From Paracoccaceae bacterium (GTDB lineage: Bacteria; Pseudomonadota; Alphaproteobacteria; Rhodobacterales; Rhodobacteraceae): a DNA stretch of 64,000 bases. The notes under the pieces were generated by a model. The model made no database searches. It was given only the letters and a program-made list of their open reading frames with translations, and was not told the DNA's origin. The position numbers and the translations under genes are program-made. This document shows, in pieces, positions 1 through 64,000 of this stretch. The stretch spans positions 62,001 through 126,000 of the forward strand of contig JAGXGW010000064.1 in NCBI GenBank assembly GCA_024636555.1. The letters are read 5' to 3'. Position 1 is the first letter of the stretch. Every line of letters starts with the position of its first letter.

Positions 1-594
1 GCTGTCCAGCATCGCCGCGTCAAGTACCGCCCATGCGAAGGCGCGGCGCTCTCCGGCATAGGCGATCAGCGTGTCGATATAGGTCTGCGGCATCACGGCG
101 CTGTCCAGCATCGCGCCTTGCAAAAGGCTGCGCGCGGTCTCGCGGCGCAACTGCTCCTCAAAGCGGCTCTCGCTCAGCCCTGCCTGTTGCAGCGCGAAGC
201 GGTAGGCATCGCGGTCAAAGCTGCCGTTGATCGACTGGAACGACGGAATGTCGAGAATCTGTTCGGCAACCACCTCGTCACCGACAGAAAGACCCAGTTG
301 CGCGGCTTCGTTGTCCAGCGCGGCAGCCGTGACAAGACGCGACAGCACGTTGCGGTCCAGCCCGTAGGACTGCGCCTCCGAAAAGCTGAGCGGCTGGCGC
401 GTCTGGGCCTCGATCGCGCGGATTTCTTCCTGAAGGCCGCGCGCATAATCATCAATGTCGATCTCCTGCCCGCCGACCGAGCCGATACTGCGCGCGCCCC
501 CCGTCAGATTGGTCGCGCCGAAACCGGCAAGCCCGACGATAAGAAGGCCCAGAAGGATCCAGACAAAGATTTTCGAGATACCGCCGCGTGCCAT
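1..594 (-). CDS. SurA N-terminal domain / PpiD-like peptidylprolyl isomerase, partial (runs off left edge)
   Basis: Minus-strand reading from ATG at 594: MARGGISKIFVWILLGLLIVGLAGFGATNLTGGARSIGSVGGQEIDIDDYARGLQEEIRAIEAQTRQPLSFSEAQSYGLDRNVLSRLV...; N-terminal TM plus SurA_N-like region. Absent from ORF track because it is open at the edge. Confidence 0.85.
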   Translation of the reverse strand, partial: MARGGISKIFVWILLGLLIVGLAGFGATNLTGGARSIGSVGGQEIDIDDYARGLQEEIRAIEAQTRQPLSFSEAQSYGLDRNVLSRLVTAAALDNEAAQLGLSVGDEVVAEQILDIPSFQSINGSFDRDAYRFALQQAGLSESRFEEQLRRETARSLLQGAMLDSAVMPQTYIDTLIAYAGERRAFAWAVLDAAMLDS

Positions 595-674
595 TATCGC
601 CTCTTTTTCGGGGAATTTACGTCTCAAAGCTGTCTACGCGCTGCATGGGCGCGGGGCAAGGCCGGATCGGGCTG

Positions 675-1850
675 TCAGAGCCGCAGCCCGGCCAGCCTGT
701 CAAAGAGCGTGCCGATGCCTGCGCTGTCCACATTGGCAAAGGCGATGCGCAGATGGCGCGCGCCTGCCGGATCATCCTTGGGCATGAACATCGTGCCGGG
801 CAGGGCCAGCACGCCGGCGGCGGCCACCATCTGCTGGGCGACCTTGTCGGAGGGCAAATCGAAGGGATGCGCGACATAGGCGAAATAGGCCCCGACGCCG
901 CGCAGCGTCCAGCCCAGTTCCGCCAGACGGGGAAAGCCGCTCTCGATCGCGGCGCGCCGCGACAGGATCTCGTCGCGCTCTCCGGCCAGCCACTGATCGA
1001 GGTTCTGCATCCCCCAAAGGGCCGCAATCTGGCCGATCTGGTTGGGGCAGATGGTGACCGTGTCGAGAAACTTCTCGACCTCGGCCAGACGGGCAGGGCT
1101 GGCCAGCATCGCGCCGACACGGTGGCCGGTCAGCCGGTAGGCCTTGGAAAAGGAATAAAGCTGGATCAGCGTCTCGTCCCAGTCGGGATCGGTGAACAGA
1201 TCATGCGCGGGGCCGCTGATGGAATGGAAATCGCGGTATGTCTCGTCCACGATCAGGGCGATTCCATGCTGCCGCGCAAGATCGGCGAAGGCGCGGATCA
1301 GCTCTGCGGGATATTCGACGCCGGCAGGATTGTTGGGGCTGACCAGCGTGATCGCGCGGGTGCGCGGGGTGATCAGGGCCGCTGCCTGTTCGGGATCGGG
1401 CAGCAAATCTGCCCCCGCAGGCAGGGGCACGGCATGCACGCCGGACATATCAAGCCACATTTTATGGTTAAAATACCAGGGGGTTGGCAGAATAACCTCG
1501 TCCCCTTCGCCGGTCAGCGCCATCATGGCTGCATTGAAGGCCTGATTGCAGCCCGATGTAATGGCCACCTGATCCCGCACTACAGAACCACCGTAAAGCC
1601 GCGCCGTGCGCGCAGCCACTTCCAAGCGCAGATCGTCGTTGCCCAGAACGGGGCCGTAAAGATGTGCCTGTGCGGTGTTGAGGGCCGCATCGGCCATCGC
1701 CTCGCGCATCGGCAGCGGCGGCAGATCGACCGGTGCGGCCTGGCTGACGTTGATCAGCGGACGTTCGGGCGGAAAATCGACACCGTCGAGCCAGCGCCGC
1801 GCCTCCATCACGGGGGGCGAGAAGGTCGCGGCGGTGCGGGTCTGTATCAT
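675..1850 (-). CDS. pyridoxal phosphate-dependent aminotransferase (class I/II)
   Basis: 391 aa; SPNNPAGVEYP, DETYRDF, SFSKAYRLTGHRVG PLP-lysine region. Confidence 0.9.
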   Translation of the reverse strand: MIQTRTAATFSPPVMEARRWLDGVDFPPERPLINVSQAAPVDLPPLPMREAMADAALNTAQAHLYGPVLGNDDLRLEVAARTARLYGGSVVRDQVAITSGCNQAFNAAMMALTGEGDEVILPTPWYFNHKMWLDMSGVHAVPLPAGADLLPDPEQAAALITPRTRAITLVSPNNPAGVEYPAELIRAFADLARQHGIALIVDETYRDFHSISGPAHDLFTDPDWDETLIQLYSFSKAYRLTGHRVGAMLASPARLAEVEKFLDTVTICPNQIGQIAALWGMQNLDQWLAGERDEILSRRAAIESGFPRLAELGWTLRGVGAYFAYVAHPFDLPSDKVAQQMVAAAGVLALPGTMFMPKDDPAGARHLRIAFANVDSAGIGTLFDRLAGLRL

Positions 1851-1927
1851 GAAAGCCTCCGTCAGGCGCGGCGCATGGGGCAGGGCGGCGATGGATATTT
1901 ATGGCAAGAAGAAGCGAAGCGCCTGCC

Positions 1928-2431
1928 TCAGTCGCGCCCGCGATAGGGTTCGACATATTGCAGCGCCATATCCCACGGGAAGAAAATCCACGTGTCCTGA
2001 CTGACCTCGGTGATGAAGGTGTCGACCTGCGGACGCCCCTTCGGCTTGGCATAGACGGTGGCGAAATGCGCGTTGGGATACATGCGGCGCACCACTTCCA
2101 GTGTTTTACCGCTATCGACCAGATCGTCCACGATCAGGATGCCGGTGCCATCGCCCATCAGTTCGGCGTCGGGGGCCTTGAGGACAGTCGCCTCGGATTG
2201 GGACTGGTGGTCATAGGATTTGATCGAGATCGTATCGACCACGCGGATATCCAGCTCGCGGCTGACGATCATGGCCGGTGCCATGCCGCCGCGCGTGATC
2301 GCCACAACCGCGCGCCACGCACCGTTGTCGGGCCCGTATCCCTGCAACCGCCACGCAAGGGCACGGCTGTCGCGGTGGATCTGGTCCCAACTGATGTGAA
2401 AGCCTTTTTCATGGGGCAGGCGGTCGTTCAT
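1928..2431 (-). CDS. gpt: xanthine phosphoribosyltransferase
   Basis: [29 protein letters not shown]...[17 protein letters not shown] motif; internal start of the 1928..2659 ORF. Confidence 0.88.
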
Positions 2432-2460
2432 GGGCGCATTCCTTTTGCGGCGGCGTTGGC

Positions 2461-3285
2461 TCAGGCGTCGTTGCGGTTCTTGACGGCGTCGATATCCGGC
2501 GCATCCACCGCCTTCATACCGACGACATGGTAGCCTGCGTCGACATGCAGAGTCTCGCCCGTCACGCCGGAGCCCAGATCGGACAGAAGATAGAGCGCGG
2601 ATTTGCCCACATCCTCGATCGTCACGTTGCGGCGCAGCGGCGAGTTCAACTCGTTCCACTTCATAATATAGCGGAAATCCCCGATCCCGGAGGCCGCGAG
2701 CGTCTTGATCGGACCGGCGCTGATCGCATTGACGCGGATATTGTCCTTGCCCAGATCCTCGGCCATATATTTGACTGATGCCTCCAGCGCCGCCTTGGCC
2801 ACCCCCATGACATTATAGTGCGGCATGACCTGCTCGGCCCCGTAATAGGTGAGGGTGAGGGCGCTGCCGCCGTCTGTCATCAGCTTTTCGGCGCGTTGCA
2901 TCACGGCGGTGAAGCTGTAGCAGCTGACATCCATCGTCATCAGGAAATTGTCGCGGCTGGTGTCCACATAGCGGCCGCGCAGCTCGTTCTTGTCGGAAAA
3001 GCCGATGGCATGCACCAGAAAGTCCAGCTTGCCCCATGTCTTCTCGATCTCGGCAAAGGCCGCGTCGATGGAGGCCATATCGGAGACGTTGCAATCGAGC
3101 AATGTGGTCACGCCGATGCTCTCGGCCAGCGGGGCCACGCGCTTGCGGAAGGATTCACCCATATAGGTAAACGCCATCTCGGCCCCTGCATCGGCACAAG
3201 CCTTGGCAATCCCCCATGCAATCGACTTGTCGTTCGCCAGCCCCATGATGAGACCGCGTTTTCCGGCCATAAGTGTATTTGACAT
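2461..3285 (-). CDS. fabI: enoyl-[acyl-carrier-protein] reductase FabI
   Basis: [41 protein letters not shown]...; SDR-type FabI signature. Confidence 0.93.
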
Positions 3286-3533
3286 CGCGTGATCCCTGCC
3301 CCTGATAAACCTTGCTAGTCCTTTAGGGCAATGATGATTGCGCATCAAGTGCGGGCCACCGCGTCGCCCAAACAGCGCTTTGCGACATTCTTTTGTCATT
3401 AAAGCAGCATGTTCGTTTTTTTTCGTTGTGTTGTGAACGGTGTCGCCTTTACCTTTTGGTTGAGCACTGCGTGTTTTGGATTAGGTCATCCGGGGGGCGG
3501 TCGATAGACGCGAATAGCCAAGGATGTGATGAG

Positions 3534-4139
3534 TTGAGTGAACGTGACGGAATTTTTGCGGGCGACGATCCTTTCGAGATCGCCCGAAACTGGCTTTCGG
3601 AAGCCGAGGCTGCCGAGATCAATGATGCAAATGCGATTGCCTTGTCCACGGTAGACCCCACGGGGCTGCCCAATGTGCGGATGGTTCTGCTCAAGGAGAT
3701 CGAGGCGGATGCCTTTGTATTCTATACCAATTACGAAAGCGCGAAAGCGCGCGAGTTGGACAGCGCCGGCAAGGCGGCTTTCGTCGTTCACTGGAAATCT
3801 CTGCGGCGGCAGATCCGCGTTCGCGGACTGATCAGCAAGGAAGATGGCCCGAAAGCCGATGCCTATTACCGGTCACGCTCGCTCAAGAGCAGGCTGGGGG
3901 CCTGGGCCTCGCGCCAGTCGCGACCGCTGGGTTCGCGCACAGAACTGATGGCGGAAGTCGCAAAAATAACCGCGACAAAGGGAACCAACCCCGCACGCCC
4001 GGCGTTCTGGGGGGGATATCGGCTCGACCCGGTGGAAATCGAGTTCTGGGCGGATGGTGCGTTTCGGTTGCACGACAGGTTTGTCTGGCGTCGGGCGTCC
4101 AAAGATGACGAGTGGCAGATTGTTCGGCTCAACCCTTGA
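3534..4139 (+). CDS. pdxH: pyridoxamine 5'-phosphate oxidase
   Basis: [56 protein letters not shown]...[15 protein letters not shown]; probable TTG start within ORF 3393..4139. Confidence 0.88.
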
Positions 4140-4277
4140 GCATTTTTGCGTAAAACGGCTGTCTATAATGCGTGACACTCGCGTGACGTGAATGGAAATG
4201 CAATGCGGTAGACTATTGTTTAAGCGTGAAGTATCGGTAACTAACTAGTTAGAAACTCGAATATGTTAGAATGAGAT

Positions 4278-4826
4278 GTGGGTGACACAGTGACACAAGA
4301 TGTGACAACGACCCGCAGAGTGCTTGGCTCAGTTAAGTGGTTCGATCCCGTCAAAGGGTTCGGTTTTGTAGTTGCCGACGAAGGTGGTCCTGACATTCTG
4401 CTGCATGCCAATGTGCTGCGTAACTTCGGCCAAAGCTCCGTCGCGGACGGGGCGAAGATCGAGATAGACGTTCAAGACACCGCGCGCGGTGTCCAGGCGG
4501 TAGAGGTTTTCGGTATCCAACCGCCCGCTGGCAGCGAAGCGGCGATGCTCGCAGATTTCGAGGATATCGATCCCGAGATCATGCGCTCCGCCATTCTCGA
4601 GCCGTCCCGTGTGAAATGGTTCGACAAGGCCAAGGGCTTTGGCTTCGGGAATGTGTTCGGCCGCAGCGAGGATGTGTTCATTCACATCGAGGTGCTGCGC
4701 CGCTCCGGACTGGCCGATCTGCAACCCGGAGAGGCGGTATGCCTCAAGGTGATCGACGGCAAGCGTGGTCGCATGGCGACCGAGGTTTGTGCGTGGGAAG
4801 CCGCAGTGAAGGCGAAGCCTGAATGA
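4278..4826 (+). CDS. dual cold-shock-domain protein
   Basis: Two CSD copies: GSVKWFDPVKGFGFV and SRVKWFDKAKGFGFGNVFGRSEDVFIHIEVLRRSG. Confidence 0.88.
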   Translation: MGDTVTQDVTTTRRVLGSVKWFDPVKGFGFVVADEGGPDILLHANVLRNFGQSSVADGAKIEIDVQDTARGVQAVEVFGIQPPAGSEAAMLADFEDIDPEIMRSAILEPSRVKWFDKAKGFGFGNVFGRSEDVFIHIEVLRRSGLADLQPGEAVCLKVIDGKRGRMATEVCAWEAAVKAKPE

Positions 4827-5302
4827 TCCGCAAGGCGCTGCTGATCCTTGGACTGATTTGCAGCGCCGCCATCGCACAGGCCCAGCCTGCGGGCGCAGCC
4901 TGTCGCACCGACACCGTGACGCTGCGCGGTGATTGGGGTCAGGCACGGTTCTCCGTGGAACTGGCCGATACGCCGCAAACCCGTAGCCAGGGCCTGATGC
5001 ACCGCGAATCCATGCCGAAAAGCGCGGGCATGCTGTTCATCTACGATGCACCGCAGCGCGCGACGTTCTGGATGCGTAACACGCTGATCTCGCTGGATAT
5101 GATTTTCACCGACGACACAGGTGTGGTGCAACATGTGCACCACCGTGCGATTCCCGGTGACGAGACCACGATCGACGGCGGCGACGGTATCCTGACGGTC
5201 TTGGAAATCAACGGCGGCCTTGCCCGCGCCATGGGGATCACCCCGGGCAGCGAGATGCGGCATCCGGCCTTCGAGGCGGCGGCCGCCGCTTGGCCCTGCT
5301 GA
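4823..5302 (+). CDS. DUF192 family protein, signal peptide
   Basis: N-terminal signal sequence; QGLMHRESMPKSAGMLFIYDAPQRATFWMRNTLISLDMIF is the DUF192 core. Confidence 0.85.
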   Translation: MIRKALLILGLICSAAIAQAQPAGAACRTDTVTLRGDWGQARFSVELADTPQTRSQGLMHRESMPKSAGMLFIYDAPQRATFWMRNTLISLDMIFTDDTGVVQHVHHRAIPGDETTIDGGDGILTVLEINGGLARAMGITPGSEMRHPAFEAAAAAWPC

Positions 5303-5453
5303 ACTTGTTCCTGCTGAACCTGCCCGTGCTGAACCTGCAACGGACGATTCGGGAGCGCTGACCTTCGCGGTCTGAAAATTATCACGATCACCGCGATATG
5401 GCAGCTTAAGGGCTTTTCAATCCTCATCAGCCGGTTTAAACGCAACCTCGGTT

Positions 5454-5530
5454 CGGGGCGTAGCGCAGCCTGGTAGCGCATCTGTTTTGGGAACAGAGGG
5501 TCGGGAGTTCGAATCTCTCCGCCCCGACCA
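5454..5530 (+). tRNA. tRNA-Pro (TGG)
   Basis: CGGGGCGTAGCGCAGCCTGGTAGCGCATCTGTTTTGGGAACAGAGGGTCGGGAGTTCGAATCTCTCCGCCCCGACCA; full cloverleaf, loop TTTGGGA, encoded CCA. Confidence 0.95.
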
Positions 5531-5581
5531 GATTATCAAATCACAGACAAAGTATGTTTCGCCGCGGTTGCGTGGATACCG

Positions 5582-6097
5582 TCACTCAAGGGGCGTTCCG
5601 CCAAGTCCGGTCAGGATCTGCCGCAGGCGACGATCCAGAACCGGATCGGGATGGACAACGTAGAGCATGTCACCCGCGGCGCGCGGCACCTCCAGAAATT
5701 GCGTCGCCCCCAGTTCATAGCCTTCGGCAACCTTTTCCAGCCGCAAACGGATCACCAGCTCCGGCAATGCGTCAATCGTGCCGTCATACCGCAGGATGGC
5801 GGCGGCGGTGGCGTTCGGCGGCATCAACATCCGGCATTCGATGACAGTTTCGCTCACCTGCACGAAGCGCTGGGTCGCAGACATGCAGCCTTCGCGCAGC
5901 GTGTCGAGAATCTCCTTTGGCGGCGCGGCGAACAGGGCGCGTTGCTCCGGTAATGGCTGCCGGATTGCGGCCGGCGGGGGCCGGGGTGCCGCGCAGGCTG
6001 CGAGCACAAGATACAGCGTGACCGGCACAAAAGCCCGGGCGCGGTGCCGCAGGCGGGCAGGTGAGTCGGGCGCGTTCGGGCGTTTCTTGATCAACAT
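5582..6097 (-). CDS. hypothetical lipoprotein
   Basis: Lipobox-like LVLAACAAP near the N-terminus; no family recognised. Confidence 0.6.
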   Translation of the reverse strand: MLIKKRPNAPDSPARLRHRARAFVPVTLYLVLAACAAPRPPPAAIRQPLPEQRALFAAPPKEILDTLREGCMSATQRFVQVSETVIECRMLMPPNATAAAILRYDGTIDALPELVIRLRLEKVAEGYELGATQFLEVPRAAGDMLYVVHPDPVLDRRLRQILTGLGGTPLE

Positions 6098-6402
6098 ATG
6101 GTGTTGTCCCGTGTCCTTTGCGCATCATGCGACAGTTTGCCCGCAACTTCAGCAGGCGATCATCAATGCCCTTGCGCGTGAACCTATCCCCTGAGGGTTG
6201 GCTTATAAGAAGGGCAGATACAAAGGCTTTCCGCGCATATCCACAAATCTGTCCCCAGAGCGCCGAATCTGTTCGGTGTTGATGTTGACGATCCGCGCGC
6301 GGCGCAAATCCGGTCAAGAAGAAATTCTGTCCTGATATGGTAAATTCTGGATTGACGATCCCCGGCCCGATACGTCAGATTGTGGGGGCTGAGGTTGCGG
6401 CC

Positions 6403-6416
6403 CACTATATGTAGTG
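6403..6416. promoter_or_regulatory. NrdR-box-like palindrome upstream of nrdJ
   Basis: CACTATATGTAGTG, near-perfect 14-bp palindrome resembling the NrdR consensus (ACACwATATaTwGTGT). Confidence 0.6.
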
Positions 6417-6622
6417 TTTACCATTTGGGTCACGGCGAGGGACAAAAACAAAAACCAGATCGGGCAGAGGCCGGGCGTTTCGCCTGAATGCCGAACTGCC
6501 CATCGCATGGACCGGCTTGATGAAAGCCGGACAGCGGGATGTTTTGTCTCCTTGTGACCTTGGTGCGGTGGTGTCGCGCAAAGACGCGGGATCGATAATG
6601 AACGCTAAAGATGGGGCAGACC

Positions 6623-9600
6623 ATGAAAATCGAGAGAAAATTCACGACATCCGGGCAGGACGCATATGCGGCGCTGGATTTCGTCAAGACAGCGTCTGAA
6701 ATCCGCAATCCCGATGGCACCGTGGTGTTCCGTCTGGACGAGGTCGAAGTTCCTTTAAGCTGGTCGCAGGTGGCATCCGACGTCATCGCACAGAAATATT
6801 TCCGCAAGGCCGGCATTCCGGTCAAACTCAAGCGTGTTGCCGAAAAGGGCGTGCCGAAGTTCCTGTGGCGCTCGGTTCCCGATGGCGAGAATGTCGAGAA
6901 AGTGGGCGAAACCTCCTCCAAGCAGGTGTTTGACCGTCTCGCGGGCGCATGGGCCTATTGGGGCTGGAAAGGTGGCTATTTCAGCACCGAAGAGGATGCG
7001 CGCGCCTATTACGACGAAATGCGCTACATGCTGGCCAGCCAGCGCGCCGCTCCCAACAGCCCGCAGTGGTTCAACACCGGCCTGCATTGGGCCTACGGCA
7101 TCGATGGGCCGAGCCAGGGCCATTACTATGTCGATTACAAAACCGGCGAGCTGACCAAATCCACCAGCGCCTACGAGCACCCGCAGCCGCATGCCTGCTT
7201 CATCCAGTCGGTCAAGGACGATCTGGTCGGCGACGGCGGCATCATGGACCTGTGGGTCCGCGAGGCGCGTCTGTTCAAATACGGCTCCGGCACCGGCACC
7301 AATTTCTCCAGCCTGCGCGCCGATGGCGAGCGGCTGTCCGGCGGCGGCAAATCCTCCGGCCTGATGGGTTTCCTCAAGATCGGGGACCGCGCTGCGGGTG
7401 CGATCAAATCGGGCGGCACCACGCGCCGTGCGGCCAAGATGGTGATCGTCGATGCGGATCATCCCGACATTCAGGAATACATCAACTGGAAGGTGAAAGA
7501 GGAGCAGAAGGTCGCCAGCATCGTCGCAGGCTCCAAGATGCACGAGCAGAAGCTCAACGCGATCTTCGCCGCGATCAAGGCTTGGGACGGCAGCACCGAG
7601 GATTCGGTGGATCCCGCCAAGAACCCGCAGCTCAAGGATGCGATCCGCGGCGCGAAAAAGGTCATGATTCCCGAGACCTACGTCAAGCGCGTGCTGGATT
7701 ATGCCAAGCAGGGCTACGGCTCCATCGAATTCCCGACCTATGACACCGATTGGGACAGCGAGGCCTATGCCTCCGTGTCCGGCCAGAACTCCAACAACTC
7801 GGTCCGCGTCACGGATGCGTTCCTCAAGGCGGTCGAGACCAATTCCGACTGGGAGCTGATCCGCCGCACCGACGGCACTGTTGCCAAGACCATCAAGGCG
7901 CGTGATCTGTGGGAAGACATTGGCCACGCCGCATGGGCCTGCGCCGATCCCGGCATCCAGTATCACGACACGGTCAACGACTGGCATACCTGCCCCGAAG
8001 ACGGCGCGATTCGCGGCTCGAATCCCTGCTCGGAATATATGTTTCTTGATGATACGGCCTGCAATCTGGCCTCGATGAACCTGCTGACCTTCTACAAGGA
8101 CGGCGAGTTCCAGGTCGAAGACTACATGCATGCCACACGTCTGTGGACGCTGACGCTGGAAATTTCGGTGACGATGGCGCAATTTCCGTCCAAGGAAATC
8201 GCGCAGCGCTCCTACGACTTCCGCACGCTGGGTCTGGGCTATGCCAATATCGGCGGTTTGCTGATGAACATGGGTCTGGGCTATGACAGCGACGAAGGCC
8301 GCGCCATGTGTGCCGCCCTGACCGCAATCATGACCGGCGTCTCCTATGCCACATCTGCCGAGATGGCAGGCGAGCTGGGTGCTTTTGACGGCTACAAGCG
8401 CAACAGCAAGCACATGCTGCGCGTCATCCGCAACCACCGCAACGCAGCTTACGGCGCAACGGATGGCTATGAAGCGCTGGCCACCAAGCCGGTGCCGCTG
8501 GATCACGCCAACTGCCCTGACCAGCGTCTGGTCGAACTGGCCAAATCGGCATGGGACGAGGCGCTGCGCCTCGGCGAAAAGCACGGCTACCGCAACGCCC
8601 AGACCTCCGTGATTGCCCCCACCGGCACTATCGGTCTGGTGATGGATTGCGACACCACGGGCATCGAGCCTGACTTCGCGCTGGTGAAGTTCAAGAAACT
8701 TGCCGGTGGCGGTTACTTCAAGATCATCAACCATTCGGTCCCCGCCGCGTTGGAAAAGCTGGGCTACCGCTCGGCCCAGATCGAGGAGATCGTGTCCTAT
8801 GCGGTCGGTCACGGCAGCATCGGCAACGCGCCCGGCATCAACACGACCAGCCTGATCGGCCACGGTTTCGGCCCGCGCGAGATCGAAAAGGTCGAAGGCG
8901 CGTTGGGATCGGCTTTCGATATCCGCTTCGTGTTCAACCAGTGGACGCTGGGCAGCGAGTTCTGCCAGAATGTGCTGGGGATCCCGGCTGAAAAGCTGAA
9001 CGATCCCACATTCGACCTGCTGCGTCATCTGGGATATATGAAAGCAGATGTCGAGGCGGCGAACGACCATGTTTGCGGCACGATGACGCTGGAAGGTGCA
9101 CCGCATCTTGATCCTTCGCATTACCACATCTTCGATTGCGCCAATCCTTGCGGCAAAAAAGGCAAGCGTTATCTTGGGGTTAACAGCCATATCTATATGA
9201 TGGCCGCAGCCCAGAGCTTCATCTCTGGCGCGATCTCCAAGACGATCAACATGCCCAACGATGCCACCATCGAAGACTGCCAGAAAGCCTACGAGCTGAG
9301 CTGGAAACTGGGCGTCAAAGCCAACGCGCTCTATCGTGACGGCTCCAAACTCAGCCAGCCGCTGGCATCGGCGCTGGTCGAGGATGATGACGAGGCGATG
9401 GAAATCCTCGAAAGCGGATCGGCGCAGGAGAAGGCCGCCGTGATCGCCGAGAAGATCGTCGAGAAGATCATCATCAAGGAAATCGCCCGAGGCCGTGAAA
9501 AGCTGCCCGAGCGGCGCAAGGGCTACACTCAAAAGGCCATCGTCGGCGGTCACAAGGTCTATCTGCGCACCGGCGAATATGGTGACGGCCAGCTTGGCGA

Positions 9601-10288
9601 GATTTTCATCGACATGCACAAGGAAGGCGCGGGCTTCCGTGCGATGATGAACAACTTCGCCATCGCCGTGTCGGTCGGCCTGCAATACGGTGTGCCGCTG
9701 GAAGAGTTCGTCGATGCCTTCACCTTCACCAAATTTGAGCCCGCCGGGCTGGTGCAGGGCAATGACAGCATCAAGAACGCGACCTCGATCCTTGATTATA
9801 TCTTCCGCGAACTGGCCGTGTCCTATCTGGATCGCACCGATCTGGCGCATGTCCAACCCAAAGGGGCCAGCTTTGACGATCTGGGCCGTGGCGAGGAAGA
9901 GGGCGTGTCGAACGTGTCGGAAATCTCCGAGACAGCCGCATCGCGCAGCCTTGAGGTGCTCAAGCAGATCAGCTCCACCGGCTATCTGCGCAAGCGCCTG
10001 CCACAGGAACTGGTGGTGTTTCAGGGTGGCCAGAACGGTATGAACGAGTTGATGGCGACAGGCACCCACGGCCTGATGCCGGAGACCTCCTTCCGCGCTG
10101 CCGCGAGTGTGTCGACCACGACGACAACAGCGGTTGCCAGCGGCACGGTCAGCATGGATGCCCGCACCAAGGCCAAGATGCAGGGCTATGAGGGCGAGGC
10201 TTGCGGCGATTGCGGCAACTACACGCTGGTCCGCAACGGCACCTGCATGAAGTGCAACACCTGCGGCGCGACAAGCGGATGTAGCTGA
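6623..10288 (+). CDS. nrdJ: vitamin B12-dependent (class II) ribonucleotide reductase
   Basis: ~1221 aa; [33 protein letters not shown]-terminal [28 protein letters not shown]. Confidence 0.95.
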
Positions 10289-10335
10289 CGCGAAGCGACC
10301 CATGCGCGTGCAAGGGTCTGAAGGGTAACGAACGG

Positions 10336-10362
10336 ATCGGGGCAGGGCTGACCTGCCCCGAT
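10336..10362 (+). terminator. hairpin terminator after nrdJ
   Basis: ATCGGGGCAGG-GCTGA-CCTGCCCCGAT perfect 11-bp stem, weak T-tract. Confidence 0.6.
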
Positions 10363-10416
10363 GGCATTTTCGGGCGTTGAAGACAATCCTCCACCTCACC
10401 GTCACACGCGCGGCAC

Positions 10417-10441
10417 GGAACCCAAACCTGCCGCCCGTGTT
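10417..10441 (+). promoter_or_regulatory. EcfG-type promoter candidate upstream of AI-2E transporter
   Basis: GGAAC-N17-GTT; very close (9 bp) to the annotated ATG. Confidence 0.35.
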
Positions 10442-10449
10442 GACCCTCT

Positions 10450-11463
10450 ATGTTTTCCCTGCAAAACCACTGCCGCACGGTATCAAGCCTCGCTCTGGCC
10501 GCGGTCCTTCTGCTCTTGATCGTGGTCGCGCCCGACGTTCTCTTGATCATTTTCGCGGGTATTTTGGTCAGCGTTTTCCTGGGCGGCGGCGGACTATGGG
10601 TTTCGCGGCATACGGGGCTGTCACGCGGCTTCGGCATCGCCTTGTTCATTCTGCTCATTCTGGGGGTCCTTGGCGGGATAATCGCCGCATTCTCTCCGGC
10701 GATCGTCGAGCAGTTTGACCAGCTGAGTCGAGAGATACCCAACAGCCTCGGCAAGCTGGAAGACCGCGTGAAAGACTATGAATGGGGCGAACGGATGCTC
10801 TCCGCGGTCGAGCCTTCCGGCCTGATATCGGCGGAAGGTGGCAGTGCCGCGGCCTCTGCTGTCACCAGTACCTTCGGTGCCTTGGGCAATGCTGTCATCA
10901 TCGCATTCATCGGTCTTTACGGGGCTATCGCGCCCGCAACCTATCGTAACGGCCTTGTGGCGCTTCTGGCACCCTCATTGCGCCCGGACGCGTGCCGCGT
11001 GCTGGATAAACTGGGTGCCACCTTGCAGAAATGGCTGACCGCGCAGTTCATGTCGATGTCCGTGGTCGGGGTGCTGACCGGTTTGGGCCTCTGGCTTATC
11101 GATGTGCCGTTGGCCTTTATTCTGGGGCTGATCTCGGCACTTCTGGCCTTTATCCCGAATATCGGGCCGGTGATCGCCGCCGTTCCAGCGCTTCTTCTGG
11201 CGCTCGCCGAGGGAGGCACGTCAGTCCTGCTGGTCGCTGGCGTCTATATTGTGGTCCAGACGCTGGAGAGCTATGTGATCACGCCGCTGATCCAGCAGGA
11301 AAGGGTCTCGCTGCCGCCTGCGCTCGTGATTTCGGCGCAGTTGCTGATGGGGGTACTGTTCGGCATCCTTGGTCTGGCGCTGGCCACCCCGCTGACGGCT
11401 GTTGTCATGACGTTCACGAATGAGGTCTACCTGCGCAACTTTCTGGATAAAGAGCAGGCATGA
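10450..11463 (+). CDS. AI-2E family transporter (PerM/YdiK-like)
   Basis: 337 aa polytopic membrane protein; AFIPNIGPVIAAVPALLLAL and VQTLESYVITPLIQQERVSLPPALVI motifs. Confidence 0.88.
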   Translation: MFSLQNHCRTVSSLALAAVLLLLIVVAPDVLLIIFAGILVSVFLGGGGLWVSRHTGLSRGFGIALFILLILGVLGGIIAAFSPAIVEQFDQLSREIPNSLGKLEDRVKDYEWGERMLSAVEPSGLISAEGGSAAASAVTSTFGALGNAVIIAFIGLYGAIAPATYRNGLVALLAPSLRPDACRVLDKLGATLQKWLTAQFMSMSVVGVLTGLGLWLIDVPLAFILGLISALLAFIPNIGPVIAAVPALLLALAEGGTSVLLVAGVYIVVQTLESYVITPLIQQERVSLPPALVISAQLLMGVLFGILGLALATPLTAVVMTFTNEVYLRNFLDKEQA

Positions 11464-11510
11464 TCCGCCGACAGGCTTGCAGGCGGGCCTTCACGGCGCA
11501 TATCTGACGC

Positions 11511-11810
11511 ATGGAAAAACTCAACGCATTGTGGCGCGGTCAGCTTGATCTGGACGAGGTGTTCTGGACATGGGTCATCTTTGGCGGTTTGCTGATCAAC
11601 GTGACATCGTCGGTGCTGTTTCTGGCATTCATCACGTTGGATATCCCTGTTGCGGCGCTTGTTGCCGGCTACGGTTATTCGGTCCCCTACAACATTCTGG
11701 TGGTCACGGGCCTGTGGCGATCCGCAGGCCGCTATCACGGTCCGCGATATCATGCCGATCTCGCGCGCGCTGTGACGCTGGTGTTGATGGGTGTTCTTAC
11801 CATTACTTAG
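11511..11810 (+). CDS. hypothetical small membrane protein
   Basis: 99 aa with two or three TM segments. Confidence 0.55.
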   Translation: MEKLNALWRGQLDLDEVFWTWVIFGGLLINVTSSVLFLAFITLDIPVAALVAGYGYSVPYNILVVTGLWRSAGRYHGPRYHADLARAVTLVLMGVLTIT

Positions 11811-11854
11811 CGTTCAATAACATATCGGTATGGCGCGAAGTTTAAGTAAAAAAA

Positions 11855-12784
11855 TCAAGTGAACGCTCGCGTCGGCCTGTCAAAGACACGACGCCCCAAG
11901 GCCGAGGCGGCCAGGTCGACCATCAACAGCGCCGTGCGGCCACGCTCGTCCAGAAACGGGTTCAGCTCCACCAGATCCAGCGAGGTCATAAGGCCGCTGT
12001 CATGCAGGATCTCCATCACAAGATGCGCCTCGCGCACCGTGGCCCCGCCCGGCACGGTGGTGCCGACGGCCGGCGCCATGCCGGGGTCGATGAAATCCAC
12101 ATCCAGCGAGACATGCAGCGCACCATTGGCGGCCGCCACCCTGTCAAGGAACGCACCCAGAGGCTGGGCAATCCCGGTCTCGTCGATCTCGCGCATGTCG
12201 TGGCGGTGGATGGCGCTCTCCTGCAACGCGCGGCGCTCGTCTGGATCGACGGAGCGCAGGCCGATGATGCAGATATTCTCCTGCGGCACCGTGGCACCGA
12301 GCGGCGGGAAAGCGTCAAACCCCTCGCGCCCCGTCACATAGGCCAAAGGAGTGCCGTGCAGATTGCCGGAACCGGTGCTCAGTGGCGTGTGATAGTCGCT
12401 GTGCGCGTCCAGCCAAAGCACGAACTGCGGGCGTCCCTTGGCATGGGCATGTGCCGTCACACCGGCGACCGTGCCCAGCGACAGGCTGTGATCGCCGCCC
12501 AGAAAGATAGGGAGGCCCTCATCCATCGCATCGCGCGCCGCTGCGAACAAGGTGCGGGTCCAGCCGATGGTCTCGGACAGGGCATGCAGATGCGGCGCGG
12601 CGCCCGCGATCTCACCGACAGGGGCAGGGGCGAGGTTGCCGTGGTCGCGGACGCGGTGGCCAAGATCGCCAAGCGCTGTGGCAAGACCCGCCGTGCGATA
12701 GGCATCAGGCCCCATCAGGCAACCGAGATTGCGTTTGCCACTGTCGACGGGACAGCTGATCATGATGATATCTTGCGGGGTCAT
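11855..12784 (-). CDS. rocF: arginase
   Basis: GGDHSLSLGT, WLDAHSDYHT, SLDVDFIDPGMAPAVGTTVPGG ureohydrolase motifs. Confidence 0.9.
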   Translation of the reverse strand: MTPQDIIMISCPVDSGKRNLGCLMGPDAYRTAGLATALGDLGHRVRDHGNLAPAPVGEIAGAAPHLHALSETIGWTRTLFAAARDAMDEGLPIFLGGDHSLSLGTVAGVTAHAHAKGRPQFVLWLDAHSDYHTPLSTGSGNLHGTPLAYVTGREGFDAFPPLGATVPQENICIIGLRSVDPDERRALQESAIHRHDMREIDETGIAQPLGAFLDRVAAANGALHVSLDVDFIDPGMAPAVGTTVPGGATVREAHLVMEILHDSGLMTSLDLVELNPFLDERGRTALLMVDLAASALGRRVFDRPTRAFT

Positions 12785-12988
12785 TGCGTGCTCCTGCGAG
12801 GCTTCGTTGGTGTAAGGTCATCCGATGCTACGCCATTCGGGGCCGGAGTGCAGGGGGCATATTGATCGGGCACCGCCACACCGGATTATTCGGGCCGCGC
12901 CCTTGCCATGATCTGGCGCTTTGACGCTGCGGTCAGTTCATGGACGAACCGGCTGCGCGTCATCTGCGAATCCGGACGATAGGTCCGC

Positions 12989-13462
12989 TCAGCCCGCTTT
13001 GCGCATGGCGATAAGCCAGATCACAGCCAGCGCGAGCGAGGCCACCGCATTCCAGCTTGCCATGGAGAGGCCCAGCATCTCCCACGGGACTTCATCGCAG
13101 CGCACCAGCGGGGCCGCCATGATCTGCGCGAAAAGATCCTGCGCCGACTGGCCCGCAACGCCGCTGCTGCTGCAGGCGGCAGGTCCGTCCCACCAGTCAC
13201 GCTCGACGCCCGTGTGATAGGCTCCAATCGCGGCCGTGCTCAATGCGGCCAGCGCGCCGAGAGCGGCAACAAGGCGGGCAGGTAGCACCGCGACCGCCGC
13301 CAGCACACCCAGCGCAATCGCGGCCACATGCGGGTAGCGTTGCCACAGGCACAGCTCGCAGGGGGCCATGCCGCCGATATGCTGGAAGGCCAGCGCGCCC
13401 AGCATCAGGGCGGCGGAGCCCGCTGCGGCAAGGATCATCCATAAACGGGCTGTCAGGGTCAC
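12989..13462 (-). CDS. disulfide bond formation protein B family
   Basis: GGMAPCELCLWQRYPH DsbB-type CxxC with multiple TM segments. Confidence 0.85.
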   Translation of the reverse strand: MTLTARLWMILAAAGSAALMLGALAFQHIGGMAPCELCLWQRYPHVAAIALGVLAAVAVLPARLVAALGALAALSTAAIGAYHTGVERDWWDGPAACSSSGVAGQSAQDLFAQIMAAPLVRCDEVPWEMLGLSMASWNAVASLALAVIWLIAMRKAG

Positions 13463-14037
13463 AGGTAGCGCACTCCGTAAAATCCGGCCACAAGCATGAT
13501 CACGAACAGGGTGAACAGCAAGCCCAGACGCTTTTCGATGAAGTCACGAATAGGTGCGCCGAATTTCCACAGCAGGGCCGCGACGATGAAGAACCGCAAG
13601 CCGCGCGCGATGATCGAGGTGATGATGAATGTGCCAATCGGCAGGCCGGTCCAGCCCGACATGATCGTGATCACCTTGTAGGGGAAAGGCGTGATGCCGG
13701 CGATCAGCACAGGCCAGAAGCCCAGATCATTGAAGCGCGTGTTGAACGCGGTCATCGCATCGCCCTTGCCCAATGCCTCAAGGATCGGCTGGCCCAGAGA
13801 GTCGTAGAAGAACGCGCCGATGACATAGCCCAGCATGCCGCCCAGAACCGAGGATACCAACGCCACGCCCGCGATCAGCCAGGCCCGCGAGGGTCTTGCG
13901 AGAATCATCGGGATCATCAGCACATCCGGCGGAATCGGAAAGACCGAGGATTCGATGAAAGCCACAAAGGCCAGAACCCACAGCGCGCGCGGGTGCTGCG
14001 CCTGTTGCAGGGTCCAGTCATAGAGGGATCGTATCAT
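13459..14037 (-). CDS. YqaA/VTT (DedA-like) family membrane protein
   Basis: FPIPPDVLMIPMILARPSRAWLIAGVALVSSVLGGMLGYVIG; ATGA overlap with dsbB. Confidence 0.8.
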   Translation of the reverse strand: MIRSLYDWTLQQAQHPRALWVLAFVAFIESSVFPIPPDVLMIPMILARPSRAWLIAGVALVSSVLGGMLGYVIGAFFYDSLGQPILEALGKGDAMTAFNTRFNDLGFWPVLIAGITPFPYKVITIMSGWTGLPIGTFIITSIIARGLRFFIVAALLWKFGAPIRDFIEKRLGLLFTLFVIMLVAGFYGVRYL

Positions 14038-14267
14038 CCAAGCCGCCTTTGATCATGTCCGGTCAGGCCGATGCATCCCTGCCGCTTTGCCCCGCTGCAG
14101 GCCGGACAGGGTGCATCCGGCGCGGCAAGCGCATTCTGGCGGCTGTGTAGCAATCCCGGCAGCGCGCGCAAAGCGGAAACGCCTGAATACAAGCGGGATC
14201 TTGCTTTTTCGGCTGGACGCAGCGCGGAACGGGCGATACATCAGCCAAAGCAGCGAGGCTGCATTGT

Positions 14268-14351
14268 GCGGGTGTGGCGGAATGGTAGACGCGAGGGTCT
14301 CAAACACCCTTACCTCACGGTGTGTCGGTTCGAGTCCGACCACCCGCACCA
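14268..14351 (+). tRNA. tRNA-Leu (CAA)
   Basis: GCGGGTGTGGCGGAATGGTAGACGCGAGGGTCTCAAACACCC...GTCGGTTCGAGTCCGACCACCCGCACCA; long variable arm. Confidence 0.94.
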
Positions 14352-14412
14352 ATTTCTGAAATAAGTCATTGATTTATCGGGATTTTTAACAGGCGCCTGT
14401 CGGGTCCTCCAT

Positions 14413-14640
14413 TTGGTCCCCAAGAGCACTTCGACAAAAGGTCGAGGCCGTCTTGCATGGTCCGAACAGCAACTCCTGCGCATTCCGGGCAACAGCGCCC
14501 TGACCAGGGCCTTCCGCTATGGTCTCAGTTGGCGCAAAGCGTGCGCCCGATCGGAACAGGACGGCAGAGCTGGCTCTTCGTGTGAGCCGAGACCGGTGCG
14601 GAAACCCTGGGCTGCGCCGTGACCGTCAAATGGCGCGGTA
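14413..14640 (+). pseudogene. candidate degenerate IS66-family transposase C-terminal fragment
   Basis: One frame: IPGNSALTRAFRYGLS; a second frame: RPIGTGRQSWLFV*AETGAETLG; both resemble consecutive parts of IS66 TnpC with frameshift and stop. Confidence 0.42.
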
Positions 14641-14720
14641 TCCCGGGCGGTCTACTCCAACGTGTCGGATTTGATCTCAGGCAAAGGCAGCATCGTAAGT
14701 CGGGTCCGCTACGTCGCGGC

Positions 14721-14745
14721 GGAACAATCCAGCGCAATGTTTGTT
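14721..14745 (+). promoter_or_regulatory. EcfG-type promoter candidate for the PRC-barrel gene
   Basis: GGAAC-N17-GTT (GGAACAATCCAGCGCAATGTTTGTT), 57 bp before ATG. Confidence 0.6.
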
Positions 14746-14801
14746 TTCTGAACTACCGACCGATGGATTGAACCATTAACCCAGGGAATAGGAGAAAAGA
14801 C

Positions 14802-15713
14802 ATGAAAGCGCTGACAGACGGCCTTGGTACCAAGACTTCAGGGCTCGTAGCTTCGATTCTTCTGACCATTACAGTTTCCGCTGCAACGGCACAGGAACAA
14901 ACCGAAGACCAGAATGGGGCTGACACAGACGAAAACACCTCGGAGGAATGGCAAAGCAGCCATGTCTTCCTTACGCCGTCCCAATTTCTGATTGGCCAAA
15001 ATTTACTTGATGAGGGAGAGGACTGGGGGACAATCAAGTTCCTGATGATCGATGTTTCGGACGGAAACCTGATCTATGCTCTGGCCTCGACCGAGCGGAC
15101 AATGGGGCAGTTTATCGTGGTTCCGTGGAGTGCGATCGAGCCGACCAACTGGACAGGACTGGCAGGCCCGGGACTGCGTGTGGATGCTCCGGTCGAACTT
15201 TTCCAAAATGCGCGACGCTTTGATATGGAAGATATCGTCGGACTTACGACGCCGAGTGTGGCTGTCGAGGTCGGCGAGTATTTTGCAACGACAAACGATC
15301 CCCTTGATCCAGATACGCCCGTCTTTGTCGTGGGACATAAACTGGTGGGAACGATCGCACCTCCGGCGGCGCAGGTCGCCAATCAACTGGAGGGAACCGA
15401 TGTACGCGATGCCGAGGGCACGGTCATTGGCACCATTGACGACATCATGGTCGATGTCGACATGGGGCAGGTTCCTTACGTTCTTGTCTCGACCGCGGTG
15501 TACCCTGGCGGTCAAGGCGATTGGTGGCCGATCCCGCCGCAGGCGTTGACATGGGATGCCGCGACCGAGGGCTATACCATCGACCGGACCGAGGCCGAAC
15601 TTCGTGAACTTGGCCTGTTCGGTGAACCGGCACTTCCCATAGCGATCCGGAAAAGTCTGCTCGACAATCTCTACGACTTCTTCAACCTCGATCCCTACGA
15701 CCCCGATGCCTGA
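14802..15713 (+). CDS. PRC-barrel domain-containing protein, secreted
   Basis: Signal peptide; LIGTDVRDAEGTVIGTIDDIMVDVDMGQVPYVLVS-type repeat; SD GGGAATAGGAG upstream. Confidence 0.8.
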   Translation: MKALTDGLGTKTSGLVASILLTITVSAATAQEQTEDQNGADTDENTSEEWQSSHVFLTPSQFLIGQNLLDEGEDWGTIKFLMIDVSDGNLIYALASTERTMGQFIVVPWSAIEPTNWTGLAGPGLRVDAPVELFQNARRFDMEDIVGLTTPSVAVEVGEYFATTNDPLDPDTPVFVVGHKLVGTIAPPAAQVANQLEGTDVRDAEGTVIGTIDDIMVDVDMGQVPYVLVSTAVYPGGQGDWWPIPPQALTWDAATEGYTIDRTEAELRELGLFGEPALPIAIRKSLLDNLYDFFNLDPYDPDA

Positions 15714-15745
15714 CCAATTTGGCGGGGAAATCTCACCAGTTAAAG

Positions 15746-15773
15746 ATAGCGGCCCGGATATCCGAGCCGCTAT
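15746..15773. terminator. hairpin terminator after PRC-barrel gene
   Basis: ATAGCGGC-CCGGATATCCGA-GCCGCTAT, long inverted repeat. Confidence 0.65.
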
Positions 15774-15848
15774 TTCTCTGACGGACTGTTGTAGCCGGGT
15801 CCGTCATCAACCAGGCGTGCGACCAACTGTTTCGGTGCACGGCGGTCG

Positions 15849-15874
15849 GGAACATTGCGCATCGCAAGCTGGTT
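15849..15874 (+). promoter_or_regulatory. EcfG-type promoter candidate
   Basis: GGAAC-N18-GTT (GGAACATTGCGCATCGCAAGCTGGTT), 37 bp before ATG 15911. Confidence 0.5.
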
Positions 15875-15910
15875 GAGTGAGACAAGTTGAGTGAACCGAT
15901 GGAGGATCAG

Positions 15911-16261
15911 ATGGCTCATGCAAGCGGCAAGAAGTTTGGCCCCGGCCAACAGGACCAAGGCAAAGGCGACGGCACGGGGGGAATGGCACCTGATGATGTC
16001 GACCCGCTTCCCGACAATGAGATTTTATCCAACCGCGACACCTCCCGCCATTCGGATCAGCGCGGTCATGACGGCGGACACGTCCAGAACCAGAACTGGC
16101 ATGAGCAGGTGAGCGACCACGCGCCGGGCGCAGGCGAAGCCGGCCGTCCAGGGGCCCGCTCGCGTCCCCCCCTGGTCGATGAGCCAAAGGACGACGAGCC
16201 AAAAGACGATGAGCAGGCGGAGGAAAGCAGCCAAGCGCCTGACGACACGCGCGAGGACTGA
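15911..16261 (+). CDS. hypothetical hydrophilic, probably disordered protein
   Basis: MAHASGKKFGPGQQDQGKGDGTGG...; strong SD GGAGGATCAG immediately upstream; acidic/glycine-rich composition. Confidence 0.5.
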   Translation: MAHASGKKFGPGQQDQGKGDGTGGMAPDDVDPLPDNEILSNRDTSRHSDQRGHDGGHVQNQNWHEQVSDHAPGAGEAGRPGARSRPPLVDEPKDDEPKDDEQAEESSQAPDDTRED

Positions 16262-16426
16262 ACGGCAACCCGTTGATCGACAGCGAACGCGAAGGTTCTT
16301 GAGTCCCGACCGACACAAGCCGGCGCGTCCGGATTATCGGGATCGCGCGTCAAGGTGGCGGATCAAGACAATCTGATGCGCTCTTCATCCTGTTCCGCGC
16401 CCCAGGATCAAGAAAGGACCCCCCTG

Positions 16427-17173
16427 ATGTGTCAGTGCCGGATGAATCGCCGTACGATGCTTGGCCTATCTGGTGCGGCGGCGCTGCCAGTTCTCGCAGG
16501 GTGTGATGAGGTCGATCTGGTATCCGATGAAACGGTTGAGGCGATGGGATTGGAAGCCTGGGCGGATATACGGCAAACGTCACCCGTAGCGGCAAACCCG
16601 GATCTGCAAGGCACGCTAACCCGGGTTTCGACGCAACTTCTCCGCGCCGCGGACGAGGAGCCGGACGCATGGGAGGTGCTGGTCTTTCGCGGGTCTGAGA
16701 TCAATGCGTTCGCGCTGCCGGGGCGAAAGATCGGCGTTTACGAAGGCATGTTCCAAGTCGTGGCGAATGAGGATCAACTGGCCGCGATTGTCGGGCACGA
16801 AATCGGACATCTTCAGGCGGAACATAGCCAGGATCGCATGAACGCGCAGGTTGCGAAGGGGTGGGGCATGCGCGCGCTATCACTGGTTTTGCAGCTGGGT
16901 GAGGTAGAGTATGCGGCCGAAATCGCCGCGGCACTCGGCATCGGGATCAATTATGGCCTCGTTCTGCCCTATTCGCGCCGGCAGGAACTCGAGGCTGATC
17001 GGCTGGGATTGCTGACGATGGCCGCGGCGGGGTTCCGTCCAGAGGAAGCCGTGACGCTCTGGCGGCGGATGGACGCTGCGATATCCGATCGAGCGCCAGA
17101 ATTCCTTGCCACTCACCCGGCCCCTCAGTCTCGGATAGCCGAACTCGAAGCGATGTTGCCAGAGTTGAGATGA
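16427..17173 (+). CDS. M48 family metalloprotease, lipoprotein
   Basis: NRRTMLGLSGAAALPVLAGC export signal/lipobox; VGHEIGHLQAEHS HExxH zinc motif. Confidence 0.85.
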   Translation: MCQCRMNRRTMLGLSGAAALPVLAGCDEVDLVSDETVEAMGLEAWADIRQTSPVAANPDLQGTLTRVSTQLLRAADEEPDAWEVLVFRGSEINAFALPGRKIGVYEGMFQVVANEDQLAAIVGHEIGHLQAEHSQDRMNAQVAKGWGMRALSLVLQLGEVEYAAEIAAALGIGINYGLVLPYSRRQELEADRLGLLTMAAAGFRPEEAVTLWRRMDAAISDRAPEFLATHPAPQSRIAELEAMLPELR

Positions 17174-17379
17174 GGAGGGTAAAAACGCACCGTCAGGGCT
17201 CAATGCGGCTGCGTGTGTTGTCATCTCCGGGAGACGGCCCTTTCTTCGGGACGGCTTGACGCGGCATGACCACTCTATCGGTCTCCGGGTTCGAGGCAGA
17301 AATCGACGGAGGTGCGCATGGCCCTTTTGATCCTAAGCCTTGACGGACGCTCATTTCGGGATCGAGCAGGTCAACGAAA

Positions 17380-17404
17380 GGAACCATCCAGTCACGACGG
17401 CGTT
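17380..17404 (+). promoter_or_regulatory. EcfG-type promoter candidate (exact GGAAC-N16-CGTT)
   Basis: GGAACCATCCAGTCACGACGGCGTT, 35 bp before ATG 17439. Confidence 0.68.
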
Positions 17405-17438
17405 TTTCCAGTGAATTAATAAATGCAGGGATTACACA

Positions 17439-17801
17439 TTGAAAAAGCTACCCGGACTTTTGGCCTTATCCGCTCTCGCGTTTGCGGCGTTTGGTCAGCC
17501 TGAATCGGCCGTTGCGCAGCCTGTGGGATGTCCCCCCGGACTGGCGAAGAAGAACCCGCCATGCGTTCCGCCGGGGCAGGCGAAGAAGGGTCAGTCCGCC
17601 ACGGAATGGCGAAATCATCGGTTGGGAACAACACCGAGCCAAGATGATCTGAATTTTTTGGACAACTATTGGCAGTATGATCTACCAAGCTTGCCCCGCG
17701 GCCAACGCTACGCTGTTTTCGACAATCGAATTGTCGTTGTTGATCGCGAGAGCTACGAGATCTTGCAACTCATCAGGGCCTTTACTGCCCTGACCTATTG
17801 A
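17439..17801 (+). CDS. small exported protein (RcnB/DUF1236-like tail)
   Basis: Signal peptide; CPPGLAKKNPPCVPPGQAKKG linker; RYAVFDNRIVVVDRESYEILQLIRAF. Confidence 0.6.
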   Translation: MKKLPGLLALSALAFAAFGQPESAVAQPVGCPPGLAKKNPPCVPPGQAKKGQSATEWRNHRLGTTPSQDDLNFLDNYWQYDLPSLPRGQRYAVFDNRIVVVDRESYEILQLIRAFTALTY

Positions 17802-17894
17802 GGCAGCGGGAGGCTTCTTGAAATCGGCCGCGTCGGCCATGAAAGCCTTTCGGACGTCCCCGAAGTCGTGTTCGTTCTCGGCAACGTGAACATG

Positions 17895-18272
17895 TCATTG
17901 GAACAGGCCGGACAGATTAGTTCGCAGCTTCCTTTCATCCACCGGTTTGTTCAGCAAAGGGGCCTCTTTCAGCGCACCGCTAAGATGGCTGCGCCGGTAG
18001 GCTGTCAAAACGAGAAAGGGGCGCTCTTTCGCGCGAAGGGCCTCTGCGACAGGCTCGGAAGTTGTGCCATTCAGTTGCACGTCCAGAACAGCGGCGTCGG
18101 GGTCTTCGTGCTCTATCAGTTGAAGCGCTGCATCGACGGTTGCGACGGGTCCAAGCACCGTGCAGCCGAATTGTTCGAGAATGTCGCGAACATCGAGCGC
18201 GATCAGCCGTTCGTCTTCGAGCACAAGGATACGTCGACCGGCAAAAGTTTCAGGCGGGATGATGGTCGTCAT
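17895..18272 (-). CDS. single-domain response regulator (receiver only)
   Basis: RRILVLEDERLIALDVRDILEQFG...DAAVLDVQLNG...LTAY...NKPVDE receiver signature residues. Confidence 0.88.
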   Translation of the reverse strand: MTTIIPPETFAGRRILVLEDERLIALDVRDILEQFGCTVLGPVATVDAALQLIEHEDPDAAVLDVQLNGTTSEPVAEALRAKERPFLVLTAYRRSHLSGALKEAPLLNKPVDERKLRTNLSGLFQ

Positions 18273-19396
18273 TGTTCTAGATCCACTGGAAATTCGAGAC
18301 GGTAGTGCAGGCCCCACTCCTCATATTTAAGCTCGGCCTCACCGTTCAGTTCATATGCAACGACATCCTCCAGCAAACGGGTGCCGAAACCCTTTCGCTG
18401 GGGCGGGGTGATCTCGGGGCCGTCCGCTTCCCGCCACATCATCGAAAGCCTTTCGGAAACCCCTCTTGCATCCAGAAGATGCCATTCAAGATGTACTTTC
18501 CCGCCGGCGACGGAAAGGGCTCCGTACTTTGCTGCATTCGTCGCGAGTTCGTGCAGCGCCAAGCCAAACATCCGGGCCTGCCGCGGCGACAGTCCAACCG
18601 AAGTCCCCTCAATTGTGATCCTGCGAGGATCGTCCTGTCGATGCGGCGCAAGGATTTCGTGGGCAAGCTCCAGCGGATCGGCAAGCTCGTTGTCGTTCTC
18701 GAATACGAGCCCTTCAGCGGTCGACAACGCATGCAGCCGATCGATATAGGCGTCGCGATACTCAGTCGCAGTGCGGCCAGCGACAGATGTCTGAGACGCG
18801 AGTGCCCGTACGAGGCCGAGCAGATTTTTAACGCGGTGCCCTAACTCTCTCGCCAGAACCCCTTGCTCGCGGACAGCACGCTCCAGTTCTTTATGTGATC
18901 GCACCCGCTCGATCGCCGCTGCAAGAAGGTTTGCGTAGGTGCGCAGGAAGGCCACATCGTCGTCGCTGAATTCGCGCCGCTCTCGGGAATCGACCTCAAG
19001 AACGCCGAATGGGTCACCTTCCCCGACGATGATGACGTTCACCATGCTCCTTACACCGTGACGCCGCAGAACGTCGGGTGTTTCAAAGCGATCTTCCGCG
19101 TCGAGATCCGGTGACACAACGGGCTCGTCGGACCTCAGAGCGTAGCCGCCCGGCGACTTTTCATGGTCTCCGAAGGTTTCGTGGCCAACGACGCCGGGTT
19201 GCCAGTTCACGCCGCTGCGCAGGAGCATCTCGCCACGCTTTGGAAAATGCTCGAGCACCTTCACAAGCGGAACATCAAGTGCACCTGAGACCAGTTCGAC
19301 GGCCCGATGAAGCAGATCGTCGATGTCGTTACACCGAAAGGCGAACAAGCCGAAATCGGCAAGTGCAGCACGTTGGAGTTCCAGGTTTTGTGTCAT
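18269..19396 (-). CDS. GAF domain HWE-family sensor histidine kinase
   Basis: N-terminal GAF; LARELGHRVKNLLGLVRALASQT H-box, LALHELATNAAKYGALS N-box, WREADGP WxE motif; ATGA overlap with receiver gene. Confidence 0.88.
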   Translation of the reverse strand: MTQNLELQRAALADFGLFAFRCNDIDDLLHRAVELVSGALDVPLVKVLEHFPKRGEMLLRSGVNWQPGVVGHETFGDHEKSPGGYALRSDEPVVSPDLDAEDRFETPDVLRRHGVRSMVNVIIVGEGDPFGVLEVDSRERREFSDDDVAFLRTYANLLAAAIERVRSHKELERAVREQGVLARELGHRVKNLLGLVRALASQTSVAGRTATEYRDAYIDRLHALSTAEGLVFENDNELADPLELAHEILAPHRQDDPRRITIEGTSVGLSPRQARMFGLALHELATNAAKYGALSVAGGKVHLEWHLLDARGVSERLSMMWREADGPEITPPQRKGFGTRLLEDVVAYELNGEAELKYEEWGLHYRLEFPVDLEQ

Positions 19397-19440
19397 CGCC
19401 TACTGTCGACCATTGGACATTGAAGATCTTACAGTATGCC

Positions 19441-19465
19441 AACATATTCGTAGCGATACGGTTCC
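19441..19465 (-). promoter_or_regulatory. EcfG-type promoter candidate for HWE kinase-receiver operon
   Basis: Minus strand GGAAC-N17-GTT, 45 bp before kinase ATG. Confidence 0.6.
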
Positions 19466-19616
19466 CGCAGAGCGGATTCCGCGTGGGTTCCCGGTTCTTC
19501 GTGCCATGAGACCTGCGGGACTTTGAGATGGCAGTGCTTGCTTTGCCTGGCTCGGACGTGAACCCCAAAGTAATCTGATCCTTAATGCGCCAATCAAGAG
19601 TCTAATCCGCAGACGT

Positions 19617-19844
19617 TTAAAGAACAGGGGTGTGCCACGGCCACCAGATCGCCAGCAGACCGATCCAGAACAGCAGGATCATCAGCACGGCCAGCAGAGC
19701 GGCAGCCGCGCTGGGAGCATAGCGCCAGCTGTTATCACTGCGATAGAACCTGCGATCGCGGGTGTAGGGCCAGGTCGGCCAGGCAAAAACAGCAATCAGT
19801 ATTAGAAATACAAGGAACCAGAATCCAAATACGTCAATGGCCAT
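19617..19844 (-). CDS. small membrane protein
   Basis: MAIDVFGFWFLVFLILIAVFAWPTWPYTRDRRFYRSDNSWRYAPSAAAALLAVLMILLFWIGLLAIWWPWHTPVL; AAAGGAGATCGG SD. Confidence 0.65.
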   Translation of the reverse strand: MAIDVFGFWFLVFLILIAVFAWPTWPYTRDRRFYRSDNSWRYAPSAAAALLAVLMILLFWIGLLAIWWPWHTPVL

Positions 19845-19879
19845 GTCCGATCTCCTTTGTGGGGCGTGATCGCTGGAAA

Positions 19880-19904
19880 AACCATATGATGGTTCATTTG
19901 TTCC
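19880..19904 (-). promoter_or_regulatory. EcfG-type promoter candidate for small membrane protein
   Basis: Minus strand GGAAC-N16-GGTT, 36 bp before ATG 19844. Confidence 0.55.
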
Positions 19905-20127
19905 AAAACGCGTGCTGTTGTCGACCATTGCCATCAGACGCCGAACGGCCACGGATCGCGCAAGTCTGCGTGTTGGTCGCGTTCACGGCAAGGAAGTGGC
20001 TGGAGTATGCGCCCCGTGTCGCCTCATTGAAGTGCCCAAGGAGAGTCTGGTCTCAGGTCAAGCCCGGCAGCGTCTTGCCCCGTCAGCAGTCTGCGGCTGC
20101 CACCCGCCACTGTAGGGAAGCGGGCAA

Positions 20128-20340
20128 TCAGATCCGGGTTTCCGTGATCTCGTTGGGTTGATGGCGGTCCAGGATTTCGCGCGCCTGAGGTTCGGCATCC
20201 ACGGGAACAATCATCTTTAGCTCAAAGGTGTCAGATGAAAGGAATACCTTCTCTCTGGGATAGCCCTTGCCGATCAGATCATCGTAGGCGTTCCGCGCCG
20301 CCTCTGCCGTCTCATATCTTGCCGTCAGTGTTTTGGTCAT
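20128..20340 (-). CDS. small soluble protein, YflT/general stress protein 17M-like
   Basis: MTKTLTARYETAEAARNAYDDLIGKGYPREKVFLSSDTFELKMIVPVDAEPQAREILDRHQP; weak family resemblance only. Confidence 0.55.
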   Translation of the reverse strand: MTKTLTARYETAEAARNAYDDLIGKGYPREKVFLSSDTFELKMIVPVDAEPQAREILDRHQPNEITETRI

Positions 20341-20413
20341 TCTCTCGATCCATGAAGTGGGAGCTGTCTATGCCAGCGGGCGTCGCACGTTCAATCGTGC
20401 GGCGTGTAAGAGT

Positions 20414-20439
20414 AACTTTAAGACATTCACGTTTGTTCC
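20414..20439 (-). promoter_or_regulatory. EcfG-type promoter candidate
   Basis: Minus strand GGAAC-N18-GTT, 74 bp before ATG 20340. Confidence 0.5.
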
Positions 20440-21065
20440 ACACTTCGAGAAACCCTGTAGGTACGGCCGATATGTATCTTGGCTGACATGCTTTGTGCCC
20501 CCTCCCGCGCCGCGGTGTCCGGATGCCTGCTGACAGGATCGATTCGTATGGACCGCCGCATCGCGCGCAGCAGATTTGCCGGAAATCCCCGCCTTGCGAT
20601 CGTATTGGTGCGTCTTCGTGGACAATGGCATCAGGGCTAGTCATGAAAAAGCCATGTTTAAAGAGGGTGCGCGATCCGCGCCACTGATGCGGATATGGAA
20701 ACAGGTTTTGGTGACTTGAGGGCTGTCGAGACGCTTACCCCCGCATTTTTGCAGGAATACCGCCTCTCTTAAGTGCCATCGCGCTGCACTGTCCCGACCT
20801 TCGCGACAGTGCGGCCTCATCCTTTCGGGCAGCTTTGGTGACTATGGCAGAAGCAGGGCGTTTTCTGGGACAAATCTTGTTTGGGGCGGCCGCCTCTCGG
20901 GCTAGTGCTGGTGCCTCGGTCGACGGCGGTGGCCGGGGAGAGGCGGGTGACCATGCGCCTGCTGTCCGACAGACCGGCGCGCTATTCAGGAGGCTGCTTG
21001 ATGCCATGTGAACCCATCTTTCAGCATATCCTGCCCCGCCCATTGCACGGCGCGAGGGCACAAGG

Positions 21066-21746
21066 ATGACAGACCTCCGACAAGCCGCCCGCTCCGGCCG
21101 CGCCGCAGAAGGCGGGGCGACATTCGGCATCGACGGCTTCAGCCTTGAACGCACTCAGGTGGCGTGTTTCACCCCCGGAACGGCGATCGCCACGGCGCGC
21201 GGTGAGCGTCTGGTCGAGGAATTATACAGCGGTGACCGCATCGTCACCCGCGACAACGGCATTCAGCCGATCCGCTGGATCGGCAGCAAGCGGCTCTCGA
21301 CCCTCGATCTGGCGCGCAATCCGCATCTTTGCCCGATATTGCTGCGGCGCGGATCACTGGGGGACAACCTGCCGGAACGCGATATCTGGGTCAGCCCGAA
21401 CCACCGAATACTGGTGAACAGCGCGCAAACCGCGCTGCATTTCCACGAGCAGGAGGTTCTCGCCGCCGCCAAACATATGACCGGCGGGCAGGGGATCGAT
21501 TCCGTTCAGGTGCGCACGGTGACATATATGCATCTGCTGTTCGACCAGCACGAGGTGATCCTGTCCAGCGGATGCTGGAGCGAGAGCTTCCAGCCCGATG
21601 CCCAGCGGATCCAGGGCTTCGGTCATGCCCAGCGCGCCGAAATTCTCGAGCTTTTCCCCGATCTGCGCACGGATCAGAGACAGGATGCCTTTCAGCCCAC
21701 ACGGCGCGTTCTGAACCGTGACGAGGCCTTGCGCGTAGGGCGTTGA
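21066..21746 (+). CDS. stand-alone Hint (Hedgehog/intein) domain protein
   Basis: CFTPGTAIATARGERLVEELYSGDRIVTRDNGIQPIRWIGSK plus FDQHEVILSSGCWSESFQP. Confidence 0.8.
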   Translation: MTDLRQAARSGRAAEGGATFGIDGFSLERTQVACFTPGTAIATARGERLVEELYSGDRIVTRDNGIQPIRWIGSKRLSTLDLARNPHLCPILLRRGSLGDNLPERDIWVSPNHRILVNSAQTALHFHEQEVLAAAKHMTGGQGIDSVQVRTVTYMHLLFDQHEVILSSGCWSESFQPDAQRIQGFGHAQRAEILELFPDLRTDQRQDAFQPTRRVLNRDEALRVGR

Positions 21747-21839
21747 CAAACAGTTGCAGCTGTCTGGTCCCGCGTCACTGCGGGAACAGGCTTGACGGAG
21801 CAGGGGCAGGGGGCTGTCGCTGTTCCGGAAAACGGGATG

Positions 21840-21866
21840 CGGCCCGGAGGTAGTCCCTCCGGGCCG
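21840..21866. terminator. bidirectional hairpin between convergent genes
   Basis: CGGCCCGGAGG-TAGTC-CCTCCGGGCCG followed by TTTA. Confidence 0.7.
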
Positions 21867-21890
21867 TTTATCTGTCAGGCGCGTGATCTG

Positions 21891-22529
21891 TCAGGGCTGC
21901 GCCTTTGCGCGCCATGCGGCCCAGTCTTCGGGCGTGTCCAGATCGGTGGTGGCATGATGCGCGGGCAGGGCAATCGTGACGATCCGGTCCTTGTGGGTGC
22001 GCAAAAGATCGCGCGCGCCGCTGTCGCCGTGGCATGTTTGCAGGGCGTCGAACAGATCGGCGGGAAACACCACCGGATGGCCGTGCTGCCCGTCGCGGTC
22101 CACAGCGCGCAGGATGGCATCCGGCGCGGTGTCATGTGCGGCGATCATGCGTCGGAGGTCATCGCTGTCCAGGTCGGGCAGATCGGCGGGCAGGATCATG
22201 ACGGCGGCACAGCCCGGCGGCAAAGCTGATACACCCGCACGGATCGACGCGCCCATGCCCTCGGTGGCATCGGGCACCATCACTGGCGTCACATCCAGCC
22301 CCGCAAGACAGCCCATGCGCGGATGGTCCGGGCCGGGCAGCGTGCACAGCACAGGCCCCGTGGCCACAGCAAGCGCGCGTTCCAGCATGACACGCAACAG
22401 GGGCTGGCCTGCAACCTCCTCCCGCAGCTTGTCACCGCCCCGCATCCGCGCGGCGGCACCTGCCGCCAGTATCAGGATCGCGCAACCTGCCACTGTGCCG
22501 TCAGCCCCGCATTCTTGCACCGTCTGCAT
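21891..22529 (-). CDS. molybdenum cofactor nucleotidyltransferase-like (MobA/MocA) NTP transferase
   Basis: ILILAAGAAARMRGGDKLREEVAGQPLL; start may be a GTG near 22493. Confidence 0.8.
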   Translation of the reverse strand: MQTVQECGADGTVAGCAILILAAGAAARMRGGDKLREEVAGQPLLRVMLERALAVATGPVLCTLPGPDHPRMGCLAGLDVTPVMVPDATEGMGASIRAGVSALPPGCAAVMILPADLPDLDSDDLRRMIAAHDTAPDAILRAVDRDGQHGHPVVFPADLFDALQTCHGDSGARDLLRTHKDRIVTIALPAHHATTDLDTPEDWAAWRAKAQP

Positions 22530-24909
22530 CGAACAACGGCGTGGTGATCAGGTGGGCGGGGCGCATCTGGCCCATGATCTCGATCTCGACCCGCAACCCC
22601 TCTTCCGCGCGGTCGCTTGGCACAAAGCCCAGCGCGATCGACTTGCCAGCATGGTGCGAATATCCGCCCGATGTGCAGAACCCCTGCACCTTGCCGTCGA
22701 GCCAGATCGGCTCGTAGGCCACGACATCGGCATCCTCAGCCGCCACCTCGAAAGCGCAAAGCCTGCGCTGCGGGCCAGTGGTGCGCTCTGCCTCGGCAGC
22801 CCCGCGTCCGATGAAACCGGCGTTCTTTTTGAACGAGATGAAACGGTCCAGCCCCGTCTCCGCCGCCGTATAGTCGGGCGAGAACTCGTTGCGCCAACTG
22901 CCAAAGAACTTGTCCAGCCGCAGGCTCATCATCGCGCGCATCCCGAAAGGCTTCATCCCGTGTTTCTGGCCTTCCTCCCACAGGACCGACCACAAAGCCC
23001 GCTGCGCCATCGGATCGCAATAGATCTCGAACCCCAGATCGCCGGTGTAGCTGACGCGCTGCACGGTGCAATCGGCCATGCCCACGGTCATGCGCCGCAC
23101 ATCCATGAAAGCCATGTCGCTGATATCGGTGCGGGTGCAGGCGGCCAGCACCTCGCGCGCCTTTGGGCCCGCGATCTGGAATCCGGTCAGGCGGTCAGAG
23201 ATATTCTCGACACTCACGCCCTGATCGGCGTTTTGCTGGAACCAGCGCATGTGATAGGCCTGCGCGCCGTAACTGGCAGTGAGTTGGAAGCGATCCTCCG
23301 CCAGACAGGAGACGGTGAAATCCCCGATCAAACGGCCCTTGGCCGAGAGCATCGGCGTCAGGCTCAACCGCCCCGGTTGCGGAATGCGCCCCGCCATGAT
23401 CCGGTCCAGCCATGCCCGCGCACCGGCACCCGTGACCAGATATTTGCCGAAGTTCTGCACCTCGTTGATGCCCACAGCCTCGCGCACGGCCTTGACCTCG
23501 CGCGCTGTGGCCTCGAACGCGTTGGAGCGGCGGAAGCTGGGTGTCTCAAAGCGCGGCTCGTCGCCTTGCGCGAAGTAGTTGACCACCTCAAGCCCGTATT
23601 GCGCGCCCCAGACTGCGCCCATGCCGTCAAAGACGTCGTACATCGGCGTGGTGCGGAACGGGCGCGCGGCGGGCAGTTCCTCGTTCGGATAGCTGATGGA
23701 AAAGCGCTTCTGGTAGTTCTCGATCACCTTGGGGCGGGTGAAACCCGGTGTCGTCCATTCCCCAAAACGCGCGCAATCCATCGCGAACGTATCGCGCTCC
23801 GTCTCGCCTTGAATCATCCACTGCGCCAGCATAAGCCCCACACCGCCGCCTTGGCTGAAGCCCGCCATGACCGCACAGGCGGACCAGTAGTTCCGCATTC
23901 CCGGCACGGGGCCGACCAGCGGATTGCCGTCAGGCGCGAAGGTGAACGGCCCGTGGATCACGGTTTTCACGCCCGCGCGTTCCAGAATGGGGAAGCGGCG
24001 ATAGGCAAAGGCGATGCTGTCCTCGATCTTGTCGAGGTTGTCGGGCAGCAGTTCATGCCCGAAATTCCACGGCGTGCCATCCACGGCCCAAGGGCGGCAG
24101 GGTTGTTCGTAGAACCCGATACACAGCCCTCGCCCTTCCTGCCGCAGATAGCTTTCGCCTGCGGGGTCCATCACATGCGGATGCTCGGTTTCGCGCCCGT
24201 AGATCTCGGGTAGATCATCGGTGACGATATACTGGTGCTCCATCGGATGCAGCGGGAAGTAGACGCCGGCCATCGCCCCCACCTCGCGCGCCCACAGCCC
24301 GCCTGCATTCACCACATGCTCGGCATGCACCGTGCCTTTTTCGGTGACCACATCCCATGTGCCATCGGCGCGCTGGGTGGTGGCGGTCACCTTGCAATGC
24401 GTCTCGATGCTGGCCCCGCCCATCTTGGCGGCGCGGGCATAGGCATGGGTCGTGCCCGACGGGTCAAGATGCCCGTCCAGCGGGTCGTAAAGCCCGCCGA
24501 CGATGCCGTCCAGATTGGTGATCGGCGCGATGCGCGCGATGTCTTCGGGGCTGACGATCTCGGTCTCCAGCCCCATGTAACGGTGTTTGGCACGTTCCGC
24601 GACCAGCATGTCGAACCGCTCGCGGTTATCGGCCAGCGTGATGCCGCCGACATGATGCAGCCCGCAGGACATGCCTGTTATCGCCTCCAGCTCCTTGTAG
24701 AGCCGGATCGTATAGCCCTGCAGGGCGGCCATATTGGTGTCGCCGTTCAGCGTATGAAACCCGCCCGCCGCGTGCCATGTGCTGCCGCTGGTCAGTTCCG
24801 AGCGCTCGATCACCATCACATCGGACCATCCCAGCTTGGTCAGGTGATACAGGACCGAACAGCCGACAACGCCGCCGCCGATCACGGCTACTCTGGTGGT
24901 GGTTTGCAT
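22501..24909 (-). CDS. FAD-dependent oxidoreductase fused to GcvT-like aminomethyltransferase domain (dimethylglycine/sarcosine dehydrogenase-like)
   Basis: N-terminal VAVIGGGVVGCSVLYHLTKLGW; C-terminal GcvT-like region; 802 aa. Confidence 0.88.
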   Translation of the reverse strand: MQTTTRVAVIGGGVVGCSVLYHLTKLGWSDVMVIERSELTSGSTWHAAGGFHTLNGDTNMAALQGYTIRLYKELEAITGMSCGLHHVGGITLADNRERFDMLVAERAKHRYMGLETEIVSPEDIARIAPITNLDGIVGGLYDPLDGHLDPSGTTHAYARAAKMGGASIETHCKVTATTQRADGTWDVVTEKGTVHAEHVVNAGGLWAREVGAMAGVYFPLHPMEHQYIVTDDLPEIYGRETEHPHVMDPAGESYLRQEGRGLCIGFYEQPCRPWAVDGTPWNFGHELLPDNLDKIEDSIAFAYRRFPILERAGVKTVIHGPFTFAPDGNPLVGPVPGMRNYWSACAVMAGFSQGGGVGLMLAQWMIQGETERDTFAMDCARFGEWTTPGFTRPKVIENYQKRFSISYPNEELPAARPFRTTPMYDVFDGMGAVWGAQYGLEVVNYFAQGDEPRFETPSFRRSNAFEATAREVKAVREAVGINEVQNFGKYLVTGAGARAWLDRIMAGRIPQPGRLSLTPMLSAKGRLIGDFTVSCLAEDRFQLTASYGAQAYHMRWFQQNADQGVSVENISDRLTGFQIAGPKAREVLAACTRTDISDMAFMDVRRMTVGMADCTVQRVSYTGDLGFEIYCDPMAQRALWSVLWEEGQKHGMKPFGMRAMMSLRLDKFFGSWRNEFSPDYTAAETGLDRFISFKKNAGFIGRGAAEAERTTGPQRRLCAFEVAAEDADVVAYEPIWLDGKVQGFCTSGGYSHHAGKSIALGFVPSDRAEEGLRVEIEIMGQMRPAHLITTPLFDADGARMRG

Positions 24910-25016
24910 AACACGATCCCCTGACTGTACGTCTGCCAGACTTTGCCGCCCGTTTCAAAAGGGCAAGCAGGATCACGACATTTTCTGTCGCAAAAATCGT
25001 GTGGCGGCAGTTTGCG

Positions 25017-26318
25017 TCAGAGCGGGCGGATCTTGAGCTTGGTGATGCGGTTGGCCTTGCGGCCCGTGACCTCGAAGCGGAACCCGTGAAAGCTGAAGAC
25101 CTGCCCGACGCTGGGGATCATCTGCGCCTCGTAGATTACCAGACCGGCCACGGTATTGGCCTCGAGATCCGGCAGGTTCCAGTCCATCGCGCGGTTCGCG
25201 TCGCGGATCGTCATCGCGCCGTCCACGGCAAAGCTGCCGTCCTTCAGGCGCTGTACGGCATGCTCGGCGGCGGTGTCGAACTCGTCGGTGATCTCGCCCA
25301 CGATCTCTTCAAGGATATCCTCAAGCGTGATCAGCCCCTCAAGGCTGCCGTATTCATCCACGACCAGCGCAAAATGCGAGCGGCGGCGCAGGAACTGGCG
25401 CATCTGGTCATCCAGCGTTGTCGTGTCGGGGATGAAATAGGGCGGGCGCATCACGTCGAGGATCTTGAAGGTCTTCAACCCGTCCGGCACCGGCGCGGGG
25501 CCGAAGGCCAGCTTGTGCATCGCGCGCAACGTATCCTTGGCATGGATCACGCCCAGAATATTGTCGGGATCGCCCTGAAACACCGGCAGGCGGGTATGGG
25601 CGCTGTCAAGCAACTGGCTCAGCAGAACCTCCGGATCGGAATCGGCATCCAGCATCTCGATCCGGCTGCGGTGGAGCATGATCTCCTCCACTGTGCGATC
25701 GCCCAGATCCAGTGCGCCCAGAATACGGTCCCGGTCCTCTTTCTGCACCACGCCTTCGGACTGTCCGAGATAGAGCGCGCCCGCGATCTCGTCGCGCACG
25801 GCCAGAATGTGGCTGTCGGGATCGGCCTTGACGCCGAACAGCCGCAGCACACCGCGCACCAGCAACCGCACGGCGCTGACCACGGGGGCAAACACCTTGA
25901 CCACAACCCGGATCGGGGCGGACACCATCGCCGCAGCGGTTTCGGCATTGGTGATCGCATAGGTCTTGGGCAGCACCTCGGCAAAGATCAGCACCAGCAG
26001 CGTCATCACCAGTGTCGCGACAGCCACGCCGCTTTCGCCGAACAATCGTGTCAGCAGGGCGGTCGCCAGCGAGGTGGCAAGGATGTTGACAAGGTTGTTG
26101 CCCAGCAGGACAGAGCCGATCAGCCGCTCGTTATCCTCGGTAATCGCCAGCGCGCGGGCCGCCCCCTTGGAGCCCTTGTCGGCCTGCGAGCGCAATTTCC
26201 CGCGCGAGGCCGCCGTCAAGGCGGTTTCGCTGCCGGAGAAGAAGGCCGACATCACCAGCAGCAAGGCAATGCCGCCAGCCGTGATCCAGAAAGCCGCGTC
26301 CAGCACGGAGGTATCCAT
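25017..26318 (-). CDS. hemolysin/CorC family protein (CNNM-CBS-CorC_HlyC)
   Basis: FFSGSETALTAASRGKLR; VVDEYGSLEGLITLEDILEEIVGEITDEFD. Confidence 0.9.
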   Translation of the reverse strand: MDTSVLDAAFWITAGGIALLLVMSAFFSGSETALTAASRGKLRSQADKGSKGAARALAITEDNERLIGSVLLGNNLVNILATSLATALLTRLFGESGVAVATLVMTLLVLIFAEVLPKTYAITNAETAAAMVSAPIRVVVKVFAPVVSAVRLLVRGVLRLFGVKADPDSHILAVRDEIAGALYLGQSEGVVQKEDRDRILGALDLGDRTVEEIMLHRSRIEMLDADSDPEVLLSQLLDSAHTRLPVFQGDPDNILGVIHAKDTLRAMHKLAFGPAPVPDGLKTFKILDVMRPPYFIPDTTTLDDQMRQFLRRRSHFALVVDEYGSLEGLITLEDILEEIVGEITDEFDTAAEHAVQRLKDGSFAVDGAMTIRDANRAMDWNLPDLEANTVAGLVIYEAQMIPSVGQVFSFHGFRFEVTGRKANRITKLKIRPL

Positions 26319-26399
26319 GATTTCTATCCTATAAACCTGAATGCCTTATGTGGCGGTGCGGCATGGCAATCAAGGGGAGGGGCGCAGATTATTGCGCGA

Positions 26400-27326
26400 T
26401 CAATCCCGCGCCAGTGGGTGATGATCCATCACCAGCGCGGTCAGACGCTCGTCCAGCACATGGGTGTAGATCTCGGTCGTGGCAACATCGGCATGGCCCA
26501 GCAGGGTCTGGATCGCCCGCAGATCGGCTCCATTGGCCAGAAGATGCGTGGCAAAAGCGTGCCGCAGCGTGTGCGGCGTGACCTTGGCGGGCGAGATACC
26601 TGCCAGCACCGCCATATCCTTAATCAGCAGGTAGAACATATGACGCGTCAGATGGCCCGCCTTGCCGCTGGACGGAAACAGGAACCGCGAGGCCGGTTTG
26701 CCCTTGGCGCGCTGCGCCGCCTCGACCTTGTCGCGCACCGAGAGCCAGACCGACAGCGCGTCGCGGGCCGGCGGCGAGAGCGGCACCATCCGTTCCTTGC
26801 CGCCCTTGCCCATGATCAGCAGCATCCGCGGATCGCCCCGCGCCGCCGCGACCGGCAGGGACACCAGTTCGCTCACCCGCATGCCCGTGGCGTAAAGCAG
26901 CTCCATCAGGCAGGTATTGCGCAGACGGTCATCCTTGCCGCGCCCGGTGCTGCGCGCCGCTGTCAACAGCCTGTCCACCTCCGCGACGCTCAGGATTTTC
27001 GGCAGGCGTTTATCACGGCCGGGGCCTGATATCTGGATTGCCGGATTATCGACGCGCCAGCCTTCCTCGAAGGCGAAACGGTACAGTTGCCGGATCGCCG
27101 AAAGCCGCCTTGCCCGGGTGGATTTCGCCAGCCCCTGCGCGTCGCAATGGATCAGATAGGCCTCCACATCATCCTGCGTGGCGGTTGCGAACGCACCGCG
27201 CTGCGACAGCCAGTCCGCAAAATCCTTCAGATCGCGCCCATAGGCCAGCAGCGTATTGGTCGCGGCTCCCAGTTCGGCGGCCTGCGCTTCCAGAAAGGTC
27301 GAGATCCAGCGCATGTCGTCCTGCAT
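26400..27326 (-). CDS. xerD: site-specific tyrosine recombinase XerD
   Basis: Catalytic LLYATGMRVSEL, HTLRHAFATHLL, LGHADVATTEIYTHV. Confidence 0.9.
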   Translation of the reverse strand: MQDDMRWISTFLEAQAAELGAATNTLLAYGRDLKDFADWLSQRGAFATATQDDVEAYLIHCDAQGLAKSTRARRLSAIRQLYRFAFEEGWRVDNPAIQISGPGRDKRLPKILSVAEVDRLLTAARSTGRGKDDRLRNTCLMELLYATGMRVSELVSLPVAAARGDPRMLLIMGKGGKERMVPLSPPARDALSVWLSVRDKVEAAQRAKGKPASRFLFPSSGKAGHLTRHMFYLLIKDMAVLAGISPAKVTPHTLRHAFATHLLANGADLRAIQTLLGHADVATTEIYTHVLDERLTALVMDHHPLARD

Positions 27327-27327
27327 G

Positions 27328-28989
27328 TCAGCTACGGCGATCCAGCAGGATCAGTTGCAAGGCCGCGCGGCGTGCCGCATCCTCCAGCCCGATGGCGCGC
27401 AATGTGGCAAGCCCGTTGCCAAGATCCGCCGGATCGCCCTGCGCGGCCCGCTGGACCATCTCGATGGCCCGCAGGATCGTCTCGCCCAGCCGTTGCTCGG
27501 ACAACAGCACCTGCATCGGGGCGGGCGCCTGCGTGGCGGTGAACCCGTCCTGTATCGCTTGCTGGATCATCCCGCTGGGCGCGCTTTCCGAAACCTGTCC
27601 GCGCGCGATCGCGGTGGTGAAGGCCATGCGGGGATGCGCCTCTCCCAGCGCCAGTGCGGCCTTCTCGTAATCCGGCCCCAGCAGCGCGATCCGGTAGGCC
27701 AGTTCGCCTGCGGGGCCGTCCGTGGCGATCTGGATCAATGCGGGGCTGTAAAGGCTGGCAAAGGCCACACCCAGATCGGCGGCCAGCATCGCGGCCCAGA
27801 CGCCGGGCAGGGTTCTGTCAACCGCTTCGGGGTCACCGGCGCGTATGGCAGCATCGAAACGTTGCACTGCGGCAACCCTGTCCCAGATGCCGCCCGAGGC
27901 CGCGGGCTGGCGCGCGGAATACAGCCCCAGCAGCCGGTTGGGCGCCAGCGCGCCAGAGCTTGCCAACCGCTCCGCTGCCTCGATCTGGGAGCGCCATCCG
28001 GCGGTATCGCGCAACTCGGCCACCGCGAAGGCGCGCGGCAGCGGCGCCGTCGGCAGCGGCTCTCCCAAGGCCTCGAACAGGCGGAACACAAGCGGGCTGG
28101 GGCGCACCGGCGCGCGCGGCAACGGCGCGTCCTCGAACAGTTCGGGGTCCATGAAACGCGCCAGCAGATCGGCCTCGAAAGCGGGCATCGCATCCAGCGC
28201 ACGCGCGGTGTCCAGCGTCAGCATCGCGCCGCGCCAGTCACCACGACGCGCGGTGCAGAAAATCTGCGCTGCATAGGAAGGCGACAGATGCGGCGCGCGC
28301 ACCAGCGCAGCACAGGCCGTATCCTCGGCACCCGTCAGCAGCGTTGCATCGAACCAGCGCGAGAACAGCGCGGGGTTTTCGGGGCCTGCCCGCTCCAGCA
28401 TGGCCTGCGCCGGTTCCACCGCGCCCAGCCGCATCAGCGCGTCGATCCGCGCCTGCAGCAAAAGACTGTCGCGTCCGGCATCACGCGGCGCATCGGCTTC
28501 CGCCAGCAGCACCGTATAGAGCAGCGCCTGCATCGCCGGCAGGCCGGGGCGGCTTGGCCGCGTCAGAAGCTGCACCAGATCGTCCGTGCGGCTGCCCTGC
28601 CACAGGCTGAGCGGCAGGCCCGACACCGATGAGGGCAGCAGACCCACGGCATCCAGCCCCGCACTGCCCAGCGGCGTCACCGTCACATCCGGGGTCACGG
28701 CGCTTTCGGTGACAGCGGGTTCGGACAATGGCAATGGTCCCGCCAGAGGTGGGCTCCGCAGGCGGTCCGGCACGGGCGGTAGGGCGGAACGGTCATTCAG
28801 CCAGTCGATGGCGGACAAGGGCTGCACAATGGGCTGCGAGACGATGCCGCGATCTGCACCGCCATCCTGCTGCGCCCAGACCGGTCCGCTCAGGATCATG
28901 CCGCCGATCAGCGCGGCAAGGGTGAACTGGCCCCTTTGCTGCGCAGCCTTCGGCCGCAATGCCCCGAAGGCCGCCGTCTCATTCGCCAT
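27328..28989 (-). CDS. conserved hypothetical exported protein
   Basis: 553 aa with alanine/leucine-rich helical body, next to xerD; no recognised domain. Confidence 0.7.
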   Translation of the reverse strand: MANETAAFGALRPKAAQQRGQFTLAALIGGMILSGPVWAQQDGGADRGIVSQPIVQPLSAIDWLNDRSALPPVPDRLRSPPLAGPLPLSEPAVTESAVTPDVTVTPLGSAGLDAVGLLPSSVSGLPLSLWQGSRTDDLVQLLTRPSRPGLPAMQALLYTVLLAEADAPRDAGRDSLLLQARIDALMRLGAVEPAQAMLERAGPENPALFSRWFDATLLTGAEDTACAALVRAPHLSPSYAAQIFCTARRGDWRGAMLTLDTARALDAMPAFEADLLARFMDPELFEDAPLPRAPVRPSPLVFRLFEALGEPLPTAPLPRAFAVAELRDTAGWRSQIEAAERLASSGALAPNRLLGLYSARQPAASGGIWDRVAAVQRFDAAIRAGDPEAVDRTLPGVWAAMLAADLGVAFASLYSPALIQIATDGPAGELAYRIALLGPDYEKAALALGEAHPRMAFTTAIARGQVSESAPSGMIQQAIQDGFTATQAPAPMQVLLSEQRLGETILRAIEMVQRAAQGDPADLGNGLATLRAIGLEDAARRAALQLILLDRRS

Positions 28990-29131
28990 TCAGGATGATC
29001 CTTTCGCGGATCTCTTCCTGCGGTCGCGAAAAATCTTCGCCGATATGGGGGCCGACATAGGCATATAGTATTACTACGAGGGCACCCAGGACCACGAGAT
29101 AAAAGAGATATTTCAGAATGCGTCTCATCAT
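28979..29131 (-). CDS. small membrane-anchored protein
   Basis: MMRRILKYLFYLVVLGALVVILYAYVGPHIGEDFSRPQEEIRERIILNGE. Confidence 0.55.
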   Translation of the reverse strand: MMRRILKYLFYLVVLGALVVILYAYVGPHIGEDFSRPQEEIRERIILNGE

Positions 29132-29257
29132 GTTTTGCCTGCCCGTCCGCTTGAGCGGTTGCTTTTCCATAAGTTATAACTGGCATTTCCGGCAAGATCA
29201 CGTCATTCAAACGTGAAATCGGAAAAAACGGCACAACTTGGCCGAAACAGGCGCGTG

Positions 29258-29803
29258 ATGGGCTGGAAACTGAAAAAGACTGTCGTGTTGGTGGGAATGA
29301 TGGGGGCGGGAAAGACCGCCGTGGGCAAGGCGCTGGCCACGCGACTCTGTGTTCCCGTTCTCGATTCGGATGCCGAGATCGAGCGCGCGGCGGCCCGCAG
29401 TATCCCCGAGATTTTCGTCCGCGACGGCGAGGCGTTCTTTCGCCTCAAGGAAAGCCAGGTGATCGAGCGGCTTCTGACGGGACGCACAGGGATTTTGTCC
29501 ACCGGCGGCGGCGCTTACATGTCGGAGCGCAACCGCGATGCGATCTCGCAACACGGTGTCGCGGTCTGGCTCGATGCCGATCTGCCGCTTTTGTGGCAGC
29601 GGGTGCGCCACAAGGACAGCCGCCCGCTGCTGCGCACCCCCGATCCGCTGGGCACATTGCGCGCCCTGTACGAGCAGCGCGTACCGGTCTATGCGCTGGC
29701 CGAACTGCGGGTGGCTGTGGCGCCGCGCTATTCGATTGATGAAACGGCAGAGCTTGTCCTGCAAGCGCTGTTGACCCGCCCCGACGTTCTGGAGCCGAGC
29801 TGA
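29258..29803 (+). CDS. aroK: shikimate kinase
   Basis: MGWKLKKTVVLVGMMGAGKTAVGKALATRL P-loop; GEAFFRLKE; STGGGAY; start could be GTG 29213. Confidence 0.9.
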   Translation: MGWKLKKTVVLVGMMGAGKTAVGKALATRLCVPVLDSDAEIERAAARSIPEIFVRDGEAFFRLKESQVIERLLTGRTGILSTGGGAYMSERNRDAISQHGVAVWLDADLPLLWQRVRHKDSRPLLRTPDPLGTLRALYEQRVPVYALAELRVAVAPRYSIDETAELVLQALLTRPDVLEPS

Positions 29804-30918
29804 TGACCGAAATCGTCCATGTCCCCTTGGGCAACCGCGCCTATGACGTGCATATCGGCCCCGATCTGCTGGCCCGCTCCGGCACGCTGATCGCGCCCTT
29901 GCTGCGGCGTCCGCGCGTGGCGGTCATTACCGACGAAAACGTGGCGGCGCTGCATCTCGACGCGCTGCGCGACGGACTTGCCCGCGCGGGCATCACAATG
30001 GAGGCGCTGGCCCTGCCGCCGGGAGAGGCCACAAAAAGCTGGCCGCACCTGACCCGCAGCGTGGAATGGCTGCTCGCGCAGAAGATCGAGCGCAAGGATA
30101 TGGTGATCGCGCTGGGGGGCGGTGTGATCGGTGATCTGGCGGGCTTTGCCGCCGCGATCCTGCGGCGCGGCGTGCGCTTCGTGCAACTGCCCACCAGCCT
30201 GCTGGCACAGGTGGACAGCTCCGTCGGCGGCAAGACCGGAATCAACGCGCCGCAAGGCAAGAACCTGATCGGGGCCTTCCACCAGCCCAGCCTGGTGCTG
30301 GCAGATACGGCGGTGCTCGGCACGCTGGCGCCCCGCGATTTTCTGGCCGGTTACGGCGAGGTGGTCAAATACGGGCTGCTCGGGGATTACGCCTTTTTCG
30401 AATGGCTGGAGGCCAACGCGCCCCGCGCTGCCGCCGGCGATATGGCGGCGCGGATCACTGCCGTCACCCGTTCGGTCCAGATGAAGGCCGATATCGTCGC
30501 GCGTGACGAGACCGAGGAGGGCGAGCGTGCGCTGCTCAACCTCGGCCACACCTTCTGCCATGCGCTGGAGGCGGCAACAGGCTATTCCGACCGCCTGCTG
30601 CACGGCGAGGGCGTTGCCATCGGCTGCGCGCTGGCCTTCGAGCTGTCGGCCCGCCTCGGCCTGTGCCCGCAAGAAGACCCCAGCCGCCTGCGCGCCCATC
30701 TGCGCCAGATGAACATGAAGACGGATCTATCTGATATCAAAGGCGATCTGCCGGATGCCGATGCTTTGATCTCGCTCATGGCGCAGGACAAGAAAGTCGC
30801 CGACGGCAAGCTGACCTTCATTCTCGCCCGTGGCATCGGGCAGGCCTTCATCACCCGCGAGGTGCCGCATGACGCGCTGCACCGCCTGCTGTCAGAGGCG
30901 CTGGCCAACCGGCGCTGA
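29803..30918 (+). CDS. aroB: 3-dehydroquinate synthase
   Basis: ALGGGVIGDLAGFAAAILRRGVRFVQLPTSLLAQVDSSVGGKTGIN; NLGHTFCHALE. Confidence 0.95.
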   Translation: MTEIVHVPLGNRAYDVHIGPDLLARSGTLIAPLLRRPRVAVITDENVAALHLDALRDGLARAGITMEALALPPGEATKSWPHLTRSVEWLLAQKIERKDMVIALGGGVIGDLAGFAAAILRRGVRFVQLPTSLLAQVDSSVGGKTGINAPQGKNLIGAFHQPSLVLADTAVLGTLAPRDFLAGYGEVVKYGLLGDYAFFEWLEANAPRAAAGDMAARITAVTRSVQMKADIVARDETEEGERALLNLGHTFCHALEAATGYSDRLLHGEGVAIGCALAFELSARLGLCPQEDPSRLRAHLRQMNMKTDLSDIKGDLPDADALISLMAQDKKVADGKLTFILARGIGQAFITREVPHDALHRLLSEALANRR

Positions 30919-30953
30919 CCCTTTCATCTGTTCGAAAATATCCTCGGGGGGGT

Positions 30954-30976
30954 CAGGGGGGCAGACAGCCCCCCTG
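30954..30976. terminator. hairpin between convergent aroB and tyrS
   Basis: CAGGGGGGC-AGACA-GCCCCCCTG. Confidence 0.55.
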
Positions 30977-30985
30977 CGCGACGTT

Positions 30986-32242
30986 TCAGCCTGCCATCCG
31001 CACCAGAGCGTGGCGCTTCTTGCCCGCGCTCAGCTTGACCGTGCCCGCCAGACGGTCCGCATCCAGCAGCAGGCCCGCATCCGTCACCTCCGCATCGTCC
31101 AGCTTCGCGCCGCCCTCGGAAATCAGCCGCTTGGCCTCCTTGCCCGACCCAGCAAGCCCGCTGCGCACGATCAGTTGCACGATGGAGATGCCGTCGCCCA
31201 CCTCGGCGGCGCTGACCTCGAAGGTCGGAAGGTCATCGCCCACGCCGCCCTTCTCGAACACCTCGCGCGCCGTGGCCTCCGCTGCCTCTGCCGCCGCCTT
31301 GCCATGCAGCAGGCCAGTTACCTCGTTGGCGAGGATGATCTTGGCCGCGTTGATCTCGGCCCCTTCCAGCGCGCCCAGACGGTCGCATTCCGCGACCGGC
31401 AATTCGGTATAGAGCTTGAGGAAGCGGCCCGTATCGGCGTCGGTGGTGTTGCGCCAGAATTGCCAGAATTCGTAGGGCGACAGCATGTCGGCATTGAGCC
31501 AGATCGCACCGCCCGCCGATTTGCCCATCTTGCGCCCGTCACTGGTGGTCAGCAGCGGCGTGGTCAGCCCGAACACGTGGCTGTCGATCACCCGGCGGGT
31601 CAGGTCGATCCCGTTGACGATGTTGCCCCATTGATCCGAGCCGCCCATTTGCAGGCAAACACCGTAGCGGCGGTTCAGCTCCATGAAATCATAGGCTTGC
31701 AGGATCATGTAGTTGAATTCGAGAAACGACAGCGACTTGTCGGGATCGTTCAGCCGCGACTTGACGCTCTCGAAGCTTAGCATCCGGTTGATCGAGAAAT
31801 GCCGCCCGATATCGCGCAGGAATTCGAGGTAGTTCAACCCGTCCAGCCATTCGGCATTGTTGAGCATGATGGCACCGGTATCGCCCTCGGCGTAGTCGAG
31901 GTAGCGGCCGAAAACCTGCCCCATGCCCGCGATATTGGCGTCGATCTGGGCGGCATCCAGCATCGGACGTTCGTCCGAGCGGAAGCTGGGATCGCCCACC
32001 TTCGTGGTACCGCCGCCCATCAGGGTCACCGGCTTGTGTCCGGTCTTTTGCAGCCAGCGCAGCAGCATGATGTTGAGCAGATGGCCCACATGCAGCGAGC
32101 GTGCGGTCGCGTCATAACCGATATAGGCCGGAACCACCCCCTTGATCAGCGCATCATCCAGACCCTGAAGGTCGGTGCAATCGGCCAGAAATCCGCGCTC
32201 GATGATGATGCGCAGAAATTCCGATTTCGGGCGATAGGTCAT
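30986..32242 (-). CDS. tyrS: tyrosyl-tRNA synthetase
   Basis: [15 protein letters not shown] (HIGH-like), [11 protein letters not shown] (KMSKS), C-terminal S4 domain. Confidence 0.95.
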
Positions 32243-32344
32243 CTCTCTTGTCCCTCGGTGGTTTGCGCGGCATGTATATTGTGGAACGCGGTGCATGCAA
32301 ACCGCTATTCGGGGCCAATGCGCCCCTTGAGGGCAGGGGATGGA

Positions 32345-33445
32345 ATGATGCGGGATGCAAGGGTGATCCGCGCCTTGGGGGCCATGTCGGGCACATCGCT
32401 GGACGGGGTGGATGCGGCGGTGGTCGAGACCGATGGCGAGGCGATCGCGGGCTTTGGCCCCAGCCGCTACCGCGCCTATACCGGGCCCGAGCAGCAAATA
32501 TTGCGCGCAGCCCTTGGCAAATGGCCCGGCGATAGCGGGCTCGAAGCGGCGCAGGCGCTGGTGGAGGATGCGCATGTCGAGGTGCTCGCGGGTTTTGCCG
32601 ATGCCGAACTGGTCGGCTTTCATGGCCAGACCCTTGCCCATGATCCCGGCGGGCGCGGCACGCATCAACTGGGCGACGGGGCGGCCCTGTCGGCGCGGCT
32701 GGGCAAGCCGGTGGTGTGGGATTTCCGCAGCAACGACATCCGGCTGGGCGGGCAGGGCGCGCCCTTGGCGCCGTTTTTCCATTTCGCCTGCGCCAAATGG
32801 ATCGGGGCCACCGCGCCGCTGGCTTTTCTCAACCTTGGCGGGGTCGGCAATCTGACATGGGTCGATCCCGGCCATGCCAAACCCGACATGCCCGGCGCCT
32901 TGCTGGCCTTTGACACCGGCCCCGCCAATGCGCCGATCAACGATCTGGTGCATACGCGTCTTGGTCAGGCGTATGACAGGGACGGGGCGCTTGCCGCGCG
33001 GGGCAGGGTCGTTGACGGCGCGCTGGAGCTGTTTCTGGAAGAGGGGTATTTCCTGAAGATGCCGCCAAAATCGCTCGACCGCGATGCCTTTTCCGACATG
33101 CTGGAGCTGGTGCGCGAGCTTGACGATGCCGATGCCGCCGCAACCATGACGGCGATGGCGGCGGCTTCCGTGATGCGCGGGATGGAGCATTGCCCCGCGC
33201 CGCCCGCGCGATTGCTGGTCACAGGTGGCGGGCGGCACAATCCGGTGATGATGCAGATGCTGCGGGCCGGACTGGATTGCCCCGTCGATCCGGTCGAGGC
33301 GGTGGGGCTGGACGGTGACATGCTCGAAGCGCAGGCCTTTGCCTATCTTGCCGTACGCGTGGCGCGCGGTCTGCCGACATCCTGCCCCGGCACCACGGGG
33401 GTGCGCGCTGCTGTCGGCGGGGGCATTCTGAGCGGCAAGCTCTGA
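32345..33445 (+). CDS. anmK: anhydro-N-acetylmuramic acid kinase
   Basis: [30 protein letters not shown]...[10 protein letters not shown]; divergent from tyrS. Confidence 0.92.
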
Positions 33446-33587
33446 TCCGGCGCGGCCAATCCGTCTTTGTCAAAGGCGCAACCGGCCATTGTGCCTTGGC
33501 GCAGGCATGCTAGAGTCCGCGCAATCCGGTTGTGGCCCGTGCCGCAGGGGTCATGGCGCAACGTATTGTTATACAAAGGCTATTTAG

Positions 33588-35042
33588 ATGGCATCTCGGG
33601 TCATTCCGGTCGATCCTTTCGATCTGGTTGTGTTTGGTGGCACCGGCGATCTGGCGCGGCGCAAGATCCTGCCTGCGCTGTTCCGCCGCTATTGCGCGGG
33701 CCAGATGCAGGCGGGCACAAGGATCGTGGCCGCGGCCCGCACCGAGATGGACAGTGCCGCCTACCGCGAGATGGTGGCGGCCGCACTGGACGAGTTCGAC
33801 ACGCCGCACGCGCATGATGCGGACCAGCGCCGCGCCTTTCTGGACGGGTTGCATTACGTCACGCTGGACGCGACGGGTACACAGGGCTGGGAAGAGCTGG
33901 CCGCGCTGATGTCGCGCGACCGGATCAAGGCTTATTACTTCTCTGTCGGGCCTGCGCTGTTCGGCCCGTTGGCGGAACGGCTGCACGAGTATGGCATGTC
34001 GGATGACGAGGCGCGCATCGTGGTCGAAAAACCATTTGGCCGCGATCTGGAGAGTGCCCGCGCCCTCAACCTGACACTGGCGCGTCACTTCACGGAAAGC
34101 CAAATTTACCGGATCGATCATTATCTGGGCAAGGAAACCGTCCAGAACCTGATGGCGATCCGCTTTGGCAACATGCTGTTCGAGCCGTTGTGGAACAGCC
34201 AGTATGTCGATCATATCCAGATCACCGTGGCCGAAACCGTGGGTGTCGGCGGGCGGGCGGATTACTATGACCGCTCGGGTGCTATGCGCGACATGGTGCA
34301 GAATCATCTGATGCAGTTGTTGTGCCTGATCGCGATGGAGCCGCCTGCCAAGTTTGACCCCTCGGCGGTGCGCGACGAAAAGCTCAAGGTGATCCGCGCG
34401 CTGGACCCTGTTGTGCCGAACGACATCGTGCGGGGCCAGTATCGCGGCGTCGACGACAAGCCGGGCTATGCCGAGCATGTCGAGAATGCAGCCTCTACAG
34501 TGGAAAGTTTCATCGCGCTCAAGGCCCATATCAGCAACTGGCGGTGGGCGGGTACACCGTTCTATCTGCGCACCGGCAAACGCCTGCGGGCGCGCAACTC
34601 GGAAATCGCAGTGGTCTTCAAGGAAGCGCCGCACTCCATCTTCGGGGCCGAGGCGGGACGGCATCGCAATATCCTGACGATCCGCCTGCAACCCAACGAA
34701 GGCATAGATCTGGGTGTGACGATCAAGGAACCCGGGCCGGGGGGGATGCGTTTGGTGGACGTGCCTTTGGACATGACCTTTACAGAGGCATTGGGGCCGG
34801 ATGCGGAGGATGTGCCGGATGCCTATGAAAGACTCATCATGGACGTGATACGCGGCAACCAGACCTTGTTCATGCGCGGCGACGAGGTCGAGGCGGCATG
34901 GGCATGGACCGATCCGATCATCGCCGACTGGGAAGCCAGCGGGGATGCGCCCTTTGCCTATGACAGCGGCAGCGCTGGCCCGGAAGAGGCTTTGGCCCTG
35001 ATGCACCGCGACGGCCGCCGCTGGAGAGAGATACGCCTATGA
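33588..35042 (+). CDS. zwf: glucose-6-phosphate 1-dehydrogenase
   Basis: VVFGGTGDLARRKILPALF; RIDHYLGKETVQNL. Confidence 0.96.
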   Translation: MASRVIPVDPFDLVVFGGTGDLARRKILPALFRRYCAGQMQAGTRIVAAARTEMDSAAYREMVAAALDEFDTPHAHDADQRRAFLDGLHYVTLDATGTQGWEELAALMSRDRIKAYYFSVGPALFGPLAERLHEYGMSDDEARIVVEKPFGRDLESARALNLTLARHFTESQIYRIDHYLGKETVQNLMAIRFGNMLFEPLWNSQYVDHIQITVAETVGVGGRADYYDRSGAMRDMVQNHLMQLLCLIAMEPPAKFDPSAVRDEKLKVIRALDPVVPNDIVRGQYRGVDDKPGYAEHVENAASTVESFIALKAHISNWRWAGTPFYLRTGKRLRARNSEIAVVFKEAPHSIFGAEAGRHRNILTIRLQPNEGIDLGVTIKEPGPGGMRLVDVPLDMTFTEALGPDAEDVPDAYERLIMDVIRGNQTLFMRGDEVEAAWAWTDPIIADWEASGDAPFAYDSGSAGPEEALALMHRDGRRWREIRL

Positions 35043-35710
35043 ACATGAACGAATATCCCGACGAGGAAATGCTGGCGATCAATCTGGCCAACGTCCTTGC
35101 GGGCAAGCTGACGGCGGCGCTGATGGTCGATGACAGCGTAACATTCGTGGTGCCGGGGGGCAGCACGCCCGGCCCTGTGTTCGACGCCCTGTGCGATTCC
35201 GATCTGGAATGGTCGCGCGTCACGGTGATGCTCAGCGACGAGCGGTGGGTGCCCGAGGACGATCCGCGCTCCAATGCCGCGCTGATCCGCGACAGGCTGC
35301 TGACAGGCCGCGCGGCGGCGGCAACTTTCGTGCCGTTCTACACCGGCAGCGAGACCCCCGAAGAGGCGCTGGCCGGGCTTGAAGCACGGATTGCGCCGCT
35401 TTTGCCCGTTTCGGTCGCCCTGCTGGGCATGGGGGCTGACATGCACACGGCCAGCCTGTTTCCGCGCGGCGACAACCTGCGCCTTGCGTTGGATGCCGAG
35501 GCACCGATCCTTGTGCCGATGCGGGCCGAAGGGCTGGATTGCGCGCGCGTCACCTTGTCGGCGCGCGTTCTACAAGACGCACTCAACCTGCATCTGGTGA
35601 TCCTCGGGCAGGCCAAACGCGACGCGCTGGAGCGCGCCCTGACCCTGCCCCCCGAAGAAGCGCCAGTTGCTGCTGTTCTGGACGAGATGGAGGTTCATTG
35701 GGCCGCATGA
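35039..35710 (+). CDS. pgl: 6-phosphogluconolactonase
   Basis: [35 protein letters not shown] overlap with zwf. Confidence 0.92.
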
Positions 35711-37317
35711 CCAAGATTGATGATTGCTGGGGGCGGCTGGACGCCCTGAAAACCGATGCGCTGTCGCGTCCGATCCTGTCGCTCTTCAGCGCAGACCCGG
35801 ACCGCGCCGCGCGCTTTTCCGCGCGCTTCGACGGCCTGCTGCTAGATTACGCCAAGACCGCGATAGATGCACCGGTACGCGACGCCCTGCTGGATCTTAC
35901 CCAATGCGCCGCTGTCGAGGACCGCCGCGAGGCGATGTTCGCAGGCGACGCGATCAACGAGACCGAGGGCCGTGCGGTGCTGCACACCGCCTTGCGCGCG
36001 CCGGATGATGCCGTGATCAAGGTTGAGGGCGCGGATGTGATGCCGACGGTCCGCCAGACACGGGCGCGGATGCGGGAATTCGCACAGGCGCTGCGGGCGG
36101 GCCAGATTGCGGGGCAGGGTGGCCCGATCACCGATGTGGTCAATATCGGCATCGGCGGCTCAGATCTGGGGCCGGCGATGGCGGTTCTTGCGCTGGCGCC
36201 CTTTCATGACGGGCCGCGCTGCCATTTCGTCTCCAACGTGGACGCAGCACATATCGCCGATACGCTCAAGGAGCTGGATGCGGGCCGGACGCTGGTGATC
36301 GTCGCCTCCAAGACCTTCACCACCACCGAGACGATGACCAATGCCGCAACCGCGCGCGACTGGATGGGGCAAAGCGTCAGCGATCCCGGCGCGCAGTTTG
36401 TGGCGCTTTCCTCCGCCACGGCCAAAGCGGTTGATTTCGGCATCGCCGAGGACCGCGTCTTCGGGTTCGAGGACTGGGTCGGCGGGCGCTATTCGATGTG
36501 GGGGCCGATCGGGCTGGCGCTGATGCTCGCTGTCGGGCCGGACCACTTTGACGCGTTTCTGGAAGGAGCCGCCGCGATGGACGCGCATTTCCGCGCCGCA
36601 CCGCTGGCCGAGAACCTGCCGGTTCTGCTGGCGCTGACAGGGCTGTGGCACCGTCAGGTTTGCGGCTATGCCAGCCGCGCCGTGCTGCCCTATGACCAGC
36701 GGCTGTCGCGTCTGCCTGCCTATCTGCAACAGCTGGAGATGGAGAGTAACGGCAAGCGCGTGGCGATGGACGGCACCGACCTCAGCCGCCCCTCCGGACC
36801 GATTGTCTGGGGCGAGCCGGGCACCAACGGGCAACATGCCTTCTACCAGTTGATCCATCAGGGCACCGATGTGGTGCCCTGCGAATTCCTGATCGCCGCT
36901 GAGGGGCACGAGCCGGAACTGGCGCATCATCACCGCCTTCTGGTGGCCAACTGTCTGGCGCAATCGGAGGCGCTGATGCGGGGCCGCTCGTTGGAGGAGG
37001 CCCGCGCGATGATGCGCGAAAAGGGGCTGTCGGGCGCAGAGCTTGAGCGGCAGGCCCGCCACCGTGTCTTCCCCGGCAACCGGCCCTCTGTCACGCTGGC
37101 CTACGACCGGCTGACGCCGCGCCGTCTGGGGCAGATCGTGGCGCTCTACGAGCACCGCGTCTTCGTCGAGGGTGTCGTGCTGGGCATCAACAGCTTCGAT
37201 CAATGGGGGGTGGAGCTTGGCAAGGAACTGGCCACCGCGCTGCAACCGTTGCTGGAAGGCGGCAATGCGGATGCCAAGGACGGATCGACACAGGCGCTGA
37301 TCAGGTTCCTGACCTAG
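35707..37317 (+). CDS. pgi: glucose-6-phosphate isomerase
   Basis: [43 protein letters not shown] overlap with pgl. Confidence 0.95.
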
Positions 37318-37338
37318 CGGTAGTGCCTGCTCAGACTG

Positions 37339-37509
37339 TCAGAGCTTGAGCATCATCACCCAAGCGGCAGCCATGAGAGCCGTAATCAGGCTGAGCGCGA
37401 TGGCCTCGCTGCGCCGCAACTTGCGCCGCGCCTCCCGTTCGGGCCGTATGGAGACCGGCGTTGCGTCGGCTGTCGGTGTCGGCCCTGTTTGATCGGATTG
37501 TCTCGTCAT
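37339..37509 (-). CDS. small single-TM protein
   Basis: MTRQSDQTGPTPTADATPVSIRPEREARRKLRRSEAIALSLITALMAAAWVMMLKL. Confidence 0.45.
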   Translation of the reverse strand: MTRQSDQTGPTPTADATPVSIRPEREARRKLRRSEAIALSLITALMAAAWVMMLKL

Positions 37510-37637
37510 TTTCCCCCCGAAGATATGAACGGGAGCGGACTTTGCTGCCACAAAGCGCCGCCCCCGCCAGAGACCACCCGCACCTTTGCGCCAAGGCGCG
37601 CGGGATCAGGCGGCCTGTCTGAGGATCATTGTCGGAT

Positions 37638-38189
37638 TCACTTGGGCACGAGCACGGAATTGACCACGTGGATCACCCCGTTGGACTGCATGACATCCGA
37701 GATGGTGACGCGGGCGGCATTGCCGCTTTCATCCAGAATGAACAGGTTGCGGCCCTTGACCTGCGCCGACAAGGCGTCACCCGAGACAGCGTTCATATGA
37801 TAGAACCCGTCGCTGCTGGCGCGGGCGCGGGCGGCGATCTGGGCGGTGGACAGATTGCCCGCCACCACATGCGCGGTCAGCACCTTTTGCAGCATCGCTT
37901 TGTTTTCCGGCATCAGCAGCGTTTCGACCGTGCCTGCGGGCAAAGCCTCGAAAGCGGCATTGACGGGCGCGAAGACGGTGAACGGGCCGGGGCCCTGCAG
38001 CGTTTCGACCAGTTCGGCGGCCTGTACGGCGGCCACAAGCGTGGTATGATCGGCGGAATTGACCGCGTTCTCGACGATATTGCGCGTCTCGAACATATCC
38101 GCGCCACCGACCTGCGGATTGGCGGCCATGGCGGTGGAGGCGGCGGTAAGGGTGGTGGCCAGCAGCAGGGCCTTGAGTGTCTGTTTCAT
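37638..38189 (-). CDS. fasciclin domain-containing exported protein
   Basis: Signal peptide; TLQGPGPFTVFAPVNAAFEALPAGTVETLL...LTAHVVAG. Confidence 0.92.
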   Translation of the reverse strand: MKQTLKALLLATTLTAASTAMAANPQVGGADMFETRNIVENAVNSADHTTLVAAVQAAELVETLQGPGPFTVFAPVNAAFEALPAGTVETLLMPENKAMLQKVLTAHVVAGNLSTAQIAARARASSDGFYHMNAVSGDALSAQVKGRNLFILDESGNAARVTISDVMQSNGVIHVVNSVLVPK

Positions 38190-38356
38190 CTTTTTCTCCC
38201 TTTGAAATCGGCCCCATGAAACGGGCCATATTCAAACCACGGCGACGCGCGGGAGAAAGTTTCACCGCGCGCGATTTTTTTCACCCGTGGTGTGTGTGGC
38301 GCAGGCAGAATGCCTGCGGCGCGGATATTTAGGGCAAGAAGAAGCTATAACGCAAA

Positions 38357-38378
38357 ACGGCCCCGCAGCGGGGGCCGT
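38357..38378 (-). terminator. hairpin terminator after eno
   Basis: ACGGCCCC-cgcagc-GGGGGCCGT-type stem, flanked by TTTT on the minus strand. Confidence 0.65.
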
Positions 38379-38405
38379 CTGTGATGGTATTGCGCGGGAA
38401 CAGGC

Positions 38406-39830
<1,425 letters not shown>

Positions 39831-40718
39831 TCAGCTTTTGCCCGCGCGTCCGGCGATGCGGCGCAACCGCGCCTCGCGCCAGAACGTGTAGATGCCCGAG
39901 GCGACAATCAGCGCCGAGCCAGCCAGCGTGGCAAAATCGGGGTCTTCGTTGAAAAACACCACCCCGAAGATCAACGCGAACACCAGCCGCGAATAGCGAA
40001 ACGGCGTGATGACCGAGACATCGCCCATCCGCATCGCCGCGACGATGGCGGAATAGGCCAGCACCGCCACACCCAACGCCGCCCCGATCATCAGCCATTC
40101 CAGCCCTTGCAGCATCCGGATACTGTCTCCGGTAAAGGCAAGGATGCCCAGTCCCGCAGGCACCGTGGTGGCAAAGGCATAGGCCGACAGTTGCAACGAG
40201 GTGATGGCGCGCGGCACCGTGCGGGTGGCCAGATCGCGGATCGCAAGACCGGCCACACCCAGCAGTGCGAACAGGGAGAACGGCTCGAACGCATCAAACC
40301 CCGGACGGATGATCAGCAGCACCCCGGCAAAGCCCACAAGAATCGCGCTCCAGCGTCGCCAGCCGACCTGCTCGCCCAGAAACAGCGCCGCGCCCAGCGT
40401 GACCACGAGCGGTGTGGCCTGCAGGATCGCCGAGGCGGAGGACAGCGGCGTCAGCGCGATCGCGGTGACAAAGCCCACGGTGCCGATCAACTCGCCCGTG
40501 TTGCGGATCAGCACCGAACGCGCCAGCAGATCGCGCGAGATCAGCCTGTCGCCGCGCAACAGCGCCAGCGAGGCAAAGATGATCGCACCGCCCATGCCCA
40601 GCACGACCAGCACCATTCCCAGCGGGACCGTGGCGGTCAATTTCTTGATGAACATATCCTCGATCGCAAAGCCGAGCATGGCGGCTGTCATCAGCAGCGA
40701 GCCGCGTAGGTTTTCCAT
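39831..40718 (-). CDS. DMT family (EamA) transporter
   Basis: MENLRGSLLMTAAMLGFAIEDMFIKKLTATVPLGMVLV; ten-TM EamA pattern. Confidence 0.85.
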   Translation of the reverse strand: MENLRGSLLMTAAMLGFAIEDMFIKKLTATVPLGMVLVVLGMGGAIIFASLALLRGDRLISRDLLARSVLIRNTGELIGTVGFVTAIALTPLSSASAILQATPLVVTLGAALFLGEQVGWRRWSAILVGFAGVLLIIRPGFDAFEPFSLFALLGVAGLAIRDLATRTVPRAITSLQLSAYAFATTVPAGLGILAFTGDSIRMLQGLEWLMIGAALGVAVLAYSAIVAAMRMGDVSVITPFRYSRLVFALIFGVVFFNEDPDFATLAGSALIVASGIYTFWREARLRRIAGRAGKS

Positions 40719-40805
40719 CTGGTCAGGCCTGTCATGGGGCAGATGCACCTGAAACGGTGCATCGACGCTTGCATTATGGTGGGGGCAGTGGGGTTGGTGA
40801 CCGGG

Positions 40806-42092
40806 TTAGTCTTGCTTGGCAGCCGGCGCAAGAGGCCGGGAGGCACCGCCCGCACTCTCGGCCGATTTCTCATCCGCCGCAGGGGTCAGACCATAGGGCG
40901 CGACGAGCCGCCAGACATGCGCGGGAACCATGTTCTTGAGGCGCGCCGGATGCGCGCGGCGCAGATGCAGCACGGTCTCGATGGCCTTCATCTCCACTCG
41001 TGTGCGGGCGAATTCCAACCCGCGCGGCCCGATGCGCGGTTGCAGGAAGGACACGATGGGCCGCAGCCAGTCCGGCATCCGGCGCAGCGGCATCCCGCCT
41101 GCGGCACGTTCGGTATTGGCCATGAAGCCGCGCACGGCAGAGGCGCGTTTGCCCTTGTCGGTGAGCGGGGCGGTTTGCAGCCGATCACCCAGCAGCGCCA
41201 GCATCTCGTTGCCGCGCGCATTGCGGCTGATGATCCACTGGTCGCCGTCGCCGCCCATATAGCCCACTGTGATATCGGCCAGACGGTTGGTGTAATCCAC
41301 GCAGGTCTTGCAGGTCATCGGGAAGAAATCGGCTGGAAGCTGCGAGATCGGCAGTTGCAGAAACGGGATCATCCGTGCCTTGCGCCCGTCGTCAAAGCGC
41401 AGCTCGACGTTGAAATCCGCGCGGAATTCCAGATAGCTGATCCTGTCGGGATCGGCGTCCAAAAGTGCCAGAAACCTGTGGAAATTCTCGGTCGTCGTAT
41501 TGTCGGAGCAGGGCGTGCCGATCACATAGATACGGGCAAAGCCAAGCTCGGCCTCCAGCGCGCGCAGGGCGTAGATCTGGCAGGGAATGCCGATCACGGC
41601 AATGCGCTGATGGCCTGCGGCGCGGGCCGGTTCCAGCAAGGACAGCAGCGGCGCATAGCCCATCCGCATGCCCCGACATTGCGCCAGTGCATCTGGGTCG
41701 GTGACGATCACGGGCAATGGTTTCCAGCGATCCTCGGGGTCGGGGGCCATGGTCAGCACCGCATCCACACTGCCTTGGCGCAACAGTTCAGCCGCGAGCG
41801 CCGTGGTGATCCCTGTCCACTGCGCGCCTGCTGCGGGCGGATCGAGGCGGGCGCGGTGCATCTGCGAGATGGTGCCGAAAAACGCCTCTTCCCCACGCGC
41901 GGGATCGGCCACACGGCCATGAGCAGCGCGTTCCAGCGCGGGATAGTCAGGCTTGATGAACTGGCAGGCCCGCCCGCAGGCGCGCCCGTCGCCGATGCGC
42001 GAGACGCCGCAATCGGTGCACAGGCCGGGACGGGCCGCGCCGGTCAGGACGGGGACTGTGAGGCCGGGGGGAAAGGATGTCTCAAGCGTCAT
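40806..42092 (-). CDS. coenzyme F420 hydrogenase/dehydrogenase beta-subunit family protein (BciB/FrhB-like)
   Basis: CTDCGVSRIGDGRACGRACQF; IGIPCQIYALRALEAELGFARIYVIGTPCSDNTTTENF; MTCKTCVDYTNRLADITVGYMG. Confidence 0.82.
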   Translation of the reverse strand: MTLETSFPPGLTVPVLTGAARPGLCTDCGVSRIGDGRACGRACQFIKPDYPALERAAHGRVADPARGEEAFFGTISQMHRARLDPPAAGAQWTGITTALAAELLRQGSVDAVLTMAPDPEDRWKPLPVIVTDPDALAQCRGMRMGYAPLLSLLEPARAAGHQRIAVIGIPCQIYALRALEAELGFARIYVIGTPCSDNTTTENFHRFLALLDADPDRISYLEFRADFNVELRFDDGRKARMIPFLQLPISQLPADFFPMTCKTCVDYTNRLADITVGYMGGDGDQWIISRNARGNEMLALLGDRLQTAPLTDKGKRASAVRGFMANTERAAGGMPLRRMPDWLRPIVSFLQPRIGPRGLEFARTRVEMKAIETVLHLRRAHPARLKNMVPAHVWRLVAPYGLTPAADEKSAESAGGASRPLAPAAKQD

Positions 42093-42123
42093 GCCCCAGA
42101 CCTAGCGCAGCTTGAGGCCCGCG

Positions 42124-42549
42124 TCAGGTCTTTTCCGTAGCGGGTTTGAGCGGCACGCCATAAAGCTCCAGCTTGTGGCCCTTCAGCGTATAGCCCAGCC
42201 GCCGCGCGATATTTTCCTGCAAGGCTTCGATCTCGGGGTCGCAGAACTCGATCACCTCGCCGGTCTGCATGTCGATCAGATGGTCGTGATGCTCGCGCGC
42301 ACCGTCTTCGTAGCGGGCGCGACCGTCCCCGAATTCGAGCTTCTCCAGAATGCCCGCCTCCTCGAACAGCTTGACCGTGCGGTAGATCGTGGCGATGGAA
42401 ATGCGCGGGTCGATCTCGGAGGCGCGGGCGTACAGCTCCTCGACATCGGGATGGTCATCCGATCCCTCCAGTACAGTCGCAATGGTGCGGCGCTGTTCGG
42501 TCATGCGCAGCCCCTTGGTTTCGCAACGGGAGATGATCGTATCAGACAT
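42124..42549 (-). CDS. Fur family transcriptional regulator (Fur/Mur type)
   Basis: MTEQRRTIATVLEGSDDHPDVEELYARASEIDPRISIATIYRTVKLFEEAGIL...HHDHLIDMQTGEVIEF. Confidence 0.9.
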   Translation of the reverse strand: MSDTIISRCETKGLRMTEQRRTIATVLEGSDDHPDVEELYARASEIDPRISIATIYRTVKLFEEAGILEKLEFGDGRARYEDGAREHHDHLIDMQTGEVIEFCDPEIEALQENIARRLGYTLKGHKLELYGVPLKPATEKT

Positions 42550-42899
42550 GGCGCATTCCGGTCGAAATCGTTTCACACAAGGTTTCGCTGCGGGTGTAAC
42601 GGCACAGGCGCGCCAGTTCCACCCTGTTTTGGCCGCAAGGGTTGACTTCCGCCCCGTGAGAGCGCATCTGGGGTTCAAGCGATGCCCTCTGCCGCGTGAG
42701 CAGACCATCAAGACCCAAGTGCCCGCCCGGAAGGGAAGGCGTGAAGGGCGGAACAGGGCAGCGGTTGTTTTTCCCAAAATCACGCGTGGGGATCAGCGCT
42801 TTGGCGGCTGATCGGGCGTTCGTCCGTCGGTTATGTCCAACGTGCAACCACGGGCGTTCCGCGAAGGGACGCGCAACATCGGCATGACGGTGAATCCGC

Positions 42900-44234
42900 A
42901 TGCCCGTGAAGGATATGAACTTGAACGAATTTGAAATGATGGGCCTGCCCACCGCTCTGGTGAAACGTCTGGCCGAAAACGGTATCACCGAACCCACGCC
43001 GATCCAGAGCAGGGCAATCCCCTATGCGCTGGACGGCAAGGACGTGATGGGACTGGCACAGACAGGCACCGGCAAAACCAATGCTTTCGGCCTGCCACTG
43101 CTGGCGCAGCTGATGGCTGACCCCAAGCGCCCGATGGAAAAACATGTGCACGGGCTGATCCTTGCACCGACACGCGAACTGGCCAAACAGATCGCCGATA
43201 CATTGACCGCGCTGGTCAAAGGCACACCGATGAAGGTGCACCTTGTGGTCGGCGGGCAGTCGATCTCGGCGCAGGCGGGTCGTCTGATCCGGGGCACCGA
43301 TATTCTGGTGGCGACACCGGGCCGTCTTCTGGACCTGCTCGACCGGCGCGCGGTGCGACTGGATGCCACCCGCTTTCTGGTGCTGGACGAGGCCGACCAG
43401 ATGCTGGATCTGGGCTTTATCCATGCTTTGCGCAAGATCGCGGGCCTGTTGCCTGCACAGCGCCAGACCATGCTGTTCTCGGCCACGATGAACAAGCAGA
43501 TGGGCGAGATCGCCGCCGCCTATCTCAACAACCCGATGCGCGTCGAGGTCAGCCCGGCCGGCAAGGTGGCCGACAAGGTCACGCAGCTTGTGCATTTCAT
43601 CGCCAAGGCAGAGAAAACCAACCTGCTGATCGAACTGCTGGACAAGCACCGCGACGAGCGGGCGCTGGTCTTCGGCCGCACCAAACACGGCTGCGAGAAG
43701 CTGATGAAGACGCTGGAAAAGGCAGGCTATGCCGCAGGCTCGATCCACGGCAACAAGAGCCAGGGCCAGCGCGACCGCGCGATCGAGGCGTTCAAGGCCG
43801 GCAAGATCCGCGTTCTGGTCGCCACCGATGTGGCGGCACGCGGTCTGGATATTCCGGATGTGAAGCATGTCTATAACTACGAGCTGCCGAATGTGCCGGA
43901 GAACTATGTGCACCGGATCGGCCGGACAGCACGAGCGGGCAAGGATGGCGCGGCCATCGCGTTTTGTGCGCCCGACGAGATGTCTGAGCTCAAGGACATC
44001 CAGAAGGTGATGAAAATCTCGATTCCCGTGGCCTCGGGACGTCCGTGGGAGCCGATGGATGCGCCTGCCAAGCCGAAATCCGGCGGCGGCGGCGGTCGTG
44101 GCCGTGGCGGCCCCAAAGGCGGCGGCCCCCGTGGCGGCGGCGGCGGCTTCAGCGGGGCAGCAAAGCCCGCAGGCGGACAACAGCGTCGGCGCCGCCCGGG
44201 CGGCGGCAAGCCCACCACGAGCCAGGCAGCATAA
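42900..44234 (+). CDS. DEAD-box RNA helicase (RhlE-like)
   Basis: AQTGTGKT, VLDEADQMLDLGF, SAT, HRIGRTARAG; Gly/Arg-rich C-terminal tail. Confidence 0.94.
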   Translation: MPVKDMNLNEFEMMGLPTALVKRLAENGITEPTPIQSRAIPYALDGKDVMGLAQTGTGKTNAFGLPLLAQLMADPKRPMEKHVHGLILAPTRELAKQIADTLTALVKGTPMKVHLVVGGQSISAQAGRLIRGTDILVATPGRLLDLLDRRAVRLDATRFLVLDEADQMLDLGFIHALRKIAGLLPAQRQTMLFSATMNKQMGEIAAAYLNNPMRVEVSPAGKVADKVTQLVHFIAKAEKTNLLIELLDKHRDERALVFGRTKHGCEKLMKTLEKAGYAAGSIHGNKSQGQRDRAIEAFKAGKIRVLVATDVAARGLDIPDVKHVYNYELPNVPENYVHRIGRTARAGKDGAAIAFCAPDEMSELKDIQKVMKISIPVASGRPWEPMDAPAKPKSGGGGGRGRGGPKGGGPRGGGGGFSGAAKPAGGQQRRRRPGGGKPTTSQAA

Positions 44235-44240
44235 AACAAA

Positions 44241-44260
44241 AGGCACCCTCCGGGGTGCCT
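44241..44260 (+). terminator. hairpin terminator after rhlE-like gene
   Basis: AGGCACCC-TCCG-GGGTGCCT followed by TGTTATTT. Confidence 0.75.
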
Positions 44261-44287
44261 TGTTATTTCAGCTATGCACAGCAGAGC

Positions 44288-44335
44288 AAAAGTCTTGGCC
44301 AAGACTTTTTCACAGGAATTTTTTGAAAATTCCTG
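44288..44335. repeat. two consecutive inverted repeats
   Basis: Perfect 22-bp palindrome AAAAGTCTTGGCCAAGACTTTT (44288-44309) then CAGGAATTTT-TTG-AAAATTCCTG (44313-44335). Confidence 0.85.
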
Positions 44336-44342
44336 CGAGCCG

Positions 44343-45098
44343 TCAGGCCTTGCGCCGGATATCCGCCCAGACCGGAAGGTGGTCGGAGGCCATGCGCGCA
44401 GGTTTGCGCAGATAGGTGCCTTGATGCAGCGCTTCGAGGTCGTCGGTCAGCGCGAACCGGTCCAGCCGCGCCACGGGGCGCGCGGCGGGAAAGCTTGCTG
44501 TTCCTTCCAGAAACCGCAGGCCCTCGGCCACCTTGTCCATCGCAACACCTGATCCCCATTCGTTGAAATCGCCCGCCAGCACCGTGGGCATGGGTGGCAA
44601 GCCGTCGAGGCTTTGCACGATCGCGGCGATTTGCTGTACCCTGTACTTGCGCATCAGGCCAAGATGCACACCGATCACCCGCAGAGGTCCGATTGCGGTG
44701 TCCAAGTCCAGCCGGATGGCGCCGCGCGGCTCCAACCCCGGCAGGATCAGGCGCGACGTGTCGCGCAGGATCAGATGGGGCCGGATCAGCATGGCATTGC
44801 CATGCCATCCCAACGATCCGCCCAGTTCCTCGGCGTCGGTTCCAGTGGCGTCGACGCCGTTCGCATCGGTGCCGAAGGGCACGATTTTCCAGCCGGCCGC
44901 TTCGATCATGGCATGGGGCAGGGCGGCCGGGCGCGGGGGCAGGCGCTTGTCGGCCTCTTGCAAAACGACCACATCGGCATCCAGTCCTGCGATCACGTCA
45001 AGCGTGCGTTCAGGGCGGCGGCGCAAATCGAGGCCGACGCATTTCTGTAGGTTGTAACTTGCAATTCGAAGCAGGGGTGTCGACATGGGTTTGGTCAT
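44343..45098 (-). CDS. endonuclease/exonuclease/phosphatase family protein
   Basis: LRIASYNLQKCVGLD...VVLQEADKR...VLAGDFNEWG...SDHLPVWADI. Confidence 0.88.
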   Translation of the reverse strand: MTKPMSTPLLRIASYNLQKCVGLDLRRRPERTLDVIAGLDADVVVLQEADKRLPPRPAALPHAMIEAAGWKIVPFGTDANGVDATGTDAEELGGSLGWHGNAMLIRPHLILRDTSRLILPGLEPRGAIRLDLDTAIGPLRVIGVHLGLMRKYRVQQIAAIVQSLDGLPPMPTVLAGDFNEWGSGVAMDKVAEGLRFLEGTASFPAARPVARLDRFALTDDLEALHQGTYLRKPARMASDHLPVWADIRRKA

Positions 45099-45136
45099 GA
45101 CTTTGATATAGGGTCTAACGGAAGGAGCGTCACGGG

Positions 45137-45778
45137 GTGTTTGCCGGACAGACATGGCTGGCCAAGGTGATTTGGGCGCTTTTGGCGTTCTTTGTGCTGG
45201 ATGCCTTGTTCCAGCGCAACTGGCCGCTGGCCTTCGTGGCCCTGATCACGCTGCTGTTGTCGATGGTGCCGGTCTTCGCGGCCCGTTGGGCCGATCTGTT
45301 CATCCCGCCCTCCTTCATCGCGGCGATTGTCGTGTTCATCGGTGGCACGCTGTTTCTGGGCGAGGTGTTTGACTTTTACGAGCGGTTCTGGTGGTGGGAT
45401 TTGGTGATGCATGGCGGCAGCGCGATCGGCTTCGGTCTGATCGGTTTCGTGCTTGTCTTCATGATGTTCCAGGGGGACCGCTACGCCGCACCGCCCTTTG
45501 CTGTGGCGTTTTTCGCCTTCTGCTTTGCCATGGCAATTGGTGCGGTATGGGAGATATTCGAATTCGGCATGGACCAGATTTTCGGGCTGAACATGCAGAA
45601 ATCCGGTCTGATGGATACGATGTGGGATCTGATCATGGATTTCGTCGGCGCGGGGATCGGGGCAGGCGCGGGCTATGCCTATCTCAGGTGGCGCTCCGAG
45701 GGCGGGTTGATGGGGCTGATCCATGATTTCGTACAGCGCAACCCGCGGTTTTTCAAACGCGGCAACAACCGCCGCTGA
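45137..45778 (+). CDS. DUF2238-like integral membrane protein
   Basis: Polytopic; FWWWDLVMHGGSAIGFGLIGF, AVWEIFEFGMDQIFGLNMQKSGLMDTMWDLIMDFVGA. Confidence 0.75.
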   Translation: MFAGQTWLAKVIWALLAFFVLDALFQRNWPLAFVALITLLLSMVPVFAARWADLFIPPSFIAAIVVFIGGTLFLGEVFDFYERFWWWDLVMHGGSAIGFGLIGFVLVFMMFQGDRYAAPPFAVAFFAFCFAMAIGAVWEIFEFGMDQIFGLNMQKSGLMDTMWDLIMDFVGAGIGAGAGYAYLRWRSEGGLMGLIHDFVQRNPRFFKRGNNRR

Positions 45779-45829
45779 GCGCGACAAGGCTGCTTGACCA
45801 CGGCGCGGTTTTCCCGTCCATTCTTTCCT

Positions 45830-46720
45830 ATGGTACGCAAGGACAGGATAGACGCCATCGGGGCGGTGGCGTTGATCGGCTTTGCGGCGGCAATGGCGTT
45901 CAATCAGGTTGTGATCAAGCTGGGGACGGGCGGGTTTCAACCTGTTTTCATGTCGGCGCTGCGCTCGCTGGGTGCGCTGGCGGTGCTGCTGCTCTGGATG
46001 CGTCTGCGCGGGGTGCGGCTGGATTTCGGCGCCGATACGATCTGGCCGGGAATTGCTTTGGGCGCGCTGTTCGCGGCGGAATTTCTGTGTCTGTTCTGGG
46101 CGCTGGATCACACCACCGTCGCGCGGGCCTCGATCCTGCTGTATTCGATGCCGGTGATTCTGACGATCTCGGCGCATTTCCTGTTGCCCGGGGAGCGCCT
46201 GACCGCGCGGCGCAGCGTGGGGCTGGTGCTGGCGATGTGCGGCGTCGCCGTGGTGCTGGCGCAGCGCAGCAGTGGCGAGGCCTCCCTGATGGGCGATCTG
46301 GCCGCGTTGGGCGCCGCGTTCGGCTGGACCGGCATCGCGCTTGTCGTGCGGCTGACGCCGGTGCAGCGCGTCTCGCCCGAGATGCAGCTTTTCTGGCAAC
46401 TGGCGGTCAGCGCGGTCTTGCTGATGATGGCCGCACCACTGTTCGGGCCGTTGCTGCGCGACCCTGACCTGTCGCATCTGCTTGGGCTGGCCTATCAGAT
46501 CATCGCCGTGGCCAGTTTCGGATTCCTGTTCTGGTTTTTTCTGATGAAGCTTTATCCCGCCTCGGGCGTAGCCAGCTTTTCGTTTCTGACGCCGGTGCTG
46601 GCGGTGGGATTCGGCTGGCTCATTCTGGGCGAGCAGATCGGCCCCGGTGTCGTGATCGGCCTTGCGCTGGTGGCTGTCGGCATCGTGCTGATCAACCGCC
46701 GTCCGCGCATTCCGGCCTGA
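45830..46720 (+). CDS. DMT family (EamA) transporter
   Basis: AAMAFNQVVIKLGTGGFQPVFMSALRSLGA; EFLCLFWALDHTTVARASILLYSMPVILTI. Confidence 0.86.
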   Translation: MVRKDRIDAIGAVALIGFAAAMAFNQVVIKLGTGGFQPVFMSALRSLGALAVLLLWMRLRGVRLDFGADTIWPGIALGALFAAEFLCLFWALDHTTVARASILLYSMPVILTISAHFLLPGERLTARRSVGLVLAMCGVAVVLAQRSSGEASLMGDLAALGAAFGWTGIALVVRLTPVQRVSPEMQLFWQLAVSAVLLMMAAPLFGPLLRDPDLSHLLGLAYQIIAVASFGFLFWFFLMKLYPASGVASFSFLTPVLAVGFGWLILGEQIGPGVVIGLALVAVGIVLINRRPRIPA

Positions 46721-46743
46721 TCTCTCAGGCCGGAGCTCCGCGA

Positions 46744-48162
46744 TTACGTGCCGCAGAACGTCTGCGCGACGACCTCATGCGTCAGCGGCGGGCGGGTCAG
46801 ATCCTCTGCCCCCGGCTGTTCGGTGAACGGATCGGACAACACTTGCATCAGCCGCTCGAACGGAGCCATGTCGCCGGCGACCGCGGCCTTGATCATCTCC
46901 TCTACGCGGTGGTTACGCGGGATATAGGCGGGGTTCGCCGCCAGCATCCGCGCGTCCGCCCCTTCTTCGGCTGTCAGGCGGTCCTGCCAGCGCTGATGCC
47001 ATGCATCATAGGCGGCGCGATCGGTGAACTGGTCGCGCGCATTGCCGTGGCTCAGCGCGCGGAAGGTGTTGGTGAAATCGGCTTGTCCCGCCTGCATCAG
47101 CGCCAGCAGATCCGCGATCAGAGCCTCGTCCTCCGCCTGTTCAGTGCCCAGGCCCAGCTTGCGGCGGAAGGCCGCCAACCGCTCGGCTTCGATCAGCGCG
47201 GGCATGGCGTGCACGGCCTCGGTGAACTGCGCAATCGCGGCATCGGTGTCGGGCATCAGCGGCACCAGCGTGGTGGCAAGCTGCGCCATGTTCCACACGA
47301 TCACATGCGCCTGATGGTCGTAGGCATAGCGGCCGTGCGCGTCGATGGAGCTGTAAACCGTCATCGGATGATAGGTGTCGAGATAGGCGGCGGGGCCGTA
47401 GTCGATGGTCTCGCCCGACAGGGTGGTATTGTCGGTATTCATCACGCCGTGGATGAAGCCGACAGACAGCCATTTCGCCACCAGCTTTGCCTGCGCTGCG
47501 ATCACGGCCTCAAGCAGTGCCGCCGGACTGTCCGCCTGCGGGAAATGGCGCGCGCGGGTATACTCGTAAAGCGCCTGCACCGCGTCGATATCGCGGCGCG
47601 CGGCGAAATATTGGAAGGTGCCGACGCGGATATGACTTGCCGCCACGCGTGCCAGAACCGCACCGGGCAGGGGGGCCTCGCGGTAGACCGTCTCGCCCGT
47701 CAGCACAGCGGCCAGCGCGCGGGTGGTGGGAACGTGCAGCGCATGCATCGCCTCGGACAGCAGATATTCGCGCAGCACCGGCCCCAGCCAAGCGCGCCCG
47801 TCGCCCATGCGGCTGTAAGGGGTCTGGCCCGATCCTTTGAGCTGGATATCGCGCCGCTTGCCGGAGGTGTCCAGCACCTCGCCCAGCAGCAGCGCGCGCC
47901 CGTCCCCCAGTTGCGGGGAGAAGCCGCCGAACTGGTGCCCGGCATAGACCTGCGCCAGAGGCAGCGCGCCGTCCGGCACCGCATTGCCGCCGAAGACGGC
48001 GGCCAGTTCGGCGGGATCATCGGCGCGGATGCCAAGCTCGTCCGCCAATGCCTGATTGAAGGCGATCAGGCGCGGTTGCGTGACGGGTTGCGCGACCTGA
48101 CGTGTGTAAAAACGCGGTGGCAACGTGGCATAGCTGTTGTCGAAGGGGATATGTATGGTCAT
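46744..48162 (-). CDS. selO: SelO family protein adenylyltransferase (YdiU/UPF0061)
   Basis: QVYAGHQFGGFSPQLGDGRALLLGE; LKGSGQTPYSRMGDGRAWLGPVLREYLLSEAM; HGVMNTDNTTLSGETIDYGP. Confidence 0.93.
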   Translation of the reverse strand: MTIHIPFDNSYATLPPRFYTRQVAQPVTQPRLIAFNQALADELGIRADDPAELAAVFGGNAVPDGALPLAQVYAGHQFGGFSPQLGDGRALLLGEVLDTSGKRRDIQLKGSGQTPYSRMGDGRAWLGPVLREYLLSEAMHALHVPTTRALAAVLTGETVYREAPLPGAVLARVAASHIRVGTFQYFAARRDIDAVQALYEYTRARHFPQADSPAALLEAVIAAQAKLVAKWLSVGFIHGVMNTDNTTLSGETIDYGPAAYLDTYHPMTVYSSIDAHGRYAYDHQAHVIVWNMAQLATTLVPLMPDTDAAIAQFTEAVHAMPALIEAERLAAFRRKLGLGTEQAEDEALIADLLALMQAGQADFTNTFRALSHGNARDQFTDRAAYDAWHQRWQDRLTAEEGADARMLAANPAYIPRNHRVEEMIKAAVAGDMAPFERLMQVLSDPFTEQPGAEDLTRPPLTHEVVAQTFCGT

Positions 48163-48191
48163 GATCTCAATATAGGCGCAGGCTTGCGGGA

Positions 48192-48638
48192 TTAAAGCAG
48201 ACGGTACATGAACAGCGTATCGTCCCGCGGGATAAAGCGCGCGCGGCTGTAAAAACGCAAGGCCCGTGCGTCATCGCGGTGCGCTTCGAGATGGAGCACC
48301 TGCACACCACCCGCGCCCAGCGCCTTGGCGATACCGTTGAGCGCCTCGAACCCCATGCCGCGCCCGCGCACCGCGTGCCGTACGTAGATCTCGTCGACGC
48401 TGGCGCGCACGCCGCCATATTCCAGCGACCAGCCGAAAGAGATCGCCACATAGCCCACCGGTGCACGGCGCGGCCCGATCAGCCAGATCGCGCCATGCGG
48501 AGAGCCGTTGAGCAAAGGGAGAACCGCGTCGCGCGGATCGACAGTGTCCGCGCCCGGTTTCTGCTCGGCGTGAAAGGCCGCCACAAGCGGGAGCAACTGC
48601 TCGATGTCGTCGGCATTGGCCAGATGCAGCAGGCTCAT
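48192..48638 (-). CDS. GNAT family N-acetyltransferase
   Basis: VDEIYVRHAVRGRGMGFEALNGIAKAL; VLHLEAHRDDARALRFYSRARF. Confidence 0.85.
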   Translation of the reverse strand: MSLLHLANADDIEQLLPLVAAFHAEQKPGADTVDPRDAVLPLLNGSPHGAIWLIGPRRAPVGYVAISFGWSLEYGGVRASVDEIYVRHAVRGRGMGFEALNGIAKALGAGGVQVLHLEAHRDDARALRFYSRARFIPRDDTLFMYRLL

Positions 48639-49576
48639 AGCCGCGCCAGTCGTTCGGTGAGCAGGGCAAAGAACCCGTCCGCGTCGATATCGCCCATGAA
48701 CAAGGCATTGGGCGCGCGTTTGGTAACGCCCCACCAGTCGGCCACGGTCATGCCCATTGTCAGCTCCGATTCTGTCTCGATCTCGACATTGACGCGCCGG
48801 CCGCTGAAAAGTTCCGGCCGGATCAGCCATGCGGTCACGCACGGGTCATGCAGCGGCGCCCCTTCGGAGCCGTATTTTTCCTTGTCGAACCGCTCGAAAA
48901 ACTCGGTCATCTGCGCGACGGCGATGCCCACCGGCGTGCCGAGCGCGCGGAACGCGTCGTTGCGCGCGGCGGTGACCAGCGCCTTGTGGGTCACATCCAG
49001 CGGCATCACGACCAGCGGCGCACCCGCGCCGAACACGATTGCCGCGGCTTGCGGGTCGACATGGATGTTGAACTCGGCGGCGGGCGTGATGTTGCCCACC
49101 TGAAAATAGGCCCCGCCCATCAGCACGATCTGCCGGATGCGCGGGATGATATCGGGGGCTTGTTGCATCGCCGTGGCGATATTGGTGAGCGGCCCCAAAG
49201 GGCAGAGCGTGACACTGCCCGCCGGTTCGCGCCGCAAGGTATCGACAATGAAATCCACGCCATGCTGTTCTTGCAGGGGCATCGTCGGTTCCGGCAGGGT
49301 CGGGCCGTACAGCCCGCTTTTGCCGTGGACATGCTCTGCGGTCACCAAGGCGCGGCCCAAAGGCCTGTCGCAGCCTGCAAAGACGCGGATATCGGTGCGG
49401 CCTGCCAATTCGCAGACCATGCGCGCATTGCGCTCCGTCAGCGTCAGCGGCACATTTCCGGCCACGGCGGTGATCCCCAGCACCTCGATCTCGTCAGGGC
49501 TTGCCAGCGCCAGCAGGATCGCGACCGCGTCATCCTGTCCGGGATCGGTGTCGATGATGATCTTCTGCTCGGGCAT
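48635..49576 (-). CDS. nucleoside hydrolase (IU-type)
   Basis: MPEQKIIIDTDPGQDDAVAILLALASP; ATGA overlap with GNAT gene. Confidence 0.92.
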   Translation of the reverse strand: MPEQKIIIDTDPGQDDAVAILLALASPDEIEVLGITAVAGNVPLTLTERNARMVCELAGRTDIRVFAGCDRPLGRALVTAEHVHGKSGLYGPTLPEPTMPLQEQHGVDFIVDTLRREPAGSVTLCPLGPLTNIATAMQQAPDIIPRIRQIVLMGGAYFQVGNITPAAEFNIHVDPQAAAIVFGAGAPLVVMPLDVTHKALVTAARNDAFRALGTPVGIAVAQMTEFFERFDKEKYGSEGAPLHDPCVTAWLIRPELFSGRRVNVEIETESELTMGMTVADWWGVTKRAPNALFMGDIDADGFFALLTERLARL

Positions 49577-49707
49577 GTTCTGTCCTTGGTCTGCTGCTGG
49601 CGCCACCCTAGGGCCAAGCGCCGCCATGGTGCAAGCGCCGCGCCGGAGCGGCGGACCGTGCTTGCGGCAAACCGCCCGCTTTGGAGTTATGCCAGCGCCC
49701 TGAACAG

Positions 49708-49735
49708 AAAAAGGCGACCCCAAGGGCCGCCTTTT
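49708..49735 (-). terminator. hairpin terminator after Fe3+-binding protein gene
   Basis: AAAAAGGCGACCCCAAGGGCCGCCTTTT. Confidence 0.65.
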
Positions 49736-49769
49736 CCGGATTGTAAGCCTGTATGGGCGCAAGGCCGCC

Positions 49770-50783
49770 TCAGCCGTCGAAATCGACCGTTTCGGTCAGC
49801 CGCAGCGCCGTGCCGCGCAGCTTGGCCAGTTCCATCAGGTTGACGTCATCGGCGGTGAACGCGCCCCAGCTTTTGACCAGATCATCAGGTTCCGTGCCCG
49901 GTGCGATGGGATATTCGGCATTCGCTTCGGCATAGATCTGCTGTGCCGTGGGCGAGGTGAGGAATTCCATCATCTTCAGCGCGTTTTCAGGGTTCGGCGC
50001 AGCCTTGGTCATCGCCACGCCGGAGATGTTCACATGCGTGCCGCCATCCGCGAAGGTCGGGAAGACGATATTGACCGAATTGGCCCATTCCTGCTGCTCG
50101 GGATCGGCCAGCATCTGCGCCATGTAATAGGTGTTGCCAAGGCTGATGTCGCATTCGCCGGCCCAGATCGCGCGGACCTGTCCACGGTCATTGCCCTCGG
50201 GCTTGCGTGCAAGATTGGCCTTGACGCCTTCCAGCCATTCCTGTGCGCCTTCCTCACCGTGGTGATGGATGACGGCGGCGGTCAGGCCGAGGCTGTAGGA
50301 GTTGGTGCCGGAACGCGTGCAGATGCGGTCGCGCCATTTCGGATCGGCCAGATCCTCGTAGGTGGTCACTTCGCCCTCGGCCACGCGCTCTTTCGAGGCA
50401 TAGATGATCCGGGCGCGGGTGGTCAGGCCCCACCAATGACCTTCGGGGTCATGATAGGTGGAAGGCACATTCGCGCGCAGCGTCTCGCTGTCGACAGGCT
50501 GGGTCAGACCGGCCTCGACCACTTCGGCCAGACGCGAGATATCGACGGTCAGCACCAGATCGGCGGGCGTACGGTCACCCTCGGCGGCCAGACGCTCGAC
50601 CATTCCCTTGTCCAGATACGCGACATTCACCGCGATTCCGGTCTCCGCCGTGAAGGCATCGGTCAGCGGCTTGAGCAATTCGGGCTGACGATACGAATAG
50701 ACATTCACCTCGTCGGCAAAGGCGGGCAGGGCCAGCGAGATCGCGGCGGCGCCGAGAAGGGCGGTTGTCAGATGGCGGGTCAT
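49770..50783 (-). CDS. Fe(3+) ABC transporter substrate-binding protein
   Basis: Signal peptide; VNVYSYRQPELLKPLTDAFTAETGIAVNVAYLDKGMVERLAAEG; FbpA/FutA-like. Confidence 0.88.
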   Translation of the reverse strand: MTRHLTTALLGAAAISLALPAFADEVNVYSYRQPELLKPLTDAFTAETGIAVNVAYLDKGMVERLAAEGDRTPADLVLTVDISRLAEVVEAGLTQPVDSETLRANVPSTYHDPEGHWWGLTTRARIIYASKERVAEGEVTTYEDLADPKWRDRICTRSGTNSYSLGLTAAVIHHHGEEGAQEWLEGVKANLARKPEGNDRGQVRAIWAGECDISLGNTYYMAQMLADPEQQEWANSVNIVFPTFADGGTHVNISGVAMTKAAPNPENALKMMEFLTSPTAQQIYAEANAEYPIAPGTEPDDLVKSWGAFTADDVNLMELAKLRGTALRLTETVDFDG

Positions 50784-50825
50784 AATGTCCTCACAGGGGG
50801 TCATATTTCAGATGCCACCTGTAAG

Positions 50826-50844
50826 CCTGACTTATTTTGTCGGG
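50826..50844. promoter_or_regulatory. Iron-Rhodo-box-like palindrome upstream of Fe3+-binding protein gene
   Basis: CCTGAC-TTATTTT-GTCGGG, 43-61 bp upstream of ATG. Confidence 0.45.
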
Positions 50845-50874
50845 TCAATACCTGAATGAAACAGTCGGACTAAA

Positions 50875-51714
50875 TCACGTGTTGGTCGCTTGGGATTTTC
50901 CGGCCTTCTCGATCCGTTTCGCCTCGTTCCACAGCGTGTCCATTTCCGCCAGATCCGAGCCTGCTGGGCTTGAACTGCGCACGGCAAGCTGTTGTTCGAT
51001 ATAGCGGAACCGCCGTGTGAACTTGGCATTGGCCGCGCGCAGGGCGGCCTCGGGATCAATGTCCAGATGACGGCCAAGGTTGGCCATGACGAACAGAAGA
51101 TCGCCGAACTCCTCCTCGATCTCGGTCTGCGTCAGGCTGTCTTGTGCCTCGACCAGTTCGCGCGACTCCTCGGTGATCTTGTCCAGAACCTGCTCCACCT
51201 GCGGCCAGTCGAATCCGACCCTTGCCGCGCGTTTTTGCAATTTGACAGCACGGAGCAGGGCGGGCAGGCCGATGGCAACCCCGTCCAGCACGCCCGATTG
51301 CGCCTTGCCCGCGCGTTCCGCCGCCTTGATCCGCTCCCAGTCCACCGTCTGCTGTTCCGGGGATTTGTCGCGGCTTTCGTCGCCGAAAACGTGGGGATGG
51401 CGCGCCACCATCTTGTCCGAGATGTTGCGCGTGATGCTGGCAAAATCGAAATGCCCCGCCTCCTGCGCGATCTGCGCGTGATAGACCACCTGCAGCAGCA
51501 GATCGCCCAACTCGCCCTCCAGCTCCGGCCAGTCCTGCCGTTCGATGGCGTCGGCCACTTCATAGGCTTCCTCGATCGTGTAGGGCGCGATACTGGCGAA
51601 ATCCTGTTCGATATCCCACGGACAGCCGGTGGCGGGATCGCGCAGCCGCTGCATGATCCGCAAAAGCCGGGGCAGGCCGCCATCGGGGTCATGGATCAGG
51701 GCATCATCGGTCAT
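50875..51714 (-). CDS. mazG: nucleoside triphosphate pyrophosphohydrolase
   Basis: RLRDPATGCPWDIEQDFASIAPYTIEEAYEVADAIE; EEFGDLLFVMANLGRHL. Confidence 0.93.
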   Translation of the reverse strand: MTDDALIHDPDGGLPRLLRIMQRLRDPATGCPWDIEQDFASIAPYTIEEAYEVADAIERQDWPELEGELGDLLLQVVYHAQIAQEAGHFDFASITRNISDKMVARHPHVFGDESRDKSPEQQTVDWERIKAAERAGKAQSGVLDGVAIGLPALLRAVKLQKRAARVGFDWPQVEQVLDKITEESRELVEAQDSLTQTEIEEEFGDLLFVMANLGRHLDIDPEAALRAANAKFTRRFRYIEQQLAVRSSSPAGSDLAEMDTLWNEAKRIEKAGKSQATNT

Positions 51715-51776
51715 TGCGGCGGCTCCGGTTTTCAGGTTTGGTGCAGCGTGACCGTATCAGCCCAAGGAGTCCAGAG

Positions 51777-52943
51777 ATGGCCGTGATCAACCGTATCGCC
51801 GGATATGCCGAAGACATGACCGGCTGGCGGCACCATCTGCACCAGCATCCCGAGCTGGCGTTTGATTGCGTCAAGACGGCTGCGTATGTCGTTGAAAAGC
51901 TGAAAGAGTTCGGCATCACGGACATCCATGAAGGTATCGCCAAGACGGGCGTTGTCGCGATGATCGAAGGACAGGGCGACGGCCCTGTCATCGGCCTGCG
52001 GGCCGATATGGATGCGCTGCCGATCCTTGAGGAGACGGGCGCGCCCTATGTCTCCACCGTGCCGGGCGTGATGCATGCCTGCGGCCATGACGGCCACACG
52101 ACGATGCTGCTGGGGGCCGCGCGCTATCTGGCCGAGACGCGGAATTTCGCAGGAAAAGTGGCGCTGATCTTCCAGCCCGCCGAGGAGAACGGCGGCGGCG
52201 GTGGCGTGATGGTGGATGAGGGCATCATGGACCGTTTCGGGATCACCGAGGTCTACGCCCTGCACAACGCCCCCGGCTTTCCCGAAGGCTCGTTCTACAC
52301 CACCCCCGGACCGATCATGGCGGCGGTGGATTCGTTCCATATCAACATCAAGGGTCTGGGCGGGCATGGGGCCATGCCGCATGAGACCCGCGATCCGGTT
52401 GTCGCGGCGGTGGGCATCGTGCAGGCGATCCAGACCATCAGCAGCCGCAACCATTATGCGCTGGACGATCTGGTGATCTCGGTCACCCAGATCCACACCG
52501 GCAGCGCCGAGAATATCGTGCCCGAAACCGCCTATGTCGGCGGCACCGTGCGCACTTTCGATCCGGCGGTGCAGAAGATGGTGATGGCACGGATGGAGGC
52601 CATCGTTGCCGGACAGGCGGCATCCTACGGTGTCGAGGCTGAACTGACCTATGAGGTCTGGTATCCCGCCACGATCAATGATCCCGCGCGCGCCGCATTT
52701 GCGGCAGAGGTTGCAGCGGAAGTTGTGGGGGCCGCCAATGTCACGCCGGAAGCAGGCCGCGAGATGGGGGCGGAGGATTTTGCCTATATGCTGCAGGCGC
52801 GTCCGGGGGCCTATCTGTTTCTGGGGCAGGGCGACAGCGCGGGCCTGCATCAGGCGGGCTATGATTTCAACGATGCGGTGGCACCCGTGGGCGCGTCATT
52901 CTTTGCCCGTCTTGTCGAACGCGCGGCCCCCTTGCCGGGCTGA
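51777..52943 (+). CDS. M20 family amidohydrolase (hippurate hydrolase-like)
   Basis: HHLHQHPELAFDC; GLRADMDALPI; MHACGHDGHTTMLLGAA; MGAEDFAYM. Confidence 0.92.
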   Translation: MAVINRIAGYAEDMTGWRHHLHQHPELAFDCVKTAAYVVEKLKEFGITDIHEGIAKTGVVAMIEGQGDGPVIGLRADMDALPILEETGAPYVSTVPGVMHACGHDGHTTMLLGAARYLAETRNFAGKVALIFQPAEENGGGGGVMVDEGIMDRFGITEVYALHNAPGFPEGSFYTTPGPIMAAVDSFHINIKGLGGHGAMPHETRDPVVAAVGIVQAIQTISSRNHYALDDLVISVTQIHTGSAENIVPETAYVGGTVRTFDPAVQKMVMARMEAIVAGQAASYGVEAELTYEVWYPATINDPARAAFAAEVAAEVVGAANVTPEAGREMGAEDFAYMLQARPGAYLFLGQGDSAGLHQAGYDFNDAVAPVGASFFARLVERAAPLPG

Positions 52944-52999
52944 GGCGCTCATCCGCCCTGACGGGCGTTTTCGCAATCTCGCACCGCCGGAGGATCATC

Positions 53000-53959
53000 A
53001 TGGCGCTGGAAGACGCAAAAAAACAGGTCGATCAGGCCTTCACCCGCGACACGCTGCGCGGGCTGAGCTTCGAGAATGCCTTTGGCGGGGCGACATCCTT
53101 TCTGCGCCGCCGCTATACCAAGGATCTGACAGGCGTCGATCTGGCCATCACCGGCGTGCCCTTTGACCAGTCCGTCACGCATCGCCCCGGCACTCGTTTC
53201 GGTCCGCGCGCCATCCGCGAGGCAAGCAGCCTGCAGCCCTATGATCCGCCCTATGGCTGGGGCTATGACCCTTTGAGCCAGTTCAATATCGTCGATTACG
53301 GCGATCTGGCCTTTGATTATGCCCGCATTCAGGATTTCCCCGACGCCCTGCGCCAGCATTTCCGCACCATCCTTGCGGCCGGTCCGGGCACCGTCATGCT
53401 GGGGGGCGATCACTATTGCACACTGCCGGTCCTGCAGGCCTATGCCGAGAAATACGGCCCGATGTCGGTGATCCAGTTCGACGCGCATTCCGACCTGTGG
53501 CCCGATGACGATATGGCGCGGATCGACCACGGCACGATGATGTACAAGGCCGTCAAATCGGGTGTGGTGGATGCCTCCCGCTCGATCCAGATCGGGATCC
53601 GCACCGAATGCGACGATTATCTGGGCATGGACTATATCGACGCGCGCCGCGTGCACGAACAAGGCTCCGCTGCCGTGGTCGAGCGCGTGCGCGCGGTGGT
53701 GGGCGAGCATCCGGTCTATCTGACCTTCGATATCGACGCGCTCGATCCGGCTTTCGCGCCCGGCACCGGCACGCCTGTCTGGGGCGGGTTGCACAGTTGG
53801 CAGGCGGCGGCGATCCTGCGCGATCTGGCTGGGATCAATCTGGTCGGCGGAGATGTGGTGGAGGTGTCGCCGCCCTATGATACAACAGGCGCCACAGCCG
53901 TGGCCGGTGCCCATGTCGCGATGGAGTTGATCGCGCTCTGGGGCTGGACACGGCGCTGA
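53000..53959 (+). CDS. speB: agmatinase
   Basis: GGDHYCTLPVL, FDAHSDLW, FDIDALDPAFAPGTGTPVWGGL. Confidence 0.92.
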   Translation: MALEDAKKQVDQAFTRDTLRGLSFENAFGGATSFLRRRYTKDLTGVDLAITGVPFDQSVTHRPGTRFGPRAIREASSLQPYDPPYGWGYDPLSQFNIVDYGDLAFDYARIQDFPDALRQHFRTILAAGPGTVMLGGDHYCTLPVLQAYAEKYGPMSVIQFDAHSDLWPDDDMARIDHGTMMYKAVKSGVVDASRSIQIGIRTECDDYLGMDYIDARRVHEQGSAAVVERVRAVVGEHPVYLTFDIDALDPAFAPGTGTPVWGGLHSWQAAAILRDLAGINLVGGDVVEVSPPYDTTGATAVAGAHVAMELIALWGWTRR

Positions 53960-53990
53960 CGTTGTTTGCAACAGTGAAGGAACGGAACGC

Positions 53991-54407
53991 ATGAGATTTA
54001 TCGCGCTGATCGTGGTGGCGGCGGCGAGCTTTGCCCTTTACGTGAGGGTCGCCCCGTCCGATCCGGCCCGCTGGCACGTCAGCACCGGCGATGCGGGCAA
54101 CCGCGATTTCGCCGGGGCCGCGATCCGCACCATCCCGGCCGATCCCGGTGCCATGACGCGGCTGGACCGCATCATCCGCGCGACCCCGCGCACCACCCGT
54201 CTGGCCGGCTCGCCGGAGGAGGGGATGGTCACCTATATCACCCGCTCGCGGTTCTGGGGCTTTCCCGATTACACCACGATCGAGGCACGCCCGGGCGCGA
54301 TCGTGATCCATGGCCGCTTGCGTTTCGGCTCGTCCGACATGGGCGTGAACCGCGCCCGCGTGAGCTGCTGGATCACGGCGCTGGAGGCGGGCGAAGGCCG
54401 GGCTTGA
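53991..54407 (+). CDS. DUF1499 domain-containing protein
   Basis: [46 protein letters not shown]. Confidence 0.8.
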
Positions 54408-54438
54408 CCCTGCGCGGGCTTTGCACGAGACAAGCGCG

Positions 54439-55488
54439 ATGATTTCAGCGGACAAACTCGACCAGATCGTGCAGCGCTTCCAGTTTCTGGAGGCGAAGAT
54501 GTCGCAAGGCGGTGGCGATCTGGCCGCGCTGGGGCGCGAATATGCCGAATTGCGCCCCGTCGTGGCGCAGATCGCTGAGTGGCACAGCCTCTCGCGCGAT
54601 CTGGCCGAGGCCGAAATGATGCTCAAAGACCCCGAGATGCGCAGCCTTGCCGAGGAGGAACTGCCGCTGCTGCGCGCCCGCCTGCCACAGGTGGAGCAGG
54701 CGCTGCAACTGGCGCTGCTGCCGCGTGACGCCGCCGATGCCCGCCCGGCGATGATCGAGATCCGCCCCGGCACTGGTGGCGACGAGGCGGCATTGTTCGC
54801 CGCCGATCTGGTGCGGATGTACCAGCGCTATGCCGAAACGCACGGCTGGTCGTTCCAGATCATCGAGATGCAGGAGACCGAGCTTGGCGGCATCCGTGAA
54901 CTGGTGGCCCGGATCGCGGGCGAGGGCGTGTTTGCCCGCCTTAAATTCGAAAGCGGCGTGCACCGTGTCCAGCGGGTTCCCACCACCGAAAGCGGCGGGC
55001 GCATCCATACCTCCGCCGCGACAGTGGCCGTTCTGCCGGAGGCCGAGGAGGTTGATGTCACCATCGACCCCAATGATATCCGGATCGACACGATGCGTTC
55101 CTCCGGTGCGGGCGGACAGCATGTGAACACCACCGATTCCGCCGTGCGGATCACGCATATTCCCACCGGAATCGTCGTGACCAGTTCCGAGAAGTCGCAG
55201 CACCGCAACCGCGAGATCGCGATGAATGTCCTGCGCGCGCGGCTGTTCGACCAGCAGCGCCAGCAGCTTGACACGGCGCGCGCGGCGGATCGCAAAAGCC
55301 AGGTCGGCTGCGGTGACCGCTCCGAGCGCATCCGCACCTACAACTTTCCCCAAGGCCGGATGACCGATCACCGGATCAACCTGACGCTCTACCGGCTGGA
55401 CCAGATCATGCAGGGCGATCTGGACGAGATCATCAACGCGCTGATCGCCGAGCATCAGGCCGGACTTCTGGCCGAGATGGAGGGATGA
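54439..55488 (+). CDS. prfA: peptide chain release factor 1
   Basis: [31 protein letters not shown] motif. Confidence 0.96.
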
Positions 55489-55495
55489 GCGGCGG

Positions 55496-56368
55496 ATGAG
55501 CATCAGCGTCGATCAGGCGTTGCGCGCCGGGGTTCAGACTTTGCGGGAGGCAGGGATCGAGGACGCCGCCGTCGATGCGCGCCACCTGATGGCCCATGCG
55601 CTGGAAGTGGGCCGCGACCGTCTGATCCTGATGGGGCCGGAGGCGATGCCCGCCGCGGCAATGGCACGGCTGGAGCAGGCGCTGGCCCGCAGGATCGCGC
55701 GTGAACCTGTGGCGCGAATCGTGGGGGAGCGCATCTTCTGGGGGCGCGCCTTCAGCGTCACACCCGATGTGCTGGACCCGCGCGCCGATACCGAAACCCT
55801 GATCGCCGCCGCGCTGGACGGTGCAGCGCCCGCACGGTTGCTGGATCTTGGCACGGGCAGCGGCGCGATTGCGCTGACGCTGCTGGCCGAATGGCTGCAA
55901 GCCCGCGCGGTCGCCACCGATATCAGCCCCGCAGCCCTGCAAGTGGCAGCGCTGAACGCCCAAGCGCTTGGCGTGACGGACCGGCTGGAACTGATCCGGT
56001 CGGACTGGTGCGCGGCGGTCACGGACCGGTTCGATCTGATCGTGAGCAATCCGCCCTATATCGCTGCGGCGGAAATGGAGGGTCTTGCGCCGGAGGTTCT
56101 GCTGCATGATCCGGCCATCGCCCTCAGCCCCGGCGGCGACGGTTTGTCGGCCTACCGCCATATCGCCGCGCAGGCTCCCGCGCATCTGGCACCTGCGGGC
56201 CGTGTGATCGTCGAGATCGGTTGGACGCAGGGTGCTGCTGTCAGCGCGGTTTTCGCACAAGCAGGCTGGCGCGACCTGCGCGTGATTCCTGATATGGAGG
56301 GGCGTGACCGTGTTGTGCTTGCGCAGAACCCTGCCGATCAGGGCCGAAAGTTGCGAAATCAGGGTTAA
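55496..56368 (+). CDS. prmC: release factor glutamine methyltransferase
   Basis: LLDLGTGSGAIALTLL; LIVSNPPYIA. Confidence 0.94.
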   Translation: MSISVDQALRAGVQTLREAGIEDAAVDARHLMAHALEVGRDRLILMGPEAMPAAAMARLEQALARRIAREPVARIVGERIFWGRAFSVTPDVLDPRADTETLIAAALDGAAPARLLDLGTGSGAIALTLLAEWLQARAVATDISPAALQVAALNAQALGVTDRLELIRSDWCAAVTDRFDLIVSNPPYIAAAEMEGLAPEVLLHDPAIALSPGGDGLSAYRHIAAQAPAHLAPAGRVIVEIGWTQGAAVSAVFAQAGWRDLRVIPDMEGRDRVVLAQNPADQGRKLRNQG

Positions 56369-56568
56369 TTGCAGCGATTGCGCTGCTTTGCTCTTGTCTT
56401 GGCGGCGCGGGCATGTTTATTCAAACATGTTGAGGTGATGGATGCCTTTGTGCTGTCCCGCCCGACGCCAAGCCAAAAATGTCGGCAATCCGGTAAGAAA
56501 TTCAGAACGCAAGAGGCGTGAAACGGATTGCACGAAGCCAGAAGACGAAGGCTGGACTGCTACATATG

Positions 56569-57516
56569 AGATCATCCAAATCCAGGTCGCGCAAGTCGGG
56601 CCGCACCAATACGCCAAACCGCAGCGTCGGTAATGTCATTAACCGTGTTTTTGACAGCTCCGGCCCCGAAGGCAAGGTGCGCGGCACGCCGCAACAGATC
56701 ATAGACAAGTACAACCAGTTGGCACGCGATGCCCAACTGGGCAATGACCGGGTGGCGATGGAGAATTTCCAGCAGCATGCCGAGCATTACCTGCGCTTGC
56801 TGGCCGAGGCGCAACGCGAGATTGACCAACGTCGTGAGCAGCAGGAGCGGGAGAACCGCGAGCGTCAGGCGGAGCGGGACCAGAGCCAGAACAACCAGAA
56901 CCAGAATCAGGGTGGCCAAAACAATGGCAACCAGAACAACGGTAACCGTGACCAGTCCCGCGACCAGCAACGCGATCAGGGCCAGAACCGCGATGGCGCG
57001 CGCGATCAGGGCCGTCCGCAAAACCGCGATCAGGACCGTGACCAAGGACGTGATCAGGGGCGTGATCAAGGCCGCGACCAGAACAGGGACCAGAACCGCG
57101 ACAACAACCGCGACCGTCCCGCGCAGCACGAGCGCAGATCCCCGGCACCCGCCGCGCAGGAGACTGAAGACACCCTGTCCAGCGATGTGATGGATCTCGG
57201 CCATGATAGCGGTCTGGTTGAAACGCCGGAAAGCAGATCAGAGGCACCGCCGGTTGGCGTGAGCGATGCGCCGAAAAAGCCCGCCACATCGCCGCGCCCC
57301 AGATCCGCGCCGCGTCCGAAAGCGGAGAGCGACAAGGCCGGTGCCGACAAGGCGGGTACTGACAAGGCGGGTACTGACAAGGCGGGTGCCGATAACGCTG
57401 CATCCGACAAAGAGCCGGACGCCAAGCCGAAGCCGCGCACCCGCGCGCCGCGCAAGCCAAAGGCGCAGGCCACCGGCGGCGATGATACCTCCGGCACGCC
57501 CGAAGCGGCAGAGTAA
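56569..57516 (+). CDS. DUF4167 domain-containing protein with low-complexity C-terminal tail
   Basis: KSRSRKSGRTNTPNRSVGNVINRVFDSSGPEGKVRGTPQQIIDKYNQLARDAQLGNDRVAMENFQQHAEHYLRLLAEAQ; RDQG and DKAGT repeats. Confidence 0.9.
   Translation, partial: RSSKSRSRKSGRTNTPNRSVGNVINRVFDSSGPEGKVRGTPQQIIDKYNQLARDAQLGNDRVAMENFQQHAEHYLRLLAEAQREIDQRREQQERENRERQAERDQSQNNQNQNQGGQNNGNQNNGNRDQSRDQQRDQGQNRDGARDQGRPQNRDQDRDQGRDQGRDQGRDQNRDQNRDNNRDRPAQHERRSPAPAAQETEDTLSSDVMDLGHDSGLVETPESRSEAPPVGVSDAPKKPATSPRPRSAPRPKAESDKAGADKAGTDKAGTDKAGADNAASDKEPDAKPKPRTRAPRKPKAQATGGDDTSGTPEAAE
57331..57390 (+). repeat. 15-bp in-frame tandem repeat (4 units) in DUF4167 gene
   Basis: gacaaggccggtgcc/gacaaggcgggtact/gacaaggcgggtact/gacaaggcgggtgcc encoding (DKAG[AT])4. 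Confidence 0.95.
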
Positions 57517-57565
57517 ACCCTGTCGCGGAAAATCCGCGTAACGGACCAATCAGATTGAACATACC

Positions 57566-57597
57566 AAAAGGCGCGCCTGATACAGGCGCGCCTTTTT
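57566..57597. terminator. bidirectional terminator between DUF4167 gene and ksgA
   Basis: AAAAGGCGCGCCTG-ATA-CAGGCGCGCCTTTTT. Confidence 0.85.
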
Positions 57598-57616
57598 GCT
57601 TGGTCGGGAAAAGACC

Positions 57617-58462
57617 TTACAGTCCGGATTTGACAGAACGCGCCAGAGCGCAGAACTGCGCGAGCCCGACCGTCTCGGCCCGTTCCGTCGGCTTGATGCC
57701 GGCAGCAACCAGACGATCCTCGAGATCAGGCACCAGACCTTTGCAGGCGGCCCGCATCATCTTGCGCCGCTGGTTGAAGGCCATGGCGATCACCCGCTCC
57801 AGCACGCGCGGATCGGCGGGATAGCGCGGCGCGGGCAGGGCGGTCAGATGCACCACAGAACTTGACACTTTCGGCGGCGGGGTGAAGGCCTCGGGCGGCA
57901 GTTGCAGCACGATCCGCGCGTCGCAGCGCCATTGCGCCAGCAAAGCCAGCCGCCCGTAGGCCTTGCTGCCCGGCTCTGCCACGATCCGTTCGGCTACCTC
58001 GCGCTGGAACATCAGCGTCAGGCTTTCCCAATAGGGTGGCCATTGCGGCGGGGTCAGCCAGCGGATCAACAGTTCGGTGCCGACATTATAGGGCAGGTTC
58101 GCCGCCACGCGGATCGGCCGCGTCAGATGCGCCAGCGGGTCCACCTCCAGCGCATCGCCGACGATGATCTGCAAACGGCCCGGATAGGCGGCGGCGATCT
58201 CTTCCAGCGCGGGCAGGCAGCGCGGGTCTTTCTCGATCACCAGCACCCGGCGTGCCCCCTCGGCCAAAAGCCCGCGCGTCAGACCACCCGGACCGGGACC
58301 GATTTCCAGCACATCGCAGCCCGCCAGATCACCCGCCTGCCGTGCGATCTTGGCGGTCAGGTTCAAATCGAGCAGGAAATTCTGCCCCAGCGCCTTTTTC
58401 GCGGCAATGCCATGCGTCTCGATTACCTGACGCAGCGGTGGAAGGCTGTCGATCCCGCTCAT
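57617..58462 (-). CDS. rsmA: 16S rRNA (adenine1518-N6/adenine1519-N6)-dimethyltransferase
   Basis: [51 protein letters not shown]. Confidence 0.95.
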
Positions 58463-58484
58463 GGCTTCACTGTTCCCAAAATAC

Positions 58485-59459
58485 TCATGGCGCGCCGCGC
58501 GCTTTTGCCATGACATCCGCCAGCCTCAGGGCCGCGATCAGCGAGGAGGGATCGGCGACTCCAAGCCCCGCGATATCGAAGGCCGTGCCATGATCGGGCG
58601 AGGTGCGGATGAAGGGCAGGCCCAGCGTCACATTCACGCCGCTGGCGAAATCCAGCGTCTTGATCGGGATCAGCGCCTGATCGTGATACATGCAGACGGC
58701 CGCGTCATACCGCGCCCGCGCCGCCGGATGGAACATCGTATCGGCAGACAGCGGCCCCGCGATATCCATTCCCTCGGCGCGCAAGGCTTGCAGAACCGGC
58801 GCGATCATCTCGATCTCCTCGCGGCCCATCGCGCCGCCTTCGCCAGCATGCGGGTTTAGCCCGGCCACGGCCAGACGCGGGGCGGCAATGCCGAAATCGC
58901 GGCGCAGTGCTGCATGGGTGATCAGGATCGTATCGGTCAGAAGGGCCGCCCCCAGCGCCTGCGGTACCTCCGCCAGCGGGACGTGGATCGTTGTCGGCAC
59001 CACGCGCAACGCATCGCAGGCCAGCATCATCACCACACGCTCGACCCCGGCGAGGGCGGCGAGATATTCGGTATGGCCGGGATAGGCAAAGCCCGCCCCG
59101 TCCATCAGCGCTTTCTTGTGGATCGGCGCGGTGCACAGTGCTGCGGCGGCGCCCGAGCGGACCAGATCGACACCAAGGGCGATCGCGTCGATCACGCCCT
59201 GTGCATTGGCCGGATCGGGCTGGCCGTGCCGGGCTGCGGCGGCAAACGGCAGATGCAGCACCGGGAGTGCCTCTGCGCTGACCGCAAGCGCCTCTGCAGG
59301 GCGCTCGATCAGCCGGAAGGCCGTGCCTTGCGGCAGATGACGCGGGTCACCGATATAGAAGAACGGTGCCGTATCGCGCAGGGCCGCCCATGCCTTTGCC
59401 GCGATCTCCGGCCCGACGCCGGACGGCTCGCCACAACTCAGCGCGATGGGGCGGCTCAT
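58485..59459 (-). CDS. pdxA: 4-hydroxythreonine-4-phosphate dehydrogenase
   Basis: [48 protein letters not shown]. Confidence 0.95.
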
Positions 59460-60700
59460 CTCTGGACGATACGCGCATTCGACATGAGCTGCGCCAGATA
59501 GACGCGCGCATGCGCCTCAAGCTGCTGGTTGCGCAGTTGCGCCGCCACTTCCTCGCGCGAACTTTCGGCAGCGGCAACCGTGGTGCGACCGCAGAGCATC
59601 AGCACCATCAGGGTCTCCGACCCGTCTGCCGCGGTGCGCGTCAGGTTGGCCGAAATCTCGTTGCGGTCCAGCTTTGCAAGTTCCAGAGCAATGTCCTGCG
59701 GTAATTCGGCAGGCGCGCTGGACTGGCGTTGCAATACCTCTTCGGGTTGCCCCTGTGCCAGCCCGTAAAAGTCGTCACACTGGTCGACCATGGTGCGGAT
59801 TCGTGCCGCTTCGGCCATGTTCGCCTCGGTCCGGCCACCCGGCAGGTAATAGGCGGCATAGTCGATGGAGGCAATTTCCCGCGCGGCCACGCCGCTTTCC
59901 TGGATGCCGCGCAACTGGAACAGCGCGATAGCACCTTCCAGCGGGATCGGCGGTGTCACCTCTCCGACGCCGAGCGACAGAATGACAGGGCGCAGCGGGG
60001 CGGGCAGATTGGTGATCGGCATCCAGTCCAGCCGCCCGCCATTGGTGCGGCTCTGGGTGGCCGAGACGCGGCCCGCCTCTGCGGAGAAGGCGGCGATCGA
60101 GGAAATCTGGCTGACCCTTTCGGCAATCGCCTGCGCCTGCGCGGCCTGCTGCGGCGGGGCGGGGATGATGATCTCGGACAGCAGAACGCGCAGGGTGCTG
60201 CCGCCGCCCATCGTGGCCATCGCCTTGTCGATATCGGAATCGTTGATCCTGACACGCGGGACAAACCGCGCACGGACCAGATCCCGCCAGCTCAGTTGCG
60301 AGACGATGAAATCGCGGAACGTCTCTTCCGAGACGCCGGCGCCAGCGATGGCGCGCAGAAATTCCTCGCGCGACAGATTGGCCCGGCCTGCGAATTCGGT
60401 CATTCCGGCCATGATCGCCTCTTCCGGCACGGTGATTCCGGCGGCGCGCGCGGCGCCTAGCTTCACACGGTCCTCGATCAGTTGCTCGCGGGCCAGCGTT
60501 TGCAGATTGCCAGGCGTGCGGAACACCTGCAGCAAGGCGGCGCGCTGTTCGACCTCGTATCGTGTCACCACCTGGTCATCGACCGATACGACGGGGGCAA
60601 ACAGTCCCTGCGCCGAGGCCTCGGAGGCCGTGGTCAGCGTGCCCAGAGCGCCGATCAGGCCAAAAAGGGCAAGGAGGGCTGCGCGTTTCAACTGTCTCAT
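59456..60700 (-). CDS. surA: SurA-type periplasmic peptidylprolyl isomerase
   Basis: Signal peptide; VVSVDDQVVTRYEVEQRAALLQVF; located between lptD and pdxA. Confidence 0.88.
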   Translation of the reverse strand: MRQLKRAALLALFGLIGALGTLTTASEASAQGLFAPVVSVDDQVVTRYEVEQRAALLQVFRTPGNLQTLAREQLIEDRVKLGAARAAGITVPEEAIMAGMTEFAGRANLSREEFLRAIAGAGVSEETFRDFIVSQLSWRDLVRARFVPRVRINDSDIDKAMATMGGGSTLRVLLSEIIIPAPPQQAAQAQAIAERVSQISSIAAFSAEAGRVSATQSRTNGGRLDWMPITNLPAPLRPVILSLGVGEVTPPIPLEGAIALFQLRGIQESGVAAREIASIDYAAYYLPGGRTEANMAEAARIRTMVDQCDDFYGLAQGQPEEVLQRQSSAPAELPQDIALELAKLDRNEISANLTRTAADGSETLMVLMLCGRTTVAAAESSREEVAAQLRNQQLEAHARVYLAQLMSNARIVQR

Positions 60701-62907
60701 AAGGGTGTATTCCTACAGGTCCGTGTATATCTTGCATCGGTGGAACCAAGGCCAAATCCCCGTATGGCGACGGTAAAACCGATATCGGTCGACGGCTCGA
60801 CGATAGCCGATGAGGTGAAGCGGCGCGAGAGGGAAAGGTTCAACGCGATACATTCGTTTTCATAGCGCAACCCGACCCCGGCGGCGGCTGTCTGGTCGCG
60901 TGCGATGTCATAGCGTATACTTCCGCTGCCCGTCCAGTGGCGGGCAAAGCGATAGCTGCCGTCCAGTGTCCATTCCGATTGCGTAGCGGGGCGGTTCTCG
61001 TCCGGATCGGTGCCAAGCCAGACATAGGACGCGCCCAGATTGTAGTCGGGCCGTTGCAACGAGAGCCGCGCCTCGGCCTTGGAGACATCGAAATCCGAGA
61101 TGTGCAACGTGCGGGTGCTGAGCGCCAACCCCACGGGCAGCCTGACCTGTGCGGCAACCAGCAGATCAGACGTCTCGCCCTGCAGGCCGGAGGACCGGCT
61201 GAACGCGTCATCCGGCACCTCGCGCCAGATCTGCCCCAGCGTGAGATTGGTCTGGATGCCGGTGGATGTGTTTTGCATCCAGTTCATCCCGTAGGCCGCC
61301 ACGAACCCGCGTTCGCGCCTGTCGGGGGCCGGAAAACGTGACAGGCCGAGCAGGTTGCCCTCGTCGAACTCGACCCGCGTACTCTCGTCATTGGACAGGG
61401 CGCGACGGCTGCCGCCGGTCCATGCCAGCATGGCCACAGGTTCCAGAACATGCGTCGCACCGCCCGCGCCGGACTTGATCAGCGGCCAGCGCAGGGTGGC
61501 GGCGACCTGCGGCACGGTCTCGCCCAGTTCGCCCGCGAAGACGTCATCCTGCAAGGTACGGAATCCGTCGATGGACACCTTGCCCTGCACGGCGGCCTGC
61601 ACACCGTATGCCAGCGTCCAACTGCGCAGCCATGCCAGATCCGCGGTCACGCGGCCCACGTCACGACCCAGCCCGCCGACAGGATCATCCGAGGACCGGT
61701 AGCGCGCATTCGCATTCACCCCCCAGCGTAATTCGCCGCCAAGCAGACCCGGCACATAGCGCTGCTCGTAGGTCAGATCACCAATGATGGTGGGCTGGGT
61801 GGCGTTACTCTCGAATTCGCGCAATGTCTGGTAGCCGGTCAGGCGTGCATTCAGGAACTGGTCGCGCCGTGTGCGGGTGACCGCGATGGCACTGTCCAGA
61901 CGCTCTTTGTCGGAATAGTCGTAATCCAGCAGATAGGCGTCATCGCTGACCAGTTCGAAGTTGAACGAGAGCTGGAAATCGCGGGGCAGGGCAAAGTTGC
62001 CCCTGCCGAAGAGATAGGCGCGGCGGGTATCGGGGCCGATGTTGTCTTCTGAGAACGCCCCGTTCAGCTCGATCGTGCCATGCCGGTACGCCTGACGGTA
62101 GCGCAATTCGAGCGTGCGCGTGGAGGGTGACAGATAGGGCGTCAGTGTCAGATCGCGGTGATCGCCAAGCGTGATGAAATACGGCAGCTTGACCCCGAGA
62201 CCGAGGCGCGATGTCTGTTTGAGCTGCGGCGGAAGTACCCCCGTGGCGCGCTCCAGCGTCGGATCCGGCAGGCGCAGGCGGGGCAGCCACAGGACCGGCA
62301 CACCCATGATCCGCACTTGGGCATTGTCGAAATAGAGCTGCTGCTCAAGCTGGTCATGCACCACCCGTTTGGCGCGGATCTGCCACAGCGGCGGTGCGCC
62401 GTCATTGCAGATCCGGCAGGAGGTGGCGGCGGTCTGGTACAGTTGCGTATAGCGCCCGCCGATCCGGTCGATCCGGTTCGCTGCAAGCTGCACCTGTTGA
62501 TCCATCACAAGACGCGCGCCGCGCAGCAGGCCGTTCTGTAGCCCCGCATCCAGCGCGCCCGCATCGGCCAGCACCACGATGCGCCCGTCCTCCACCAGCG
62601 TGATCGGTCCTTCAAGGAGCAACTGGTCGCTGTCGCGATCATAGATCACCCGCGCCGCCCGCAGCCGTGTGGTGCCGGACAGCGCCTCGACGTTACCTTC
62701 CGCGATCAACCGCGCGCGCCCCTCGAGCCGCAAGCTGTCGGCAACCAGAATGACGGGCGCGCCGTCCGGTGAGGTTGCGGGCAGATCGGTCGAGACCTGC
62801 GCGCGCAGGGGCGAGGTGACCGGCAATGACAGGCACAGGATAGTGACAGCTTGCGCCAGCCAGCGCCCGGCCCTTGAAACCGTCCGGGGTGGCATCAGCA
62901 CAGGCAT
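60697..62907 (-). CDS. lptD: LPS-assembly protein LptD
   Basis: ILVADSLRLEGRARLIAEGNVEALSGTTRLRAARVIYDRDSDQLLLEGPI; AATSCRIC; C-terminal beta-barrel. Confidence 0.93.
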   Translation of the reverse strand: MPVLMPPRTVSRAGRWLAQAVTILCLSLPVTSPLRAQVSTDLPATSPDGAPVILVADSLRLEGRARLIAEGNVEALSGTTRLRAARVIYDRDSDQLLLEGPITLVEDGRIVVLADAGALDAGLQNGLLRGARLVMDQQVQLAANRIDRIGGRYTQLYQTAATSCRICNDGAPPLWQIRAKRVVHDQLEQQLYFDNAQVRIMGVPVLWLPRLRLPDPTLERATGVLPPQLKQTSRLGLGVKLPYFITLGDHRDLTLTPYLSPSTRTLELRYRQAYRHGTIELNGAFSEDNIGPDTRRAYLFGRGNFALPRDFQLSFNFELVSDDAYLLDYDYSDKERLDSAIAVTRTRRDQFLNARLTGYQTLREFESNATQPTIIGDLTYEQRYVPGLLGGELRWGVNANARYRSSDDPVGGLGRDVGRVTADLAWLRSWTLAYGVQAAVQGKVSIDGFRTLQDDVFAGELGETVPQVAATLRWPLIKSGAGGATHVLEPVAMLAWTGGSRRALSNDESTRVEFDEGNLLGLSRFPAPDRRERGFVAAYGMNWMQNTSTGIQTNLTLGQIWREVPDDAFSRSSGLQGETSDLLVAAQVRLPVGLALSTRTLHISDFDVSKAEARLSLQRPDYNLGASYVWLGTDPDENRPATQSEWTLDGSYRFARHWTGSGSIRYDIARDQTAAAGVGLRYENECIALNLSLSRRFTSSAIVEPSTDIGFTVAIRGFGLGSTDARYTRTCRNTPL

Positions 62908-64000
62908 CAGCCGTCCTCCATATTCAACAAAAGCCCCAGCGCCAGCAGCAGCGAGGCGACGGGCGGCGTCCATGCGGCCAAGATGACAGGGATCTGCCCG
63001 TTCTCTCCCATGATCTGCGCGAAATTGCGGATATAGAAAAGGGTAAATCCGAGCAGCACCGCCGAAAGCACCGCAACGCCGGTTCCCCCGAAACGGACAT
63101 GGCGCATGGTAAAGGCCGCGCCGATTAGCAGCATCGCGGTCAGAAACAGGGGGCGCGCCATTTCCATCTGGAACCAGACCTGATGGCGGCGCGCCGAGAA
63201 ACCCGCTGCTTCCAGTTGCGCCACATAGGCGGGCAGATCCCAGATCGAGATTGCATCAGGCTGGCCGAAACTGTCGCGGATGCGCTCCTGTGTCAGATCA
63301 GACGGGATCATGTAGGTCGCATGGGTCTCGGACAGGGCTTCGGCATTCGTGTTCAGTTCCAGCGGCCAGATCTTGACCCCGTTGGCCGCCCAGGCACCCG
63401 GCACCAGCGTGACCTGGTCCGCCTCGATCCGCCGCGATGGACCGCCTTCGGCGTCATATGTCAGGAAGGTCACGTTGTAGAATATCGTCGCCTCGGGATT
63501 GGCGCGCTGCGCGCGGATCACCGTTTGCCCCTCGTCCCCGCCTTGCCGCAACCACAGCCCTTCGGGAGAGACCGACAGCACATCCGTGACACCGGAGCGG
63601 TAGGAATCGAACAGGCCGGCATACTGCTTTGACGTCACCGCCACGATGGGGTTCAGGATCGCCACCGCAAGCCCCCCGATCACCAGTGCCACCGTCACGG
63701 GCGCCAGCAGAACGATCAGGGCAGAGCGTCCGGCGGCGCGGGTCACGACCAGTTCGCTGCTGCGGGCAAGGCTCAGAAACAGGGTGATGGCCGACAGGAT
63801 CATGATCAGGGGCAGGATGTCGCTCATCGCGCGGGGCAGGTTCAGCAGGGTCAGTTGCGCGATCCGGTTGAAACCGATGCCATCGGCTGCGAAACGCCGC
63901 AACTGTTCGACAAGGTCGACCAGCGCCAGCAGCAAAAAGAAGACGAAGAAAATCCCAAGGAAGGTCACAAGGAAACGGCGCGCGAAATAGCGGTGCAGGA
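62907..64000 (-). CDS. lptG: LPS export ABC transporter permease LptG (5' end beyond window)
   Basis: LHRYFARRFLVTFLGIFFVFFLLLALVDLVEQLRR...; YjgP/YjgQ family; TGATG overlap with lptD. Confidence 0.92.
   Translation of the reverse strand, partial: LHRYFARRFLVTFLGIFFVFFLLLALVDLVEQLRRFAADGIGFNRIAQLTLLNLPRAMSDILPLIMILSAITLFLSLARSSELVVTRAAGRSALIVLLAPVTVALVIGGLAVAILNPIVAVTSKQYAGLFDSYRSGVTDVLSVSPEGLWLRQGGDEGQTVIRAQRANPEATIFYNVTFLTYDAEGGPSRRIEADQVTLVPGAWAANGVKIWPLELNTNAEALSETHATYMIPSDLTQERIRDSFGQPDAISIWDLPAYVAQLEAAGFSARRHQVWFQMEMARPLFLTAMLLIGAAFTMRHVRFGGTGVAVLSAVLLGFTLFYIRNFAQIMGENGQIPVILAAWTPPVASLLLALGLLLNMEDG

Follow-up and report, generated by a model that had tools for sequence, protein, structure and literature searches.

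Very probably, the 6.7 kb downstream of the tRNA-Leu gene in the window (the whole 64,000-nt stretch of DNA analysed here) are an EcfG regulon island that was acquired. With high confidence, we read the segment as a horizontally acquired general stress response (GSR) island in which six units, read by an EcfG-type sigma factor, would share stress induction and a kinase-receiver pair would feed the PhyR relay. The segment would comprise eight genes in six transcription units (PRC-barrel; 15911 plus M48; RcnB-like; HWE kinase plus SdrG-like receiver; DUF3309; 20128); the promoter motif was found at all six, and an EcfG sigma factor is encoded in the genome. The features are listed from left to right, with gene starts and coding calls being computational.

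14268-14351, plus strand: tRNA-Leu(CAA), bounding the probable insertion on the left; lies 3′ of YqaA in 6/6 sister genomes
14438-14628, plus strand: decayed IS66 transposase fragment, 76-80 % identity to a pair of IS66-type transposase genes in the sister genome G151
14721-14745, plus strand: predicted EcfG-type promoter, GGAAC-N17-GTT (TGTT -10), from the motif scan
14802-15713, plus strand: exported PRC-barrel protein (Pfam PF05239, two stretches)
15849-15874, plus strand: predicted EcfG-type promoter, GGAAC-N18-GTT (GGTT -10); motif recurs 5′ of homologues
15911-16261, plus strand: 116-aa hydrophilic stress-type protein without a Pfam family; plasmids of Paracoccus, Actibacterium and Rhizobium carry homologues
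16430-17173, plus strand: M48 peptidase lipoprotein (PF01435; lipobox LAGC read in the sequence)
17380-17404, plus strand: predicted EcfG-type promoter, full GGAAC-N16-CGTT, from the motif scan
17439-17801, plus strand: small exported RcnB/DUF1236-like protein (PF11776/PF06823, sub-threshold)
17895-18281, minus strand: single-domain response regulator, SdrG-like (PF00072; best PDB match SdrG, 5ieb)
18269-19396, minus strand: GAF-HWE histidine kinase (PF01590 and PF07536); overlaps the receiver gene
19441-19465, minus strand: predicted EcfG-type promoter of the kinase-receiver operon, GGAAC-N17-GTT (TGTT -10); motif recurs in Loktanella and R. etli 8C-3
19617-19844, minus strand: small membrane protein, DUF3309 (PF11752, above its cut-off)
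19880-19904, minus strand: predicted EcfG-type promoter, GGAAC-N17-GTT (GGTT -10), from the motif scan
20128-20340, minus strand: 70-aa protein with zero matches in Pfam and NCBIfam
20414-20439, minus strand: predicted EcfG-type promoter, GGAAC-N18-GTT (AGTT -10), from the motif scan
14352-21065, no strand: segment missing in the sister genomes G152, G153 and G154; right edge bracketed at about 20640-21160

The PRC-barrel, 116-aa, M48, RcnB-like, DUF3309 and 70-aa products resemble small stress proteins or proteins of the envelope, and the M48 gene probably shares an operon with the 15911 gene. The 20128 gene had been labelled ‘YflT-like’, for which Pfam gives no support, and plasmid searches with the 20128 and 19617 genes returned zero homologues.

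The six GGAAC-N17/18-GTT sites of the original prediction were recovered exactly, to the nucleotide, within 5.7 kb. Three lie on the plus and three on the minus strand; hence, their description as co-oriented holds relative to each site's own gene but not for absolute strand. All six are intergenic and each is aimed at a start codon, with gaps from GTT to start codon of 56, 36, 34, 44, 35 and 73 nt. The full window contains nine matches, the three outside the island being located within genes (3981 and 34727) or in an intergenic region (10417). When the spacing of GGAAC-Nx-GTT was scanned from 5 to 40, the island returned four matches at N17, two at N18 and 0 or 1 elsewhere, while the rest of the window displayed no peak at 17/18. 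Six sites were never reached in dinucleotide shuffles of the island (n=1000; mean 0.38, maximum 5) or of its 2.4 kb of intergenic DNA (n=5000; mean 0.15, maximum 3), and a scan statistic on whole-window shuffles (n=300) gave a maximum of 4 against the observed 6, in agreement with the earlier claim that the clustering is not due to chance.

The proposed motif falls within published variation: the Sphingomonas melonis consensus is GGAAC-N17-20-GTT, with motif-gene distances at many validated targets in a range matching 34-73 nt (PMC6599016), and GGAAC-N16-17-C/GGTT has been used as the motif in Rubellimicrobium thermophilum (PMC12148442). A full CGTT -10 element occurs at 1/6 sites, namely the exact GGAAC-N16-CGTT previously reported at 17380-17404; the remaining five carry TGTT, GGTT or AGTT. 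As TGTT was weaker than CGTT in Sphingopyxis in vitro (PMC7083833), the highest strength of the six is predicted for the 17380 promoter. The five sites without the full CGTT, together with raw genome-wide totals that fall below those of a reversed-pattern control, are what could be held in favour of the six being chance matches or the sites of another regulator. We consider this highly improbable given the spacing peak confined to 17/18, the intergenic, oriented placement 34-73 nt from starts, the shuffling results and the conservation of the motif 5′ of homologues described below.

The genome-wide motif scan proposed as a check gave a divided answer. Raw totals displayed no excess over the reversed-pattern control (113 vs 149 and 38 vs 59), but raw counts say little in a G+C-rich genome and position relative to genes was therefore used. 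Intergenic locations accounted for 23/38 GGAAC-N16-CGTT sites, compared with approximately 5 expected (p=4e-12), where the expectation of 12.5 % was calculated from how much of three sampled stretches is coding, with genes called by a simple codon-usage caller. The motif signal is one of position and clustering, not of totals. Genes 3′ of CGTT sites include csbD and PRC-barrel genes on contig C6, a DUF892-type gene on contig C33 and, as read from the sequence, Pmp3-like, DUF2945-like, DJ-1-like and YeaQ-like genes, which is the usual general-stress repertoire.

The absence of an ecfG homologue had been named as a reason to abandon the regulon reading; however, the assembly (G000, 3.11 Mb, 79.6 % complete) encodes one EcfG-type sigma factor (L033:6344-6910, contig C33). 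The PDB entry that it matches best is 5uxx (1.1e-32), which we take to be the Bartonella EcfG-NepR complex; the nepR-linked EcfG of a sister genome has the same best match, while another ECF sigma factor of the genus does not prefer this structure. In our tree, the C33 sigma factor falls in a clade with 5uxx and the canonical EcfGs, separate from the genus's other ECF group (100/100); within that clade, its partner is G154's second EcfG (96/95, with long branches). Its gene has a GGAAC-N17-CGTT of its own 38 nt upstream. Neither nepR nor phyR adjoins the gene, which, along with the grouping with the second EcfG of G154, suggests that it encodes an orphan, non-canonical sigma factor of the EcfG2-like type. 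The original prediction had also proposed, as a check, to locate nepR and phyR as well as ecfG; neither NepR (PF18557) nor a full-length PhyR was detected in the assembly, from which around 20 % of the genome is missing, and the neighbours of phyR in G154 are not syntenic in the window genome. In G152, G153 and G154, phyR faces nepR-ecfG with overlapping divergent GGAACC-N15-CGTT promoters between them, which fixes the consensus for the genus.

The motif is also present upstream of homologues of two island genes. The plasmid-borne 15911 homologues of Paracoccus versutus, of P. yeei and of R. etli CFN42 (p42f) each have a correctly oriented site approximately 27-37 nt upstream, while in Actibacterium the homologue occupies the third position of a gene row with the motif at its head. 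The kinase shares 88 % identity with its counterpart in Loktanella sp. SALINAS62, present there in two near-identical copies, and 75 % with the one on R. etli 8C-3 plasmid pRsp8C3c, and a motif precedes the homologues in both. No upstream motif was found for the Jannaschia kinase homologue (L067) or for two kinases of genome G047 with 60-63 % identity (L035 and L057). The M48 homologue of Sinorhizobium sojae sits behind a csbD-like gene that a motif precedes. RcnB-like homologues were also considered as a motif footprint and rejected, with a motif at 0/7 loci (four plasmid and three congeneric). Taken with the C33 sigma factor and the intergenic CGTT sites, the motifs 5′ of the homologues of two genes support the original reading of the segment as a co-regulated EcfG stress island.

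Comparison with the sister genomes points to insertion. G152, G153 and G154 retain the order DsbB, YqaA, tRNA-Leu and a Hint-type gene (21066 in the window), but the distance from tRNA-Leu to the Hint-type gene is 0.8-0.9 kb in these genomes compared with 6.7 kb in the window. The segment is thus located next to a tRNA gene and absent from relatives, although the other hallmarks of a genomic island were not found: no exact copy of the tRNA end of at least 12 bases occurs up to position 22000, and no integrase gene was seen in the interval from tRNA-Leu to 21066. These comparisons make acquisition as an accessory island the most likely origin of the 6.7 kb segment. The promoters could instead be of EcfG type in an ancestral island that was lost in the sisters, which would fit with the sister loci holding 0.8-0.9 kb of unrelated DNA between tRNA-Leu and the Hint-type gene instead of a clean empty site, and with the flanks of the locus lying on separate contigs in two other sisters. 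This appears improbable, as homologues of the PRC-barrel gene (14802) are missing from six congeners and from 396 other family genomes (E<=1e-20), the G+C content of the segment (57.9 %) is below that of its flanks (60.9 and 64.4 %), a transposase remnant marks its left end and close homologues of its genes are found on plasmids in other orders. We therefore retain acquisition as the preferred reading.

The claim that the island contains its own sensor kinase was upheld, as the kinase carries an HWE_HK dimerisation domain (PF07536, 3.6e-17) and its gene overlaps that of the SdrG-like receiver. In PDB rankings, the receiver matched SdrG first (1.3e-15), then 2lpm/2m98 (3.4e-13), presumably the Sma0114 entries, and then PhyR receivers. 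The PFxFATG motif of FATGUY proteins is absent from the receiver, which has PFLVLTAY at that place. From these domain matches, the pair resembles the general-stress HWE/SdrG type, and it would likely act on the stress switch, either as feedback or as a new input. There is precedent in Caulobacter, where the SdrG-related MrrA passes phosphate from HWE kinases to PhyK and on to PhyR (PMC5964349). A tentative alternative, which we regard as possible, is that the pair is a separate regulator like Sinorhizobium Sma0113/Sma0114 and merely transcribed from an EcfG promoter. The rank of 2lpm/2m98 as second-best structural relative of the receiver and the failure to detect PhyR in the genome would be consistent with this, whereas the better score of SdrG, a general-stress receiver, and the PhyR receivers that come next argue for the general-stress assignment.

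Under the preferred reading of an acquired accessory GSR island, the promoters would be read by the C33 EcfG2-like sigma factor (most likely) and/or by an unassembled canonical EcfG. Stress would release or raise the sigma factor and turn on the six units together. Cell protection would then fall to the envelope and small proteins, while the kinase-receiver pair, once induced, may add phosphate to the PhyR relay or withdraw it. Counting against this reading are the failure to detect NepR and PhyR in the 79.6 % complete assembly, the five -10 elements other than CGTT, the kinase and RcnB-like homologues that lack the motif, and the search for att repeats and an integrase, which found neither.

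Tracing the homologues and the sigma factor led to three clusters of comparable or greater density. Thirteen sites lie in 12 kb around the second ecfG of G154. The stress region of the Actibacterium conjugative plasmid pNS6002 (L177) contains eleven N17/18 sites in 14 kb, preceding a DUF2383/Mn-catalase gene row (which includes the 15911 homologue), SOD, otsB and other genes. Around ecfG2 on Paracoccus aminovorans plasmid IV (L179), there are 14 sites in 20 kb (twelve N17 and two N18), most of them 29-63 nt upstream of genes such as those for SOD, PRC-barrel, Ku and ferritin-like proteins, with IS66 nearby. Control stretches totalling 91 kb displayed no 17/18 spacing peak. The C33-like sigma locus of P. 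alcaliphilus was rejected as a promoter island, having one site in 20 kb; therefore, not every EcfG2 locus is a promoter island.

The promoter-dense clusters on the plasmids of relatives suggest that ready-wired stress regulons move between species. More broadly, we give even weight to the proposition that in Rhodobacterales, and perhaps rhizobia, GSR regulons travel as compact mobile modules in which each operon carries an EcfG promoter, using the EcfG of the host and sometimes bringing an orphan EcfG2 or a kinase-receiver input. Such a module would plug into whichever EcfG the new host has, and a kinase-receiver input, as in the window, would tune the host stress switch. Descriptions of the general stress response usually treat it as a conserved core system. 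An exchange of promoter-tagged cassettes would help to explain the large regulon differences among alphaproteobacteria; a simple spacing scan would then locate islands of this kind both on plasmids and next to tRNAs, and the islands would offer candidate stress-tolerance genes among unknown small proteins.

Among known systems, the EcfG/PhyR/NepR regulon of S. melonis (PMC6599016) is similar in its motif, distances to genes and PRC-barrel and small unknown targets, and in having an HWE kinase and an SdrG-type receiver as circuit parts; it differs in that the island gathers eight genes, in six units, within one 6.7-kb insert, and in that NepR and PhyR are undetected in the incomplete window genome. 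The receiver is akin to the FATGUY receivers SdrG and MrrA (PMC5964349) in being a single receiver paired with an HWE kinase and in its best PDB match to SdrG, but has PFLVLTAY where those proteins have PFxFATG. R. etli has a plasmid-borne, non-canonical EcfG2 (PMC3892343), which the C33 sigma factor resembles in being EcfG-like without nepR/phyR beside it, and R. etli CFN42 p42f carries a motif-bearing 15911 homologue; in the window genome, however, sigma factor and island lie on different contigs. The available part of that paper does not describe compact promoter islands, and the accessible portion of the open-licence literature describes plasmid-borne EcfG2 but not mobile promoter islands. 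Compared with the window island, the P. aminovorans plasmid IV cluster is larger and has its own sigma factor, whereas the island lacks a sigma factor but encodes a kinase-receiver pair; the pNS6002 region is plasmid-borne and has a different gene set. The components are known; what is new and unusual is their packaging in a compact and apparently mobile EcfG island with several promoters.

Outside the island, a seventh intergenic GGAAC-N17-GTT site, with TGTT as its −10 element, is located at 10417–10441 of the window. The gap between this site and the ATG of the gene at 10450, whose 337-aa product looks like an AI-2E/PerM-type permease, is only 8 nt; either the transcript is leaderless, the true start lies further on or the match is due to chance.

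In the sister genome G150, the counterpart of the tRNA-Leu that precedes the island in the window is followed by different DNA (L104), apparently encoding an IS-type transposase, suggesting that this site may be an insertion hotspot. Full-length matches to PhyR of the general-stress switch were present in sister genomes G152–G154 but in neither G150 nor G155, both near-complete congeners; the switch therefore seems patchy within a single genus. The second ecfG of G154 sits amid 13 GGAAC-N17/18-GTT sites within 12 kb (C8:112000–124000), alongside DUF892 and PRC-barrel genes as well as a Ku-like gene.

Loktanella sp. SALINAS62 carries two copies of the kinase-receiver operon with near-identical flanks (L065 and L066), and the fasciclin-PRC gene near the L066 operon also has a site upstream (8650–8625). 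Promoter-dense clusters were also found on plasmids. The conjugative plasmid pNS6002 of Actibacterium sp. EMB200-NS6 encodes one at about 16.4–30.3 kb, comprising 11 GGAAC-N17/18-GTT sites ahead of a Mn-catalase gene row, SOD, otsB, YihY and others, while plasmid IV of Paracoccus aminovorans harbours an EcfG2-like sigma gene within a dense EcfG-type promoter island with IS66 at its flanks.
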